Positions 1-64,000 of a stretch of DNA of 64,000 bases are shown here, one piece after another. The DNA lies in contig NZ_QZEZ01000001.1 of the NCBI RefSeq assembly GCF_003594885.1, positions 620,001 through 684,000 on the forward strand, written 5' to 3'. The notes beneath the pieces were generated by a model. That model was not told the origin of the DNA. It searched no databases and was given only the letters and a program-made list of their open reading frames with translations. The translations under genes were made by a program, and so were the position numbers. This DNA comes from Vallicoccus soli (lineage in GTDB: Bacteria; Actinomycetota; Actinomycetes; Motilibacterales; Motilibacteraceae). Each line of letters starts with the position of its first letter. Position 1 is the first letter of the stretch.

Positions 1-1498
1 CGTCCTGCGGGAACTGCGTCGTGGCCAGGCTGTGCAGGGCGAGCGCGGTCTGCTTGGCCGCGGCCCAGGTGTCGCGCAGGACCATCGAGTACGACAGGTC
101 GACGAGCAGGCACACGGCCGCGGTCGTGCGCCGCTCGGTCTCCACGACCTCGAAGTCCTCGACGTCGAGCCGGATCGGGCGCCCGCCGCCGGTGCGCCGG
201 ACCGCGTTGGAGAGCGTGCGGACCACGTCGACCGGCTGCTCGTCGCCGAAGCGCCACGGCCGGGTCGCGCCGGTCCGCTCGCCGGCGGCCCCCGCGTCGT
301 GCACGTCGTGCCCGCCGCGGCCCGCGCCGTCGAGGTCGGCGAAGACGCGGCGCAGCGCGGTCTGCCCCAGGCGCCGCACCGCGCGCGGGGTGAGCTCGAG
401 CCGGCCGCCCTCGCGCTGCAGGTAGCCCTGGCGCTCCAGCTCGCGCTCGAGCTCCTTGAGCGCGCGCAGGTCGTCGACCGCCGAGCGACCCAGCGCCCGG
501 CGGACCGCCTCCTCGTCGACGTCGTCGAGGTCGGCGCCGCGGTAGTCCTGCCCGAGCGTCGCCTCGAGCTCCTCGAGGTCGGCGAGGTCCTCCAGCGCGG
601 ACGTCGCGTCGCCCATGCCCAGCGGCTCGTCGCCGCGCATCCGCTGGCGGCCCTGCCAGTCCAGGTCGGGGCGCCGCTGGCGCAGCGCGGAGGAGAGCCG
701 GTCCATCTCCTGCGCCAGGTCGAGGTCGGCGAGGGCCTGCGCGGCGAGCGCGGCGAGCTCGTCGCGCTGCTCGGGGGTGAGCGACTGCATCATCCGCTCG
801 GCGGCGGCGGCCCGCCGGGCGAGGGCGTCCACGAGCTCGTCGAGGTCCTGCGGGTCGTCGGGGAAGAGGTCCCCGTGCCGGCGCATGAACCCCTCGAACG
901 CCTCCTGGGTGTGCTCGCCGCGGGCGTCCGCCTCGAGCATCGCGTTGAGGTCGTTGAGCATGTCCTTGACCCGCGCCATCGCCTGCGGGTCGGGCGACTC
1001 CATCGCCTGCTTCATCCCGCGGAAGCGGGAGTCGAGGACCTCGCGGCGCAGCAGGTCCTGCAGCTCCTGGAAGGTCGCCCGGGCCTGCGGGGAGCGCCAC
1101 TCGTACGACGAGAGCTCGCGCACCCCCCGCGCCGGGTCGGCGGGCAGGGCGTCGAGCTGGGTCTCGCGGAACCGCGCGTCGTCGGACGGGTCGGGGAAGA
1201 GCTCGGCCCGCTCCTCGCCGACGGCGCGGTCGAGCAGCGCGCGCACCTCCTCCAGCGTGCCGTCGAGCCGCCCGCGCGAGCGCGCCTCCTCGCGCCGGCG
1301 CCGCGCCTCGCGGCGCAGCGCGTCCAGGCCCCTGCGCCCCTGCAGGCCCTGGCGCAGCAGGTCGCGCAGGGCCTCGCGGGGCGTCTGCCCCGCGAGGACG
1401 CCGTCGCCGAGGGCGTCGACCGCCGCCCGCACGTCGTACGGGGGGGCGAGGGGGTCCGGCCCCTCGTGGAACTGCCCGTAGCGGTAGGGGCTGCTCAT
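1..1498 (-). CDS. VWA domain protein, C-terminus beyond the window
   Basis: Von Willebrand factor type A protein, partner of the AAA+ ATPase whose stop codon overlaps this start codon (ATGA). About 499 residues are visible and the frame stays open to the window edge, so the C-terminus is missing. The first ~470 residues are highly charged and probably helical, with no domain I recognise. The VWA domain starts close to the edge, where a hydrophobic strand runs into DLSYS, the DxSxS metal-binding (MIDAS) signature. Family knowledge: AAA+/VWA pairs of the Rv0958/Rv0959 type resemble magnesium-chelatase I/D subunits and act as remodelling machines with unknown clients. No tetrapyrrole genes lie nearby, so a true chelatase role is not supported. 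Confidence 0.85.
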   Translation of the reverse strand, partial: MSSPYRYGQFHEGPDPLAPPYDVRAAVDALGDGVLAGQTPREALRDLLRQGLQGRRGLDALRREARRRREEARSRGRLDGTLEEVRALLDRAVGEERAELFPDPSDDARFRETQLDALPADPARGVRELSSYEWRSPQARATFQELQDLLRREVLDSRFRGMKQAMESPDPQAMARVKDMLNDLNAMLEADARGEHTQEAFEGFMRRHGDLFPDDPQDLDELVDALARRAAAAERMMQSLTPEQRDELAALAAQALADLDLAQEMDRLSSALRQRRPDLDWQGRQRMRGDEPLGMGDATSALEDLADLEELEATLGQDYRGADLDDVDEEAVRRALGRSAVDDLRALKELERELERQGYLQREGGRLELTPRAVRRLGQTALRRVFADLDGAGRGGHDVHDAGAAGERTGATRPWRFGDEQPVDVVRTLSNAVRRTGGGRPIRLDVEDFEVVETERRTTAAVCLLVDLSYSMVLRDTWAAAKQTALALHSLATTQFPQD

Positions 1499-2892
1499 GC
1501 CGCGCCGTACACCGTGCGGCCCGGGACCGCGTCCTTGGCGATGCGCCGGTTGAGGAACAGGCCCTCCATCGCGAACTCCACGGCGCTCGCCGCGAGCGCC
1601 GGCTCCTCCGCGGCGTCGTCCATGCCGAGGCGCTCGAGCAGGTGCGCGAGGCCGGGCAGCGGGCCGAGCTGCTCGAGCAGCGTCGAGGACGGCACGAGCT
1701 CGCCGCTCTCCACGACGAGGCCCTCGTCGAAGCGCGCGATGAGCCCGGACAGGTCGGAGGCGCCCAGCCGGCGGCGGAAGGTCTCCGCGGTGGCCCGGCG
1801 CAGCAGGTGGTCGAGCACCTCGCGCTCGCGGCCCTCGTCGTCCACCTCGAACTCGACCTTGCCCTGCAGCGTCTCGGGCATCCCGGCGAGGTCGGCGACG
1901 CGCGCGACGGGGCGGTCCTCGCCGGCGATGGCCGCGCGGCGCAGCGCGCTGGCCGCGACGGTCTCGGCGCCGGCGACGGCGAAGCGCGCCGACACCCCCG
2001 AGCGGGAGTCCACCGACGGCGACTCGCGCACCGCGCGGGTGAAGCGGGCGACGACCTCGAGCAGGTGCCGCGGGACGACCGCCTCGAGCTGCGCCTCCTG
2101 CTCCAGCAGGGCCACCTCGTCGTCGAGCCGCAGCGGGTAGTGCGTGCGCACCTCGGCGCCGAAGCGGTCCTTGAGCGGGGTGATGATGCGCCCGCGGTTG
2201 GTGTAGTCCTCGGGGTTGGCGCTGGCCACGACGAGCAGGTCCAGCGGCAGGCGCAGCTGGTAGCCGCGGACCTGGATGTCGCGCTCCTCGAGCACGTTGA
2301 GCAGCGAGACCTGGATGCGCTCGGCGAGGTCGGGCAGCTCGTTCACGGCGAAGACCCCGCGGTTGGTGCGCGGCACCAGGCCGTAGTGCACGGTCTCGGG
2401 GTCGCCGAGCGCGCGGCCCTCGGCCACCTTGACCGGGTCTACGTCGCCGATGAGGTCGCCGACCGAGGTGTCGGGCGTCGCGAGCTTCTCGCCGTAGCGC
2501 TCCGAGCGGTGCAGCCACTCCACGGGCAGCGCGTCGCCGAGCTCGGCCGCGCGGCGGCGCGAGGCGGGGGTGATGGGCTCGTACGGGTGCTCGTTGGTCT
2601 CGGACCCCGCCACGACGGGCGTCCACTCGTCGAGCAGGCCGACGATGGTGCGGATGAGGCGGGTCTTGCCCTGGCCCCGGGCGCCGAGCAGGACGACGTC
2701 GTGGCCGGCGAGCAGGGCCCGCTCGACGTGGGGGAGGACGGTCTCGTCGAAGCCGACGATGCCGGGCCAGCGCTCGGCGGTGGTGAGGCCGGCGCGCATG
2801 CGCGCGACCAGGTTGTCGCGGATCTCCTGCTTGACGGTCTTGTGGGCGTGCCCGCTCGCGCGGAGCTCGCCGAGGGTCCTCGGTCGGGTCAC
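1495..2892 (-). CDS. AAA+ ATPase, magnesium-chelatase ChlI/MoxR-like
   Basis: Cytoplasmic AAA+ ATPase of 465 residues that should power the VWA partner encoded directly downstream. Walker A is GARGQGKT at about residues 70-77. A Walker B-like strand with NELPDL follows, and a sensor-1 region contains ASANPEDYTNRGR. The start is GTG (VTRPRTLGEL); upstream in the same frame only low-complexity Arg/Pro sequence is found. The stop overlaps the next start as ATGA, which implies translational coupling and a fixed stoichiometry. The closest family I recognise is mycobacterial Rv0958, annotated as a possible magnesium chelatase. The biological client cannot be read from this locus. Confidence 0.88.
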   Translation of the reverse strand: MTRPRTLGELRASGHAHKTVKQEIRDNLVARMRAGLTTAERWPGIVGFDETVLPHVERALLAGHDVVLLGARGQGKTRLIRTIVGLLDEWTPVVAGSETNEHPYEPITPASRRRAAELGDALPVEWLHRSERYGEKLATPDTSVGDLIGDVDPVKVAEGRALGDPETVHYGLVPRTNRGVFAVNELPDLAERIQVSLLNVLEERDIQVRGYQLRLPLDLLVVASANPEDYTNRGRIITPLKDRFGAEVRTHYPLRLDDEVALLEQEAQLEAVVPRHLLEVVARFTRAVRESPSVDSRSGVSARFAVAGAETVAASALRRAAIAGEDRPVARVADLAGMPETLQGKVEFEVDDEGREREVLDHLLRRATAETFRRRLGASDLSGLIARFDEGLVVESGELVPSSTLLEQLGPLPGLAHLLERLGMDDAAEEPALAASAVEFAMEGLFLNRRIAKDAVPGRTVYGAA

Positions 2893-2941
2893 GCGACGAC
2901 CGTACGTCGCGCCAGGGCCCCCCGCGAGCGCCGGCGCCGGC

Positions 2942-2980
2942 GGGTGGTCGGCGGTGGTCGGCGGGTGGTCGGCGGGGCGG
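2942..2980. repeat. Short GGTGGTCGGC tandem repeat
   Basis: Three near-identical copies of the decamer GGTGGTCGGC, separated by an extra G, fill the 89-base gap between the ATPase start and the protease stop. It looks like a slippage-prone simple repeat. No regulatory role is evident. Confidence 0.6.
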
Positions 2981-2981
2981 C

Positions 2982-3824
2982 TCAGAAGCAGCGGGACTTC
3001 GCCAGCAGCCCGAGGCCGGCCTTGTCGCCCTCCCGGTACGCCGGCCGCGAGGCCCCCGAGATCGTGCCGTGCATGGTCTGGGCGGGGTCGGCGACGTGCG
3101 CGAGGTTCACGGCGTGGCCGAGCTCGTGGAGCAGGAGGGTGCCGCGGCTGGCGCCGGGCCCGAAGCCGGGGGTGAGCGCGGTGGCGCGGTCCAGGACGAC
3201 CGCCCCGAGCACGACGCGCCGCTCGCGCCCGCGGACCTCGACGGTGGAGGCGCCGCCGAGCCCGGCGACGCTGCCGGCGAGGGCGGGCACGGACCGGGCG
3301 TCGGACCAGCCGACGTAGATGTCCGAGCGGTGGCTCTCGGGCACCGCCCCGGTCCACCCGCTGCGCAGCGGCTGCACGGCGGTCGTGCCGGCGTAGACCA
3401 GGCGCAGCCCCGAGGCGTTCGCCAGCCGCGACGCGGCCTCGTGCACATCGGCCAGCGCGCCGGCGGGGGCCCCGGCGGTGTTCACCCGGTAGCGCACCGG
3501 GGTGCAGCGGTCCCAGTGGGCGGCGCCCTGCGGGCCGCTGACGGTGAAGGCGTACGGGGCCGCGGCGGCGGCGGTGCGGGGGGCGGAGGTGGTGGTGGAC
3601 ACGACCGTCGCGGCGCCGCCCGCGACGTCGGTGACCTCGCGGTGCTCCAGCACCGGCGTCCCGTCCACCGTCGCGGCCTCCACCACCGTCGTCAGCCGCT
3701 CGGGCGCGGGGGCCGCGGCGCCCGGGCCGGCAGGGGAGGGCCCGGGGGCCAGCACGGCCGCCGCGGCGGCGGCGAGGGCGCCGAGGAGCGCGAGGGGGCG
3801 GAGGGTGCGGGCGCTGTTGTCCAC
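2982..3824 (-). CDS. Secreted matrixin-like zinc metalloprotease
   Basis: Exported zinc protease of 280 residues. An N-terminal signal peptide (basic start, long Ala/Leu core, Ala-Pro-rich region) ends near residue 40. The C-terminal catalytic region holds HELGHAVNLAH at 233-243, the HExxHxxGxxH-type zinc site of metzincins with Asn-Leu in place of the usual Gly. A Met (TMHG) follows about eight residues later, as expected for the Met-turn. Family knowledge places this pattern in peptidase M10A/M12-like actinobacterial matrixins; substrates are unknown. The GTG start lies inside two small inverted repeats (GTTGT-N4-ACAAC and ACACA-N3-TGTGT). It is transcribed away from ilvA and toward the AAA+/VWA pair. 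Confidence 0.82.
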   Translation of the reverse strand: MDNSARTLRPLALLGALAAAAAAVLAPGPSPAGPGAAAPAPERLTTVVEAATVDGTPVLEHREVTDVAGGAATVVSTTTSAPRTAAAAAPYAFTVSGPQGAAHWDRCTPVRYRVNTAGAPAGALADVHEAASRLANASGLRLVYAGTTAVQPLRSGWTGAVPESHRSDIYVGWSDARSVPALAGSVAGLGGASTVEVRGRERRVVLGAVVLDRATALTPGFGPGASRGTLLLHELGHAVNLAHVADPAQTMHGTISGASRPAYREGDKAGLGLLAKSRCF

Positions 3825-3902
3825 ACAACGTGTGTCGGTCGCGCGCAGGGCCGCCTGTAGCCCTGGCGGGGCGCGCGCCACCCGGCTGGCAGACTGCGCG
3901 CC

Positions 3903-5117
3903 GTGGTGGTCCCTGCCGTGGTGCTCGACGACGTGCTCGCGGCCCGCGAGCTGCTGCGCGGGGTCGCCCGGCGCACCCCGCTCGAGGGCAGCCGGCCCCT
4001 GTCCGAGGCCGTGGGCGGCCCGGTCCACCTCAAGTGCGAGAACCTGCAGCGGGCCGGCTCCTTCAAGATCCGGGGGGCGTACACCCGCATCGCCCGGCTC
4101 CCGGCGCACGAGCGCGCGCTCGGCGTCGTCGCGGCCAGCGCCGGCAACCACGCGCAGGGCGTCGCCCTCGCCGCCTCGCTGCTCGGCGCCGCCGCCACCG
4201 TGGTCATGCCCGTCGGCGCGGCGATCCCCAAGGTCGAGGCCACCCGGGCGTACGGCGCCGAGGTCGTCCTCGCCGGCACCACCGTGGACGAGGCGCTCGA
4301 CGTGGCGCGCGAGCGGGCGGCCGCGACGGGCGCCTCGCTCATCCACCCCTTCGACCACCAGGACGTCGTCGCCGGCCAGGGCACGCTGGGCCTCGAGGTG
4401 CTCGAGCAGTGCCCGGACGTGCGCACCCTCCTCGTGTGCACCGGCGGGGGCGGGCTGCTGGCCGGCACGGCGGTCGCCGTCAAGGCCCTGCGGCCGGACG
4501 TGCGGGTCGTCGGGGTGCAGGCGGCGGCCGCGGCGGCCTGGCCGGGCTCGCTGCGCGCGGGCCGCCCGGTCGCCCTGCCGCGGATGGCGACGATGGCCGA
4601 CGGCATCGCGGTCGGCCGCCCGGGCGAGGTGCCCTTCGGCCTGGTCCGCGACCTCGTCGACGAGGTCGTGACCGTGCAGGAGGCGACGCTCTCGCGGGCC
4701 CTGCTGCTGTGCCTCGAGCGCGCGAAGCTGGTCGTGGAGCCGGCGGGCGCCGCGGCCGTGGCCGCCCTGCTCGAGGACCCGGGCCGGTACGAGCCCCCCG
4801 TGGTCGCCGTGCTCTCCGGCGGCAACGTCGACCCGCTGCTCATGGTCCGCGTGCTGCGCCACGGGCTCGCGGTGGCCGGGCGCTACCTCGCGGTGCGGGT
4901 GCGCCTGCTCGACCGGGCCGGCTCGCTGGCCGGGGTCCTGCAGGAGGTCGCCGCCACGGGCGCCAGCGTGCTGGAGGTCGAGCACGTGCGCACCGACTCC
5001 CGGCTGTCCGTGGACGAGGTCGAGGCGGTGGTGCGCCTGGAGACGCGCGGCGCGGAGCACGCCGAGGAGGTCGTGGCCCGGCTGCGCGCCGCGGGGCACG
5101 TGGTCGAGCGCGCCTGA
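3903..5117 (+). CDS. ilvA: Threonine ammonia-lyase with C-terminal ACT domain
   Basis: PLP-dependent threonine dehydratase of 404 residues that deaminates L-threonine to 2-oxobutanoate, feeding isoleucine synthesis or threonine catabolism. The Schiff-base lysine is K55 in GSFKIRGAY. The glycine-rich phosphate-binding loop CTGGGGLLAG follows mid-protein. A single ACT domain occupies about residues 327-404 (RVRLLDRAGSLAG). One ACT domain and this length match the shorter, catabolic-like form common in actinobacteria rather than the long two-ACT biosynthetic IlvA. The start is GTG; an alternative GTG lies one codon downstream. The gene diverges from the protease gene across 78 bases. Confidence 0.92.
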   Translation: MVVPAVVLDDVLAARELLRGVARRTPLEGSRPLSEAVGGPVHLKCENLQRAGSFKIRGAYTRIARLPAHERALGVVAASAGNHAQGVALAASLLGAAATVVMPVGAAIPKVEATRAYGAEVVLAGTTVDEALDVARERAAATGASLIHPFDHQDVVAGQGTLGLEVLEQCPDVRTLLVCTGGGGLLAGTAVAVKALRPDVRVVGVQAAAAAAWPGSLRAGRPVALPRMATMADGIAVGRPGEVPFGLVRDLVDEVVTVQEATLSRALLLCLERAKLVVEPAGAAAVAALLEDPGRYEPPVVAVLSGGNVDPLLMVRVLRHGLAVAGRYLAVRVRLLDRAGSLAGVLQEVAATGASVLEVEHVRTDSRLSVDEVEAVVRLETRGAEHAEEVVARLRAAGHVVERA

Positions 5118-5270
5118 GGTGGAACCTGTCGGTCCCCCGTGGGAGGTTGCCCGCGGACCCGGCGACGGGGGTTAACCGGTGGCAGCCGCGGGCGCCGCTG
5201 GCCCAGGATCGGGTCCCGGGGCGCGCCGGGCGGGGCGCGCCCCGCGAGCGTCGACCCGGAGGGGGCAGCG

Positions 5271-6272
5271 GTGGCGGTGGCGGTCAGCGCCGAGGGGCTG
5301 GTCAAGCGCTACGGGGAGGTGACGGCGCTCGACGGGGTCGACCTCGAGGTCCCGGAGGGCACCGTGCTCAGCCTGCTCGGCCCCAACGGCGCGGGCAAGA
5401 CGACCACGGTGCGCATCCTCGCGACCCTCCTGCAGCCCGACGCGGGCAGCGCGCGGGTGGCCGGGGTCGACGTGCTGGCCGACCCCGCGGGGGTGCGCCG
5501 GCGCATCGGCCTGTCGGGGCAGTACGCGGCGGTCGACGAGTACCTCACGGGCTACGAGAACCTCGAGATGTTCGGCCGGCTCTACAAGCTCGGCAAGGCC
5601 GGCGCGCGGGCGCGCGCGCAGGAGCTGCTCGAGCGGTTCTCCCTCACCGAGGCGGCGCACCGGCCGGTCAAGACCTACTCCGGCGGCATGCGCCGGCGCC
5701 TCGACCTGGCCGGCGCGCTCGTCGCGACCCCGCCGGTGCTCTTCCTCGACGAGCCGACGACCGGGCTCGACCCGCGCAGCCGGCTCGAGATGTGGGAGGT
5801 CATCGCCGAGCTCGTGCGCTCCGGGGTCACGCTGCTGCTGACGACGCAGTACCTCGAGGAGGCCGACCGGCTCGCCGACTCCATCGCGGTCGTCGACCGC
5901 GGGCGGGTCATCGCGCGCGGCACCGCCGACGAGCTCAAGGCCCGCCTGGGCGGTGACACGCTCGAGGTCGTGGTCGACGGCGAGGCCGGCCTGGCCGCGG
6001 CCGAGGGGGTGCTGCGCGGCGTCGGCACCGCCGAGCCCGTGGTGGACCGGGGCTCGCGGCGGGTGTCGGTCGCGGTCGGCGCGGGCCCGGCGAGCCTGCT
6101 CGCCGCGGTGCGCGAGCTCGACGACCGCGGCGTCGCCCTGCTCGACGTCGGCCTGCACCGGCCCTCGCTCGACGACGTGTTCCTGGCCCTGACGGGCCGG
6201 GCCGCCGGCGACGACGAGCCGTCCCCCGACCCGGCGCCCGCGGGGCGCGAGCACGAGGAGGTGCGCCCGTGA
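5271..6272 (+). CDS. ABC transporter ATP-binding protein, DrrA-type
   Basis: Nucleotide-binding subunit (333 residues) of a two-gene exporter of the daunorubicin-resistance type. Walker A is GPNGAGKT at 37-44, the signature is YSGGM near 136-140, and Walker B with its glutamate is VLFLDEP at 156-162. A C-terminal region of about 90 residues after the ATPase core is typical of DrrA-like proteins. The GTG start follows GGAGGGGG at 5258-5265; a second in-frame GTG six bases later is also possible. The stop overlaps the permease start as GTGA. Substrates of this family are usually hydrophobic drugs or lipids, and the true cargo is unknown here. Confidence 0.92.
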   Translation: MAVAVSAEGLVKRYGEVTALDGVDLEVPEGTVLSLLGPNGAGKTTTVRILATLLQPDAGSARVAGVDVLADPAGVRRRIGLSGQYAAVDEYLTGYENLEMFGRLYKLGKAGARARAQELLERFSLTEAAHRPVKTYSGGMRRRLDLAGALVATPPVLFLDEPTTGLDPRSRLEMWEVIAELVRSGVTLLLTTQYLEEADRLADSIAVVDRGRVIARGTADELKARLGGDTLEVVVDGEAGLAAAEGVLRGVGTAEPVVDRGSRRVSVAVGAGPASLLAAVRELDDRGVALLDVGLHRPSLDDVFLALTGRAAGDDEPSPDPAPAGREHEEVRP

Positions 6273-7066
6273 GCGCGCTCGGCGACACGCTGTCCGACGG
6301 CCTCACCGTCACCCGGCGCAACATCACCAAGCTGCGCCGGATCCCGGACGTCATCGTCTTCTCGCTCATCCAGCCGGTGATGTTCATCGTGCTGTTCGTC
6401 TACGTCTTCGGCAGCGCGATCGAGGTCCCCGGGGTGGAGTACGAGGACTACCTGATCCCCGGCATCTTCGCCCAGACCCTGGTGTTCGGCTCGGCGCTCA
6501 CGGGCCTCGGCCTCGCCGAGGACCTGCAGAAGGGCATCATCGACCGGTTCCGGTCCCTGCCCATGGCGCGCTCGGCCGTGCTCGTCGGGCGCACGGCGGC
6601 CGACCTGCTCAACAACGCCCTCGTGCTCGTCGTCATGGTGCTCGTCGGGCTGCTCGTGGGCTGGCGCCCGACGACGGGCCCGCTCCCGGTGGCGGCCGGC
6701 ATCCTGCTCATGCTCCTGTTCGCCTACGCCTTCTCGTGGATCTCCGCGACGATCGGGCTCGCCGTGCGCAGCGTCGAGGTGGCGCAGAGCGCCGGATTCA
6801 TCTGGCTGTTCCCGGTGACCTTCCTGTCCAACGTGTTCGTGCAGCCGGCGGGGCTCAACGACGTGCTGCGCGTGGTCGCCGAGTGGAACCCGGTCAGCGC
6901 GCTCGCGGCCGCCGTGCGCGACCTCTTCGGCAACGAGTCGTCGATCCCCGTGGAGGCCTGGCCGCTGCAGCACGCCGCGCTCGTCTCGGTCGGCTGGTCG
7001 CTGCTCATCCTGGCCGTCTTCGTGCCGCTGTCGGTCAACCGCTACCGCAAGGCCGCGGCGCGCTGA
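6269..7066 (+). CDS. ABC-2 type permease, DrrB-type
   Basis: Integral membrane subunit of 265 residues paired with the preceding ATPase. The N-terminal amphipathic stretch (TVTRRNITKLRRIPD) is followed by about six hydrophobic segments. The segment order and the late region rich in Phe, Asn and Pro (GFIWLFPVTFLSNVFV) are characteristic of ABC2 membrane proteins that export drugs or lipids. Its GTG start overlaps the ATPase stop, so the two products are probably made in equal amounts. A GC-rich hairpin follows the stop codon and may end the operon. Confidence 0.92.
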   Translation: MSALGDTLSDGLTVTRRNITKLRRIPDVIVFSLIQPVMFIVLFVYVFGSAIEVPGVEYEDYLIPGIFAQTLVFGSALTGLGLAEDLQKGIIDRFRSLPMARSAVLVGRTAADLLNNALVLVVMVLVGLLVGWRPTTGPLPVAAGILLMLLFAYAFSWISATIGLAVRSVEVAQSAGFIWLFPVTFLSNVFVQPAGLNDVLRVVAEWNPVSALAAAVRDLFGNESSIPVEAWPLQHAALVSVGWSLLILAVFVPLSVNRYRKAAAR

Positions 7067-7076
7067 CCCCCGGGCG

Positions 7077-7097
7077 GGGCCGGCGCCCTGCCGGCCC
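7077..7097 (+). terminator. GC hairpin after the drug exporter
   Basis: A perfect 8-bp stem, GGGCCGGC and GCCGGCCC with a GCCCT loop, begins eleven bases after the permease stop. There is no T-tract, as is usual in very GC-rich actinobacteria. Confidence 0.5.
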
Positions 7098-7225
7098 GGC
7101 GCGGAGGGGCGCGGCCGCCCCGCGTGGTTGACGGTGGCCGCGGGGGGAAGAGCGCTCGCGAGGTCGCCGCGCCGGCGGGGGGCCGGCCGGGACAGCGCGG
7201 CGACGACGAGGGGCGGGGGCGTGCG

Positions 7226-8479
7226 GTGGGGGTGGTGAGCCGTCGGCAGGTGGCCCCGTGCGCCGGAGAGGGCGGGGCGGCCCTGCAGCTGGCGCCGGAG
7301 CCGTCGAGCGTGGCCGCGGCCCGGCGGTTCGTCGCCGAGCGGGTGCGCGGCTGGGGCGCCGACGAGGCCGTGGTCGACACCTGCGTCCTGCTGGCCTCCG
7401 AGCTCGCGACCAACGCCCTGCTGCACGCGGGCACGCCGTTCTCGGTGGCGGTCTGCGGCGACGGCGACGGGGTCGTCGTCGACGTGCGCGACGGCGAGGA
7501 GGCGCTGCCCGTCGTGCACCGCTTCGCCGCGACGAGCACCACCGGACGGGGCCTGCGCCTGCTCGTCGGCCTCGCCGAGGACTGGGCCGCCACGGCAGCG
7601 CCGGACGGCAGCGGCAAGTCGGTCCGCTTCCGCGTCCCGCTGCGCAGCCGGGCCGGGTCCGGCGGCGGTGCCGACGGTCCCGACGGTGCCGACGGTGCGG
7701 GCGCCGGGGGGGCGCAGGGCGCCGACGAGGCGGCGGGCCTCGAGGGCTTCCTCGCGACGGACTGGCTCGCCGAGCTCGAGGGGCCGGCGGCGGACGACCG
7801 CCCGGCCGGCGGTGGCGCGGAGCGGGCCGGCGGGGGCGCCGGCGGGCACGTCCGCGGGGCCGCCGGTGCGGGCCGCGAGCGGGGAGCCGCCGCGCCGCCG
7901 GCCGCGTCCAGCGGCGCCGGCTCGGCTGCCGGCTCGGCTGCCGGCCCGGCTGCCGGCCCGTCGGTCGGCCCCGCGGTGCCCCCGTCGGCGCCCGGCGCGC
8001 GGCCCGAGGACGGTGAGGTGCGCCTGCGCCTGCTGCACGCCCCGGTGGCGCTGTGGGCCCGCTCGGAGGCGCACCGGGCCGAGCTGCTGCGCGAGTTCCG
8101 GCTGCTGGCCGCCGCGGGGGAGGGCGAGAGCGCCGAGCCCGCCGGGCGGCTGGTGCACGTGCTGCCCACGACCTTCGCCCGCTACCAGCCGCTGGCCGAG
8201 GCCGTCGACCGGGCCCGGGCGGGCGCGGCCCGGGAGGGCTCGCCGTGGACCGACGCGGCGTACGACGTGCCGCCCGAGGCGGTCGAGGAGCTCGTGCTCG
8301 CGCTGCCGCGGGTCCTCGCCCTGCTCGAGGAGGCGGACGAGCTGTGCCGGCGCGGCACCGACCTGCTCACCCTCGCCGCACCGCCGCAGGTCGCGGCCTT
8401 CCGCCGGTGGTACGTCCACGAGCTCGTCGGGCAGCTGCGGGGCGGCCCGGCGCACCCCTGGACCGGCCCCGCCGCCTGA
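7226..8479 (+). CDS. HATPase-domain regulatory protein with extra C-terminal domain
   Basis: Protein of about 417 residues with an anti-sigma-factor-like histidine-kinase ATPase fold at roughly 18-140: the N-box ELATNALLHA is near 59-68 and a G-box-like STTGRGLRLL near 106-115. A long Gly/Ala/Ser/Pro linker (about 150-255) contains a 12-base tandem repeat at 7919-7960. A separate helical C-terminal domain (about 258-417) follows, which I cannot name; similar HATPase-plus-tail proteins occur across actinobacteria. The expected role is binding a sigma factor, an anti-anti-sigma protein or a response regulator. No sigma-factor gene adjoins it. The start is uncertain: GTG codons at 7226, 7232 and 7235 are all possible. 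Confidence 0.75.
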   Translation: MGVVSRRQVAPCAGEGGAALQLAPEPSSVAAARRFVAERVRGWGADEAVVDTCVLLASELATNALLHAGTPFSVAVCGDGDGVVVDVRDGEEALPVVHRFAATSTTGRGLRLLVGLAEDWAATAAPDGSGKSVRFRVPLRSRAGSGGGADGPDGADGAGAGGAQGADEAAGLEGFLATDWLAELEGPAADDRPAGGGAERAGGGAGGHVRGAAGAGRERGAAAPPAASSGAGSAAGSAAGPAAGPSVGPAVPPSAPGARPEDGEVRLRLLHAPVALWARSEAHRAELLREFRLLAAAGEGESAEPAGRLVHVLPTTFARYQPLAEAVDRARAGAAREGSPWTDAAYDVPPEAVEELVLALPRVLALLEEADELCRRGTDLLTLAAPPQVAAFRRWYVHELVGQLRGGPAHPWTGPAA

Positions 8480-8544
8480 CGCTCCCCGCGGGACGGCCGG
8501 GACGGCCGGGGCGCCGGGGTGCCGGCTGCTGGCCGGCCGGACGG

Positions 8545-8586
8545 CGACGGGGCCGGGCGCCCGCGACGAGGGGCGCCCGGCCCGTC
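8545..8586. terminator. Bidirectional terminator between HATPase gene and greA
   Basis: A 12-bp perfect stem (GGGCCGGGCGCC paired with GGCGCCCGGCCC, loop of about ten bases) extended by GAC/GTC lies between two convergent genes. It could end transcripts from both sides. Confidence 0.7.
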
Positions 8587-8624
8587 GCGGGTCCGGTCGG
8601 TGCCGGTGCTGGAGGTGCTGCCGG

Positions 8625-9113
8625 TCAGCCCGCGTAGGGGCGGGCCGCGGTGATCCGCACCTCGATCTGCCGGCCGTTCGGCGCTGCGTACGACGTCGTG
8701 TCGCCCACGGAGCGGCCGTTGATCGCCGCGCCCAGCGGCGAGGTGGGGGAGTAGACGTCGATGTCGCCGCCGGCCACCTCGCGGCTGCCCAGCAGGAAGG
8801 TCATCTCGTCGCCGGCCACGGTCGCGGTGACGACCATGCCGGGCTCGACGACGCCGTCGTCCGGCGGGGCCTCGCCGACCTGCGCGCGCTCGAGGAGGTC
8901 GCGCAGCTGGCGGATGCGGGCCTCCTGCTTGCCCTGCTCCTCCTTGGCGGCGTGGTACCCGCCGTTCTCGCGCAGGTCGCCCTCCTCGCGGGCGGCCTCG
9001 ATCTTGCGGGCGATCTCCAGCCGTCCCTCGCCGGAGAGGTGGTCGAGCTCCGCCTGGAGCCGGTCGAACGCCTCCTGCGTCAGCCAGGTCGTGGCAGGGG
9101 TCGTCTCGGTCAC
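8625..9113 (-). CDS. greA: Transcription elongation factor GreA
   Basis: GreA, 162 residues, enters the secondary channel of RNA polymerase and stimulates cleavage of backtracked RNA. The N-terminal coiled coil contains [20 protein letters not shown], which carries the acidic tip residues that position the catalytic Mg2+. The C-terminal FKBP-like domain ends with the family-typical [14 protein letters not shown]. Length and layout match the family. The start is GTG. In Mycobacterium greA (Rv1080c) lies beside the DUF4307 gene and mca exactly as here. A promoter with a TAGACT -10 box sits 64 bases upstream. Confidence 0.97.
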
Positions 9114-9176
9114 GGGGTTCTCCGTCGTCCTCGGTCGGTCTGGTGGTCGTGGCCCGGTCGTGCCGGGGAAACGGCC

Positions 9177-9205
9177 AGTCTAACGAGAGGTCGTGCCGGG
9201 GGTCA
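9177..9205 (-). promoter_or_regulatory. Predicted greA promoter
   Basis: Read on the minus strand, TGACCC (9205-9200), a 17-base spacer and TAGACT (9182-9177) fit a housekeeping sigma promoter for greA. The -35 box overlaps the stop codon of the upstream DUF4307 gene. Confidence 0.55.
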
Positions 9206-9616
9206 CTCCTCGCGGCAGTCGCCGACCTCGGCGGTGACCGGCGGGGCGCTGGCCTCGACCAGGACGGGCACCGTCGTGCGCCCGCCGGCCTCGGGGCCCA
9301 CGACGAGCTCCTCGGCCCCGACGACGCTCGCGCCCGCGTCCCGCACCACGACGCGGCAGACCACGGTCGCCCCCTCGTCCTTGAGCACCCGCACCTGCGC
9401 GCGCAGCGACGTCGGCGTCGGCAGGTCGAAGGCGACCACGTCGGCGCGCACCGGGCGGTCGGCCTGGTGCAGCCCGATCCAGGCCACGAGGGCCACGCCC
9501 GCGGCGAGGAGCAGCGCGAGGCCGGCGCGCACCCGGGCGCGGTGGCGGGGGCCGGTGCGGTCGCCGTAGCGGTCCGCGGGGCGAGGGGTCGCAGGTCCGT
9601 CGGGCACGCCTGCCAT
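9203..9616 (-). CDS. DUF4307 single-pass membrane protein
   Basis: Small protein of 137 residues with a basic proline-rich cytoplasmic N-terminus, one transmembrane helix at about 30-50 ([17 protein letters not shown]) and an exposed beta-rich domain ending in CREE. The extracytoplasmic part carries two cysteines. It matches DUF4307 (Rv1081c type), a conserved actinobacterial family of unknown function that accompanies greA and mca. The ATG start is preceded by GGGGGAGAGG. It is divergent from mca across 78 bases. Confidence 0.85.
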
Positions 9617-9694
9617 CCTCTCCCCCGAGGGACCGCCCGTCGCGGCGCGGTCCGGGGGCCCGCGAGGGACGAGCGGCAGCAGGGAGGTCAGCAG

Positions 9695-10567
9695 GTGAGC
9701 GAGCGGCTCCGGTTGATGGCGGTGCACGCCCACCCCGACGACGAGTCGAGCAAGGGCGCGGCCACGATGGCGCGCTACGTCGACGAGGGGGTGGACGTCC
9801 TCGTGGCCACGTGCACCGGCGGCGAGCGGGGGTCGGTGCTCAACCCGCGGCTGCAGGACGACCCCAACGTGCTGGCGAACCTGCCCGACATCCGGCGCCG
9901 GGAGATGGACACCGCGCGGGAGATCCTCGGCGTGCGCCAGGCCTGGCTCGGGTTCGTCGACTCCGGGCTGCCCGAGGGCGACCCGCTGCCGCCGCTGCCC
10001 GAGGGCTGCTTCGCCCTGGTGCCGCTGGAGGAGGCGACGGCCCCGCTCGTGCGCCTCGTGCGCGAGTTCCGCCCGCACGTCATGACGACGTACGACGAGA
10101 ACGGCGGCTACCCGCACCCCGACCACATCAAGTGCCACCAGGTCGCCGCGGCGGCGTTCGACGCGGCGGGCGACCCCGAGCGCTACCCCGGGCTCGGCGA
10201 GCCGTGGCAGCCGCTGAAGCTCTACTACAACCAGACGTTCTCCCGGGCCCGCACCCTCGCCCTGCACGAGGGCATGCTCGCCGAGGGCATGGAGTCGCCC
10301 TGGGGCGAGATGCTCGAGCGCTGGAAGGACCGCGAGGACCGGGCCACCACGACGCACGTGCCGTGCGCGGACTACTTCTCGGTGCGCGACCGCGCCCTGC
10401 TGGCCCACGCCACGCAGGTCGACCCCGACGGGTTCTGGTTCGCCTGCCCGCTCGAGCTGCAGCGCCGCCTCTGGCCGACCGAGGACTTCGAGCTGGCCCG
10501 CTCGCTCGTCCCGGTCGAGCTGCCCGAGGACGACCTCTTCGCGGGGGTGCGCGAGCGCCTCGCCTGA
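9695..10567 (+). CDS. mca: Mycothiol S-conjugate amidase Mca
   Basis: Zinc amidase of 290 residues that hydrolyses mycothiol S-conjugates so the mercapturic acid can be exported and the GlcN-Ins moiety recycled. The zinc ligands are visible as AHPDDE (H13, D16) and HPDH (H144). Length and C-terminal sequence ([17 protein letters not shown]) fit Mca better than the deacetylase MshB. The GTG start follows AGGGAGG at 9681-9687. Its presence shows that the host makes mycothiol and is an actinobacterium. A small conserved membrane-protein gene follows, as in Rv1082-Rv1083. Confidence 0.96.
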
Positions 10568-10641
10568 GGTGGGCCGGCTCACCCCGCGCCCGGCGGGCGG
10601 GGCCGGCCCGGGCTGCCACACTGGGAGCAGGAGGTCCCCCC

Positions 10642-11019
10642 GTGCTGCTCGCCGTCCCCACGCCCGCCACCACCCCCACCCCGGCCGTCGACGAGTACGA
10701 CGTCACGCCGGGCCTGCTGGGCTTCCTCGTGATCGTCGCCGTCGGCCTCGCCCTGTGGGTGCTGCTGCGCTCGATGAGCCGGCACCTCGGCCGCATCGAC
10801 GTACCCCACGACGAGCGCCCGCGCGCCCGTCGCGGGCTGGCCTCGCGGGCGTACGCGCCGGTCGTCGCGGACCGCGGCGTCGCGCCCGTGCGGTACGACC
10901 GGGCGCCGGACGCCGCCGACGGCGGCCCCGGCCGCGGTGCCGGCGACGACCCGGCCGGGCCGGCCGGGTCCCTGCCGGACCCCGGCGCCGCCGACGGCGG
11001 CGGGCGCCGCGGCGCCTGA
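10642..11019 (+). CDS. Small single-pass membrane protein, Rv1083-like
   Basis: Protein of 125 residues with one hydrophobic segment at about 26-46 (GLLGFLVIVAVGLALWVLL), followed by a conserved-looking basic patch (SMSRHLGRIDVP) and a disordered Gly/Asp/Ala tail. GTG is preceded by AGGAGG at a good distance. Position after mca and the overall design match the unnamed Rv1083 family; function unknown. In mycobacteria the next gene is the DUF255 protein, whereas here that gene lies about 29.7 kb downstream. Confidence 0.8.
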   Translation: MLLAVPTPATTPTPAVDEYDVTPGLLGFLVIVAVGLALWVLLRSMSRHLGRIDVPHDERPRARRGLASRAYAPVVADRGVAPVRYDRAPDAADGGPGRGAGDDPAGPAGSLPDPGAADGGGRRGA

Positions 11020-11094
11020 CCCGAGGGCCCCGCGGCACCGCAGGACGGTGGCCTGCGCGCGCGTCCCGCGGCCGTGTCCGGGTAGCACGGGCGC

Positions 11095-11883
11095 GTGCAC
11101 CGACCCGCCACCGCGACCCCCGACCCCGCCGACGCCGTGACGAGCGCCGTCACCGGGGCGCTGACCGCCGCCGCGTCCGCCGGGCTGGGCGCCGCCTTCC
11201 GCGGCGTCGCGGCGCTGCGCGCGGCCAAGCCGCTGCACCCGTACGGCGTGCTGCTGCGCGCCACGGTGCGCCGCACCGCCGGCGGCCGCTGGGGGGCGCC
11301 CTGGCTGGACGAGGCGGGGGAGGACCGCGGTGCCGTGCGCGTCTCGCGCTCGGCCGGCCTGCCCCACCCGCTGCCCGACGTCCTCGGGCTGGCCCTGCGC
11401 GTCCCGGGCCCGGACGGGCCCGCCGACCTGCTCCTCGCCTCGTGCCTGGCGGCGGGGGTCCCGGGCCGCTTCGTCTTCGCGCCCCGCCTGGACGTCGCCG
11501 CCCGGTGCAGCTCGGTCATGACCTACCGCACCGCGACGGGCCGCGAGGTAGTCCTGGGCGTCGCGCCGCCCGCCGGCGGCCGGCGGGTCCCGATGGACCT
11601 GGCGACCCTCCCCGAGCGGCTCGCCGCCGACCCGCTGCTGCTCGACCTGGTCGTCGCGACGCCGGCGGGGCCGTGGCAGCCGTACGGCACCCTCGAGGTC
11701 GCCGGCGCGGCGGCCGACGAGCCGGACCCGGCGCTGGCGTACGAGCCGGTGCGCCACCCGCTGCCCGGCCTGCGGATGGCGGGCCCGCTGGCCCGGGTGC
11801 GCTCGGACGCCTACACCCAGGCCCGGCGGGGTCGCGGTGCCGACGAGGCGGACCTGGACCGCGAGGTCCCGGTCCGCCCCTGA
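11095..11883 (+). CDS. Catalase-fold-like protein of unknown function
   Basis: Protein of 262 residues. The central run VRVSRSAGLPHPLPDVLGLA followed by LRVPGPDGPADLLLAS parallels the catalase superfamily pattern R-x-S...D..G.A.+....G..DL, so I infer a catalase-like beta-barrel. The catalytic His-Asn pair of real catalases is not evident and the protein is half the usual length. Related actinobacterial proteins carry vague labels such as phosphodiesterase. The GTG start has no strong ribosome site. It converges on the alcohol dehydrogenase gene. A non-enzymatic or lipid-binding role is equally possible. Confidence 0.6.
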   Translation: MHRPATATPDPADAVTSAVTGALTAAASAGLGAAFRGVAALRAAKPLHPYGVLLRATVRRTAGGRWGAPWLDEAGEDRGAVRVSRSAGLPHPLPDVLGLALRVPGPDGPADLLLASCLAAGVPGRFVFAPRLDVAARCSSVMTYRTATGREVVLGVAPPAGGRRVPMDLATLPERLAADPLLLDLVVATPAGPWQPYGTLEVAGAAADEPDPALAYEPVRHPLPGLRMAGPLARVRSDAYTQARRGRGADEADLDREVPVRP

Positions 11884-11902
11884 CCGCGCCGGTCCACCGG
11901 CC

Positions 11903-11933
11903 CCCGGCAGCCGCCCTCAGCGGCGGCGCCGGG
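11903..11933. terminator. Hairpin between convergent genes
   Basis: CCCCCGGC and GCCGC pair with GCGGC and GCGCCGGG around a CCTCA loop, with a one-base asymmetry. It lies just after the forward stop and at the end of the dehydrogenase gene. Confidence 0.45.
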
Positions 11934-11939
11934 CTCCGC

Positions 11940-13109
11940 TCACGGGACGACGACCGAGCGCACGCAGCCGTCCTCCTTGTCCTTGAACATGGCGTAGCCG
12001 CGCGGCGCGTCCTCCAGGCCCACCGTGTGGGTCTCGAGGTGCTCGGTGGTGACCTCGCCGGCGGCCATGCGCTCGAGGATCCGCGGGATGTAGCGGTGCC
12101 CGTGCATCTGCGCCCCGCGCACCGTCAGGCCCTTGTTGACCACGGCGCCGAGGGGGAACTTGTCGACGACCTCGGCGAAGACGCCGAGCACGAAGACGCT
12201 GCCGCCCTTGCGGCAGTTGTGCACCGCCTCGCGCACCGCGGTGGGCCGGTCGGTCTGCAGCCGCAGCTGCTGCTTCACCTGGTCGTACGCGCCCGCGACG
12301 CCCTCGCCGTGCGCCTCCATGCCGACCGCCTCGATGCACACGTCGGGCCCGCGCCCGCCGGTCATCTCGCGCAGCTCGCCACCGACGTCGGTCGCCGAGT
12401 AGTCGAGGACCTCGGCCCCGATGACGTCCTCCGCCTGCGCCAGCCGCTCGGGGATGCGGTCGATGACGACGACCCGGTCCGCGCCGAGCAGCTGCGCCCC
12501 GCGGGCCGCCATCTGCCCCACGGCGCCGGCGCCCCACACCGCGACGACCTTGCCGGGGCCGGCCTCGCCGAGGTGCGCGCCCATGAAGCCGGTCGGCACG
12601 GAGTCCGAGGCGAAGAGCGCGCGCTGGTCGCTCACGCCCTCCGGGACGCTGAAGGCGCCGTAGTCCGCGTACGGCACGCGGACGTACTCCGCCATGCTGC
12701 CGGAGTAGCCGCCCATGACGTGCGAGTAGCCGAAGCACCCCCCGGGCGCGAAGCCCCAGAGGTTCTCCGGGATGGCCGGGTTGGGGTTGCCGTTGTCGCA
12801 GGCCGACCACAGGTCGTTGCGGCAGTACCAGCAGCGCCCGCAGGCGATGAAGGAGCACACGACGACGCGGTCGCCGACGCGGTGGCGGGTCACCGCCCTG
12901 CCGACCTCCACGACCTCGCCGACGAACTCGTGCCCGAGCACGTCCCCCTTCTTCATGAAGGGGATGTAGCCGCCCACGAGGTGCAGGTCCGAGCCGCAGG
13001 TCGTCGTGCGGGTCACCCGGAGCACGACGTCCTGGTCGTTCTGCACGTGCGGGTCGGGGACGTCCTCGACCGACAGCTCGTTCACGCCCTGCCAGGTCAG
13101 TGCCCTCAC
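11940..13109 (-). CDS. Zinc-dependent alcohol/aldehyde dehydrogenase
   Basis: Medium-chain dehydrogenase of 389 residues. The catalytic zinc ligands are C38 and H60-E61 (GHEF). The structural zinc site has four cysteines, C90, C93, C96 and C104. The NAD-binding glycine motif is GAGAVG. Residues after about 280 contain the longer C-terminal form seen in glutathione-independent formaldehyde dehydrogenase-like enzymes. The natural substrate is unknown. The GTG start overlaps the stop of the small upstream gene as GTGA, so the two are co-translated. A mycothiol-dependent formaldehyde role is tempting beside mca but is not shown by the sequence. Confidence 0.88.
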   Translation of the reverse strand: MRALTWQGVNELSVEDVPDPHVQNDQDVVLRVTRTTTCGSDLHLVGGYIPFMKKGDVLGHEFVGEVVEVGRAVTRHRVGDRVVVCSFIACGRCWYCRNDLWSACDNGNPNPAIPENLWGFAPGGCFGYSHVMGGYSGSMAEYVRVPYADYGAFSVPEGVSDQRALFASDSVPTGFMGAHLGEAGPGKVVAVWGAGAVGQMAARGAQLLGADRVVVIDRIPERLAQAEDVIGAEVLDYSATDVGGELREMTGGRGPDVCIEAVGMEAHGEGVAGAYDQVKQQLRLQTDRPTAVREAVHNCRKGGSVFVLGVFAEVVDKFPLGAVVNKGLTVRGAQMHGHRYIPRILERMAAGEVTTEHLETHTVGLEDAPRGYAMFKDKEDGCVRSVVVP

Positions 13110-13624
13110 AGCCGCCCCTCGTCCCGTCCGTGCCCGGTGGCCCACTGCAGCTGCAGGTTGGCCGGCGTGGTCTCCGTCGACGCCGTGCTGTCCGGCTGCA
13201 GCACCTCGCCGGTCTCCAGCAGCAGCTTGCTCTCGCGCAGGGCGCGCCGGACGTCCTGCCGGGGGTCCTGGCCCGTGAGCCGCGCGGCGGCCCCGGACAC
13301 CCCCGACGGCTCCCCGTCGCGCAGGCGCACGTGCACCTCGGTGCCGCGGTCGCCCGGCGCGTCGACGAGGCGCACCTCCAGCGCGTCGCCCAGCTCGGCG
13401 AGCGGGGCCGGCAGCCCCCGCTCGAGCTCGCTGCGGGGCACCTGCACCGTCACCGCCCGCCAGCGCCCCGGTGCCTCGTCGTCGTCGCGGCTGAGCGCGC
13501 GGGCCGCGAGCGCACCGGCGGCCGCCGCGGCGACCCCCACCGCCCCGGCCACGGCCGCTGCGTGCCCCGACCCCTCGTCCTGGCCCCCGGCGGCGTGCGC
13601 GCCGGCGCCCTGCTCGTCCTGCAC
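13106..13624 (-). CDS. Membrane-anchored SRPBCC-like protein coupled to the dehydrogenase
   Basis: Protein of 172 residues with a polar Gly/Ala N-terminus, one hydrophobic segment at about 26-47, then a soluble domain. That domain contains RAVTVQVPRSEL and a PLAELGDALEVRL-type strand-helix-strand pattern like the SRPBCC/cyclase-like proteins often encoded beside zinc dehydrogenases in actinobacteria. The assignment is by resemblance only. The GTG start follows GGAGG; no better start exists upstream because the frame runs into the hairpin repeats. It would tether a small ligand-binding domain at the membrane next to its coupled dehydrogenase. Confidence 0.6.
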   Translation of the reverse strand: MQDEQGAGAHAAGGQDEGSGHAAAVAGAVGVAAAAAGALAARALSRDDDEAPGRWRAVTVQVPRSELERGLPAPLAELGDALEVRLVDAPGDRGTEVHVRLRDGEPSGVSGAAARLTGQDPRQDVRRALRESKLLLETGEVLQPDSTASTETTPANLQLQWATGHGRDEGRL

Positions 13625-13775
13625 GTGGACCTCCTGTCGCCGTCCGCCCCCGCTGCCCGCCCCGCCCCGGCGGAAACGGGGGCGCCCGGCCCGGGGTGCT
13701 GCCCGCGTGCGACGCGGCCCAGGCGCCGCCGCCCCTGGCGCGCCATCCCCGCGGGAGCACGGCGGAGGGATGGCC
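13625..13775. other. Non-coding GC-rich stretch before the hairpin repeats
   Basis: Together with the repeats this makes a gap of 318 bases. Apart from the ribosome-binding site of the reverse gene I see no promoter box or structured element here. The last dozen bases (GGAGGGATGGCC) resemble the tail of a repeat unit. Confidence 0.5.
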
Positions 13776-13937
13776 GCCACGTGCGCATGATCAGGGCGGG
13801 ACCTCCTGCGGCGATCATGCGGAGAGGGTCGCCACGTGCGCATGGTCGCGGCGGGACCTCCTGCGGCGATCATGCGGGGATGGTCGCCACGTGCGCGTGG
13901 TCGCGGCGGAGATCCCGCGGCGATCGTGCGCGGGGGG
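13776..13937. repeat. Three tandem 55-base palindromic units
   Basis: Three copies of a 55-base unit (starts 13776, 13831, 13886; the third is one base shorter) each begin GCCACGTG and contain a 9-bp outer stem around an inner 4-5 bp stem. Outer arms are CGCATGATC/GATCATGCG in unit 1, CGCATGGTC/GATCATGCG in unit 2 and CGCGTGGTC/GATCGTGCG in unit 3. The inner hairpin is GCGGG-ACCT-CCTGC in units 1-2 and GCGG-AGATC-CCGC in unit 3. The block lies downstream of the FtsH gene and upstream of the SRPBCC-like gene. It resembles REP-type intergenic palindromes; a transcribed structured RNA is possible. Confidence 0.85.
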
Positions 13938-13942
13938 TGCCG

Positions 13943-15859
13943 TCAGCGGCCGGGGACGTTGACCGCCTCGACGCCGTGGGCGCGGGCGAGGGCGGCGACG
14001 GCGGCGTGCTCGACGTCCTCCTCGAGCAGCAGGAGCTCGGCGAGGGCGTCGAGGAGGGCGCGGTGCTCGCGCAGGAGGGTGCGGGCGCGCTCGAGCGCGT
14101 CGACGAGGAGCTCCTCGACGCGGGCGCGGACGGCGTCGGTCGGGGGGCCGTCGTGGACGGCGAGGGTGCCGGCGAGGCCGTACCGGGCGACGAGGGAGGT
14201 CGCGAGCGACGTGGCGCTCTCGAGGTCGTTGTGCGCGCCGGTGGTCGGGTCGCCGTCGAGCAGCAGCTCCTCGGCGGCGCGCCCGCCGAGCGCCACGGCG
14301 AGCTGGGCGTGCGCGGCGCTGCGGGCGAGGAAGGCGTCGTCGGAGCCGGCCATCCAGGTCACGCCGCCGGCGTGCCCGCGGGGGACGATCGACACCTGCA
14401 CGGGCGGGTGGGCGCCGGGCAGCAGGAGCGCGCAGAGCGTGTGCCCCGCCTCGTGCCACGCCGTCACCGCGCGGTCCCGCTCGCTGACCAGCGCGTGCCG
14501 GCTGGCCTTGCCGAGGGCGACCGTGGCGAGGGCCGTCGCCACGTGGTCGCCGTCGACGCGGGCGGCGCCCGTGCGGACGGCCTCCAGGGCCGCCTCGTTG
14601 AGCAGCTGCTCGAGCTGCGCGCCGCTCATGCCGGGGGTGCGGCGCGAGAGCAGGGCCCAGTCGACGTCGTCGGCGACGACCTTGCCGGCGGCGTAGTGCC
14701 GCAGCAGCCCCTCGCGGGCCCGCCGGTCGGGCAGCCCGACGGCGACCGTGCGGTCGAACCGCCCCGGGCGGGTGAGCGCGGGGTCGAGCATCTCGGGGCG
14801 GTTCGTGGCGCCGATGACCACGAGGTGGCCGCGCTCGCCGAAGCCGTCGAGCTCGACGAGGAGCTGGTTGAGGGTGCGCTCCGCCTCGCCGTCGGCGCCG
14901 CTGCCGCCGCCCTCGGTGCGCCGGCGCCCCACGGCGTCGATCTCGTCGAGGAACACGATCGCGGCCGGGTGCTTGCGGGCCTGGGCGAAGAGCTCGCGGA
15001 CGCGGGCGGCGCCCTTGCCGGCGAAGACCTCCACGAACTCCGAGCCGGAGACGATGAACACCGGCACGCCGGCCTCGCCGGCCAGGGCGCGCGCGAGCAG
15101 CGTCTTGCCGGTGCCGGGCGGGCCGCTGAACAGCAGGCCCCGCGGCATGCGCGCGCCGAGGGCGGCGAACGCGCCGGGGTCGTGCAGGAAGGTCACGACC
15201 TCGCGGAGCTCGGCGACGGTCTCCTCGGCGCCGATGACGTCGTCGAAGCGGGTCGTGGGGACCTCGGCGGGCAACCGCTTGCCGCCGCTGAGGCCGAGGG
15301 CGCCGCCCTGGCGGCGCAGCACGACGACGAGGACGGCGAGCAGGAGCAGCACCGGCAGCAGGGGGAGCAGGACGTCGGTCGGCGACAGCCCCGCGGGCTC
15401 GACCTCGACGGGGACCCGGGCGTCGAGCAGGCGGTCGAGCACCTCCTCCGCACCGGCCCGGGGGACCGCGGACACGACCTGCGCCCCGTCCGGTGCCGTG
15501 ACGACGAGGCGGCCGGGGCCTTCCTCGTACGAGACCTCCTCCGCGGCGGTGGCCGCCCGCAGCGCGGCGTCGAGGGGCACCTCGCGCGGGTGCGGCCCGT
15601 CCGCCACGAGCGCGCTGCCGCCCAGCCAGGCGGCCAGCAGCAGCGCGGCCAGCAGGGCGACGAGCGGGCGCTCGTGGCGGCGGGCCCGCTCCCGGAGCCG
15701 CTCGCGCCGCGGCCTCCGGTCGAGGGGGCTGCTCCCGGCCGGCCCGGTCGGGCCGGCCCCGGCCGCCCCGGTCGTGCCGGCCCGGGCCGCGCCGGTCGTG
15801 CCGTCCCCGGTCGCCCCGGCCGTGCCGGTGCGACCCGTCGTCCCCGTCGTCCCCGCCAT
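13943..15859 (-). CDS. ftsH: FtsH-family membrane AAA+ zinc protease, probable paralogue
   Basis: Membrane-bound ATP-dependent protease of 638 residues. TM1 lies at about 65-87, a periplasmic segment follows, and TM2 at about 160-181. The AAA+ domain has Walker A GPPGTGKT (246-253), Walker B IVFLDEID and an SRH with TRPGRFDR. The M41 peptidase has HEAGH at 469-473 and the third zinc ligand in NDLESA. It degrades unstable or misassembled membrane proteins. The first ~45 residues are a Gly/Thr/Ala repeat (GTTG, GAAG, GPTGPAG) absent from ordinary FtsH. No folK/folB/hpt neighbours, the usual actinobacterial ftsH context, are present, so a second FtsH copy is inferred. Confidence 0.9.
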   Translation of the reverse strand: MAGTTGTTGRTGTAGATGDGTTGAARAGTTGAAGAGPTGPAGSSPLDRRPRRERLRERARRHERPLVALLAALLLAAWLGGSALVADGPHPREVPLDAALRAATAAEEVSYEEGPGRLVVTAPDGAQVVSAVPRAGAEEVLDRLLDARVPVEVEPAGLSPTDVLLPLLPVLLLLAVLVVVLRRQGGALGLSGGKRLPAEVPTTRFDDVIGAEETVAELREVVTFLHDPGAFAALGARMPRGLLFSGPPGTGKTLLARALAGEAGVPVFIVSGSEFVEVFAGKGAARVRELFAQARKHPAAIVFLDEIDAVGRRRTEGGGSGADGEAERTLNQLLVELDGFGERGHLVVIGATNRPEMLDPALTRPGRFDRTVAVGLPDRRAREGLLRHYAAGKVVADDVDWALLSRRTPGMSGAQLEQLLNEAALEAVRTGAARVDGDHVATALATVALGKASRHALVSERDRAVTAWHEAGHTLCALLLPGAHPPVQVSIVPRGHAGGVTWMAGSDDAFLARSAAHAQLAVALGGRAAEELLLDGDPTTGAHNDLESATSLATSLVARYGLAGTLAVHDGPPTDAVRARVEELLVDALERARTLLREHRALLDALAELLLLEEDVEHAAVAALARAHGVEAVNVPGR

Positions 15860-16109
15860 GGACCCGTCCCGCCTGCCGGTGCGCCCCCGGCGCCGCTGCG
15901 CGCTCTCCCGCGCTCCTCGGCGGTCCCGGCCCCGGCCTTGAGCGGGAGCGCTGCACCGGCCGGGTGACGGCGCTGGCCCGTACGGGTGCCCGTGGCGCCG
16001 AGGCGCTCGCCGCGGGGGCCGTGCGGCCGACAGGGACGTGCCGGGTCCCGCGACGAGCGGTGACCGGGACGCCCGGCGCCCGGGCGCACCACCAGCAGGA
16101 GGAGGACCC

Positions 16110-18026
16110 GTGCCCGTCACCCGTCGTGCCGCCCACCGCCCGCGGGCCGCTCTCGCGGCGGTGCTGGCCGCGGCGCTGCTCGGCGGCGCGACCGCCCCGG
16201 CCGCGGCCTCGACGGACGGTGCGGCGGCGACCGCCGCGCTGGCGGGCCTGCTGCCGGCCGACGTCCTGGCCGACCTCGGCGCCGGCGAGCGGCGGGCCGC
16301 CGCGGCGGCGCTGCCCGGCCCCGGCGAGCGCGCCGGGCAGGTCGCCCTCGCGGTCGGGGACGGCGACCGGCTGCGGATCAGCACGGTCCCCTCGGCGCCG
16401 CCGGACGCCGCCGGGCTCGCCGCCCTGCTCGGGGCGCAGCCCTCGGTCGAGGCGGCGGCGCCGGTGGGGAGGGTCCGGGCCCACGAGGACCCGCTGCGGG
16501 GCTACCAGTGGCCGCTGGACCGGCTGGCCGCCGAGGACCTCCGCGCGGACGTCGCGGCCACGGGGACCGGCTGGGACGCGCTGCCCGTCGTCGCCGTCGT
16601 GGACACCGGGGTCGACGCCACGCACCCGGACCTGGCCGGGCGGACGGTGGCGGGGTACGACGCCGTGACGGGCACCGCGCTCGCCCCCGGCGCCGCGCGC
16701 GACCCCGACGGGCACGGCACCCACGTCGCGGGCATCCTCGGCGCCACCGTCGGCAACGGCGTCGGCGTCGAGGGCCTGCTCCCGCAGGCGCGGATCATGC
16801 CGGTGCGGGTGCTCGGAGAGGACGGCAGCGGTACCGACGCGGACGTCGCCGAGGGGGTCGTGTGGGCGGCCGAGCACGGTGCGCGCGTCGTCAACCTGTC
16901 CCTGGGCGGCGCCGGCGCGTCGTCGGTGCTCGCCGCCGCCGTGCGGCACGCCCACGCGCGCGGCGCGGTCGTGGTGGCGGCCTCCGGCAACGACGGCGAC
17001 GGCGCCAACGAGGTGCAGTACCCCTGCGCGAGCGCCGCCACGGTGCTCTGCGTCGGCGCGACCACGCCGGAGGACCGGCGCGCGGCGTTCTCCACCCACG
17101 GTCCCCAGGTCGACGTCGCCGCACCGGGCCAGGACATCGCCTCGACCTTCCCCGGCGACGGCTACGTGCTCATGGACGGCACCTCCATGGCGACCCCGTA
17201 CGCCGCCGCGACCGTGGCCCTCGCCGCCGCGGCGATGCCCTGGGCCGGGCCGGACGCGGTGCGCGCCCGGGTGGTGGGCACGGCCGAGGACCTCGGGCCG
17301 GCCGGGGTCGACACCGCCTTCGGCGCGGGCCTCGTGCGCCCCCGTGCCGCGGCGGTGCCGGTGCCCCTCGCACCCCCGCTGCCGGTCGGGACGGGGGCCA
17401 CGACGTACCCCGCGCCCGGGCGCGTGGTCCTCGCGTGGACCGCGCCGGCGCCGGCGGACGGGCGCGCCGCCGTGACCGGGTACGCCGTGCGGGTCGACGG
17501 CGGCGCCGCCCGCGCCCTGCCGGCGACGGCCGCCTCGGTCGTGCTCGCGGGGCTCGCGCCCGGCTCGGCGCACACCGTCTCGGTGGAGGTGCGCTCGGCC
17601 GTCGGCGGCCCGGCGAGCAGCCGCCGGGTGGTGCTGCCCCGGCTGCTGCCCGGCGCCCTGGGCGCCGCGGCGCCCGCGTCGGTCGCCGTCGCCGGCGCGC
17701 GGGTGCGCGTGACCGGCCGCCTGACGACCCGCCCCACGACGGGCAGCAGCCCCGTCGCCGTCGCCGGCGCCGTCGTGGAGCTGTGGGCCGCCCGGGCCGG
17801 GCGCCCGGCGGCGCGGGTGGCGGCGGCCCGTACGGACGCCACCGGCCGGGTCGCGCTCGTCGCGCCCGTGACGGCCGCGGGGACCCTGCAGCTGCGCTCC
17901 CCTCTGGGCCGGACCGCGGGCGGCGCCTTCGTCGGGGCGGCCGCCTCGCCGGCCCTGCGCGTGGCGGTGCGCGCCCCCGCGGCGGTCCCGGGCGCGGCAG
18001 GGGCGCGCTGGGCCCCGCGCCGCTAG
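16110..18026 (+). CDS. Secreted subtilisin-family (S8) serine protease
   Basis: Exported protease of 638 residues. A signal peptide spans about 1-33 and an inhibitor-like propeptide region extends to about residue 125. The S8 catalytic domain follows with D165 ([13 protein letters not shown]), H202 (DGHGTHVAG), N294 (ASGND) and S359 (DGTSMATP). After the protease a fibronectin type III-like domain (about 395-505) and a further beta-rich segment follow; no LPxTG or membrane anchor is seen. GTG is preceded by AGGAGGAGG. It diverges from the FtsH gene over 250 bases that contain the palindrome CCCGTACGGG at 15977. It probably degrades extracellular protein. Confidence 0.93.
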
Positions 18027-18085
18027 CGTGGCCCCGCACCGACCGTCGCGGGTGTGGGCCCGCCGTCCCCGGGGAGCAGGCGCGC

Positions 18086-20560
18086 ATGACGCAGCTGGCG
18101 AGCATGGGCGGGGACACCTCCGCCGACAACGAGTCCGCGGGCGGCGGCGAGAGCCGGGCGCCGCAGCCGTACGCGCTGGGGGAGGTGCCGGGCCCGCTCG
18201 ACCGCGAGCAGCTCCGGCTGCTCGACCAGTGGTGGCGGGCGGCGAACTACCTGTCGGTGGGCCAGATCTACCTCATGGCCGACCCGCTGCTGCGCGAGCC
18301 GCTGCGCCCGGAGCACGTCAAGCCCCGCCTGCTCGGGCACTTCGGGACGGTCCCCGGGCTCAACCTCGTCTACGCGCACGTCAACCGGCTCATCCGCGAG
18401 CGCGACCTCGAGGCGGTGTTCGTCGCGGGGCCCGGGCACGGCGGTCCCGGGCCGAACGCGTGCGCGTGGCTCGAGGGGACGTACACCGAGCTCTACAGCC
18501 ACATCACCCGCGATGAGGAGGGGATGCGCGAGCTGTTCCGCCAGTTCTCCTTCCCGGGCGGCGTCCCGAGCCACTGCGCGCCGGAGACGCCCGGCTCCTT
18601 CCACGAGGGCGGCGAGCTGGGCTACGCCCTCCTGCACGCGTACGGCGCCGTGCTGGACAACCCGGACCTCGTGGCGGTCGCGGTGGTGGGCGACGGCGAG
18701 GCGGAGACCGGCCCGCTCGCGACGTCGTGGCACTGCGGCAAGTTCGTGAACCCGGCCCGCGACGGGGCCGTGCTGCCCGTCCTGCACCTCAACGAGTACA
18801 AGATCGCGAACCCGACCCTCCTCGCCCGCATCCCCGAGGAGGAGCTGCTGACCCTGCTCCGCGGCTACGGGTACGCGCCGCGGGTCGTCGCCGGCAGCGA
18901 CCCGGCGGCGGTGCACCAGGCGACGGCCCGGGCGTTCGACGAGTGCCTCGACGAGATCCGCGCGATCCAGGCCGCGGCCCGCGCCGGGGGCGCCGCGCCG
19001 GAGCGGCGGCCGTGGCCGATGGTCGTGCTGCGCACCCCGAAGGGCTGGACCTGCCCGCCGGTCGTCGACGGCCAGCAGGTGGAGGGCACGTTCCGCGCGC
19101 ACCAGGTGCCCCTGCCGGGCGCCCGGGGCGACGACGGGCACCGGCGCGTCCTCGAGGAGTGGATGCGCTCGTACCGCCCGGAGGAGCTCTTCGACGAGCA
19201 GGGCCGCCCGGTGCAGGAGCTGCTCGAGCTCAACCCGGTCGGGACGCGGCGGATGAGCGCGAGCCCGCACGCCAACGGCAACGTCGTGCGCGACCTGCGC
19301 CTGCCCGACTGGCGGGACTACACGGTCGAGGTGGACCCGGCGCACCGCGGCGCGCTGCTGCACGAGGCGACGCGGGTGCTCGGCACGTGGCTGCGCGACG
19401 TCACCCGGCTCAACCCCGACAACTTCCTCACCTTCGCCCCGGACGAGCTGGCGAGCAACCGCCTGCAGGACATCCTCGAGGTGACGGGGCGGTCCTGGCA
19501 GGCCGAGGTGGGGGAGTTCGACGTCGGCCTGGACCGGCTCGGGCGCACCGTCGAGGTGCTCTCCGAGCACGTCTGCCAGGGCCTGCTCGAGGGCTACACG
19601 CTGACCGGCCGGCACGGGCTGTTCACGTGCTACGAGGCGTTCATCCACATCGTCGACGCGATGTTCAACCAGCACGCCAAGTGGCTGCAGGCGAGCGCCG
19701 CCGTCGAGTGGCGCCACCCGGTGCCGAGCCTGAACTACCTGCTCTCGTCGCACGTCTGGCGCCAGGACCACAACGGGTTCACCCACCAGGACCCGGGCTT
19801 CCTCGACGTCGTGCTCAACAAGGACCCCGCCGTGGTGCGGATCTACCTGCCGCCGGACGCCAACACCCTGCTGTCGACGTACGACCACTGCCTGCGGTCG
19901 CGGCACTACGTCAACGTCGTCGTCGCCGGCAAGCAGCCGCAGCAGGACTGGCTCACGGCCGAGGAGGCGGCCCTGCACTGCGCCCGCGGGGCCGGCATCT
20001 GGGACTGGGCGGGCACGGAGGGCGGCCCGGGCACGCTGCCCGACGTCGTCCTGGCCTGCGCCGGCGACGTGCCGACCCTGGAGACGCTGGCCGCCGCGTC
20101 GATCCTGCGCGAGGAGCTGCCCGACCTCGCCGTGCGGGTCGTCAACGTCGTCGACCTCATGCGCCTGCTGCCGGAGACCGAGCACCCGCACGGGCTGCCG
20201 GACCGCGAGTTCGACACGCTGTTCACCGAGGACCGGCCCGTGGTCTTCGCCTTCCACGGCTACCCGTGGCTGGTGCACCGGCTGACGTACCGCCGCCGCA
20301 ACCACGCCCAGCTGCACGTGCGCGGCTTCAAGGAGAAGGGCACCACGACGACGCCCTTCGACATGGTCATGCTCAACGACCTGGACCGCTACCACCTGGT
20401 CATCGACGTGGTCGACCGCGTCCCGTCGCTCGGTCCCCGCGCCGCCGCGCTGCGCCAGCGGATGGTCGACGCCCGCCTGCGCGCCCGCACCTGGACCCGC
20501 GAGCACGGCGAGGACGCCCCGGAGGTCACCGGGTGGAGCTGGCCGGGGGACGCCCGTTGA
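18086..20560 (+). CDS. xfp: Xylulose-5-P/fructose-6-P phosphoketolase
   Basis: Thiamine-diphosphate enzyme of 824 residues that cleaves xylulose 5-phosphate (and often fructose 6-phosphate) with phosphate to acetyl phosphate plus an aldose phosphate. Visible signatures include GPGHGGPG near the N-terminus, the ThDP motif [15 protein letters not shown] with downstream N, and the C-terminal [12 protein letters not shown]. Length matches the single-domain-set XFP family. The ATG start follows GGGGAG at 18071-18076. Acetate kinase or phosphotransacetylase genes are not adjacent, so the acetyl phosphate is used by enzymes encoded elsewhere. A strong hairpin follows the stop. Confidence 0.96.
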
Positions 20561-20571
20561 CCACGTGAGGC

Positions 20572-20624
20572 AGGCGCACGGGTGCCCGCGGGGCCGCGGG
20601 GCCCCGTCACGCACCCGTGCGCCT
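20572..20624. terminator. Strong bidirectional terminator after xfp
   Basis: A perfect 14-bp stem (AGGCGCACGGGTGC and GCACCCGTGCGCCT) encloses 25 bases that are themselves GC-rich and partly self-complementary. It separates two convergent genes. Confidence 0.75.
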
Positions 20625-20651
20625 CGTCCGGCGCCCGCGCCGCTGCGCCCT

Positions 20652-20695
20652 GCTCGGTGCCGCTCGGTCCTGGTCGGTGCCGCTCAGTCCTGCTC
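20652..20695. repeat. 20-base tandem duplication at the OmpA-like stop
   Basis: CGGTGCCGCTCGGTCCTGGT is followed at once by a copy with two changes. The second copy contains the stop codon of the OmpA-like gene, so it has shaped that protein's last residues. Confidence 0.6.
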
Positions 20696-22279
20696 GGGCT
20701 CCACGGGCACGTCGGTGAGGCGCAGCGCGTCCGAGCCGAGGCCCGCGTCCACCTGCACGGTGACCGTCCCGTGCTCGCCCACCTCCGGGTAGAGGACGCT
20801 GAAGGTCCGCGTCTGGCCACCGTCGAGCCGCGCGAGCGTGTCGAGGTCGGTCAGGGGCAGCCACAGCCGCGCGCCCGTGGGGCCGACGGCCTCGAGGTGG
20901 TCCAGCGGGTAGACGGCCGACCCGCCGAGGAGCACCGTGAGCCCGCCCGCCGAGTGCTGCGGCTGCACGGCGTCCTCGCCGCGGTGGTGCCAGACGCCCG
21001 AGAGCGACGCGAAGCCGAAGGCCGAGTCGACCTCCCGGTCCAGCGCGGTCACCTCCACGTCGAGCACCAGGTGCCCGTCCACCGTCCGGGCCCGCGGTGC
21101 GGCGACGCGGAACGGCCGCGTGGTCCCCACCTCGACCCCCTCCGGCCCGGGCGCCGTGGGACCGTCGAAGGGCGGCAGCCCGCCGCTCGCCCGTACCGGC
21201 GTGCTGGTCGTCACCTCGGAGGCGAGGGTGAGGGTGACGCGCCGGTTGAGGGCGCGCTCGGCGTCGGAGCCGTTCGGCGCCACGGGGTCGAGCTCGCCGC
21301 GGCCCGACGCCCGCAGCGGGTAGGAGCCGGCGTCCACGCGCTCGGCGAGCGCCTGCGCCACCGCCGCGGCCCGGCGCTCGGACAGGGCCTGGTTGTACGC
21401 CTCGTCCCCGCTGTCGTCCGTGTGCCCGACGACGTCGACGGTGCCGGGGGCGCGCTCGGTGAGGCGCGCGGCGGCGACGTCCAGCGCGGCCCGGGCCCGG
21501 GGCGAGAGCTCCGCGGAGTCGACCGCGAAGAGCACGTCCGACCCGAGCGTGACCTGCACCTCCTCCGTGCTCGTGAGGGTGGAGACCGCGCCCTCGAGCT
21601 CGCGGGTGAAGGAGTCGAGCCCGACGGTGCGGGCCTCGACCACGGCGGCGAGGTCGAGCGTTGCGACGTCGCCGGGCGCGGGGGCGCCGGTCGCCCCGGG
21701 GGCGGGCAGCCCGGGGGGAGGCACCTGCCCGTCGACGACGGGGACCTCGGCGAGGTAGGGCGCCGCCGGCAGGAGCAGCCCCAGCGCCTCGACGCCCGGC
21801 GGCGGGGCGGCGTAGGCGAGCTGCAGCCGCGCGCCGCCCGGCCGGACGGTGCCCGCCGGGTCGACGCCGGCCGTCACGGCGTCGCCGTCGGCGTCGACGG
21901 CCACGGGGTGCACCCGGTCGTGGGCGAGGTCGACCAGCCGGACGCCGGCGAGCGCGGGCACGCGCACGGGGGTGGTGGCGCCGAGGGCGCCGCCCAGGGG
22001 CAGCCCGTCCTCGCCGACCGCGTCGGCGCCCAGGTCGATCGTCGCGACCACGTGCTCGCCCACCCGCACCAGGGGGTGGACCCCCGCGGTGACGGTGGTC
22101 CCGCCGAGGGTGAGCTCGACGCGGGCGGCGACGTCCTCGGGGGACGGGCCGGCCGACGGGGCGCCACCGCCCTCCGGCGGCCCGGGACGGGGGTCCCCGC
22201 CGGACGTGCAGGCCGCGAGGGCCCCGGCGAGGCAGGCCGCCGCGACCAGCCGGCGGGCCGGTCCAGGTGTCGTACGCAC
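20684..22279 (-). CDS. OmpA-family cell-envelope lipoprotein
   Basis: Lipoprotein of 531 residues: the signal peptide ends at a lipobox LAAC with C24 as the lipidated residue. An OmpA C-terminal-like peptidoglycan-binding domain spans about 244-353, with LFAVDSAELSPRA, VVGHTDDSGDEAYNQALSERRA and LNRRVTL. Regions on either side are beta-rich and unnamed. Monoderm OmpA-like proteins bind peptidoglycan without being porins. The start is GTG. It lies downstream of the SGNH gene on the same strand with a 52-base gap, so co-transcription is likely. Its place near the murein salvage genes is suggestive only. Confidence 0.85.
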   Translation of the reverse strand: MRTTPGPARRLVAAACLAGALAACTSGGDPRPGPPEGGGAPSAGPSPEDVAARVELTLGGTTVTAGVHPLVRVGEHVVATIDLGADAVGEDGLPLGGALGATTPVRVPALAGVRLVDLAHDRVHPVAVDADGDAVTAGVDPAGTVRPGGARLQLAYAAPPPGVEALGLLLPAAPYLAEVPVVDGQVPPPGLPAPGATGAPAPGDVATLDLAAVVEARTVGLDSFTRELEGAVSTLTSTEEVQVTLGSDVLFAVDSAELSPRARAALDVAAARLTERAPGTVDVVGHTDDSGDEAYNQALSERRAAAVAQALAERVDAGSYPLRASGRGELDPVAPNGSDAERALNRRVTLTLASEVTTSTPVRASGGLPPFDGPTAPGPEGVEVGTTRPFRVAAPRARTVDGHLVLDVEVTALDREVDSAFGFASLSGVWHHRGEDAVQPQHSAGGLTVLLGGSAVYPLDHLEAVGPTGARLWLPLTDLDTLARLDGGQTRTFSVLYPEVGEHGTVTVQVDAGLGSDALRLTDVPVEPEQD

Positions 22280-22331
22280 CGGGACAAGGTCGCACAGGCC
22301 CGGCGAGCCGACGCCGAGGGTGCGGAGCCGG

Positions 22332-24329
22332 TCAGCGCACCCCGGTGAGGTCCCGCACCCGGACGTTGCGGAACGACACCCGGTCCGGGTCGCTGCCGTG
22401 CGCCTGCAGGCCGACGTGCCCGACGAGCACGCGGCTGCTCGTGCCGGGGTCGAGGGGCCGGTCCGGGAAGGGCAGCCCCGGCCGGTTCACGAACTCGTTG
22501 ACGACCTCGCCGTTGCGGATCACCGTGTAGCGCTGCCCGACGACCCGCACCTCGAGGTCGTTCCAGACGCCCTTGGGCGTCGGGTCGGCGCGGTCGAGGC
22601 CGATGTCGGCGAACCCGTACACCGAGCCGGTCTTGCGCGGGTCGTTGCCCTCGGCCTCGGGGGAGTCGTTGACCTGGATCTCGTGCCCGCAGTTGACGGC
22701 GATCCACGAGAGGTTGCCCTGCTCGGAGCCGTTGAAGGTGGTCGGGCAGCCCGGCACCGGCCCGTCGAGGGACGGGAACCGCACCTGCACGCCGCTGTTG
22801 CCGCGGGTGCCCCCGGGCGCGTCGTCCCGGAACTGCAGCCTCAGCGAGAAGTCGGCGTACTGGCGGCGGGTGTACCAGAGCGTGCCGAACCCGCCGTCCT
22901 CGCCGACCCGGCTCCGCAGCACGCCGCCGGGCAGCACGTCGAAGCCGCCGTCGCCGGCGTACTCCCAGCCGTCGAGGGTGCCGTCGAAGATCCGCTGGTA
23001 CGACGACGTGCCGCGCTCGCGGAAGGGCTGCAGCGGCACGGCGCTGCCGAGGGCCGCCATGCCCTCGTCGTTCGGGTGCAGCCCGTCGCCGGAGTCGTAG
23101 CGGGCGAGCATCCGCTGGGGGCGGTCCGGGTCGCGCAGCACGCGGTCCACGTCGACGACCGCGTCGAAGACCCCGCTGGTGCGGATCCACCGGTTGACCG
23201 CCTGGCGCTCGCGCTCCCCCTCCGGGGTCCAGTAGCCGGGGATGGTCGTGCCGCGGTACGGCGCCAGGGTCGCCCCGTGCACGGTGATCCCGCGCTCGTG
23301 CGCCCGGTCCACGATCTGCCGGTACGCCCCGATCACCTGCCGCGCGCTGACGTCCTCGGACGGCGGCGCCACCGACGTCGGGTGGCCGAGGTCGTTGATG
23401 CCGAGCAGCACGACGAGGTGCTCGACGCCGGGCTGGGCGAGCACGTCGCGGTCGAGGCGCCGCAGCGCGCTCTCGCCGAAGAGCGGGCCGATGCCCGCCG
23501 CGTCGGAGTCGGGCAGGGTGTTCCCGTCGTGCAGGAGGCGGTTGCCGCCGATCCCGGCGTTGAGGACCCCGAGGTGGCGCAGCCCCCGCTCGTCCTGGAA
23601 GCGGCGGGCGAGCACGTCGGTCCAGCGGGCGTTCGCCCCCGGGGTCGTCGAGGAGCCGTCGGTGATCGAGTCGCCGAGCGCGACGACCGAGGCGCCGCGG
23701 GCCCGCTCCACGCTCACCCCGGACAGGAAGTACCAGGAGGTCCGCGTCGCACCCGTCGGGAAGCGGCCCTCGCCGGTGGCGTCGCCGTCGGCGAGGTACG
23801 TCGTGGTGAAGGCCGAGCTGTGCAGCGTCGTCGCCGGGGTGCGCCGCGGCAGGTAGAGGTCGACGACGAGGTCCGACCCCGGCGGCAGGCGCAGGTCGAC
23901 GGGGTCGCTCAGCACGGGGGCGCCGGCGGGGACGGTGACGGCGCCGCGCCCGCCGAAGGTCAGGGCCCGGCCGGTGCCGGCGCGGGCCGCGTCGCCGCCG
24001 GCCGAGAGGGCGACGTGCGCGCCGCCGATGCGCAGCGGCCGGTCGCCGTGCTCGTTGGAGAAGCGCACCCGCACCTCGCCGCCGCCGACGCTCGTGCGCA
24101 CGACCTGGCGCAGCGTCTGGTCGTGGAAGACGTCCGGCGACAGCGGCGCGCCCGGGCCCGCGGTCACGGCCGTGGCCCACGTGCCCACGCGCACGGGCTC
24201 CGAGCGCACCGGCCCCTGGTGGGCGGCGCCCGCGGGCGGTGCGGTGAGGGCGAGGCCGGCGGCGGCGAGCAGCGCCACCACCGCCCGTCCGGCGCGGGAG
24301 CGGGGTGGGCGCGGTGCTGCAGCGGTCAT
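22332..24329 (-). CDS. Secreted SGNH esterase fused to a DUF1080 domain
   Basis: Exported protein of 665 residues. A signal peptide spans about 1-36. Residues ~45-200 form a beta-rich N-terminal region. The SGNH/GDSL hydrolase follows with GDSITDG (S221), the NAGIGGN block (260s), GIND (N312) and DGLHPN (D415, H418). From about 447 a DUF1080 (concanavalin-like, 3-keto-disaccharide hydrolase family) domain runs to the end, with the typical FDGTLDGWE opening, ending VSFRNVRVRDL. Together they suggest deacylation of a polysaccharide with a sugar-binding or sugar-cleaving tail. Transcription starts from a good promoter at 24399-24427. Confidence 0.88.
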   Translation of the reverse strand: MTAAAPRPPRSRAGRAVVALLAAAGLALTAPPAGAAHQGPVRSEPVRVGTWATAVTAGPGAPLSPDVFHDQTLRQVVRTSVGGGEVRVRFSNEHGDRPLRIGGAHVALSAGGDAARAGTGRALTFGGRGAVTVPAGAPVLSDPVDLRLPPGSDLVVDLYLPRRTPATTLHSSAFTTTYLADGDATGEGRFPTGATRTSWYFLSGVSVERARGASVVALGDSITDGSSTTPGANARWTDVLARRFQDERGLRHLGVLNAGIGGNRLLHDGNTLPDSDAAGIGPLFGESALRRLDRDVLAQPGVEHLVVLLGINDLGHPTSVAPPSEDVSARQVIGAYRQIVDRAHERGITVHGATLAPYRGTTIPGYWTPEGERERQAVNRWIRTSGVFDAVVDVDRVLRDPDRPQRMLARYDSGDGLHPNDEGMAALGSAVPLQPFRERGTSSYQRIFDGTLDGWEYAGDGGFDVLPGGVLRSRVGEDGGFGTLWYTRRQYADFSLRLQFRDDAPGGTRGNSGVQVRFPSLDGPVPGCPTTFNGSEQGNLSWIAVNCGHEIQVNDSPEAEGNDPRKTGSVYGFADIGLDRADPTPKGVWNDLEVRVVGQRYTVIRNGEVVNEFVNRPGLPFPDRPLDPGTSSRVLVGHVGLQAHGSDPDRVSFRNVRVRDLTGVR

Positions 24330-24398
24330 CGTCGACCGACCTCCGAGGGCGTCGCGGCGGTGCCCGGGACCGGGCGGGGCGCAGGGACGTACGTGTCG

Positions 24399-24427
24399 AA
24401 CCTAGGCACGGCGGTCCCCAGCGTCAA
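24399..24427 (-). promoter_or_regulatory. Predicted promoter of the SGNH-DUF1080 gene
   Basis: On the minus strand TTGACG (24427-24422), exactly 17 bases, then TAGGTT (24404-24399) gives a near-consensus vegetative promoter. The -35 box overlaps the stop codon of the SIR2 gene, so the esterase is transcribed independently of it. Confidence 0.6.
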
Positions 24428-26124
24428 CGGTCGTCACGCTGGGTCACGGCGGTCGCTGCCGTCCCGGCGCCCGCGCCCGCGCCGCCCCGCCGGCCGGGCG
24501 GGCAGCCGCCGAGGCCGTCCTCGAGCAGGGCGCGGACCTCCTCCCACGCCGGGGAGCCCGTGGCCTCCTCGGGCAGCTCGCGCCGCAGCCGGGCGAGGGC
24601 GCCGGCGAGGGCGGCGTCCTGCGGGCTGCGCAGGGCGGCGTACCGGTCGTCGAGGAGCCAGCCGCTGCGGGGGGTCGAGGACGCGGCCACCCGGTCGAGG
24701 AGCACCTCGAGCCGGCGCGCCGCGGCGGGCAGCGGCGTCGTCGCCCCGCCCAGGCTGACCTGCGTCAGGTCCTGGGCCCACAGCTCCTGGCGCAGCGGCT
24801 CCTCGCGCAGGGCCAGCGCGGTGCCGACGGGCGGGCCGCCGTGCTCCTCGCGCAGGCGGCGCACCTGGTGCGCGGCGCGGATGAAGGTGTCGTCGAGGAG
24901 GCTGAACCCGACGAAGAGGACGTGCTGGGCGAGCAGCAGCGAGGGCACCACCCCCGCGAGCGCCGCGCGCTCCTCGGGCAGGCGCAGGAAGCCCTCGCGG
25001 GTCAGCACCACGTCCCCGGGGCGGCGCACGTCCCCGTGCACCTTGAGGAGCCACGGCTCGCCGGGGCCCTGCGCCGGGGCGTCCCCCGGCAGCAGGCGCA
25101 GCGCGCGCCCGGCCCCGGCGAAGGCTACCTCGAGCAGCGGGTCGAAGTTCGTCGTCACGACCTGGCGCACGGGCAGGGCGGCCAGCAGCGCGTGGCTCAG
25201 GGCGTGCTCGGTGCGGTCGTAGAGGCTGCGGAGCTCGTCGGCGAGCCCCTGCGGGCCGAGCCGGCCCTCGAGCAGCTGCGCGGCGTCCGGCGGCGCGAGC
25301 GCGGCCAGGGCCTCGCGCTCGCCGTCCCCGAGGCCGGCGCGCACGGCGAGGCGGTCGAGCAGCTCCTGCCAGACGGGCAGCCCGGCGGCGCGGCTCACGC
25401 CCGCCCCGACGAAGAGGGCGAGCCGCCCGGCCGTCGCGAGCCGGGCGAGCTCGTCGGCGCGGTCGAGCAGCCCCCGCGGCAGCGGCCACCGGCCCTCGCG
25501 CCGGCGGACCTCCTGCGCCGCGGCGTGGTCGCGCGGGTCGGCGAGCACCAGGGCGGCGTCCACGTCGAGCTCCGCGCAGAGCCGGTGCAGCAGCGGGAGC
25601 AGCCCGCCGATGACGTCGCCGCGGCGGCCCGCCGCGCCGCCCTCGCCGGTGCCCACCAGCGGCATCGCCAGCAGCCGCTTGGCCCGCCCGTGCCGCGGGC
25701 CGCCGGGCCGTGCGGCGGCGGCCCGCACGAAGCGCTCCACCTGGGCCGCCAGGCGCTGGACGTCGCCCGAGGCGGTGTCGACCAGCCAGGTGCCCCGCTC
25801 GCCGTCGCCCCGCAGGCGCTCCAGCCCGTCCCCGCCCGCCTCGAGCGCCTCCGCCGCGACGTGCCCGCGCCCGCCGGGACCGGCCCGCAGGGCGTCGCCG
25901 AGCAGCGGCGCGAAGCCGCGGGTCACCCGGCCCTGCGCGTCGGTCGGCACGAGCACGTCGTCGCAGGCGAGGAGCGAGAGGTCCCCGTGCACGACGAAGA
26001 CGTGCGCCGCGTCGGCGCCCTCGGGCGCGGCGGCCGCCGCCTGCGCGGCCCTGGCCGGCCCGGCGCCCTCGTCGTCCTCGTCGACCCGCACGGCGCCCGC
26101 GCTACCCGGGCTGCGCCGGGCCAT
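24424..26124 (-). CDS. SIR2-domain protein with N-terminal macro-like domain
   Basis: Cytoplasmic protein of 566 residues. The second half (about 230-445) is a SIR2-type NAD-binding domain with FVGAGVSRAAGLPVW (GAG at 241), TTNFDPLLE (N326, D328), KVHGD (H363) and VLFVGFSLLDD. The first half (about 41-205) has strands HVFVVHGDLSLLACDDVLVP and LLAMPLVGTGEGG that look like a divergent macro (ADP-ribose-binding) fold; that part is my inference. Stand-alone SIR2 proteins of this sort are often NAD-degrading antiviral effectors, but others are uncharacterised housekeeping proteins. No TIR, Argonaute, nuclease or transposase neighbour is present. Confidence 0.8.
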   Translation of the reverse strand: MARRSPGSAGAVRVDEDDEGAGPARAAQAAAAAPEGADAAHVFVVHGDLSLLACDDVLVPTDAQGRVTRGFAPLLGDALRAGPGGRGHVAAEALEAGGDGLERLRGDGERGTWLVDTASGDVQRLAAQVERFVRAAAARPGGPRHGRAKRLLAMPLVGTGEGGAAGRRGDVIGGLLPLLHRLCAELDVDAALVLADPRDHAAAQEVRRREGRWPLPRGLLDRADELARLATAGRLALFVGAGVSRAAGLPVWQELLDRLAVRAGLGDGEREALAALAPPDAAQLLEGRLGPQGLADELRSLYDRTEHALSHALLAALPVRQVVTTNFDPLLEVAFAGAGRALRLLPGDAPAQGPGEPWLLKVHGDVRRPGDVVLTREGFLRLPEERAALAGVVPSLLLAQHVLFVGFSLLDDTFIRAAHQVRRLREEHGGPPVGTALALREEPLRQELWAQDLTQVSLGGATTPLPAAARRLEVLLDRVAASSTPRSGWLLDDRYAALRSPQDAALAGALARLRRELPEEATGSPAWEEVRALLEDGLGGCPPGRRGGAGAGAGTAATAVTQRDDR

Positions 26125-26175
26125 GCCCGCCTGCCACCCCGCCGGTCGCCACCGTGCGTCGACGGCTCGTGACCG

Positions 26176-26204
26176 TTGACCGCTCCCCGGACCGTAGGTA
26201 TGTT
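26176..26204 (+). promoter_or_regulatory. Predicted promoter of the murein-hydrolase genes
   Basis: TTGACC (26176-26181), a 17-base spacer and TATGTT (26199-26204) form a good vegetative promoter 66 bases before the nagZ start. An imperfect inverted repeat with CCGGA and TCCGG arms (26187-26208) covers the -10 box and could be an operator. Confidence 0.6.
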
Positions 26205-26270
26205 CCGGCGCACCGCAAGACCCGGTGAACGAGCAACATCCGCCCGGTGACCCAGCACCCAGGAGGCCCC

Positions 26271-28142
26271 GTGCCCCGCTCCACCCCGCCCCGCGAGCAC
26301 CGGCGCAGCGCCGGGCTCGGTGGCGCCCTCGCCCTCGCCGTCGCGGCGGGCTCGCTGCTCGCGGCGCCCGCCGCCGCGGCTCCCGCCGCCCCCGCCCCGC
26401 AGGCGGCCCCTGCCGCCCAGGCCGGCGTAGCCCAGCCGCCGGCCGCGGCCCGCGGCTACGCCCAGCGGACCCTGCGCCGGATGACGCTGGAGGAGAAGGT
26501 CGGCCAGCTCATCACGGGCTACGCCTACGGCTCCTCCGCGACCACCGCCGACCCGCGCAACGAGGCGCTCTACGGCGAGGGCGTCGCGACGCCCGCCGAC
26601 GTCGTCGAGCGCTACCACCTCGGCGGCGTCATCTACTTCGCCTGGACCGACAACGTGCGCAACCCCTCGCAGACCGCCGCGCTGTCCAACGGCCTCCAGG
26701 ACGCGGCCCTGTCCAGCGGCGCGGAGGTCCCGCTGCTCATCAGCACCGACCAGGAGCAGGGCGTCGTCACCCGGCTCGGCCCGCCCGCGACCGCGCTGCC
26801 GGGCGCGATGGCCCTCGGCGCCGGGCGCAGCAGCACCGACGCGCGCCGCGCGGCCGCCATCACCGGCACCGAGCTCGCCGCGGTCGGGATCCGCCAGGAC
26901 TTCGCGCCCGTCGCCGACGTCAACGTCGACCCCGCCAACCCGGTCATCGGCGTCCGGTCGCACTCGAGCGACCCGCAGCTCGCGGCGCGGATGGTCACCG
27001 CGCAGGTCCGCGGCTTCCAGGGGGACGCGGGCGTCGTCGCCACCGCGAAGCACTTCCCGGGGCACGGCGACACCTCGACGGACAGCCACGTCGGGCTGCC
27101 GGTCATCGACCACACCCGCGAGGAGTGGGAGCGCATCGACGCGCCGCCCTTCCGGGCGGCGGTCGCCGCGGGCGTCGACTCGATCATGACGGCGCACATC
27201 GTCGTCCCCAGCCTCGACCCGTCGGGCGACCCGGCGACCCTCAGCGAGCCGATCATCACCGGGGTGCTGCGCGGGGAGCTCGGCTACGACGGCGTCGTCA
27301 CGACGGACTCCCTCGAGATGGCCGGCGTCCGCCAGCAGTACGGCGACGGCGAGGTCGCGGTGCGCGCCCTCGAGGCCGGCGCCGACGTCCTGCTCATGCC
27401 CGCCGACCCCGCCGCGGCGGTCGAGGCGATCCACGAGGCCCTCGACGGCGGCCGGCTCACCGAGCGGCGCATCGACCAGTCCGTGCGCCGCGTCCTCGAG
27501 CTGAAGCACCGCCGGGGCGTCGTGCAGGAGCCGTACGCCGACCCGGACCGCGTCGGCGCCGTCGTGGGCAGCGACGCCCACCGCGCCGAGGCGCAGGCCA
27601 TCAGCGACCGCACCGTGACGGTGCTGCGCGACGACGCCGGCCTGCTGCCCCTCGCGGCCGGCGCGCGCAGGGTGCTCGTCGCCGGCCCCGGCGCCGGGCC
27701 GACCGCGGCGCTGTCCGCGGCGCTGGGCCGACGCGGCCACGCGGTCACCACGCTCGAGACCGGCACCCGCCCGAGCGACGCCGCCCTCGACGCGGCGGCG
27801 GCCGGCGCCGCGCGCAGCGACCTCGTCGTCGTCCTCACCAACAAGGCCTGGGACCGCGCGGTCACCGACCGGGAGGGCCGTCAGCAGCGGCTCGTCGCGG
27901 GGGTCGTGGCGAGCGGGACGCCCGTCGTGCACGTCGCGGTCCGCGACCCGTACGACGTCGCGCACCTGCCCGGCGCCACGACGAGCCTGGCGACGTACTC
28001 GACCACGGACGTCTCGATGGAGTCGGTGGCCCGGGTCGTCACCGGCGAGGTGGCGCCGCACGGGAGGCTGCCCGTCGACGTCCCGCGCGCCGACGACCCG
28101 TCGCAGGTCCTCCTGCCCTTCGGGACGGGGGTGACCTGGTGA
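26271..28142 (+). CDS. nagZ: Secreted GH3 beta-N-acetylglucosaminidase, NagZ-type
   Basis: Exported glycosidase of 623 residues that removes terminal GlcNAc from murein fragments. A signal peptide spans about 1-40. The GH3 barrel carries the NagZ signature KHFPGHGDTSTDSH (260-273), which supplies the His/Asp acid-base, and the nucleophile D346 in TTDSLEM. A C-terminal alpha/beta domain follows, as in the two-domain secreted NagZ of Bacillus subtilis. AGGAGG precedes GTG at 26271; an earlier GTG at 26247 lacks such a site. Its stop overlaps the namZ start (GTGA). Both exo-enzymes together would release GlcNAc and MurNAc alternately from glycan ends. Confidence 0.93.
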   Translation: MPRSTPPREHRRSAGLGGALALAVAAGSLLAAPAAAAPAAPAPQAAPAAQAGVAQPPAAARGYAQRTLRRMTLEEKVGQLITGYAYGSSATTADPRNEALYGEGVATPADVVERYHLGGVIYFAWTDNVRNPSQTAALSNGLQDAALSSGAEVPLLISTDQEQGVVTRLGPPATALPGAMALGAGRSSTDARRAAAITGTELAAVGIRQDFAPVADVNVDPANPVIGVRSHSSDPQLAARMVTAQVRGFQGDAGVVATAKHFPGHGDTSTDSHVGLPVIDHTREEWERIDAPPFRAAVAAGVDSIMTAHIVVPSLDPSGDPATLSEPIITGVLRGELGYDGVVTTDSLEMAGVRQQYGDGEVAVRALEAGADVLLMPADPAAAVEAIHEALDGGRLTERRIDQSVRRVLELKHRRGVVQEPYADPDRVGAVVGSDAHRAEAQAISDRTVTVLRDDAGLLPLAAGARRVLVAGPGAGPTAALSAALGRRGHAVTTLETGTRPSDAALDAAAAGAARSDLVVVLTNKAWDRAVTDREGRQQRLVAGVVASGTPVVHVAVRDPYDVAHLPGATTSLATYSTTDVSMESVARVVTGEVAPHGRLPVDVPRADDPSQVLLPFGTGVTW

Positions 28143-29437
28143 CCCGGGGCACGAGCCGCCGCGCGTTCCTCGCCGGCACCGGCGCCGCCGTCGCGGCGCC
28201 CGCCCTGGGGGCCGCGGCCCCCGCCGCGGCCTCCGGGCGCCCCTCCGGCGTCGTCCCCGGCGTCGACGTCCTCGCCGCGCAGGGCTGGTCGCTGCTGCGC
28301 GGTCAGCGCGTCGGCGTGGTCACCAACCCGACCGGGGTGCTGCGCGACCTGCGGCACGAGGTCGACGCCATGGCGGCCTCGGGCGCCGTCGACCTCGTCG
28401 CGGTCTTCGGCCCGGAGCACGGTTTCCGCGGGGCCGCCCAGGCGGGCGGCTCCGAGGGCACGTACGAGGACCCCCGCACCGGCGTCACGGTCTACGACGC
28501 CTACGGCGCCACGGCCGACGACCTGGCCGCCATGTACGCCGCCGCCGACGTCGACACGGTCGTCTTCGACATCCAGGACGTGGGCTCGCGGTTCTACACC
28601 TACGTCTGGACGATGTACGACGCCATGGTCGCCGCCGCGCGGGCCGGCAAGCGCTTCGTGGTGCTGGACCGGCCCAACCCGGTCGGCGGCTCGCCGCGCG
28701 GCCCGCTCATGACGCCGGCCTTCACGACGTTCGTCGGCAAGCGCGAGGTCGTGCAGCAGCACGGCATGACCGTCGGCGAGCTGGCCCGGCTGTTCGACGA
28801 GGAGTTCGTGCCCGACGAGGCGGGCCGGCGGGTGCCGCGCCTCGACGTGGTGGAGGCGCGCGGGTGGCGCCGGGACGTGCTCTGGGAGCAGACCGGCCTG
28901 GAGTGGGTGATGCCGAGCCCCAACATGCCGACGCCGACCACCGCGCTCGTCTACCCGGGCACGTGCCTGTTCGAGGGCACGAACCTGTCCGAGGGGCGCG
29001 GCACCACGCGCCCGTTCGAGCTCGTGGGAGCGCCCTGGGCGGACCACCGGTGGGCGGAGGCGCTGCGCGCGCTCGACCTGCCGGGGGTGCTGGTGCGCGA
29101 GGCGTACTTCCAGCCCACGATCAGCAAGCACGCGGGGGCGACCTGCGGCGGCGTGCAGCTGCACGTCACCGACCCGCACCGGTTCGAGGCGGTCCGCACG
29201 GCGGTGGCCATGCTCGTGACCGCCAAGGAGCTCTACGCCGACTTCGCGTGGCGCTACGACTCCTACGACCCGCAGCGGCCGTACTGGGTCGACAAGCTGT
29301 CGGGCTCGCCGCGGCTGCGCGAGATGGTCGACGCCGGCGCGGGCGTCGACGAGGTCGAGGCGGCCTGGCAGCAGGAGCTGCGCGCGTTCGCGCGGCTGCG
29401 GCGGCCGTACCTGCTCTACCCCGGGCGCTCGTCGTGA
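28139..29437 (+). CDS. namZ: Exo-beta-N-acetylmuramidase NamZ (GH171, DUF1343)
   Basis: Exported hydrolase of 432 residues of the former DUF1343, now GH171, whose B. subtilis member removes MurNAc from non-reducing glycan ends. A Tat signal is visible (SRRAFLAG, residues 6-13). Family hallmarks are FGPEHGFRG (E93), DIQDVGSRFYTYVWTM, MPSPNMPTPTTALVYPG and FEGTNLSEGRGTTRPFE. It sits between NagZ and the beta-lactamase-fold hydrolase, the same trio as in the B. subtilis mur cluster. Start and stop both overlap neighbours by four bases, indicating coupled translation. The exported enzyme must act in the cell wall. Confidence 0.95.
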   Translation: MTRGTSRRAFLAGTGAAVAAPALGAAAPAAASGRPSGVVPGVDVLAAQGWSLLRGQRVGVVTNPTGVLRDLRHEVDAMAASGAVDLVAVFGPEHGFRGAAQAGGSEGTYEDPRTGVTVYDAYGATADDLAAMYAAADVDTVVFDIQDVGSRFYTYVWTMYDAMVAAARAGKRFVVLDRPNPVGGSPRGPLMTPAFTTFVGKREVVQQHGMTVGELARLFDEEFVPDEAGRRVPRLDVVEARGWRRDVLWEQTGLEWVMPSPNMPTPTTALVYPGTCLFEGTNLSEGRGTTRPFELVGAPWADHRWAEALRALDLPGVLVREAYFQPTISKHAGATCGGVQLHVTDPHRFEAVRTAVAMLVTAKELYADFAWRYDSYDPQRPYWVDKLSGSPRLREMVDAGAGVDEVEAAWQQELRAFARLRRPYLLYPGRSS

Positions 29438-31170
29438 GGGCCGCGGTGCTCGCGGGCGCCACGGTGCTGGCCCTCCTGGCGAGCGTCGCGCCCGCGGCTG
29501 CGGGGGACGCCGCGCGGTTCGACCAGCCGCGCCGGGGCTTCAGCCCGGCCGGTACGGAGCTCCGCGACAGCTCGCCGCGCGCGGCGGGCCTCGACCCGGC
29601 GCCGGTCAGGGAAGCGCTTGCCGCGGTGGAGCGAGGTACGCGCGAGGGTGGCGCCGACGCGTCGGGCACCTCGCGGCCGCTCTTCTCCGGCGCGGTCACG
29701 GTCATGGCGACCGGCGGCGAGGTCGTCGCCCGGGAGGCCACGGGATGGGCGCTGCGCTACGCCGACGGGCAGGGCACGGAGCTGCCCCGCGACCAGTGGG
29801 AGCCGGTCACCGAGGACACGGTCTTCGACATGGCGTCGGTGTCCAAGCTCTTCACGTCCGTCGTCGTCATGCAGCAGGTCGAGGCCGGCCGGGTCGACCT
29901 CGACGAGCCCGTCGCGACGTACCTGCCGGAGTTCGCCGCGGGCGGCAAGGAGGGCGTGACCGTCCGGCACCTGCTCACCCACACCGGGGGGCTGCCGGCC
30001 TGGCTGCCGCTCTGGAGCGCGTACCCGGACCCGGGCTCGCGCCTGCGCGCGGCCCTCGAGGCCACCCCGGTCGGCGCGCCGGGGGAGCAGTACCTCTACA
30101 GCGACCTCGGCCTCATCGCGCTCGGCGCGCTCGTGGAGCGGGTCAGCGGCGACCCGCTCGACGCGCTCGTGGCCGAGGGCGTCACCGGGCCCCTGGGCAT
30201 GGTGGACACCGGCTACAACCCCACCGGCGACGTCCGGGACCGGGCGGCGGCCACGGAGCACCAGACGACCCCGCCGCGCGGCATGGTCCGCGGGGAGGTC
30301 CACGACGAGAACGCGTGGGCCCTCGGCGGCGTCTCCGGGCACGCCGGGGTCTTCTCCACGGCGCGCGACATGTCCGTGCTCGCCCAGGCGATGCTCGACG
30401 GCGGCACCTACGCCGGAGAGCGCATCCTCTCCCGGTCCTCGGTCGAGCAGATGCTGGCCGACGAGAACCGCGAGTTCCCGGGCGACGCCCACGGCCTGGG
30501 GTTCGAGCTCGACCAGCGCTGGTACATGGGGGCGCTCAGCGGCCCGCGCACCGCCGGGCACACGGGCTACACCGGCACCTCGCTGGTCCTGGACTACCAG
30601 TCCGGCTCCTTCGCCGTGCTGCTCACCAACCGGGTCCACCCCTCGCGCAGCTGGGGGTCGGTCAACGCCGTGCGCCGCGCGGTCGCCGACGGCCTCGCCC
30701 GGGCGCTGCGGGTGCCGCCGCGCGAGGGCCGCACGGCCTGGGCGACCCCCACGACCGACGCCACGACCTCCACGCTCACCGCGGCGGTCGAGGTGCCGGC
30801 CCGCGGCGGCCGCCTCGCCTTCGACCTGTTCGTCGACACCGAGGCGACCGACGTGCTGGCGCTGGAGACCTCCGCGGACGGCGGGGCCACCTGGTCCCCG
30901 CTGCCGTTCGACGTGCGCGACCGCGGCGTGGTGACGCGCACGGACGGGACCGTCGCCGGTGCGGGGCACCGCACCTGGTGGCAGGCATCCACCCGGCTGC
31001 CCGCGGGCGACCTGCTCCTGCGGTGGCGCTACACCACCGACGCGGGCGAGCAGGGCCGGGGCGTCCTCGTCGACGGCGTCGTCGCCAGGTCCGGCGGGCA
31101 GGTGCTGCTCGACGGCGAGCGGCGCCCGGGCGCGTTCACCGGCGTGGGCTGGCGGACCGTCCGCGGGTGA
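29434..31170 (+). CDS. Secreted beta-lactamase-fold hydrolase, AmiE-like, with C-terminal beta domain
   Basis: Exported serine hydrolase of 578 residues. A signal peptide spans about 1-23. The class C beta-lactamase fold shows SVSK (S135, K138), YSD at 222-224 where many relatives have YxN, and HTG at 376-378. In the B. subtilis cluster the equivalent AmiE cleaves the MurNAc-L-Ala amide bond; that activity is inferred here from position. After about residue 430 an extra beta-sandwich-like domain follows (LRWRYTTDAGEQGRG), a probable accessory module not seen in the short AmiE form. The start overlaps the namZ stop; murR begins eleven bases after this stop. Confidence 0.88.
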   Translation: MRAAVLAGATVLALLASVAPAAAGDAARFDQPRRGFSPAGTELRDSSPRAAGLDPAPVREALAAVERGTREGGADASGTSRPLFSGAVTVMATGGEVVAREATGWALRYADGQGTELPRDQWEPVTEDTVFDMASVSKLFTSVVVMQQVEAGRVDLDEPVATYLPEFAAGGKEGVTVRHLLTHTGGLPAWLPLWSAYPDPGSRLRAALEATPVGAPGEQYLYSDLGLIALGALVERVSGDPLDALVAEGVTGPLGMVDTGYNPTGDVRDRAAATEHQTTPPRGMVRGEVHDENAWALGGVSGHAGVFSTARDMSVLAQAMLDGGTYAGERILSRSSVEQMLADENREFPGDAHGLGFELDQRWYMGALSGPRTAGHTGYTGTSLVLDYQSGSFAVLLTNRVHPSRSWGSVNAVRRAVADGLARALRVPPREGRTAWATPTTDATTSTLTAAVEVPARGGRLAFDLFVDTEATDVLALETSADGGATWSPLPFDVRDRGVVTRTDGTVAGAGHRTWWQASTRLPAGDLLLRWRYTTDAGEQGRGVLVDGVVARSGGQVLLDGERRPGAFTGVGWRTVRG

Positions 31171-31180
31171 GGGGCCTACC

Positions 31181-32098
31181 GTGAGGCGCGTGAGCGACCT
31201 CGTCGTGCCGGAGCAGGGGGGCGCCGCCGGCGCCCCCCTGCTCGTCCGCCTGCGCGCGGCCCTGCCGGACCTCGCGCCGGCGGAGCGCCGCGTCGGCCAG
31301 CGGGTGCTCGACGACCCGTACGGCACGGCCGCCCTGACCATCTCCGAGCTCGCGCAGGCGGCGGCCACCTCGGAGACGACGGTCATCCGCTTCTGCAAGG
31401 CGCTGGGGCTGCCGGGCTACCCGCAGCTGCGGCTCACCCTGGCCGCGGAGTCGGGCGGCGGGGGCGCCGCGCAGGAGGTGGGCGCGGAGATCGGCCCCGA
31501 CGACGACCTGCGCGACGTGGTGGCCAAGGTGGCGTGGGCCGACGCCCGCGCCGTCGAGGAGACCGCCCAGCAGCTCGACGTCCCGGCGCTGGAGCGGGTC
31601 GTGGACGCCCTGGCGGGGGCTGCGCGCGTCGACGTGTACGGCGTCGGGGCAAGCGCTTTCGTCGCCGCCGACCTGCAGCAGAAGCTGCACCGGATCGGGC
31701 GGGTGGCCTTCGCCTGGTCCGACACCCACATCGCGCTCACCTCGGCGGCGCTGCTGCGCCCCGGCGACGTCGCGGTCGCGGTGAGCCACACCGGCACGAC
31801 CGCGGAGGTCGTCGAGGCCCTGCGCCTCGCCGGCCGGCGGGGTGCCACGACCGTGGCGGTGACCAACTTCCCGCGCTCGCCGGTGGCCCGCGCGGCCGAC
31901 CACGTCCTCACGACGGCCGCGCGCGAGACGACGTACCGCTCGGGCGCCATGGCGAGCCGCATCGCGCAGCTCGTCCTCGTCGACTGCCTCTTCATCGGCC
32001 TCGCGCAGCGCCTGCTGCCCGAGGCGCGCGAGGCGCTCGGGGTCACGTACGAGGCCGTGCGCGCGCACCACCTCGACGGGCGCTCCGCCGACCGTTGA
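31181..32098 (+). CDS. murR: MurR/RpiR-family transcription regulator
   Basis: Regulator of 305 residues. An N-terminal RpiR helix-turn-helix domain (about 20-95, with TISELAQAAATSETTVIRFCKALG) is followed by a SIS sugar-phosphate-binding domain (about 125-270, with VYGVGASAFVA and AVSHTGTTAEVV). Family knowledge: MurR represses MurNAc catabolic genes and is released by MurNAc 6-phosphate. The GTG start at 31181 has GAGGGG at 31169-31174; GTG at 31190 is an alternative. It lies between the hydrolase genes and murQ, and a perfect inverted repeat between murR and murQ is its likely binding site. Confidence 0.92.
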   Translation: MRRVSDLVVPEQGGAAGAPLLVRLRAALPDLAPAERRVGQRVLDDPYGTAALTISELAQAAATSETTVIRFCKALGLPGYPQLRLTLAAESGGGGAAQEVGAEIGPDDDLRDVVAKVAWADARAVEETAQQLDVPALERVVDALAGAARVDVYGVGASAFVAADLQQKLHRIGRVAFAWSDTHIALTSAALLRPGDVAVAVSHTGTTAEVVEALRLAGRRGATTVAVTNFPRSPVARAADHVLTTAARETTYRSGAMASRIAQLVLVDCLFIGLAQRLLPEAREALGVTYEAVRAHHLDGRSADR

Positions 32099-32128
32099 CG
32101 CGCCGCTCGGAGGTAATTAACCTCCGAG
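32095..32128 (+). promoter_or_regulatory. murQ promoter with overlapping perfect operator palindrome
   Basis: TTGACG (32095-32100) is followed 17 bases later by TAACCT (32118-32123), so transcription should start at or next to the A of the murQ ATG (32130), giving a leaderless mRNA. Arms CTCGGAGGT (32106-32114) and ACCTCCGAG (32120-32128) form a perfect 9-bp inverted repeat around AATTA, covering the spacer and -10 box. Binding here would block polymerase, and MurR is the obvious candidate. The GGAGGT within the left arm is too far from the ATG for an ordinary ribosome site. Confidence 0.7.
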
Positions 32129-32129
32129 C

Positions 32130-33086
32130 ATGACGGTGACCCGGAAGGAAACCTTCGAGGCGGTCCCGGGGCCCACGGAGCTGCGCAACCCGCGCACCAC
32201 GGGGATCGACGCCCTCGGGACGCTCGAGGTCCTGCACCTGCTCAACGACGAGGACGGGCGCGTCCCCGCCGCGGTCCGCGCGGTCCTGCCGGCCCTCGCC
32301 CGGGCCGTCGACCTCGCGGTGGAGCGGGTGCGCGCGGGCGGGCGGGTCCACTACTTCGGGGCGGGCACCTCGGGCCGCCTCGCGGTCCTCGACGCGGCCG
32401 AGCTGCTGCCGACGTTCAACGCGCCGCCGGGGCTGGTCGTCGCGCACCACGCCGGCGGGGCGGAGGCGCTCGTGCGGGCGGTCGAGGAGGTCGAGGACTC
32501 CGAGGCGCTCGGTGCGCGCGAGGCCGCCGCCGTCGGCCCGTCCGACCTGGCCCTGGGGATCACCGCCTCGGGCCGCACGCCCTACGTGGCGGGCGCGCTC
32601 GCCGCCGCGCGCCGCACGGGCGCGGCCACGGTGCTCGTGACGTCCGACCCGGCCAGCGCGCTCGCGCCGCTGGCCGACGTGCTCGTCGCGCCCGACACCG
32701 GCCCCGAGGCCGTCGCGGGCTCCACCCGCCTCAAGGCGGGCACGGCGCAGAAGCTCCTGCTCAACGGCTTCTCGACCGCGCTCATGGTCCGGCTGGGCCG
32801 CACCTGGTCGAACCTCATGGTCGACGTCGTGCCCACGAACGCCAAGCTGCGCCGGCGGGTGGTCCGCATCCTCGGCGAGGCCACGGGGGCCGACGAGCAG
32901 GCCTGCCTCGAGGCGCTGGACGCCTGCGGGGGCGAGCTCAAGACCGCCCTCGTCCACATGCTGACGGGGGCGCCGCCGGCCGCGTGCCGCGACGCCCTCG
33001 CTGCGGCCGGCGGCGTGGCCGCCGACGCCGTGACCCGACTCCAGGCAGCGGGGCACCCCCTGCCCGACGCCACTCACCGGAGGTAG
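32130..33086 (+). CDS. murQ: N-acetylmuramic acid 6-phosphate etherase MurQ
   Basis: SIS-fold etherase of 318 residues that splits MurNAc 6-phosphate into GlcNAc 6-phosphate and D-lactate, the committed step of MurNAc use. Family signatures are TELRNPRTTGID near the start, VHYFGAGTSGRLAVLDAAE, ITASGRTPYV, and GSTRLKAGTAQKLLLNGFST with NLMVDV. Length fits MurQ. The ATG lies one base after an operator-like palindrome and lacks a spaced Shine-Dalgarno site. The lipoprotein gene for sugar binding begins five bases after its stop, so uptake and cleavage are co-expressed. No nagA or nagB is in this window. Confidence 0.97.
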   Translation: MTVTRKETFEAVPGPTELRNPRTTGIDALGTLEVLHLLNDEDGRVPAAVRAVLPALARAVDLAVERVRAGGRVHYFGAGTSGRLAVLDAAELLPTFNAPPGLVVAHHAGGAEALVRAVEEVEDSEALGAREAAAVGPSDLALGITASGRTPYVAGALAAARRTGAATVLVTSDPASALAPLADVLVAPDTGPEAVAGSTRLKAGTAQKLLLNGFSTALMVRLGRTWSNLMVDVVPTNAKLRRRVVRILGEATGADEQACLEALDACGGELKTALVHMLTGAPPAACRDALAAAGGVAADAVTRLQAAGHPLPDATHRR

Positions 33087-33090
33087 TGGA

Positions 33091-34386
33091 ATGCGTTTCC
33101 CAACCCCTGCCCGGGCCCTGCTCGGCGCGGCCGGAGCGGTCGCCCTGCTCGTCTCCTGCGCACCCTCCGACGAGGGGTCCGCGGGCGGCTCCGCCGCCGG
33201 CGAGGGCGGCGACCAGACCGTCACCGTCTGGTCGTGGCGCACGGAGGACGCGGCGGCGTACGAGCAGATCTTCGACGCGTACGAGGAGGCGAACCCGGGG
33301 GTCACCGTCGACTTCCGCGCCTTCAAGAACACCGAGTACAACCAGATCCTCAGCACGGGCCTCACGGGGGACGGCGGTCCCGACGTGGCCCAGCTGCGGG
33401 CGTACGGCCAGCTGCAGCCGCTCGTCGAGGGCGGCGACCTCGTGCCGCTGCCGGACGACGTCGACGTGGCGGGCTTCGACGAGACGGTGCTCGAGGGCGC
33501 CCGGGGCCGCGAGGACGGCGAGCTCTACGGCGTGCCGTTCGCCGTGCAGACCCTGCAGGTCTACTACAACAAGGGGCTCTTCGCGGACAACGGCATCGAG
33601 GTGCCCACCACCTGGGAGGAGATGCTCCAGGCCGCGCAGACCCTGCAGGAGGCCGGCGTCACGCCCTTCGCGGTGGGCGCCAAGGACGCCTGGACGCTGC
33701 CGATCCTGCACGACATCGTGGGGTCCGCCCGCTACGGCGGCCCGCAGTTCGAGCAGCAGGTCCTGAGCGGGGAGAAGGACTTCACCGACCCGGCGTGGGT
33801 GGACTCCCTCGGCCTGCTCGGGCAGCTGCAGCCCTACATGCCCGAGGACGTCGTCGGCGTCGCGTACACCGACGCGCAGGTGCTGTTCACCTCCGGCCAG
33901 GCCGCGATGTTCCCCGGCGGCTCCTTCGAGCTCGGCTTCTTCCAGGAGCAGGCGCCGGACCTCGACATGGGGGTCTTCGAGGTGCCGCCGCCGCCCGGCT
34001 CGGTGCTCACCGAGCCCGTCACGCCCGGGTACGCCGACGGCTCCTTCGGGGTCTCGGCGGCGAGCGACGCGCCCGACGCGGCGATGGACCTCGTGCGCTG
34101 GATGGCGACGCCCGAGTTCGGCCAGGCCTTCACCGACGCGGTCAAGCAGCTCTCGCCGGTCCCCGGCGTGGAGCCCAGCGACCCGCTGCTGCAGGAGATG
34201 GCGACGAACTACGAGGAGAGCGGCGCGCCGTACCTCATGCTCGTCGACTTCCGGTACGGCCAGCCGCTCGGCACCGACCTCGTCGGCACCGGGGTGCAGG
34301 AGCTGCTGCTCGGGCAGAAGGACGCCCCGGCGGTCGCGCAGGACGTCCAGGCGGGGATCTCGTCGTGGTTCACGCCCCAGGGGTGA
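33091..34386 (+). CDS. Sugar ABC transporter substrate-binding lipoprotein
   Basis: Family 1-type extracellular solute-binding protein of 431 residues. The signal peptide ends in the lipobox LVSC (C at about 23), which anchors it in the membrane. Motifs such as VTVWSWRTED near the N-terminus, YGVPFAVQTLQVYYNKGLF and the PTTWEEM loop are typical of carbohydrate-binding members. Position directly after murQ and before two permeases suggests that it binds MurNAc or GlcNAc-MurNAc released by the exported hydrolases; the ligand is inferred. GGAGG lies nine bases before the ATG, and the stop overlaps the next GTG. Confidence 0.9.
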   Translation: MRFPTPARALLGAAGAVALLVSCAPSDEGSAGGSAAGEGGDQTVTVWSWRTEDAAAYEQIFDAYEEANPGVTVDFRAFKNTEYNQILSTGLTGDGGPDVAQLRAYGQLQPLVEGGDLVPLPDDVDVAGFDETVLEGARGREDGELYGVPFAVQTLQVYYNKGLFADNGIEVPTTWEEMLQAAQTLQEAGVTPFAVGAKDAWTLPILHDIVGSARYGGPQFEQQVLSGEKDFTDPAWVDSLGLLGQLQPYMPEDVVGVAYTDAQVLFTSGQAAMFPGGSFELGFFQEQAPDLDMGVFEVPPPPGSVLTEPVTPGYADGSFGVSAASDAPDAAMDLVRWMATPEFGQAFTDAVKQLSPVPGVEPSDPLLQEMATNYEESGAPYLMLVDFRYGQPLGTDLVGTGVQELLLGQKDAPAVAQDVQAGISSWFTPQG

Positions 34387-35333
34387 CGCGGCGCCGGGGC
34401 GCCCGGCCGGCGGCGGGGGGCGCGCCGGCCGGGCTGACCCTCGGGCGGGCCGCGCTCTTCGTGGCGCCGGCGCTCGTGCTCTTCGGGGTGTTCGTGCTCT
34501 ACCCGATGGTCACGGCGTTCTCGTACGCCTTCTACGACTGGCGGGGCACGGCGCGCGGGGGCTTCGCCGGCCTCGAGAACTTCACGACGCTGTTCACCGA
34601 GGCGCCGTACGCCGACCAGCTCCCGCGGGCCTTCGGGCACAACCTGCTGTTCTTCGCGGGCACCATGCTCGTCCAGAACACGCTGGGCCTGGGGTTCGCC
34701 GTGCTCCTGCACCGCGGACGGAGGAGCAAGCGCCTGCTGCAGACGCTCTACGCGATGCCCTACCTCGTGAGCCCGCTGGTCATCGGCTACCTGTGGACCC
34801 TGCTGCTCTCGCCCACCTTCGGCCCGGTGAACGCGCTGCTCGAGGCCGTGGGCCTCGGCTCGCTCGCCCAGCCCTGGCTCGGCGACCCGACCACCGCGCT
34901 GCCGGTCATCGTGCTCATCAGCGCCTGGCAGTGGGTCGGCTTCCCCGTGCTGCTCTACGGCGCGGCCCTCGGCGGCCTGCCCGAGGAGCTCTCCGAGGCG
35001 GCGCGCATGGACGGCGCGAGCTCGTGGCAGGTCTTCCGGCGCATCACGCTGCCGCTGCTGCTGCCGGCCATCGGCACCGTCGGCGTGCTCACCTTCATCA
35101 TGGCGATGGAGGCCTTCGCCCTGCCGTACGCCCTGGGCGGCTCCACGGGAAGCCCGGCGGGCGCGACCGACGTGCTCTCCCTGCTCTTCTACCGGACGGC
35201 CTTCGAGTCCGGTGCGACCAACGCCATCGGCGTCTCCTCCGCGCTCGCCACGGTCCTGTTCGCCGTCATCTTCGGCGGCGCCGTCCTGGCGACCCGGGTG
35301 CTGCGCCGCCAGGAGGAGGCGATGCTCCGGTGA
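34383..35333 (+). CDS. Sugar ABC transporter permease, first subunit
   Basis: MalF-type permease of 316 residues with about six transmembrane segments. The cytoplasmic coupling motif EEAxxDGA..xxFxxI..P appears as EAARMDGASSWQVFRRITLPLLLP. The N-terminus is short and basic. The GTG start overlaps the lipoprotein stop (GTGA), and its own stop overlaps the next permease, so three transport genes are translationally chained. No ATPase gene is in this operon. Function follows from context as import of murein amino sugars. Confidence 0.92.
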   Translation: MTRRRGARPAAGGAPAGLTLGRAALFVAPALVLFGVFVLYPMVTAFSYAFYDWRGTARGGFAGLENFTTLFTEAPYADQLPRAFGHNLLFFAGTMLVQNTLGLGFAVLLHRGRRSKRLLQTLYAMPYLVSPLVIGYLWTLLLSPTFGPVNALLEAVGLGSLAQPWLGDPTTALPVIVLISAWQWVGFPVLLYGAALGGLPEELSEAARMDGASSWQVFRRITLPLLLPAIGTVGVLTFIMAMEAFALPYALGGSTGSPAGATDVLSLLFYRTAFESGATNAIGVSSALATVLFAVIFGGAVLATRVLRRQEEAMLR

Positions 35334-36232
35334 GCGACGTCGTCCAGACCGCCACCGCCCTGCCCGTCGGCGTCGCCGTCGACGAGCGCCCCCCGTCGCG
35401 GCGCCCCCGCCGCCGGCGCGGCGCAGGCCCCGTCGTCGCCTCCGGGCTGCTCTGGGGCTACGCCGTGGTCGCGGTCGCCCCGCTGCTCGTCATGGTGGTC
35501 AGCTCGCTGCGCCCCACCCGCGAGCTGTACGACCAGCCCCTCGCGCTGCCGTGGCCGCTCTCGGTGGAGAGCTACCGCACGGCGTGGACGGAGGCGTCGT
35601 TCGGCACGTACTTCCTGACCTCGCTGCTCGTCACCGTCGGCGCGGTCCTGCTCTCGACGGCGGTGGCGACCCTCGCCGCGTACGGCCTGGCGCGCAGCCG
35701 GTCCCGCGTCATGCGCGGGCTCGAGGCGCTCTTCCTGTCCGGGCTCATGCTCCCGATCCACCTGGCGATCCTGCCGATCTTCTACCTGCTCGACGGCTTC
35801 GGCCTCGTCGACAGCCGGCTCGGCCTGACGCTGGTGTACGCCGCCGCCGGCGTCCCGTTCTCCGTGTTCGTCCTCACGACCTTCTTCCGCCAGCTCCCGC
35901 TGGACCTGGAGGAGGCCGCGCGGATCGACGGGGCGGGCGCCTTCGCCACCTTCCGGCACGTCATGCTGCCGCTGGTGCGCCCGGCCATGGCCACGGTGCT
36001 CGTCTTCCGCTTCGTGCCTGTGTGGAACGACTTCCTCTACCCCCTCGTGCTGCTGCGCAGCAGCGAGAAGTACACCCTCCCCGTGGGGCTGACGACGTTC
36101 TTCGGCGAGTACCAGACCGACTGGTCGACGCTCTTCGCCGGGCTCGTCATCGCCACCCTGCCCCTCGTGCTGCTGTTCGTCCTCGCGACGCGGCAGATCG
36201 TCGCCGGCCTCACCGCCGGCATGGGGCGGTGA
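35330..36232 (+). CDS. Sugar ABC transporter permease, second subunit
   Basis: MalG-type permease of 300 residues with six predicted membrane helices after a basic Arg/Pro-rich N-terminal tail. The EAA loop reads EEAARIDGAGAFATFRHVMLP. A conserved VWNDFLYPLVLL segment near the C-terminus is typical of the family. Start and stop overlap the neighbouring genes by four bases. It completes the membrane channel of the importer; the missing nucleotide-binding subunit must come from elsewhere, as with MsiK or UgpC-type multitask ATPases. Confidence 0.92.
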   Translation: MSDVVQTATALPVGVAVDERPPSRRPRRRRGAGPVVASGLLWGYAVVAVAPLLVMVVSSLRPTRELYDQPLALPWPLSVESYRTAWTEASFGTYFLTSLLVTVGAVLLSTAVATLAAYGLARSRSRVMRGLEALFLSGLMLPIHLAILPIFYLLDGFGLVDSRLGLTLVYAAAGVPFSVFVLTTFFRQLPLDLEEAARIDGAGAFATFRHVMLPLVRPAMATVLVFRFVPVWNDFLYPLVLLRSSEKYTLPVGLTTFFGEYQTDWSTLFAGLVIATLPLVLLFVLATRQIVAGLTAGMGR

Positions 36233-37179
36233 TCAGCGGGTCAGGACAGCGTCGTCCTGACGGCACCCCCGTCGCCGGCGTCGACGTCGGCGGCGGGGGC
36301 TGCCGGGTCCGCGTCGCGTGGCCCGGCGGCAGCGCCGAGGGCGCGGGGGAGGGCGTACGGGTCCGCGGCGCCGGCATCGACGTCGACGAGGTGGCCGCCG
36401 CGGTGGCCGCGGTGCTGGGCCGGCTCCGGGCGCAGGGCGCCCCCGCCCCGGGGGCCGTGGGACTGGGCATGACCGGCCTGCTCACGCTCGCCGACCGCCC
36501 GGGCGGGCTGCACGCCGCGCTGCGCGAGCGCCTCGGCGTCGCGCGCACGGTGGTCGCACCGGACGCGGTGACCGCGCTCGTCGGCGCGCTCGGCGGCCTC
36601 GTGCCCGGCGCGGTGGTCGCCGCCGGCACCGGCGCGATCGCGCTGGGCACCGACGGGCGCGGGGCCTGGCGGCGCGTCGACGGCTGGGGGCACCTGCTCG
36701 GCGACGACGGGGCGGGCTCCTGGGTCGGGCAGGCGGGGCTGCGCGCGGCCTTCCGCGCCCACGACGGCCGCCCCCGCGGGTCGGCCCGGCTGCTCGAGCT
36801 CGCCCGGGCCCGCTACGGCGCCCCCGAGGACCTGCCCCGCGCGCTCTACCCCGCGCCCGACCGGGCCGCGCGCCTCGCGGCGTTCGCCCCCGACGTCGCC
36901 CTGGCCGCGCGCGAGGGCGACCCGGTGGCGGCGGCGGTGTGGCGCGGCGCGGGGGAGCGGCTCGCCGAGGCGCTGCTCGCGGCCGTGCCCCCGGGCGTGC
37001 CCGACCCGGCGCTCAGCCGCACGGGCGGCCTCTTCGCGGCCGGCGGGCTGCTGCTCGAGCCGCTCGCGGCCGCGCTGGCGGCCGCCGGCGCGCCGCCGCT
37101 GCGCGCGCCGCGGGGCGGCCCGCTGGACGGCGCGGTGCTCCTCGCCCGCGACGGCGCGGAGGCGGGGCCGGCGGCCTGA
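36229..37179 (+). CDS. BadF/BadG-type ATPase, probable MurNAc/GlcNAc kinase
   Basis: ASKHA-fold kinase of 316 residues. The phosphate-1 motif is GVDVGGGGCRVRV and the phosphate-2 region VVAAGTGAIALGTD; a GDDGAGSWVG loop (WGHLLGDDGAGSWVGQAGL) is typical of the N-acetylglucosamine-kinase branch of the BcrAD/BadFG family. That branch includes Clostridium MurK, which phosphorylates both GlcNAc and MurNAc at C6. Here it would make the MurNAc 6-phosphate used by MurQ, replacing the PTS phosphorylation of B. subtilis; this is inference from family and context. The GTG start overlaps the permease stop, and it is the last gene of the locus. Confidence 0.85.
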   Translation: MISGSGQRRPDGTPVAGVDVGGGGCRVRVAWPGGSAEGAGEGVRVRGAGIDVDEVAAAVAAVLGRLRAQGAPAPGAVGLGMTGLLTLADRPGGLHAALRERLGVARTVVAPDAVTALVGALGGLVPGAVVAAGTGAIALGTDGRGAWRRVDGWGHLLGDDGAGSWVGQAGLRAAFRAHDGRPRGSARLLELARARYGAPEDLPRALYPAPDRAARLAAFAPDVALAAREGDPVAAAVWRGAGERLAEALLAAVPPGVPDPALSRTGGLFAAGGLLLEPLAAALAAAGAPPLRAPRGGPLDGAVLLARDGAEAGPAA

Positions 37180-37353
37180 GCGGGCGCCCGGGGGGGGCGG
37201 GACGACACGTGACGCACGTCGACGGGCCGTGCGCGACCGTCCGCGCTGCGTAGCCAGACGGGCGGCGGGCACCTACCCTCTCCTGCACGGGACGGACGGG
37301 CACCCGCACCGCTCCGGACCGCCCTGCCCTGCCGCGACCCCTGGACGTACCGC

Positions 37354-40300
37354 ATGCCCCTGCACGACGACGCCCCGCGCACCCCGGGCGACCCCGAGCC
37401 CCTCCCGGGCCTGCACCGGGACCGCGACGGGCTGGTCCGCGCCGCCGTGCGCCACGCGCGCCGCCTCGAGGTGCTGCTGCAGCTGGGCCTGCTCGGCGAG
37501 CGCGGGGCCGAGGAGCTCGACGACATCGCGGCGCTCGCCGCGGCCGTGGCCGGGGCGCCGAGCGCGGCGGTGAGCATCGCGCTGCCCGAGCGGGTCGTCT
37601 TCGCCGGACGGCACGGCCTGCCCGGCGGCCGGCGCCTCGACGTGCCGGAGACGAGCGTGCCGTGCGCCCACGTGGTGGCCGGGCGCGCCGCGGTGCGGGT
37701 CGTCGACGCGACCCTCGACCCGTACTGGGAGAGCACCGAGCTGGTCGTGGCGGGGGCGCTGCGCGGCTACGCCGGGCACCCCGTCGTCGTCGAGGACCAG
37801 GTGCTCGCCTCGCTGTGCGTGCTCGGGGACCAGCCCCTCGACCTGCCCCCGGAGGCGCACCGGCGCCTCGCCGCGCTCGCGCGCCAGGTCTCGGACCTGC
37901 TCACCCTGCGCCTGCGGGTGCAGGACCTGCAGGACGACCGCGAGCAGCTGCACTCCGAGCGCGGTCTGCTGCACCAGCTCAACGCCGGCCAGCCGGTCGG
38001 CGAGGTGCTGCGCCTGCTCGCGGCGCAGGTCGTGGAGGGCCAGGAGGGCGCCGCCGCGCTCGTGCTGCGCGTGCTCGGCGGGCGGCTGCGGGTGGCGGCC
38101 GCCCACGGGCTCGGGCCGGTCGAGCGCGCCGTGCTCGACGACCTGCCGGCGACGCCGGTGGGCGGGCCGCTGGGCGAGGCCGCGCAGCGGGGGGTGCCGG
38201 TGGACACCGCCGGGCTCGCCGAGGACTACCCGGCGCTCGGGCACCGCCTGCGCGCCGCGCGCGCCGTGCCGGTGCTCGGCCCGAGCGGGGCGGTGCTGGG
38301 CGTGCTCGCGCTGCTGACCCGCCAGGAGCGGGTCGAGCCGCGGGCCGGCGCCCGCCTGCTCGCCGCGGCGAGCCTGGCGGGCCTGGCACTGCGCCGCGAG
38401 GAGTCCGAGGGCGCGCGCGGCCAGGGCGGCGAGCGGCTGCGGGACGCGCTCACCGGCCTGCTCACCCGCGTCGGCTTCCTCTCCGCGGCGGTGGAGGCCG
38501 TACGGGGCGTGCCCGGCCCCCACGCGCTGCTGTGCCTCGACCTGGACCGGCTGGCCGTGGTCAACGACTCGCTCGGCCACCAGCACGGCGACGCCCTGCT
38601 CGCCGTCGTCGCCGAGCGCCTGCGCGAGACGGTGCGCGCCAGCGACCTCGTGGGACGGCTCGGCGGGGACGAGTTCGCCGTGCTGTGCCCCGGCCTCGAC
38701 GCCGCCGCCGCCGCCGAGGTGGCCCGCCGGCTCGCCGCGGACGTCGCGCGCCCCGTGCCCTTGGCGGGGTCGCCCGTCGCGGTGACCGCGAGCGTGGGCG
38801 TCGCCGCCGCGGACGCCACCGACGACCTCGTCGCCGTGCTCCGCGCCGCCGAGCACGCCGTCGTCGCGGCCAAGGCCGGCGGGCGGGGGCGCGTCGCCCT
38901 CGCCGACCCGGAGGCCGCGAGCGCCGCGCAGGAGAGCAACCTGCTCGAGCTGGACCTGCGGCGCCTGCTCGACGGCGGCGCCCCCGGCGCCCAGCTGCGC
39001 CTGGTCTACCAGCCGCAGGTCGACCTCGCCGACGGGCGCGTCTCGGGCCTGGAGGCCCTGCTGCGGTGGGACCACCCCGCGCGCGGCGCGGTGCCCCCCG
39101 ACCAGTTCATCGCCGTCGCGGAGGACGCCGGCCTCATGCCGGTGCTCGGCGACCACGTGCTGCGCGAGGCCCTCGAGCAGCACCGGCGCTGGCAGGAGGA
39201 GGGGGCGCCCTGGGCCGCCAGCGTGGTCTGGGTCAACGTGTCGGGCCGCCAGCTCGAGGAGCGCGGCTTCGCCGCCCGCGTCGCCCGGGCCCTCGCCGAC
39301 CACCAGGTCGACGCCGAGCGCCTGGGGCTCGAGATCACCGAGAGCGTCGTCACCGGGCGCACGCCCACCGCCCGGCGCGAGCTCGCCGCGCTGCGCGGGC
39401 TGGGCGTGCGGCTCGCCGTCGACGACTTCGGGACCGGGTTCTCCAACCTCGCGCTGCTGCGCGGGGCACCGCTCGACGTGGTCAAGGTGGACCGCTCGCT
39501 GGTCGCCGGCATGGGGCGCGACCGCGACGGCGCCCGGCTCGTCGACGCGGTCCTCGGCCTCGCGCGCGCCTTCGACCTCGAGGTCGTCGCCGAGGGCGTG
39601 GAGACCGCCGAGCAGCTCGACGCCCTCGTGGACCGCGCCTGCACCTCCGCGCAGGGCTACCTGCTGGGCCGGCCCGTGCCCGCCGGCGAGCTCGTCGCGC
39701 CGCCCGCGGTGCCGGCACGCGGGGGTGCGTCGGAGCAGGCGGCACCCCCGGCCGTGCCCGGGGCCCCGCCGGTCTTCGCCGACTTCCGCTCGGCCGCCGC
39801 GGCCGTGCTGCGGCTGCTGCGCGACGAGGTGGGCATGGACCTCTGGGCGGTCTGCCGCGCCTCCGGCGACGACCAGGTCGTCCTGCTCGCCGAGCGGGAG
39901 GCCGGTTCCGCGTACGGCTTCGCCGAGGGCGACGCCCTGCCGTGGCAGTCCTCGCTGTGCCGGCGGATGCTCCACGGGACGGCGCCCAAGGTCGCCCCGC
40001 GGGTCGAGGAGGTGCCGGCCTACGCCACCGCCGGCAACCGCTCGCTCCTGCCCATCGCCGCCTACGTCGGGATGCCGCTGCACGACCACCGCGGCGACGT
40101 GTTCGGCACGCTCTGCGGCTTCGACGCCCGCGAGCAGCCGGAGCGGCTGCGCGAGGCCGAGCCCCGCATCGAGCTCCTCGCCCGGTTGCTCTCGACCCTG
40201 CTGGCCCGCGAGCTCGCCCAGGACGAGCTGGCCCGCCGGCTCGAGCGCGCCGAGGCCGACGCGGCGCGCGACCCCCTCACCGGGCTCGCGAACCGGCGCG

Positions 40301-40716
40301 GCTGGGCGGACGTGCTCGCCCGCGAGGAGGCGCGCTGCCGGCGGTACGGGGGCCCGGCCTCCGTCGTCGTGCTCGACCTCGACGCGCTCAAGGAGGTCAA
40401 CGACACGCAGGGCCACGCCGCGGGCGACGACCTGCTGCGCCGCACCGCCCGGGTGCTGCGCGGCACCGCCCGCAGCGTGGACCTCGTCGCCCGCCTCGGC
40501 GGGGACGAGTTCGGGGTGCTGTCGGTGCAGGCCGACGGCGCGGGGGTCGACGCCGAGGTGCGCCGGCTCGGCGCCGCCCTCGACGAGGCCGGCGTCGTGG
40601 CGAGCATCGGCTGCGCCGCGCGCGGGGCGGGCGGCACGCTCGCCGACGCGTGGGCCGCTGCCGACGCGGCCATGTACGCGCAGAAGCGGGCGCGAGGGGG
40701 CCGCGCGGCGGGGTAG
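37354..40716 (+). CDS. Six-domain cyclic-di-GMP protein GAF-GAF-GGDEF-EAL-GAF-GGDEF
   Basis: Soluble signalling protein of 1120 residues. Two GAF-like domains (about 45-190 and 205-350) are followed by GGDEF domain 1 (motif 437-441), an EAL domain starting near 545 (EALLRW at 567, [32 protein letters not shown] all present), a third GAF (about 806-960) and GGDEF domain 2 (motif 1049-1053). Both GGDEF motifs are intact and each has an RxxD inhibitory site five residues upstream (RASD and RSVD). The EAL catalytic residues look complete, so both synthesis and breakdown of c-di-GMP are possible. No transmembrane segment is seen. The ATG has no clear ribosome site. Confidence 0.93.
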
Positions 40717-40726
40717 GGGAGGGCGC

Positions 40727-42751
<2,025 letters not shown>

Positions 42752-42762
42752 GGGCGGCGGGC

Positions 42763-42794
42763 AGGGCCGGCGGGGCCTCAGGCCCCGCGGCCCT
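42763..42794. terminator. Bidirectional terminator spanning a stop codon
   Basis: AGGGCCGGCGGGGCC and GGCCCCGCGGCCCT pair with one bulged base around TCA, which is the reverse-strand stop codon of the next gene. It separates convergent genes that are only 26 bases apart. Confidence 0.65.
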
Positions 42795-43308
42795 CCGGCC
42801 CGGCGTCGCGGACGCGCTGCACGGCCTCCATGGCCGAGCGCAGCTCGTCGAGCCAGTCGCCGGTGTGGCGCCCGACGAGGCGCACGCACCACGCGAGGGC
42901 GTCGGAGCGCGAGCGGGCGACGCCGGCCTCGACGAGCGTGTCGAGCACCTGGCGCTCGGGCTGGCGCAGCCGGGTCATCACGGGCACCGCGAGGTGGGTG
43001 AAGAGCTGCTGGTGCCCGCCGCAGCGCGCGCCCCAGGCGACCTTGCGCCCGAAGCGGTGCTCGGCCTCGCGGGCGACGGCGATCCGCTCGTCACGGGTGC
43101 GCTCGCGGAAGGCGCCGACGCGCCCGGCGAGGGCGGCCTCGCGCTCGGCGTCGGTGACGGAGGGGGGCAGGTCGGGGGCGGGGACCGGGACGACGACGGT
43201 GATCTCCTCGCGGTCCACGGTGACCTCGAGCGGGCCGGCGGCCCACCCGTCGGGCAGGCGGCCGGTGAACCAGCCGCGGACGGTCTCGGGGGAGGGGGTA
43301 GTGCTCAT
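42778..43308 (-). CDS. Ribbon-helix-helix-like protein of unknown function
   Basis: Protein of 176 residues belonging to a conserved but unnamed actinobacterial family. The N-terminus has WFTGRLPDGW and a VTVDREEITVVVPV strand pair. The middle has EAEHRFGRKVAWGARCGG. The C-terminal part LDTLVEAGVARSRSDALAWC has the strand-turn-helix spacing of ribbon-helix-helix repressors, so DNA binding is inferred. The start codon lies in a palindrome (TGCAACG-N10-CGTTGCA), consistent with self-repression. It is encoded downstream of hemolysin III on the same strand with a 59-base gap. Confidence 0.7.
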   Translation of the reverse strand: MSTTPSPETVRGWFTGRLPDGWAAGPLEVTVDREEITVVVPVPAPDLPPSVTDAEREAALAGRVGAFRERTRDERIAVAREAEHRFGRKVAWGARCGGHQQLFTHLAVPVMTRLRQPERQVLDTLVEAGVARSRSDALAWCVRLVGRHTGDWLDELRSAMEAVQRVRDAGPEGRGA

Positions 43309-43331
43309 GCAACGATGATTACACCGTTGCA
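43308..43331 (-). promoter_or_regulatory. Operator-like palindrome at the RHH-like gene start
   Basis: TGCAACG (43308-43314) and CGTTGCA (43325-43331) are perfect 7-bp inverted arms ten bases apart. The left arm begins at the A of the reverse ATG. The inner sequence contains TGTAATCAT on the coding strand, which is unusually AT-rich for this genome. The gene product itself is the first candidate binder. Confidence 0.6.
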
Positions 43332-43367
43332 GGAGTGCGTCGAGGTCGTCCGCCGAGGGCGGAACGC

Positions 43368-44126
43368 TCAGGCGGCCGCAGCGTCCACGACGAGCGCGAC
43401 GGCGACGAAGTGCAGCGCGAAGGCGGCGAGGGTGAAGGCGTGGAAGACCTCGTGGAAGCCGAACCAGCGCGGCGACGGGTCCGGGCGGCGCAGGCCGTAC
43501 ACGACGGCGCCGATGCTGTAGAGCGCGCCGCCGGCGAGCAGCAGGGTCGTCACCGCCGCGCCGCCGGTGGCGAGGATGTCGGGCACGTAGAAGGCGGCGA
43601 CCCAGCCGAGCGCGATGTACACCGGGGTGTAGAGCCAGCGCGGCGCGCCGATCCACAGCACCCGGAAGGCGACGCCGAGCAGCGCCCCGGTCCAGACGAT
43701 CCACAGCAGCGTGCGCCCGCCGCGGTCGTGCAGCAGGAGCAGGCCGAACGGGGTGTACGTGCCGGCGATGATGAGGAAGATGTTGGCGTGGTCCAGGCGC
43801 TTGAGGGTGCCGGCCGCGCGCGGGCGCCAGGTGCCGCGGTGGTAGACCGCGGAGACGCCGAACAGCAGCACCGCGGTGAGGGCGAACACGCCCGTCGCGA
43901 CCCGCGCCGTCGGCGTCGGGCTCAGCAGGACCAGCACGACGCCGGCGACGAGCGCCAGGGGGAAGATGCCGGCGTGCAGCCAGCCGCGCAGGCGCGGCTT
44001 GACGAGCACGACCGCCCGGTCGACCGCCTCCTCGACGACCTCGCGGGCCTCCCGCGCGGCCTCCCGCGCCTGCTGCAGCGGGCGCGCGGCCTCGTCGTGC
44101 TCGTCCTGCCACTGCTGCTCGGGCAT
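43368..44126 (-). CDS. Hemolysin III family (PAQR-like) membrane protein
   Basis: Integral membrane protein of 252 residues with a charged N-terminal extension of about 45 residues and seven hydrophobic segments. Hallmarks of the YqfA/HlyIII family are SAVYHRGTW near TM2, RLDHANIFLIIAGTYTP, and FGFHEVFHAFTLAAFALHF near the C-terminus; the His and Asp residues form the presumed zinc site of the PAQR hydrolase fold. True haemolytic activity is not expected; membrane-lipid homeostasis is the usual proposal. It corresponds to Rv1085c beside the cis-prenyltransferase gene. A palindrome upstream may be its operator. Confidence 0.93.
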   Translation of the reverse strand: MPEQQWQDEHDEAARPLQQAREAAREAREVVEEAVDRAVVLVKPRLRGWLHAGIFPLALVAGVVLVLLSPTPTARVATGVFALTAVLLFGVSAVYHRGTWRPRAAGTLKRLDHANIFLIIAGTYTPFGLLLLHDRGGRTLLWIVWTGALLGVAFRVLWIGAPRWLYTPVYIALGWVAAFYVPDILATGGAAVTTLLLAGGALYSIGAVVYGLRRPDPSPRWFGFHEVFHAFTLAAFALHFVAVALVVDAAAA

Positions 44127-44137
44127 GTCCCGAGCCT

Positions 44138-44158
44138 AACCTACGGGAGCGTAACCAA
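44138..44158 (-). promoter_or_regulatory. Inverted repeat upstream of hemolysin III
   Basis: TACG-GGAG-CGTA (44142-44153) lies in an AT-richer patch and overlaps a TAGGTT -10-like box read toward hemolysin III. The pattern TTACG...CGTAGGTTA resembles operators of TetR-type membrane-lipid regulators known in actinobacteria. That comparison is from memory and unverified. Confidence 0.4.
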
Positions 44159-44240
44159 ACCTGGCGGCGCGGACCCGTCGGCGCGCGCGCCCGGGCTGGG
44201 TAGGGTTCGTGCGTTCGCCACGAGGGGGGTGCTCGTCGCC

Positions 44241-45038
44241 GTGGGCCTGCGCGCCGTCGTCTCGCGCCCGTTCGTGGCGCCGCTGGTCTACGGCCCGTAC
44301 GAGCGCCGGCTCGCCCGGCACGTGCGGGCCCTGCCCCCCGAGCGCCGCCCCCGCCACGTGGGGGTCATCCTCGACGGCAACCGGCGCTGGGCGCGCGCCG
44401 CGGGCTCGCACCCGACCGCCGGGCACCGCGCCGGGGCGGACAAGATCGAGGAGTTCCTCGGCTGGTGCGAGGAGGCCGGGGTCGAGGTCGTCACCCTGTG
44501 GCTGCTCTCCACCGACAACCTCGCCCGCTCGCCCGACGAGCTCGCCCCGCTCCTGGCGATCATCGAGGACGTCGTGGGCGAGCTCGGCGCCACCGGGCGC
44601 TGGCGCGTGCACCCGGTCGGCGCGCTCGACCTGCTGCCGGCCGAGACGGCGCAGCGGCTGAAGGAGGTCGGCGCGAGCACCGCCGGCTGCCGCGGCACGG
44701 TGGTCAACGTCGCGGTCGGGTACGGCGGCCGGCGCGAGATCGCCGACGCCGTGCGGGCGATGCTCCAGGAGCACGCGGGGCGCGGGACGACGATCGAGGA
44801 GCTCGCCGGCTCGCTGGACGTCGAGCACATCGCCGAGCACCTCTACACCAAGGGCCAGCCCGACCCCGACCTCGTCATCCGCACCTCCGGGGAGCAGCGC
44901 CTCGGCGGGTTCCTGCTGTGGCAGAGCGCGCACTCGGAGTTCTACTTCTGCGAGGCCTACTGGCCGGACTTCCGGCGGGTGGACTTCCTGCGCGCGCTGC
45001 GGGCGTACAGCCTGCGCCACCGCCGCCTCGGGACGTAG
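44241..45038 (+). CDS. uppS: Cis-prenyltransferase (isoprenyl diphosphate synthase, UppS family)
   Basis: Z-isoprenyl diphosphate synthase of 265 residues. Region I is [14 protein letters not shown] (catalytic D45), the central [11 protein letters not shown] follows, and regions IV-V read [29 protein letters not shown], with the RTSGE and RxSxFLxWQ-type elements. It makes short or long cis-prenyl diphosphates for envelope carrier lipids. Synteny with Rv1086 suggests the short-chain (omega,E,Z-farnesyl) enzyme, but chain length cannot be read. GAGGGG lies 12 bases before GTG 44241; GTG 44229 is too close to it. A TAGGGT -10-like box is at 44200. Confidence 0.93.
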
Positions 45039-45196
45039 GGGCGCTGCTCCGTCCGGGTGGTCCGTCCGGGAGTTCACCCGGGGGCAACGCGCGCGTCAGC
45101 GTGTTCGCCGCCGGGCGGGCGCGGGCGGGCGTAGCGTCCGGGGGGTCAGCCCCAGACGAGCCGGGCGACCTGCGCCCGGGGCCGGGAGGCGCCCCC

Positions 45197-46495
45197 GTGA
45201 CGACCAGCGCGATCCGCACGTACGTCCTGGACACCAGCGTCCTGCTCTCCGACCCGCGCGCGCTGCTGCGCTTCGAGGAGCACGAGGTGGTCCTGCCGCT
45301 CGTGGTGGTGACCGAGCTCGAGGCCAAGCGGGACCACCCGGAGATCGGCTGGTTCGCGCGGGCGGCGCTGCGGGTGCTCGACGGGCTGCGCGAGCAGCAC
45401 GGCCGCCTCGACGCCGCGATGCCGCTGCCCGACGGCGGCACCGTGCGGGTCGAGCTGAACCACACCGACCCCGCCGTGCTGCCGCCGGGCTTCCGCCTCG
45501 GCGACGCGGACACCCGGATCCTCGCCGTCGCGCGCAACCTCGCGGCCGAGGGCCGGGCGGTCGTGCTCGTGTCCAAGGACCTGCCGCTGCGCATCAAGGC
45601 GGGCGCGGTCGGGCTGGTGGCGCAGGAGTACCGCAACGAGCTGGCGCGGGACACGGGGTGGACGGGCACCGCGGAGCTCGAGGTGACCGGCGCCGACCTC
45701 GACGCCCTCTACGCGCAGGAGCGCATCGACCTGCCCGAGGCGCGCGGGCTGCCGTGCCACACCGGGCTGCGCCTGCTCAGCGAGCGGGGGAGCGGGCTCG
45801 GGCGGGTGACCCCCGACAAGCAGGTGCGCCTCGTGCGCGGCGACCGCGAGGCCTTCGGGCTGCACGGGCGCAGCGCGGAGCAGCGCATCGCCCTGGACCT
45901 GCTCCTCGACCCCGACGTGGGGATCGTCTCGCTCGGCGGGCGCGCGGGCACCGGCAAGTCCGCGCTCGCGCTGTGCGCGGGCCTGGAGGCGGTGCTCGAG
46001 CGCCGCGCGCACAAGAAGGTCGTCGTCTTCCGCCCCCTCTACGCCGTGGGCGGGCAGGACCTCGGCTACCTGCCGGGCGCGGAGTCGGAGAAGATGTCGC
46101 CCTGGGCCCAGGCGGTCTTCGACACCCTCGGGGCGCTCGTGCCCGGCGAGGTCGTCGAGGAGGTCCTCGCCCGCGGCATGCTCGAGGTGCTCCCGCTCAC
46201 GCACATCCGGGGCCGGTCGCTGCACGACGCGTTCGTCATCGTCGACGAGGCCCAGTCGCTCGAGCGCAACGTGCTCCTCACCGTGCTCTCGCGCATCGGC
46301 CAGGGCTCGAAGGTGGTGCTGACGCACGACGTGGCGCAGCGGGACAACCTGCGGGTCGGCCGGCACGACGGCGTGGCGGCGGTCATCGAGAAGCTGCGCG
46401 GGCACCCCCTCTTCGCCCACGTCACCCTCACCCGCAGCGAGCGCTCGGCGATCGCGGCGCTCGTCACGGAGATGCTCGAGGACCTCACGGCCTGA
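45197..46495 (+). CDS. phoH: PIN-PhoH fusion protein (PhoH2 type)
   Basis: Protein of 432 residues combining an RNase-like PIN domain (about 5-150; acidic residues D12, E40, D103/D105, D128) with a PhoH ATPase (about 225-430; Walker [10 protein letters not shown] at 247-255, Walker [11 protein letters not shown]). Mycobacterial PhoH2 unwinds and cleaves RNA, and there it is paired with a short antitoxin-like PhoAT. The 158 bases upstream here hold no convincing small ORF, so a toxin-antitoxin arrangement is not supported. The GTG start follows GGGAGG. An in-frame GTG at 45101 exists but would add only low-complexity sequence. Confidence 0.93.
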
Positions 46496-46878
46496 CACCG
46501 GCGCCGGGCGCCTGCGCACGCGGGGCGACCGTGTCGTCGCGCTGCGTCCCGGATCGGGCGGGGGGACGCGCCTGTGACCATGCCCACGGGGCCTTGCGCT
46601 TGCCCTGCGGAGCTCCCGTCGGGCACCGTCGGACGACGTAAGGCCCCGCGGTGAGCGCCGCGAGGGGCGCCACCGCGCCCCGTACGAGCCCCTGGCGGGG
46701 CCGGCGCCCCACCGCCGCTCCCGGGGTGCCCCGCACGGCGGCGGCACCGGCCGGCGCCCCCGCGCCCTGGCCACCGGGAGCCGGCCCGCCCCGGCAGCAC
46801 CGGGCCGTGCCGTGCCCGGGGCGACGCCGCGCCGGCGGACCCGCCGCGCGCGCTGACGGCTGGAAGGTCCCACCCCCC
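46496..46878. other. 383-base intergenic region with a possible structured RNA
   Basis: No convincing gene is seen. A short stem GCGTCCC/GGGACGC (46544-46569) follows the PhoH stop and may terminate transcription. Then GGGGCCTT (46588-46595) and AAGGCCCC (46640-46647) form a perfect 8-bp closing stem. It encloses TGCCC/GGGCA with an inner GGAG/CTCC, and a second small stem CGTC/GACG. This is a plausible three-way junction in the leader of the transglycosylase gene. The remaining 230 bases are featureless GC-rich sequence up to GGAAGG at 46862. Confidence 0.45.
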
Positions 46879-47580
46879 ATGACGAAGCGCCCCACCCTGC
46901 GCGGGCTCGCCGTCGCCACCGCGACCGTCGTCGCGACCGGCGGCGCGGCCCTCGGCGTGAGCGCCTGGTCCGACTCCCCCTCCGCGCCCAGCGCGGCCAC
47001 CCTCGCCGCGATGCAGGCCTCGCGCGACGCCGCCGCCCGCGAGGAGGTGCGCGACAAGCAGGAGGCCCTGCGCGCCGCGGAGGCCCAGCGCCGCGCCGAG
47101 GTCGCCGCCCAGCGCGCGGCCGAGCGCAAGGCCGCCCTGGAGCGCAAGGCGGCCCTCGAGCGCAAGGCGGCCCTCGAGCGCGCCGCCGCCGAGCGCGCCG
47201 CCGCCGAGCGCGCGGCCGCGGAGCGCGAGGCCGCCGAGGAGCGGGCCGAGGAGCGCGCGAGCCGCAGCACCGAGCGCAGCGGCGACCCCCGCGACATCGC
47301 CCGTGCCATGCTCGGCGAGCACGGCTGGAGCGACAGCCAGTTCGACTGCCTGGACTCGCTCTGGACCAAGGAGAGCGGCTGGAACCCCACGGCGGACAAC
47401 CCGACGTCCAGCGCGTACGGCATCCCGCAGGCCCTGCCCGGCAGCAAGATGGCCAGCGCCGGCCCGGACTGGGAGACCGACCCCGCCACCCAGATCGCGT
47501 GGGGGCTCGGCTACATCGCCGAGGTGTACGGCACCCCCTGCTCCGCCTGGGACCACAGCCAGGCGAACGACTGGTACTGA
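46879..47580 (+). CDS. Secreted transglycosylase-like cell-wall protein
   Basis: Exported protein of 233 residues. The N-terminal hydrophobic segment (about 8-32) is an uncleaved anchor or signal. An Ala/Glu/Arg-rich coiled coil (about 45-130) contains tandem LERKAA and AAAERAAAER repeats. The C-terminal domain of about 100 residues is SLT-like: LWTKESGWNP provides the catalytic Glu, followed by SAYGIPQALPGSKM and AWGLGYIAEVYGTP. Such proteins nick or remodel peptidoglycan at division or growth sites. The 383-base leader is unusually long. A bidirectional terminator follows. Confidence 0.88.
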   Translation: MTKRPTLRGLAVATATVVATGGAALGVSAWSDSPSAPSAATLAAMQASRDAAAREEVRDKQEALRAAEAQRRAEVAAQRAAERKAALERKAALERKAALERAAAERAAAERAAAEREAAEERAEERASRSTERSGDPRDIARAMLGEHGWSDSQFDCLDSLWTKESGWNPTADNPTSSAYGIPQALPGSKMASAGPDWETDPATQIAWGLGYIAEVYGTPCSAWDHSQANDWY

Positions 47581-47595
47581 TCCCCCCCACCCCGC

Positions 47596-47646
47596 CGTGG
47601 CCGTGCGCGGGCGGCGCCGTCCGGGCGCCGTCCGCGCACGACCACG
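47596..47646. terminator. Long bidirectional terminator hairpin
   Basis: CGTGG, GTGCGCGG and GGCGCC pair in order with GGCGCC, CCGCGCAC and CCACG, separated by symmetric two-base internal loops, with apex GTCCG. It lies between the convergent transglycosylase and fumC genes. Confidence 0.75.
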
Positions 47647-47659
47647 CAGGGGTGCCGGG

Positions 47660-49084
47660 TCAGGGGTGCGTCATGGAGAGCACGTCGAGCGCCTCGTCGA
47701 GCTGCTGCTCGGTGAGGTCGCCGCGCTCGACGTAGCCCCGCTCGAGGACCACCTGGCGGATCGTCTTGCGCTCGGCCAGCGACTGCTTGGCGACCTTGGC
47801 CGCCTCCTCGTAGCCGATGTGCTTGTTGAGCGGCGTGACGACCGAGGGCGAGGACTCGGCGTACTCGCGGCAGCGCTCCACGTCGGCCTCGATGCCGTCG
47901 ACGCAGCGGTCCGCGAAGAGCCGCGAGGCGTTGGCGAGCAGGCGCACCGACTCCAGGACGTTGCGCGCGAGCACCGGCAGCATGACGTTGAGCTCGAACG
48001 TCCCCGCGGCGCCGGCGAAGGCGACGGTCGCGTCGTTGCCGACGACCTGCGCGCACACCATGCACAGGGCCTCGGGCACGACCGGGTTGACCTTGCCCGG
48101 CATGATCGACGAGCCCGGCTGCAGGTCGGGCAGGCGGATCTCGGCGAGGCCGGTGCGCGGGCCCGAGCCCATCCAGCGCACGTCGTTGGACACCTTGAAC
48201 AGGCCGACCGCGATCGTGCGCAGCTGGCCGGAGAGCTCGACGAGCGCGTCGCGCGCGCCCTGCGCCTCGAAGTGGTCGCGCGCCTCGGTCAGCGGCAGGC
48301 CGGTGGCGCCCGCCAGCTCGGCGATGACGCGCGCGGCGAAGCCGGGCGGGGTGTTGATGCCGGTGCCGACGGCGGTCCCGCCCAGCGGCAGCTCGGCGAC
48401 GCGGGGGAGCGCGGCCCGCAGCCGCTCGACGCCGTACGCGACCTGGGCGGCGTACCCGCCGAACTCCTGCCCGAGGGTGACCGGCGTGGCGTCCATGAGG
48501 TGCGTGCGCCCGCTCTTGACGACCTGCGCGAACTCCTCGGCCTTGCGCCGCAGCGACGCCTGCAGGTGCTCCAGCGCCGGGACGAGGTCCTCGACGACGG
48601 CCTGCGTGGCGGCGACGTGGATCGAGGACGGGAAGACGTCGTTGCTCGACTGGGAGGCGTTGACGTGGTCGTTCGGGTGCACCGGGCGCCCGAGCCGCTC
48701 GGTGGCCAGGGTCGCGATGACCTCGTTGGCGTTCATGTTGCTCGAGGTGCCCGAGCCGGTCTGGAAGACGTCGACGGGGAAGTGGGCGTCCCAGTCGCCG
48801 CGCGCGACCTCCTCCGCGGCCCCCTGCACCGCGCGCGCGAGGTCCGCGTCGAGCACGCCCAGCTCGGCGTTGACCTTCGCCGCCGCGGCCTTGATCCGCG
48901 CCAGCGCCGCGATGTGCGAGCGCTCCAGCGGCGTGCCGGAGACCGGGAAGTTCTCCACGGCGCGCTGGGTCTGCGCGCGGTACTTCGCCAGCGCCGGGAC
49001 CTGCACCTCCCCCATCGTGTCGTGCTCGGTGCGGAAGCCCTCGCCCTCGAGGGCCGCGGTGCTGGCTGCGGTCGGTGAGCTCAT
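47660..49084 (-). CDS. fumC: Class II fumarate hydratase
   Basis: Iron-independent fumarase of 474 residues catalysing reversible hydration of fumarate to L-malate in the citric acid cycle. The family fingerprint [11 protein letters not shown] with the flexible catalytic-serine loop is present, as are [23 protein letters not shown] and [11 protein letters not shown]. Length fits the homotetrameric FumC type. The synteny fumC-glpX-DUF4245-exoVII-ispH (Rv1098c to Rv1110) is kept, although here a 9-kb transporter and stress-gene block separates fumC from glpX. The ATG start is unambiguous. Confidence 0.97.
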
Positions 49085-49197
49085 GCGCCCATCATGGCCG
49101 CGGCCCGGCCCCGGACGTGCGACGACCCCCGCGGCGCGCGCCGCGGGGGTCGTCGGGTGCTCGCCGGGGCCCTGCCGGGGCCCCTGCTGGCGCTGCG

Positions 49198-50025
49198 TCA
49201 GCGGCGGTCGCTGCGGACGCCCTCGGCGTCGGTGACGTCGATCTCCTCGTGGCGCACGGTGTCGGACACCGTCTCCTGGGAGACCTCGACGTCCTTGTCG
49301 AGGCGCACGCGCTCGACCGGGACGGTCTCCTTGGCGACCACGGGGCGCTCCTCGGTGAGGGTCACCTCGTGCTCCTCCTCGGAGAGCTCCGGGCCGGAGT
49401 ACGCCGCGCCGCGGTTGGCGTCGGTGATCGGCTCGCGCTCGACGTGCACCGTCTCGCGCTCGACCGGCACCGTCTCGGTGACGTTCTCGCTGACGATGTA
49501 CTTGCGCAGGCGCGCCCGGCCGGTCTGCACGCGCTCGGTGCCGACGTGGAGCCGCTCCTCCGAGCGGGTCATCGCGTCGTCCGTCGTCGGGCCCGAGGTG
49601 TCGTGCCCGACGGTGCCGGCGGCGTCGGTGCCGGTGGTGGTGCCCGCGGTGCCCACGGTGCCCGTGGTGCCCGTCGTCGTCGTGGTCGTCGTCGTGTCGT
49701 AGCCGCTCGTGCCCGAGAGGCCGTAGTAGCGGTAGAGGGCGTCCTCCTCGGACTCGGAGATGTGCCCGTCGCCGCTGTCGACGCTGGGGGCGCCCTTCAC
49801 CTTCTCCTTGTCGTAGGGGACGGTGAAGTCGTCGCCCCGCGCGGTGATGCCCTGCAGCGGGACGAAGGTCTCCTTGGTGCCGAAGAGGCCCGTGTTGACG
49901 GTCACCCACTCGGGCTGGCCCGAGGCGTCGTCGAGGAAGACCTGGCCGGCCTTGCCCAGCTTCTCGCCGTCGCTGCCGTAGATGGTCGAACCGAGGATGC
50001 TCTGCGGGTTGCTCAGGGGGTCCAT
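49198..50025 (-). CDS. PRC-barrel and DUF2382 stress protein
   Basis: Soluble protein of 275 residues. A PRC-barrel-like domain spans about 8-75 ([20 protein letters not shown]), then a Thr/Gly-rich linker with a run of eight threonines (about 113-145), then a DUF2382 domain (about 155-260). The DUF2382 repeats strand pairs such as [20 protein letters not shown], with EREPIT and [14 protein letters not shown]. This combination is frequent in radiation- and desiccation-tolerant actinobacteria and is linked to general stress, but no activity is known. The ATG follows GAGGACAGG. It diverges from the lpqY operon. Confidence 0.9.
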
Positions 50026-50328
50026 CGCTGTCCTGTCCTCCGTCGTGTGTGCGGTCGTCCTTCGGTGACGACCCCGGGTCTCGCCACTGCGACGGCCCGC
50101 AAACCAGCGCCGCGGGATCACCCCGCTGCGTGACGGCAAGCCGGCGAGGAGTAGCCGGGGGTGGCGTGTCGTCCGCTTCGTCCGGGTACGTCCCCGCAGG
50201 TCGGCCGGGTCCTGCCGGCATCGAGCGCGGGCGGGCGAAGAGCGGCCCGTCCGGGTGAGTGCCGCGCGGGGAGCAGGGGTAGGGCCCCGTCCACCGCCCT
50301 GCCGCGGGGCGGGGCTCGAGGAGGCGAC
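50026..50328. other. Divergent intergenic region, PRC-barrel gene and lpqY
   Basis: The 303 bases hold the ribosome sites of both genes and no convincing ORF. GTGT-N14-GGGTAC (50166-50189) reads toward lpqY and is like a stress-sigma promoter, but the match is weak and may be chance. No clear palindromic operator was found. Confidence 0.4.
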
Positions 50329-51684
50329 GTGGCCACCAGGACCCCACGCGGGAGCGCACCGGCACGCCCACGCGGGCGTGCACCGGGAGCAGGACGACGA
50401 CGGCGGCGCGCCCTCGCGGGGGCGCTCGCCCTCACGACGGCCGCGGCGCTCGCGGCCTGCGGCGGCGACGGCGGGGGGCCGCCGACGCTGACCTGGTACA
50501 TCAACCCGGACTCCGGGGGCCAGGCGGAGATCGCCGCCCGGTGCACCGAGGCGGCGCAGGGCCGCTACACCATCGAGGTCTCGCAGCTGCCGCGCGAGTC
50601 GAGCGAGCAGCGCCAGCAGCTCGTGCGGCGCCTCGCCGCCGAGGACGACTCCATCGACCTCATGAGCCTGGACCCGCCGTACATCCCGGAGTTCGCCGAG
50701 GCCGGCTTCCTCGCCCCGGTGCCCGAGGAGCTGGCGCAGCGGGTCAGCGAGGACGTCGTGCAGGTGGCCCTGGACGGCAGCACCTGGCGCGACGAGCTCG
50801 TCGCGGTGCCGTTCTGGGCCAACACCCAGCTGCTCTGGTACAAGAAGTCGGTCGCCGAGGCGGCCGGGCTGGACCTGAGCCGGCCGGTCACGTGGGACCA
50901 GATCGTGCAGGCCGCGCAGGACCAGGACGTCGACCTCGCGGTGCAGGGCATCCGCGCGGAGGCGCTCACCGTCTGGGTCAACGCGCTCGTGGAGTCCGCC
51001 GGCGGGTCGGTCATCCAGGACACCGAGGCCCAGCCCGAGGACATCGAGCTCGGCCTCACCGAGGAGCCCGCGGTCCGGGCCGCCGAGGTCATGCAGGAGA
51101 TCGCCGACGCCGGCATCGCCGGCCCCGCGTTCTCCACCGCGGGCGAGGACGCGAACGTCATCGCCTTCGAGAACGGCGACGCGGCGTTCATGGTCAACTG
51201 GCCCTTCGTCTGGCCGCGCGCGCTGTCCGGCGTCGAGGCGGGCACGCTCGACGCGTCCGTGCCGGAGGACTACGGCTGGGCGCTCTACCCGCAGGTCGTC
51301 GAGGGCGAGGAGAGCGCACCGCCGTACGGCGGCATCAGCCTCGGCGTCGGCGCCTTCAGCGAGCACCCCGACCTGGCCTACGAGGCCGCCGAGTGCGCCA
51401 TCAGCGCCGAGAACCAGGCGTACTACTTCGTCACCAACGGCAACCCGGCGGCGCGGGCCTCGGTCTACGACGACCCCGCCGTCCTCGAGGAGTTCCCGAT
51501 GGCCCCGGTCATCCGGGAGTCGCTGGAGCAGGCCGCGACGCGGCCGCAGACGCCGTACTACAGCGAGGTGTCGAGCAGCATCCAGCGCATCTACCACCCG
51601 CCGAGCGCCGTGACCCCGGGGGAGACCGGGCAGCGGGCGGCGGAGCTGATCCAGGCGGTCCTGGCCAAGGAGGAGCTGCTGTGA
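50329..51684 (+). CDS. lpqY: LpqY-like trehalose/alpha-glucoside-binding lipoprotein
   Basis: Extracellular solute-binding lipoprotein of 451 residues with an Arg-rich N-terminus and a lipobox LAAC (C44). The sequence [20 protein letters not shown], then [14 protein letters not shown] and [20 protein letters not shown], closely resembles mycobacterial LpqY, the trehalose-binding subunit of LpqY-SugABC. Trehalose or a related alpha-glucoside is therefore the likely ligand. GAGGAGG precedes the GTG. The stop overlaps the first permease start (GTGA). Confidence 0.9.
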
Positions 51685-52643
51685 GCACCACGACACTCCC
51701 GCCCGGCACCAAGCAGGAGCCGGTCTCCGCGCCGCCCGGCGGCACCAGCGACCGCGCCCGGGCCGAGCGCCGGCTCGGCTGGCTCCTGGCGGGCCCGGCC
51801 TTCCTCGTCATGCTGCTCGTCACCGCCTACCCGATCGCGCAGGCGGTGTACGACTCGCTCTTCGACTTCCGGCTCACCGACCCGGAGAACCGCTCGTTCA
51901 CCGGGCTCAGCAACTACGCGGTCATCCTCACCGACCGGATCTGGTGGACCTCGCTCGGCGTCACCTTCTTCATCACGGTCGTCACGGTGGCGGTCGAGCT
52001 CGTCCTCGGCTTCGCCCTCGCGCTCGTCATGATGAAGGCGCTCAAGTCCATCCGGCCCGTCGTGCGCGCCGCGATCCTCATCCCGTACGCCGTCATCACC
52101 GTCGTCTCCGCCTTCGCGTGGCAGTTCGCCTTCGACATCAGCACCGGGTTCGTCAACACCTGGTTCGGCTGGGTCCCCGGCATCGGCCCGGACACCGACT
52201 GGTTCGGCGGCACGTGGTCCGCGCTGTTCGTCGTCTGCATCGCCGAGATCTGGAAGACGACCCCGTTCATCTCGCTGCTGCTCCTGGCCGGGCTCGCCCA
52301 GGTGCCCGACGTCCTGCAGGAGGCCGCCCGCGTCGACGGGGCCACCTGGTGGCAGCGGATGCGCCGCGTCACGATCCCCAACATGAAGGCCGCCATCATG
52401 GTGGCCCTGCTCTTCCGCAGCCTCGACGCCTTCCGCGTCTTCGACAGCATCTTCGTCATGACCGGCGGGGCCAACAGCACCGAGTCCGTCTCGTTCCTCG
52501 CCTACCGCCAGACCATCGCGCGGCTCGAGATCGGCCTGGGCTCGGCGGTGTCGGTGCTGCTCTTCCTCTGCGTGGTGCTCATCAGCTTCACGTTCATCAA
52601 GGTGTTCAAGGTCGACCTGTCGTCCACGAGGGGGGACGCCTGA
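51681..52643 (+). CDS. sugA: Trehalose ABC transporter permease SugA-like
   Basis: MalF-type permease of 320 residues with six membrane helices after a Pro/Thr-rich cytoplasmic tail of about 35 residues. The EAA loop reads QEAARVDGATWWQRMRRVTIP. It forms the channel with the next permease and is energised by the SugC-like ATPase. The GTG overlaps the lpqY stop, and its stop overlaps the sugB ATG (TGATG). Gene order lpqY-sugA-sugB-sugC matches Rv1235-Rv1238. Confidence 0.92.
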   Translation: MSTTTLPPGTKQEPVSAPPGGTSDRARAERRLGWLLAGPAFLVMLLVTAYPIAQAVYDSLFDFRLTDPENRSFTGLSNYAVILTDRIWWTSLGVTFFITVVTVAVELVLGFALALVMMKALKSIRPVVRAAILIPYAVITVVSAFAWQFAFDISTGFVNTWFGWVPGIGPDTDWFGGTWSALFVVCIAEIWKTTPFISLLLLAGLAQVPDVLQEAARVDGATWWQRMRRVTIPNMKAAIMVALLFRSLDAFRVFDSIFVMTGGANSTESVSFLAYRQTIARLEIGLGSAVSVLLFLCVVLISFTFIKVFKVDLSSTRGDA

Positions 52644-53476
52644 TGTCCACGCGGGAGCGGAACCTCTGGCTCGTCGCGGGCCTCGTCATCGTCGTCTACG
52701 CGCTCTTCCCGGTGGCGTGGATCGTCTCGCTGTCGCTCAAGGCGCCGGCCGACATCGCCAACGGGCAGTTCCTGCCCACGGACTTCTCGTGGACCAACTA
52801 CGAGCAGATCCTCAGCGGCTCGGCGAGCGACCTGTTCCTGCCGGCGCTGCGCAACTCGTTCGGCATCTGCCTCATCGCCACGTTCATCTCGTGCGTGCTC
52901 GCGATGTTCGCGGCGTACGCCATCGCCCGGCTCGACTTCCCGGGCAAGAAGGTCATCCTCTCGACCGCCCTCGCGGTCGCGATCTTCCCGGTCATCTCCA
53001 TCGTGACGCCGCTGTTCAACCTGTGGCGGCAGGTCGGGCTGTACGACACCTGGCCCGGGCTCATCATCCCGTACCTCTCGCTGACGCTGCCCATCTCGAT
53101 CTGGACCCTGTCGGCGTTCTTCCGGGAGATCCCCTGGGAGATGGAGCAGGCCGCGCAGGTGGACGGCGCCACGACCTGGCAGGCGTTCCGCAAGGTCATC
53201 GTCCCGCTGGCCGCCCCCGGCGTCTTCACGACCGCGATCATCGCGTTCTTCATCGCGTGGAACGACTTCGTCTACGGCATCGTGCTGACCTCGACGGAGG
53301 CGGCCCGCCCGGTGCCCGCCGCGCTGGGGCTCTTCTCCGGCGCCTCGCAGTTCGAGGACCCGAACGGCCCGATCGCCGCCGCGGCCGTCGTGGTCACCAT
53401 CCCGGTCGTCGTGCTCGTCCTGCTCTTCCAGCGGCGCATCGTCGCCGGCCTCACCAACGGCGCCGTCAAGGGCTGA
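52643..53476 (+). CDS. sugB: Trehalose ABC transporter permease SugB-like
   Basis: MalG-type permease of 277 residues with six predicted transmembrane segments. The coupling loop is MEQAAQVDGATTWQAFRKVIVP, and AWNDFVYGIVLT near the C-terminus is typical. The ATG overlaps the sugA stop by one base. The ATPase gene begins 33 bases later with its own ribosome site (AAGGAG), giving independent control of ATPase level. Confidence 0.92.
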   Translation: MSTRERNLWLVAGLVIVVYALFPVAWIVSLSLKAPADIANGQFLPTDFSWTNYEQILSGSASDLFLPALRNSFGICLIATFISCVLAMFAAYAIARLDFPGKKVILSTALAVAIFPVISIVTPLFNLWRQVGLYDTWPGLIIPYLSLTLPISIWTLSAFFREIPWEMEQAAQVDGATTWQAFRKVIVPLAAPGVFTTAIIAFFIAWNDFVYGIVLTSTEAARPVPAALGLFSGASQFEDPNGPIAAAAVVVTIPVVVLVLLFQRRIVAGLTNGAVKG

Positions 53477-53509
53477 CGCCCGCGCCCAGCACGAAGGAGA
53501 CCTGCCCAC

Positions 53510-54826
53510 ATGGCTTCCATCGAGATGCGCAACATCGTCAAGAAGTACGGCGACGGGTTCCCGGCCGTGAACGACGTCAGCCTCGACATCGCCGACGGGG
53601 AGTTCGTCATCCTCGTCGGCCCGTCCGGCTGCGGGAAGTCCACGCTGCTGCGGATGATCGTCGGGCTGGAGGACATCACCTCCGGCGACATGGTCATCGG
53701 CGGCAAGCGCGTCAACGACAAGGCCCCGCGCGACCGCAACCTGTCGATGGTGTTCCAGAACTACGCCCTCTACCCGCACCTGTCGGTCTTCGAGAACATC
53801 GCCTTCCCGCTGCGCCTGGCCAAGCTGCCCGACGACGAGGTGCGCCGCCGGGTCAACGAGGCCGCCGACGTCCTCGAGCTGCACGAGCACCTCGAGCGCA
53901 AGCCGGCCAACCTCTCCGGGGGCCAGCGCCAGCGCGTGGCCATGGGGCGGGCCATCGTGCGCCAGGCCGAGGCGTTCCTCTTCGACGAGCCGCTGTCCAA
54001 CCTCGACGCCAAGCTGCGCGGCCAGATGCGCACGGAGATCTCGCGCCTGCAGCGCCGGCTCGGCATCACCACGGTGTACGTCACGCACGACCAGACCGAG
54101 GCGATGACCCTCGGGGACCGGGTCGCCGTGCTCCGCAAGGGCGTCCTGCAGCAGGTCGCGTCGCCGCGCGAGCTGTACGAGCAGCCGGTGAACCTCTTCG
54201 TCGCCGGCTTCATCGGCTCGCCGCCGATGAACTTCCTCCCCGCCACGCTGGACGGGACCCGGCTGTCCACCCCGTTCGGCCCGATCGACATGGCCGGGCG
54301 CAAGGGCGCGGAGAAGCTGCAGGGCAAGGAGCTGCTGCTCGTGGGCATCCGGCCGGAGTACTTCGAGGACGCCTCGCTCGTCGACCCGGCCAAGCGGGAC
54401 GTCGGCACGACGTTCCGGGCGCCGGTCGACGTCACCGAGTGGCTGGGCGACCAGCAGTACGCCTACATCCCCTTCGAGGCGCCCGAGGCCGTGCGCACCC
54501 AGCTGCGCGACCTGTCCCGCGAGCTCGACAGCGACCAGCTGCGCACCCAGGCGATCGTGTCCATCGACGCGACGAGCCGGCTGCGCGAGGGGCGCGAGGC
54601 GGAGTTCTGGCTCGACACCCGCAAGGTGCACGTCTTCGACCCGGCCACGGGCGAGAACCTCACCCGCGACGCCGAGGCGGGCGCCGAGCTGACCCGGATG
54701 GTCGCCGAGGAGCGCGAGGAGCAGCTCGACGAGGCGCAGGGCGGCGGCGGGCGCGACGTCGACCTGCGCGAGCGGGCGGACGGGCGCACCGGCTCGGCCG
54801 CGTCGGGCGGGGCCACCGCGATCTGA
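53510..54826 (+). CDS. sugC: UgpC/MsiK/SugC-family sugar ABC ATPase
   Basis: Nucleotide-binding subunit of 438 residues. Walker A is GPSGCGKST (37-45), followed by the Q-loop, the signature LSGGQRQRVAMGRA and Walker B FLFDEPLSNLDAKLR. The C-terminal half contains OB-fold (MalK-type regulatory) sequence with GIRPEYFEDA, and an acidic, Gly-rich tail ends the protein. It is somewhat longer than typical SugC. Members of this family often serve several sugar importers, and no other carbohydrate-importer ATPase is encoded in the window. Confidence 0.94.
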   Translation: MASIEMRNIVKKYGDGFPAVNDVSLDIADGEFVILVGPSGCGKSTLLRMIVGLEDITSGDMVIGGKRVNDKAPRDRNLSMVFQNYALYPHLSVFENIAFPLRLAKLPDDEVRRRVNEAADVLELHEHLERKPANLSGGQRQRVAMGRAIVRQAEAFLFDEPLSNLDAKLRGQMRTEISRLQRRLGITTVYVTHDQTEAMTLGDRVAVLRKGVLQQVASPRELYEQPVNLFVAGFIGSPPMNFLPATLDGTRLSTPFGPIDMAGRKGAEKLQGKELLLVGIRPEYFEDASLVDPAKRDVGTTFRAPVDVTEWLGDQQYAYIPFEAPEAVRTQLRDLSRELDSDQLRTQAIVSIDATSRLREGREAEFWLDTRKVHVFDPATGENLTRDAEAGAELTRMVAEEREEQLDEAQGGGGRDVDLRERADGRTGSAASGGATAI

Positions 54827-54900
54827 GGCAGCGGTACGACGCCGGCGGGGCGGTCCGGGTCACTCCCGGGCCGCCCCGCCGCAGCGGGGAGGGAGGCGCG

Positions 54901-56553
54901 GTGGGCGGGCGGGAGCGGCCCTGGTGGCGCGACGCGGTGGTCTACGAGGTCTACCTGCGCAGCTTCCAGGACTCCGACGACGACGGGCAGGGCGACGTCG
55001 AGGGGCTGCGGCGGCGCCTGCCGTACCTCGCCGACCTCGGGGTGGACGCCCTCTGGGTAACCCCCTGGTACCCCTCGCCGCTGGCCGACGGCGGGTACGA
55101 CGTCGCGGACTACCGCGACGTGCACCCCGACCTCGGCACGCTGCAGGACGTCGAGCGCCTGCTCGACGAGGCGCACGCGCTCGGGCTGCGGGTCGTCGTC
55201 GACCTCGTCGCGAACCACACCTCGCAGGAGCACCCCTGGTTCCGCGAGGCGCTGGCGGGCGGGCCGGGCTCCCCGGCGCGGGCGCGGTACTTCTTCCGCG
55301 ACGGGTGCGCGGGCGGGGCGGAGCCGCCGAACGACTGGATCAGCGCGTTCGGCGGCCCGGCCTGGACCCGGGTCACCGAGCCGGACGGGCGCCCGGGGCA
55401 GTGGTACCTGCACCTGTTCGCCCCCGAGCAGCCCGACCTGGACTGGACCGACCCGCGGGTGGGCGAGGACTTCGACGAGGTGCTGCGCTTCTGGCTGGAC
55501 CGCGGCGTCGACGGCGTCCGGGTCGACGCGGCGCCCGCGATGGCCAAGGTCCCGGGGCTGCCCGACGCGGGGCACGCGCCCGGCGCGCTCTTCGAGTCGA
55601 CGCGCTGGGTCGGCAACCCGCACTGGGACGTGGACGCGGTGCACGAGGTCCTGCGCCGGTGGCGGCGGGTCGGCGACGGGTACGACGGCGACCGGGTCTT
55701 CGTCGCCGAGGCCGTCGTCAACGGGCCCGAGCGGCTCGCCCGGTACCTGCGCCCCGACGAGATGCACACCGCCTTCAACTTCGACTTCCTGCACTGCCCC
55801 TGGGAGCCGGCTGCGCTGCGCGACGTCGTCGACCGGACCCTGGCCGCGCTCGCGCCGGTCGGCGCCCCGGCGACGTGGGTGCTGTCGAGCCACGACGAGA
55901 CCCGCCACGCCACCCGCTTCGGGCGCGGGCGCACCGGCGCGGCGGCGATGGGCTTCGACGCGGGGGAGGCCTCGGACCCGGAGCTGGGGCTGGCCCGCGC
56001 CCGGGCCGCGCTGCTGCTCCTGCTGGCCCTGCCCGGCGGGGCGTACCTCTACCAGGGCGAGGAGCTGGGGCTGCCCGAGGTCGAGGACCTGCCGGAGGAC
56101 GTGCTGCAGGACCCGACCTTCCGCCGCTCGGGCGGCACGGCGAGGGGCCGGGACGGCTGCCGCGTGCCGCTGCCGTGGTCCGGGGACGCCCCGCCCTTCG
56201 GCTTCTCCTCCCCGGGCGTGCGCCCGTGGCTGCCCCAGCCGCCCGCCTGGCGGGGGCTCACCGTCGAGGCGCAGGAGAGGGACCCCGGCTCGACGCTGCG
56301 GCTCTACCGGTCCGCGCTGCGGCTGCGCCGCGGGCTGGCGGCGCTGCACGAGGAGCCGCTGGCCTGGGCGGGGGACGAGGGGGGCAGGGCGCTGGTGCTG
56401 GACCGCGGCCCGGGCCTGCGCTGCCTCGTCGACTTCTCCGGCGCGCCCCGCCGGCTGCCGGGGGACCGGGAGGTGCTGCTCAGCAGCGCGCCGGTGCGCG
56501 ACGGCGTGCTGGCGCCGCACGCCGCCGCGTGGCTGGGGCCGGCGGCGGGCTGA
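54901..56553 (+). CDS. GH13 alpha-glucosidase
   Basis: Cytoplasmic glycoside hydrolase family 13 enzyme of 550 residues. Region I is DLVANHTS, region II GVRVDAAPAM with the nucleophilic Asp, region III FVAEAVV with the acid Glu, and region IV SSHDETRH with the stabilising Asp (NHD is more common). Overall resemblance is to oligo-1,6-glucosidase/alpha-glucosidase (AglA) rather than to trehalose synthase. It would split imported alpha-glucosides inside the cell. The GTG follows GGGAGGGAGG, 74 bases after sugC, so it belongs to the uptake operon. Confidence 0.92.
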   Translation: MGGRERPWWRDAVVYEVYLRSFQDSDDDGQGDVEGLRRRLPYLADLGVDALWVTPWYPSPLADGGYDVADYRDVHPDLGTLQDVERLLDEAHALGLRVVVDLVANHTSQEHPWFREALAGGPGSPARARYFFRDGCAGGAEPPNDWISAFGGPAWTRVTEPDGRPGQWYLHLFAPEQPDLDWTDPRVGEDFDEVLRFWLDRGVDGVRVDAAPAMAKVPGLPDAGHAPGALFESTRWVGNPHWDVDAVHEVLRRWRRVGDGYDGDRVFVAEAVVNGPERLARYLRPDEMHTAFNFDFLHCPWEPAALRDVVDRTLAALAPVGAPATWVLSSHDETRHATRFGRGRTGAAAMGFDAGEASDPELGLARARAALLLLLALPGGAYLYQGEELGLPEVEDLPEDVLQDPTFRRSGGTARGRDGCRVPLPWSGDAPPFGFSSPGVRPWLPQPPAWRGLTVEAQERDPGSTLRLYRSALRLRRGLAALHEEPLAWAGDEGGRALVLDRGPGLRCLVDFSGAPRRLPGDREVLLSSAPVRDGVLAPHAAAWLGPAAG

Positions 56554-56588
56554 CCCCACCGCGGGGCAGCGGCGCTAGGGTCGCCCGC

Positions 56589-57293
56589 ATGAGCGAGGAC
56601 GTCCCCGGCGCCGGGGCGACACCGCCGCGGCGCCCGCCGCTGCGCATCTCCGACCGCGACCGGGAGGTCGTGGCCGACGCGCTGCGCGAGGCGTACGCCG
56701 AGGGCCGGCTGACCTACGAGGAGCACGACGAGCGGCTCGGCCGGGTGTGGCAGGCGCGCACCGCCGCCGACCTCGAGCCGCTCGTCGAGGACCTGCCCGT
56801 GGGCGGCGGCGTCGTGCCGCGCGACGACGGCGCCGGGCCGTCGCGCGGTGCCGCGGCCGGGCCGGGGCTGCCGGTCCCGCCGCCGCCCCCCGCCGCGCAG
56901 CCCGGGGGCCACGGGATGCACGGGGTGCACGGGCTGCCCGCCCTGCCCGGCGGCTCCGGCCTGGCGCTGCTCTCGGAGTCCACGGTCCGCCCGCCGGCGG
57001 GCAGCCGGGAGGCGGCCGGCGCGGCCGTGCTCGGCAACCTCAAGGTCGACCTGCGCGACGCCCTCGGCGAGGGCGCCACGGGCACCTTCCGGCTCACCGT
57101 CAACGCCCTGCTGGGCAGCGCGGAGGTCGTCGTGCCGCTGGGCGTCGAGGTGCGCGTGGGCGGGACCGCCGTGGCCGGGTCGCGGCAGCTGCACGGCCCC
57201 ACCGGCGGCCGGCCCGGCGGCCCGGTGCTCGTCGTCGACGGCGTGGCGCTGCTCGGCAGCGTGGACGTGCGCCGGGTGCGCGCGGAGGACTGA
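56589..57293 (+). CDS. DUF1707 protein with LiaF-like C-terminal domain
   Basis: Protein of 234 residues. A DUF1707 (SHOCT-like) helical domain lies at about 18-72: LRISDRDREVVADALREAYA, then EGRLTYEEHDERL. A Gly/Pro/His-rich linker follows, then a beta-helical domain (about 130-230) like the cell-wall-active antibiotic response (LiaF/YvqF) domain with VLGNLKVDL and LLGSAEVVVPLGVEV. The role is probably envelope-stress sensing. No membrane helix is present, which is unusual for the family. The small gap after the glucosidase may allow co-transcription. Confidence 0.82.
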   Translation: MSEDVPGAGATPPRRPPLRISDRDREVVADALREAYAEGRLTYEEHDERLGRVWQARTAADLEPLVEDLPVGGGVVPRDDGAGPSRGAAAGPGLPVPPPPPAAQPGGHGMHGVHGLPALPGGSGLALLSESTVRPPAGSREAAGAAVLGNLKVDLRDALGEGATGTFRLTVNALLGSAEVVVPLGVEVRVGGTAVAGSRQLHGPTGGRPGGPVLVVDGVALLGSVDVRRVRAED

Positions 57294-57332
57294 GCCGGTC
57301 CCGGTCCCGGGGCCCCGGCCCGGGCAGGGGGG

Positions 57333-58265
57333 TCAGGCGCCGCCCGCCCGGCGGGCCGCGACCTCCTCGCGGGTCGGTGGGTCGGCGCCCGGGCGGGCGA
57401 CGGTCATCGCCGCGACGAGGGCGGCCTCGTCGAGCAGCGCGGTGAGCGCCTCCGGGTCGAGGGCGCGCAGGCGCTCGGCGGCCGCCGGCCCGAGCAGCTC
57501 GCGCCGGTGCAGCCCGTCGAGCAGCCCGGCCATGAACGCGTCGCCGGCGCCGACCGTGTCGACGACGTCGACCCGCACCGCCGGGCGCTGCACCACCCCG
57601 CTCGCCGCGACCGCCCAGGGGCCGTCGGCCCCGCGGGTCACGACGACCAGCGCCGGTCCGAGGCCGAGCCAGCCCGTGGCCACCGCGTCGTACGGCTCGC
57701 CCGGGCGCAGCCACGCGAGGTCCTCGTCGCTGACCTTCACCACGTCGCTCTGCGCGACGAGCGCCTCGACCTGCTCGCGCGCCCGCTCCGGCGCGCCCAT
57801 GAGGGCCGGGCGTGCGTTGGGGTCGTACGACACCGTCGCCCGCCCGCGCGCGGCCGCGACCATGCGGCGCACCGCCGCGGCGCCGGGCTCGAGCGTCGCG
57901 CCGATCGAGCCGGTGTGCAGGCAGGTGGTGCCGTCGGCCAGGCCGGGGGTGCCGTCGCCGAGGTCCCAGGCGAGCGAGAAGTCGTACGAGGCCGTGCCGT
58001 CGGCGTCGAGGGTCGCCGCGGCCACGCTCGTGGCCGGCGCGCCCGTCGTGCCGGGGCCGAGGCGCACGCCGTTGCCCCGCAGGTGCGCGTCGACGAGGGC
58101 GCCGTGCGCGTCGTCGGCGTAGCGCGTCACCAGCTCCACCGGGCAGCCGAGCCGGGCCAGGCCCACCGCGACGTTGGCGGGGCTGCCGCCGGGGTGCGCC
58201 ACCTCGGTGCCGTCGGTGCGCCGGACCAGGTCGACGAGCGCCTCGCCGACGACGGTCACCGTCAT
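57333..58265 (-). CDS. PfkB-family carbohydrate kinase
   Basis: Ribokinase-fold sugar kinase of 310 residues. The N-terminal [16 protein letters not shown] is PfkB signature 1 and [14 protein letters not shown] is signature 2 with the catalytic Asp. Fructokinase is the most common activity for this type, but the substrate is not determined. Its ATG overlaps the glpX stop (ATGA), tying a sugar kinase to fructose-1,6-bisphosphatase. A fructose or sugar-phosphate role is thus reasonable. No regulator adjoins it. Confidence 0.9.
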
Positions 58266-59296
58266 CGGGCGTGCTCGAAGTCGATAGCGGAGTACGCGCG
58301 CAGCTTGCTCAGCGCGTGCTCGGACCGGATGGTGCGGATGGTGCCGCTCTTGGAGCGCATGACGATGGACTCCGTGACGGCCGAGCCGCCGCGGTAGCGC
58401 ACCCCGTCGAGCAGCTCGCCGTCGGTGATGCCGGTGGCGACGAAGAAGACGTTGTCGCTGCGGACCAGGTCGTCGGTGTGCAGCACGCGGTCGAGGTCGT
58501 GCCCCGCGTCGAGCGCCTTGCGGCGCTCGTCGTCGTCGCGCGGCCACAGCCGGCCCTGGATCGTGCCGCCGAGGCACTTCACGGCGCAGGCGGTGATGAC
58601 GCCCTCGGGCGTGCCGCCGACGCCGAGGAGCAGGTCCACGCCGGTGCCGTCGCGGGCGGCGAGGATCGCGCCGGCGACGTCGCCGTCGCTGATGAACTTG
58701 ATGCGCGCCCCGGTCGCGCGCACCTCCTCGACGAGGTCCCGGTGCCGCGGCCGGTCGAGCACGCACACCGTGACGTCGTCGGGCGCCTCGCCCAGCGCGT
58801 CGGCGACGCGGCGGATGTTCTCCGCGGCGGGCTCGCGGATGTCGACCACGCCCGCGGCGGCCGGGCCGGTGACGAGCTTCTCCATGTAGAACACGGCCGA
58901 GGGGTCGTACATCGACCCGCGCTCGGCCACCGCCATGACGCTGATGGCGTCGGGCATCCCCTTGGCGGTCAGCGTGGTGCCGTCGATGGGGTCGACGGCC
59001 ACGTCGCAGTCCGGGCCGCGCCCGTCGCCGACGCGCTCGCCGTTGAAGAGCATCGGCGCGTCGTCCTTCTCACCCTCGCCGATGACGACGACGCCGGCCA
59101 TGGAGACGGTGGTGATGAGCTGGCGCATCGCGTTGACCGCCGCGCCGTCGGCGCCGTTCTTGTCGCCGCGGCCGACCCAGCGCCCGCCGGCCATGGCCGC
59201 GGCCTCGGTGACGCGCACGAGCTCGAGCGCGAGGTTGCGGTCCGGCGCCTCCCGCCCCACCTTGAGCTCCGTCGGCAGGTCGGTGGCGTCGCTCAT
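58262..59296 (-). CDS. glpX: Class II fructose-1,6-bisphosphatase
   Basis: GlpX, 344 residues, dephosphorylates fructose 1,6-bisphosphate in gluconeogenesis. Family features include [16 protein letters not shown], the metal-binding [27 protein letters not shown] and the late [17 protein letters not shown]. The ATG is preceded by GAAAGGA. It corresponds to Rv1099c next to the DUF4245 gene, here divergent with 145 bases between. In Mycobacterium GlpX is the main, essential-for-virulence FBPase; a similar central role is likely here. Confidence 0.97.
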
Positions 59297-59441
59297 GCAG
59301 GTCCTTTCGGGCCGGGGCGGGGGCCGGCGGCACCCCGCTGCTCGAGTTCCCCGGGATCGTAGCGAGCACCCCCGCCAGGTTCGCGCCCGTGCGCGCGATC
59401 GGCGACCATGGGCTGGTGCGACCCCGACCCCTCCCTCGGCG

Positions 59442-60083
59442 ATGAGCGAGCCCGGCGGCCCGGCCGCCCCCGTCGACCCGGCCGGCGGGCCGGCCCCGCG
59501 GGCGGGCGCGCCCGGGGGGGGTGCCACCGCGGCCCGCGCCCCGCAGCGCCGGGTCCGCGGCGGTGGCACGGTCGGCGACATGGTGCGCTCGCTCGCGCTC
59601 ATCCTCGGCATCGTCGCCGTCGTGCTCGTGCTCGTGCCCCGCCCGAGCGGGGAGACCGTGCGCACCGTCGACTGGCGCCCCGTGGCGCAGCAGGCGGCGG
59701 GGTCGGCGACGTACGACGTCCTCGTCCCCGCGGGCCTGCCCGAGGACTGGCGCTCGACGAGCGCCCGGGTGGACCGCGCCCCCGGCGAGGGCGGCAGCGT
59801 CGCCTGGACGATCGGGTTCGTCACGCCGGAGGACGACTACGCCGCGACCGGGCAGTCCGACGGCGACGCGGCGGTCTTCGTCGAGGACCTGACCAAGCAG
59901 GGCGCCGCGACGGGCACGGTCGAGGTCGGCGGCGCGACGTGGGAGCGCCGCGAGCGCGACCTCGCCGGCGAGCCGCGCCGCTCGCTGGTGCGCGAGCTCG
60001 ACGGCTCGACCGTGCTCGTCACCGGCACCGCCTCCTGGGCCGAGCTCGAGGTCCTCGCCGGGTCGCTGCGCCCGCAGGCCTGA
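59442..60083 (+). CDS. DUF4245 membrane protein
   Basis: Single-pass membrane protein of 213 residues. A disordered Pro/Gly/Ala N-terminus (about 1-42) precedes one transmembrane segment at about 48-66 ([17 protein letters not shown]) and an exposed alpha/beta domain. That domain has the DUF4245 features [36 protein letters not shown] and the C-terminal [14 protein letters not shown]. It is conserved in actinobacteria (Rv1100 type), and its function is unknown. The ATG lacks a strong ribosome site. The exported domain faces the cell wall. Confidence 0.88.
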
Positions 60084-60086
60084 GCG

Positions 60087-60132
60087 GGCCCGCGGCGCCG
60101 CGGGCCGCCGTACGGCGCCCGGCCCGGGCGCC
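60087..60132. terminator. Double hairpin between DUF4245 gene and xseB
   Basis: A perfect 20-base palindrome with arms GGCCCGCGGC and GCCGCGGGCC (60087-60106) is followed by GGCGCCCG-GCC-CGGGCGCC (60114-60132). Together they separate convergent genes. Confidence 0.65.
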
Positions 60133-60146
60133 CTCGGCGCCTCGGC

Positions 60147-60461
60147 TCAGGCGTCCTCGGCGCCCCGGGGCCCGGTGCCGTCGGCGTCGTCGTCCGCCGG
60201 CGCGCCGTCGGTGCGGGCCCGGGCCGCGTCGAGGCGCTCGCGCGCCCCGTCGAGCCAGGCCTGGCAGGTGCGGGCCAGCTCCTCGCCCCGCTCCCAGAGG
60301 GCCAGCGACTCCTCCAGCGTCGTCCCGCCGGCCTCGAGCCGGCGCACGACCTCGGCGAGCTCGTCGCGCGCCCGCTCGTAGCCGAGCGGGCCCTGCTGCC
60401 CCTGCTGCCCCTGCTGGCCCTGCCCCTGCTGCCCCTGCTGCGCGTCGGCCCCCTGCGTCAC
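60147..60461 (-). CDS. xseB: Exodeoxyribonuclease VII small subunit
   Basis: XseB, 104 residues, forms exonuclease VII with XseA. The conserved core [20 protein letters not shown], then [22 protein letters not shown], is complete at about 26-72. In front of it is a Gln/Gly repeat ([17 protein letters not shown], about 8-24) encoded by CTG/CCC-rich tandem repeats at 60391-60440, and behind it an acidic disordered tail. The core should still work; the repeat is strain-variable DNA in appearance. The start is GTG. It lies 76 bases after xseA on the same strand. Confidence 0.93.
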
Positions 60462-60537
60462 GCGGCCACCCTACGGACCGGCCCGGTCGCGACCGCGGGG
60501 CCGACCCCCGCGCCGGGCGCTGACGCCGGGCCCGCGC

Positions 60538-61770
60538 TCAGCCCCGGCGCGCCACGGCCGCGAGGTCGCCGCCGGCGAGGCGCAGCCGCAGCGGCGCACC
60601 GTCCGCGGCGTCCTGCGGCCGGCGCAGGACGCTGCCGTCGGCGGCCTGCACGACGGCGTACCCGCGCTCGAGCGTCGCCAGCGGGGACAGCGCCCGGACC
60701 CGCGCACGGGTGTGCGCGAGGTCGTCGACCGCGGCGTCGAGCCGGGCCGCGGTGCAGCGGCGCGCGCGGTCGCGCAGGGCGAGCACCTGCTCCTCGCGCC
60801 GGTCGAGCCCGCTGGCCGGGTCGGCGAGCACCGGTCGCGAGCGCAGGGCGTCGAGCCGCGCCCGCTCCCGCTCGAGCCCGCCGACGACGGCCCGCAGCAG
60901 CCGCTCCCGGGCGTGCTCCACGCGGGCCCGCTCCTCGCGCACGTCCGGCACCACCCGCTTCGCCGCGTCGGTGGGCGTGGACGCGCGCGCGTCGGCGACG
61001 AGGTCGAGCAGCGGGGTGTCGACCTCGTGGCCGATCGCGGAGACCACGGGCGTGCGGCAGGCCGCCACGGCGCGCACCAGCGCCTCGTTGCTGAACGGCA
61101 GCAGGTCCTCCAGCGAGCCGCCCCCGCGGGTCACGACGATGACGTCGACCTCGTCGTGCCCGTCGAGCTCGGCCAGCGCCCGGCCCACCTCGGTCACGGC
61201 GTTCACGCCCTGCACCGCCACCTCGCGGACCTCGAACCGCACGGACGGCCAGCGCCGCCGCGCGTTCTCGACGACGTCGCGCTCGGCCGCCGAGGCGCGC
61301 CCGCAGACCAGGCCGACCCGGCGCGGCAGGAACGGCAGCGTGCGCTTGCGGGCGGGCTCGAACAGGCCCTCCTGGGTCAGCACGCGCTTGAGCTGCTCGA
61401 GCCGGGCGAGGAGCTGGCCGACCCCCACCGGGCGCACCTCGTCGGCGGCGAGCGACAGCGTGCCGCGGCCCATCCAGTAGCTCGGCCGGGCGTGCACCAC
61501 GACCGTCGCGCCGTCCAGCAGCGGCGCCCCCAGGGCGTCGAGCACGCGCGGCGGGCAGGTCACCGTCATCGACACGTCCGCGGCCGGGTCGCGCAGGGTG
61601 AGGAAGACGGTGCCCGCGCCCGGGCGGCGGCTCACCTGCGTCACCTGCCCCTCGACCCAGACGTCGCCGAGCCGGGAGACCCACTGCAGGATCTTCTGCG
61701 ACACCGTGCGCACCGGCCAGGGCGCCTCGGGGGAGGAGGGCGGCCGCGGCGCCGCCGCGGGAGCGCTCAT
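60538..61770 (-). CDS. xseA: Exodeoxyribonuclease VII large subunit
   Basis: XseA, 410 residues, single-strand DNA exonuclease. The N-terminal OB-fold (about 20-115) has [25 protein letters not shown]. The catalytic domain has [41 protein letters not shown] and [17 protein letters not shown], all invariant in the family. A long coiled-coil region and the C-terminal LERGYAVVQ motif finish the protein. It is divergent from ispH, as in Rv1108c/Rv1110. Confidence 0.97.
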
Positions 61771-61873
61771 GCGCCCGAGGCTAGCCGGGCCCGCCGCGCC
61801 GGCCGGCCCCGCGTGACCCCGGTCACCGCGCGCGGCCGGGTACCGGGGCTGCCCCGCACCTACCATGGGGGGC

Positions 61874-62905
61874 ATGACGACGAGCGCCACGACCAGCGCC
61901 CCGACGCCCGCCACCACCGGGCGGCGCGTCCTGCTCGCGGCGCCCCGCGGCTACTGCGCCGGGGTCGACCGCGCCGTCGTGACGGTCGAGAAGGCGCTCG
62001 AGCTGCACGGCGCGCCGGTCTACGTGCGCAAGCAGATCGTCCACAACCGCCACGTCGTCGAGACGCTCGAGGCGCGCGGCGCGGTGTTCGTCGACGAGAC
62101 CGACGAGGTGCCCGAGGGCGCGCTCGTCATCTTCTCGGCGCACGGCGTGGCCCCGGTGGTGCACGACGAGGCGCGCAGCCGCGGCCTGCGCACCATCGAC
62201 GCGACCTGCCCGCTGGTGACGAAGGTGCACCACGAGGCGCGGCGCTTCGCCGCCGAGGACGTCGACATCCTGCTCATCGGCCACGAGGGCCACGAGGAGG
62301 TCATCGGCACCAGCGGCGAGGCGCCCGAGCACATCCACCTCGTCGACGGCCCCGACGACGTGCCGAACGTGCAGGTGCGCGACCCCGAGCGCGTCGCCTG
62401 GCTGTCGCAGACCACCCTCAGCGTCGACGAGACGATGGAGACGGTGCGCCGGCTGCGCGAGCGCTTCCCCGCGCTGCAGGACCCGCCCAGCGACGACATC
62501 TGCTACGCGACCCAGAACCGGCAGGTCGCCGTCAAGGACATCGCCGCGCAGAGCGACCTCGTCATCGTCGTCGGCTCGGGCAACTCCTCGAACTCCGTGC
62601 GGCTCGTCGAGGTCGCCCTCGAGGCGGGCGCCGGGGCGTCGTACCGGGTGGACAAGGCCTCGGAGATCGACCCGGCCACGCTCGAGGGCGTGCGGACCGT
62701 GGGCGTCACGAGCGGCGCCTCGGTGCCGGAGGTCCTCGTGCGCGGCGTGCTCGAGCTGCTCGCCGAGCACGGCTTCGGCCAGGTCGAGGAGGTCGTGTCG
62801 GCGAAGGAGAGCCTGCTCTTCGCCCTGCCCCCGGAGCTGCGCCGCGACCTGCGCGCCGCCGGCGCCGCGTCCGGGCGCGCCGCCGAGCCCGCCCCCACCG
62901 CCTGA
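61874..62905 (+). CDS. ispH: 4-hydroxy-3-methylbut-2-enyl diphosphate reductase
   Basis: IspH (LytB), 343 residues, last enzyme of the non-mevalonate isoprenoid pathway, producing IPP and DMAPP. The three cysteines that bind the iron-sulfur cluster are C28 (RGYCAGV), C112 (DATCPLV) and C210 ([11 protein letters not shown]). The conserved His residues in VHNRHVV, SAHGV and IGHEGHEEV are present. ATG at 61874 (preceded by GGGGGG) is chosen over ATG 61865, which would add MGG. Its product feeds the cis-prenyltransferase encoded at 44.2 kb. Confidence 0.97.
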
Positions 62906-62974
62906 GCGCACGCCGTGCCGCCGCGGCCGGTGCCGTGGCGAGCGGCCCCTGGCCCCCGCGTACCCTGCACGAGC

Positions 62975-63280
62975 ATGACCCACTGGGGCGGGACGGGGCG
63001 GTACGTCGAGGGCGAGCGCGTCTTCGCGCCGCCGGCGGGCACGTTCGACGCGGACTGGGCCGCGGCGCTGGCCCGCGAGCGCCTCGGCGCCGCGGCGCCC
63101 CCGCAGGAGGACCTCGTCGCCGCGGCGGGCACGGCCTGGCGGGCGCTGCGCGCGGGTGCCGACGAGGGCTCGCTCGCCCCGCTCCTGCAGCGCGAGCACC
63201 GGCTCACCGCCGAGGCGGCGTCCGCGGTCCTGCGCAGCGTCCGGGACTACGTCGCGGCCTACGGCGCCGCCCCCGCCTGA
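62975..63280 (+). CDS. Small protein of unknown function
   Basis: Protein of 101 residues starting MTHWGGTGRYVEGERVF. It is rich in Ala, Glu and Arg and probably all-helical after residue 25 (FDADWAAALARERLG, LTAEAASAVLRSVRDYVA). No domain, signal or membrane segment is recognised. Codon pattern (strong third-position G/C) and the compact fit between ispH and the converging rmuC support a real gene. The start is the ATG at 62975; earlier in-frame codons lie within low-complexity sequence. Confidence 0.6.
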   Translation: MTHWGGTGRYVEGERVFAPPAGTFDADWAAALARERLGAAAPPQEDLVAAAGTAWRALRAGADEGSLAPLLQREHRLTAEAASAVLRSVRDYVAAYGAAPA

Positions 63281-63332
63281 CCGGGCGCCCCCCGCCCGCG
63301 CGTGGCCGCCCGGGCCCGGCCCCCGGTGGCCC

Positions 63333-64000
63333 TCACGGCTCGCCGACCACCCGCAGGCGCGCCTGCTCCGCCCCGTCGAGCAGCTCCGGCGCGGTGAGCG
63401 GGCGGGGCACCTCCTCCACCGGCGCCGGCTCGGCGAGGTCGCGGTCGGTGACCCGCAGCTCGGCCAGGCGCCGCGCCGGGCGCAGGACGCTGCGCTCGAG
63501 CGAGCCGACCGCCGCGTTGTAGTCCTCGACGGAGCGGCGCAGCGAGCGCCCGAGCTTGTCGACGTGCCCGCCGAGGGTGCCGAGCCGCTGGTAGAGCTCC
63601 TGCCCCAGCTCGAACACCTCCCGCGCGTTGTCGGTGAGCGCCTGCTGCTGCCACGCGTACGCCACCGTGCGCAGCATCGCGACGAGCGTCGTCGGGGTCG
63701 CGATGACGACCCGGCGGGCCATCGCGTGCTCGAGCAGGGCCGGGTCCTGCTCGAGGGCCGGGGCCAGGAACGCCTCTCCGGGGACGAAGAGGACGACGAG
63801 CTCGGGGGTCGGTCGGAAGGCCGCCCAGTACTCCTTGTCGGCGAGCCCGTCGACGTGCGCGCGCAGGTGCCGCGCGTGGGCGGCGAGCCGCTCGGCCCGC
63901 AGCGCGTCGTCGCGGGCCTCGGCCGCCTGCAGGAAGGCGGCCAGCGAGACCTTCGCGTCGACGACGACGCTGCGCCCGCCGGCGAGCCGTACGACGAGGT
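63333..64000 (-). CDS. rmuC: DNA recombination protein RmuC, N-terminus beyond the window
   Basis: The 222 visible residues are the C-terminal part of RmuC, a nuclease-like protein that limits inversions at short inverted repeats. Diagnostic segments are VVVDAKVSLAAF, HVDGLADKEYW, PELVVLFVPGEAFLAPAL and ATPTTLVAMLRTVAYAWQQ, followed by a helical tail. The PD-(D/E)xK-like VVVDAKV strand is intact. The start codon and N-terminal coiled coil are outside the window. Confidence 0.92.
   Translation of the reverse strand, partial: LVVRLAGGRSVVVDAKVSLAAFLQAAEARDDALRAERLAAHARHLRAHVDGLADKEYWAAFRPTPELVVLFVPGEAFLAPALEQDPALLEHAMARRVVIATPTTLVAMLRTVAYAWQQQALTDNAREVFELGQELYQRLGTLGGHVDKLGRSLRRSVEDYNAAVGSLERSVLRPARRLAELRVTDRDLAEPAPVEEVPRPLTAPELLDGAEQARLRVVGEP

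Follow-up and report, generated by a model that had tools for sequence, protein, structure and literature searches.

A predicted MurR operator overlying the -10 of an apparently leaderless murQ promoter in Vallicoccus soli

Here we describe a predicted regulatory site at murQ, the MurNAc 6-phosphate etherase gene of Vallicoccus soli, within a 64-kb stretch of DNA (the window) that was analysed together with the rest of the genome and with the genomes of relatives. We consider it likely that the core of a palindrome at murQ is a MurR operator placed on the -10 of a leaderless promoter, that it acts together with a paired operator at nagZ, and that MurNAc 6-phosphate brings about release. The geometry of the murQ promoter and its conservation, an operator motif shared with relatives, a 31-bp pairing of sites at nagZ and a single rpiR-family protein, MurR, can all be read from the DNA; since related bacteria have this layout as well, what we see is probably a genuine switch of a familiar general type, open to testing, and not a palindrome that arose by chance.

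The MurNAc cluster and the murQ promoter

The cluster runs in the order nagZ, namZ, hydrolase, murR, murQ, ABC sugar-binding protein, two permeases and a BadF-type kinase, with every gene on the forward strand:

26271-28142, forward strand: nagZ, GH3 family, beta-N-acetylglucosaminidase-like, with AGGAGG just upstream of its GTG
28139-29437, forward strand: namZ, exo-beta-N-acetylmuramidase family (PF07075, PF20732)
29434-31170, forward strand: serine hydrolase with a beta-lactamase/PBP4B-like fold (PF00144; weak NF002968 match)
31190-32098, forward strand: murR, RpiR-family regulator (HTH_6 and SIS domains, Pfam)
32130-33086, forward strand: murQ, MurNAc 6-phosphate etherase (NCBIfam NF003915, 353.9 bits against a cut-off of 168)
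33091-34386, forward strand: ABC sugar-binding protein (PF01547)
34383-35333, forward strand: ABC permease 1 (PF00528)
35330-36232, forward strand: ABC permease 2 (PF00528)
36229-37179, forward strand: BadF/BadG-type sugar kinase, MurK/NagK-like (PF01869)

Genes for the MurQ etherase, NagZ, NamZ, the kinase and the transporter are thus found together, the combination by which a MurNAc catabolic cluster is recognised, and relatives in Kribbella and Terrabacter keep most of the order. MurR is the sole rpiR-family HTH_6 protein found in the genome; it matches the NCBIfam equivalog for E. coli MurR (NF012026) with 130 bits, below the cut-off of 408, so its name rests on gene context. Within the first murR codons, window positions 31211-31243 form an inverted repeat (GAGCAGGGGGGCGCCGCCGGCGCCCCCCTGCTC) whose 15-bp arms pair perfectly; it might influence translation of murR or indicate that the true start lies further downstream.

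The promoter assigned to murQ has two hexamers:

32095-32100, forward strand: -35 hexamer TTGACG, of which TTGA is conserved in 35/35 relatives
32118-32123, forward strand: -10 hexamer TAACCT, preceded by a spacer of 17 in 35/35 relatives

In the window the sequence between them reads as a 17-nt spacer (32101-32117), and the murR stop codon TGA (32096-32098) falls inside the -35 hexamer, an overlap that recurs in two Kribbella species (L073, L133). Only six nucleotides, CCGAGC, separate the -10 from the ATG at 32130, which would place +1 on or beside the A of that ATG; the reading TTGACG-N17-TAACCT of the preliminary description, from which it had predicted a transcription start on or beside the murQ ATG, is confirmed. 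There is no usable Shine-Dalgarno sequence before murQ, the sole GGAGG (32109-32113) being 16 nt from the ATG and within the dyad described below.

Upstream regions of murQ in relatives were taken from public genomes, giving 35 distinct promoters with murR just upstream, from Kribbella, Terrabacter, Terracoccus, Knoellia, Lapillicoccus, Nakamurella and others. All 35 contain TTGAN-N17-TAACNT followed by an in-frame murQ start, and the gap from the -10 to that start is 6-7 nt in 34 of them; in the remaining one it is 4 nt, with an in-frame GTG at 7 nt. As any spacer from 16 to 18 and any gap from 3 to 12 would have been accepted in the search, this uniformity was not imposed. The layout of a leaderless murQ is therefore conserved among relatives at the level of sequence, which supports the earlier proposal that murQ is leaderless, and in Vallicoccus soli the message appears to begin at the start codon. 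Promoters of this type are ordinary in the genome, judging from 11 matches to TTGAC-N17-19-TANNNT-N5-8-RTG against 0 for the reversed pattern. A TTGACG-TAACTT promoter at locus L027 was set aside as a murQ promoter, as it is actually that of murR. In Terracoccus (L060), the gap from murR to the murQ promoter holds several direct repeats of almost the same sequence (CTCGAGTGAGCGCC...).

The palindrome, the operator motif and the nagZ pair

Three features lie on or near the murQ -10, none of them assigned to a strand:

32105-32129: perfect palindrome GCTCGGAGGTAATTAACCTCCGAGC, 25 bp, with 10-bp arms, a 5-bp centre and its axis at 32117, abutting the ATG
32109-32125: predicted MurR operator core GGAGGTAATTAACCTCC, 17 bp, containing two mirror-image 13-bp registers
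32144-32156: possible weak partner site GAAGGAAACCTTC, doubtful, score 0.1, 31 bp centre to centre from the 32113 register

The preliminary description had reported a perfect 23-base palindrome on the -10, with arms CTCGGAGGT (32106-32114) and ACCTCCGAG (32120-32128) around the centre AATTA (32115-32119). Its perfection and its place hold good, but an outer pair that had been missed, G32105-C32129, lengthens the dyad to 25 bp and brings it up against the ATG. A scan of the 4.04-Mb genome for the same arms, which had been suggested as a check, finds the 23-mer at murQ only, even with up to 3 mismatches allowed. As an operator unit, in contrast, the 23-bp palindrome is not upheld: relatives conserve a core of 13-17 bp, and the outer arms, 4 bp on each side of the 17-bp core, lie outside the conserved motif and are lineage-specific, possibly forming an RNA hairpin. 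The dyad by itself is unremarkable, since palindromes with 10-bp arms are frequent in the GC-rich 64 kb (9 distinct, against ~5 expected under an order-2 null); what is remarkable is its exact placement on the promoter, and the evidence of conservation weighs more than the dyad. CGGAGGT-N5-ACCTCCG was also considered as a generic regulon signature and rejected, as it gave hundreds of matches and no regulon.

With conservation weighted over ~20 effective sequences, the murQ promoters of relatives retain, besides the hexamers, a block O1 (GTNACTSATTYAC, corresponding to 32078-32090) and a block O2 (GTRRGAAASTAAC, at 32109-32121), neither of which is needed by a promoter. O1 has dyad symmetry of its own; the sequence in the region that matches it best in inverted orientation is O2, whose centre lies 31 bp from that of O1. 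A 16-mer over O2 occurs once per genome in nine relatives at no more than 2 mismatches, and so is not a generic promoter word. From the murQ promoters of relatives alone we derived a 13-bp operator-like motif. Its best single match in the 64-kb window is the register 32109-32121 (score 14.3), and the mirror register 32113-32125 (score 8.2) ranks fifth. Part of this score comes from -10 bases common to any TAAC promoter; for the 9 core bases that do not belong to the -10, the score is one that ~0.1% of window 9-mers attain. The earlier suggestion of a MurR operator over the murQ -10 thus gains support from motif conservation in relatives.

The window murQ lacks the O1 partner that relatives have upstream (score -23.7 at 32078), and the downstream candidate at 32144-32156 has a score matched or exceeded by 0.2% of window positions. 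On the sequence, then, this promoter has lost its usual partner site, and its 17-bp core takes the lone-site form seen at murR promoters of other actinobacteria. The double-register arrangement, in which a second register overlaps the first at a distance of 4 bp, occurs at 29/45 murR-proximal promoters of those organisms. Where murR heads a murRQ operon, as in Micromonospora, Actinomadura and Amycolatopsis, it is the murR promoter that carries this motif, with an in-frame start only a few bases further on, which suggests that murR may be leaderless in such lineages (loci L063, L084, L074, L270 and similar ones). We rejected equating the -10 block of relatives with the dyad of the window palindrome, because the window axis (32117) and the O2 axis of relatives (32115) lie 2 bp apart; the palindrome is accordingly treated as a 17-bp double-register form and not as an improved O2.

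Scanning nagZ upstream regions with the murQ-derived motif provided an independent test. A match lies over the nagZ -10 in 26 distinct relatives, and a second one exactly +31 bp away in 24 of the 26, the two exceptions being Kribbella. These +31 sites have a mean score of 12.3, against an average of -19 over all offsets, and only 4/2470 other placements exceed 7. The window nagZ promoter carries the same arrangement:

26176-26204, forward strand: nagZ promoter TTGACC-N17-TATGTT
26194-26206, no strand: predicted MurR site A, GTAGGTATGTTCC, over the -10
26225-26237, no strand: predicted MurR site B, GTGAACGAGCAAC, exactly 31 bp from site A

Site A is identical at 12/13 positions to GTAGGTAAGTTCC of many relatives, and the two sites form the best 31-bp pair in the window, their summed score being 15.7 and that of the runner-up 8.3. 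With 1 mismatch allowed, a tightened pair pattern matches at the nagZ promoter alone in the whole genome. Twelve relatives were searched for a similar pattern, which turned up no more than one or two times in any genome and for the most part at nagZ. A near-palindromic, promoter-overlapping predicted site is therefore common to the murQ and nagZ operons of the window. Pairing over about three helical turns is present at the window nagZ and at both murQ and nagZ of relatives, whereas the window murQ has no upstream partner and only a weak candidate downstream. A stretch common to the murQ and nagZ -35 regions of the window (GACCGTTGAC) was set aside as probably due to chance.

Alternative explanations for the palindrome

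The palindrome could act in RNA. On this account, which we regard as possible if unlikely, read-through mRNA from nagZ-murR would fold into a 10-bp hairpin against the AUG, blocking ribosome entry or ending transcription, so that murQ would be translated only from leaderless mRNA and binding at the DNA level would play a minor part or none. The perfect arms give -18.4 kcal/mol for the 25-mer as RNA (region z-score -3.3), the outer four pairs of each arm go beyond the operator core, and a leaderless mRNA from the ATG would exclude the hairpin, all of which fits. However, relatives have no comparable hairpin at the same place, whereas their operator motif is conserved; hairpins with 10-bp arms are frequent in the GC-rich DNA of the window, and there is neither a U-tract nor a terminator call. 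A terminator role as such was rejected for the lack of both a T-tract and a terminator call. The palindrome might also serve twice, as a MurR operator in DNA and, in read-through mRNA of the murR operon, as a hairpin that closes the murQ start and leaves the leaderless, MurNAc-induced transcript as the only source of MurQ, a combination that we find distinctly unlikely.

Binding by a regulator other than MurR seems to us quite improbable. The palindrome does depart from the O2 consensus of relatives at 3/13 bases, with a shifted axis, and other regulator families use palindromes too, but murR, encoding the sole HTH_6 protein found, lies 31 bp away, the core is the top motif match in 64 kb, and the palindrome is single-copy in the genome, which makes a global regulator unlikely. 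Still less credible is a chance dyad on an ordinary leaderless promoter, with murQ regulated only through read-through from nagZ: about nine such palindromes occur per 64 kb and the genome has many leaderless-type promoters, yet the operator-like bases outside the -10 fit the motif of relatives at the level of ~0.1% of 9-mers, and the layout is conserved in 35 relatives.

Predicted regulation and relation to known systems

We thus favour MurR acting as a repressor at the DNA. Without MurNAc 6-phosphate, MurR on the -10 would block polymerase at the murQ-ABC-murK genes, and the paired operator over the nagZ -10 would control nagZ-namZ-hydrolase-murR; as that set includes murR, MurR would also limit its own synthesis. 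Uptake and phosphorylation of MurNAc would yield MurNAc 6-phosphate, which would free MurR from the DNA, after which transcription would start on or beside the A of the murQ ATG to give an mRNA without a leader. By analogy with E. coli MurR, the regulator is likely to act at both promoters by steric hindrance and to be released by MurNAc 6-phosphate; binding and repression by MurR, the identity of the inducer and the precise start of the murQ mRNA are what we infer here.

The layout of the E. coli murQ operon, and the release of MurR repression by MurNAc 6-phosphate, have been described (PMC5061867), and the E. coli MurR tetramer has been proposed to bridge two sites over the -35 and -10 that are 17 bp apart (PMC12713135, preprint). 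The likeness lies in an RpiR/SIS regulator encoded beside murQ, in operators, here predicted, that overlap the promoter and, at the window nagZ and in relatives, in two such sites about three helical turns apart; the 18 bp between two 13-bp sites in Vallicoccus soli and its relatives is very similar to the 17 bp of E. coli, a comparison of geometry and not of sequence. The differences are that murR and murQ are divergent in E. coli but co-directional in Vallicoccus soli, that transport is by a PTS in the former whereas it looks like ABC plus kinase in the latter, and that the Vallicoccus soli murQ promoter looks leaderless, with one clear predicted site instead of two. The B. subtilis cluster has the same pathway genes, nagZ included, and a ybbC that we take to be a NamZ-type gene. 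Its order is murQ-murR-murP-amiE-nagZ-ybbC (PMC5061867), with one promoter before the cluster and a PTS transporter, in contrast to the two predicted MurR-controlled promoters of Vallicoccus soli.

For translation in mycobacteria it is enough that an mRNA begins with ATG or GTG (PMC4633059). Mycobacterial leaderless genes are a translation class, to which murQ of Vallicoccus soli adds a predicted repressor site on the -10. Within the RpiR family, HexR-type operators may be comparable near-palindromic sites of HTH_6 regulators. The NanR/RccR-type operators are similar in their near-palindromic sites, HTH_6 regulators and sugar-phosphate effectors (PMC12713135), although the consensus of HexR/RccR/NanR-type operators differs from the Vallicoccus soli motif.

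In a limited literature search we found no published actinobacterial MurR operator. The present work offers a testable operator consensus and a predicted two-promoter regulon for cell-wall sugar recycling in several actinobacterial groups, in which a predicted repressor site on the -10, beside the start codon, is conserved jointly with an apparently leaderless promoter. Two further observations concern the cluster and its surroundings. Two Kribbella species (L259, L261) carry two nagZ-like genes in tandem, and in the window an ORF 3' of the cluster (37354-40716, 1120 aa) appears by eye to encode a GAF/GGDEF/EAL-type signalling protein.
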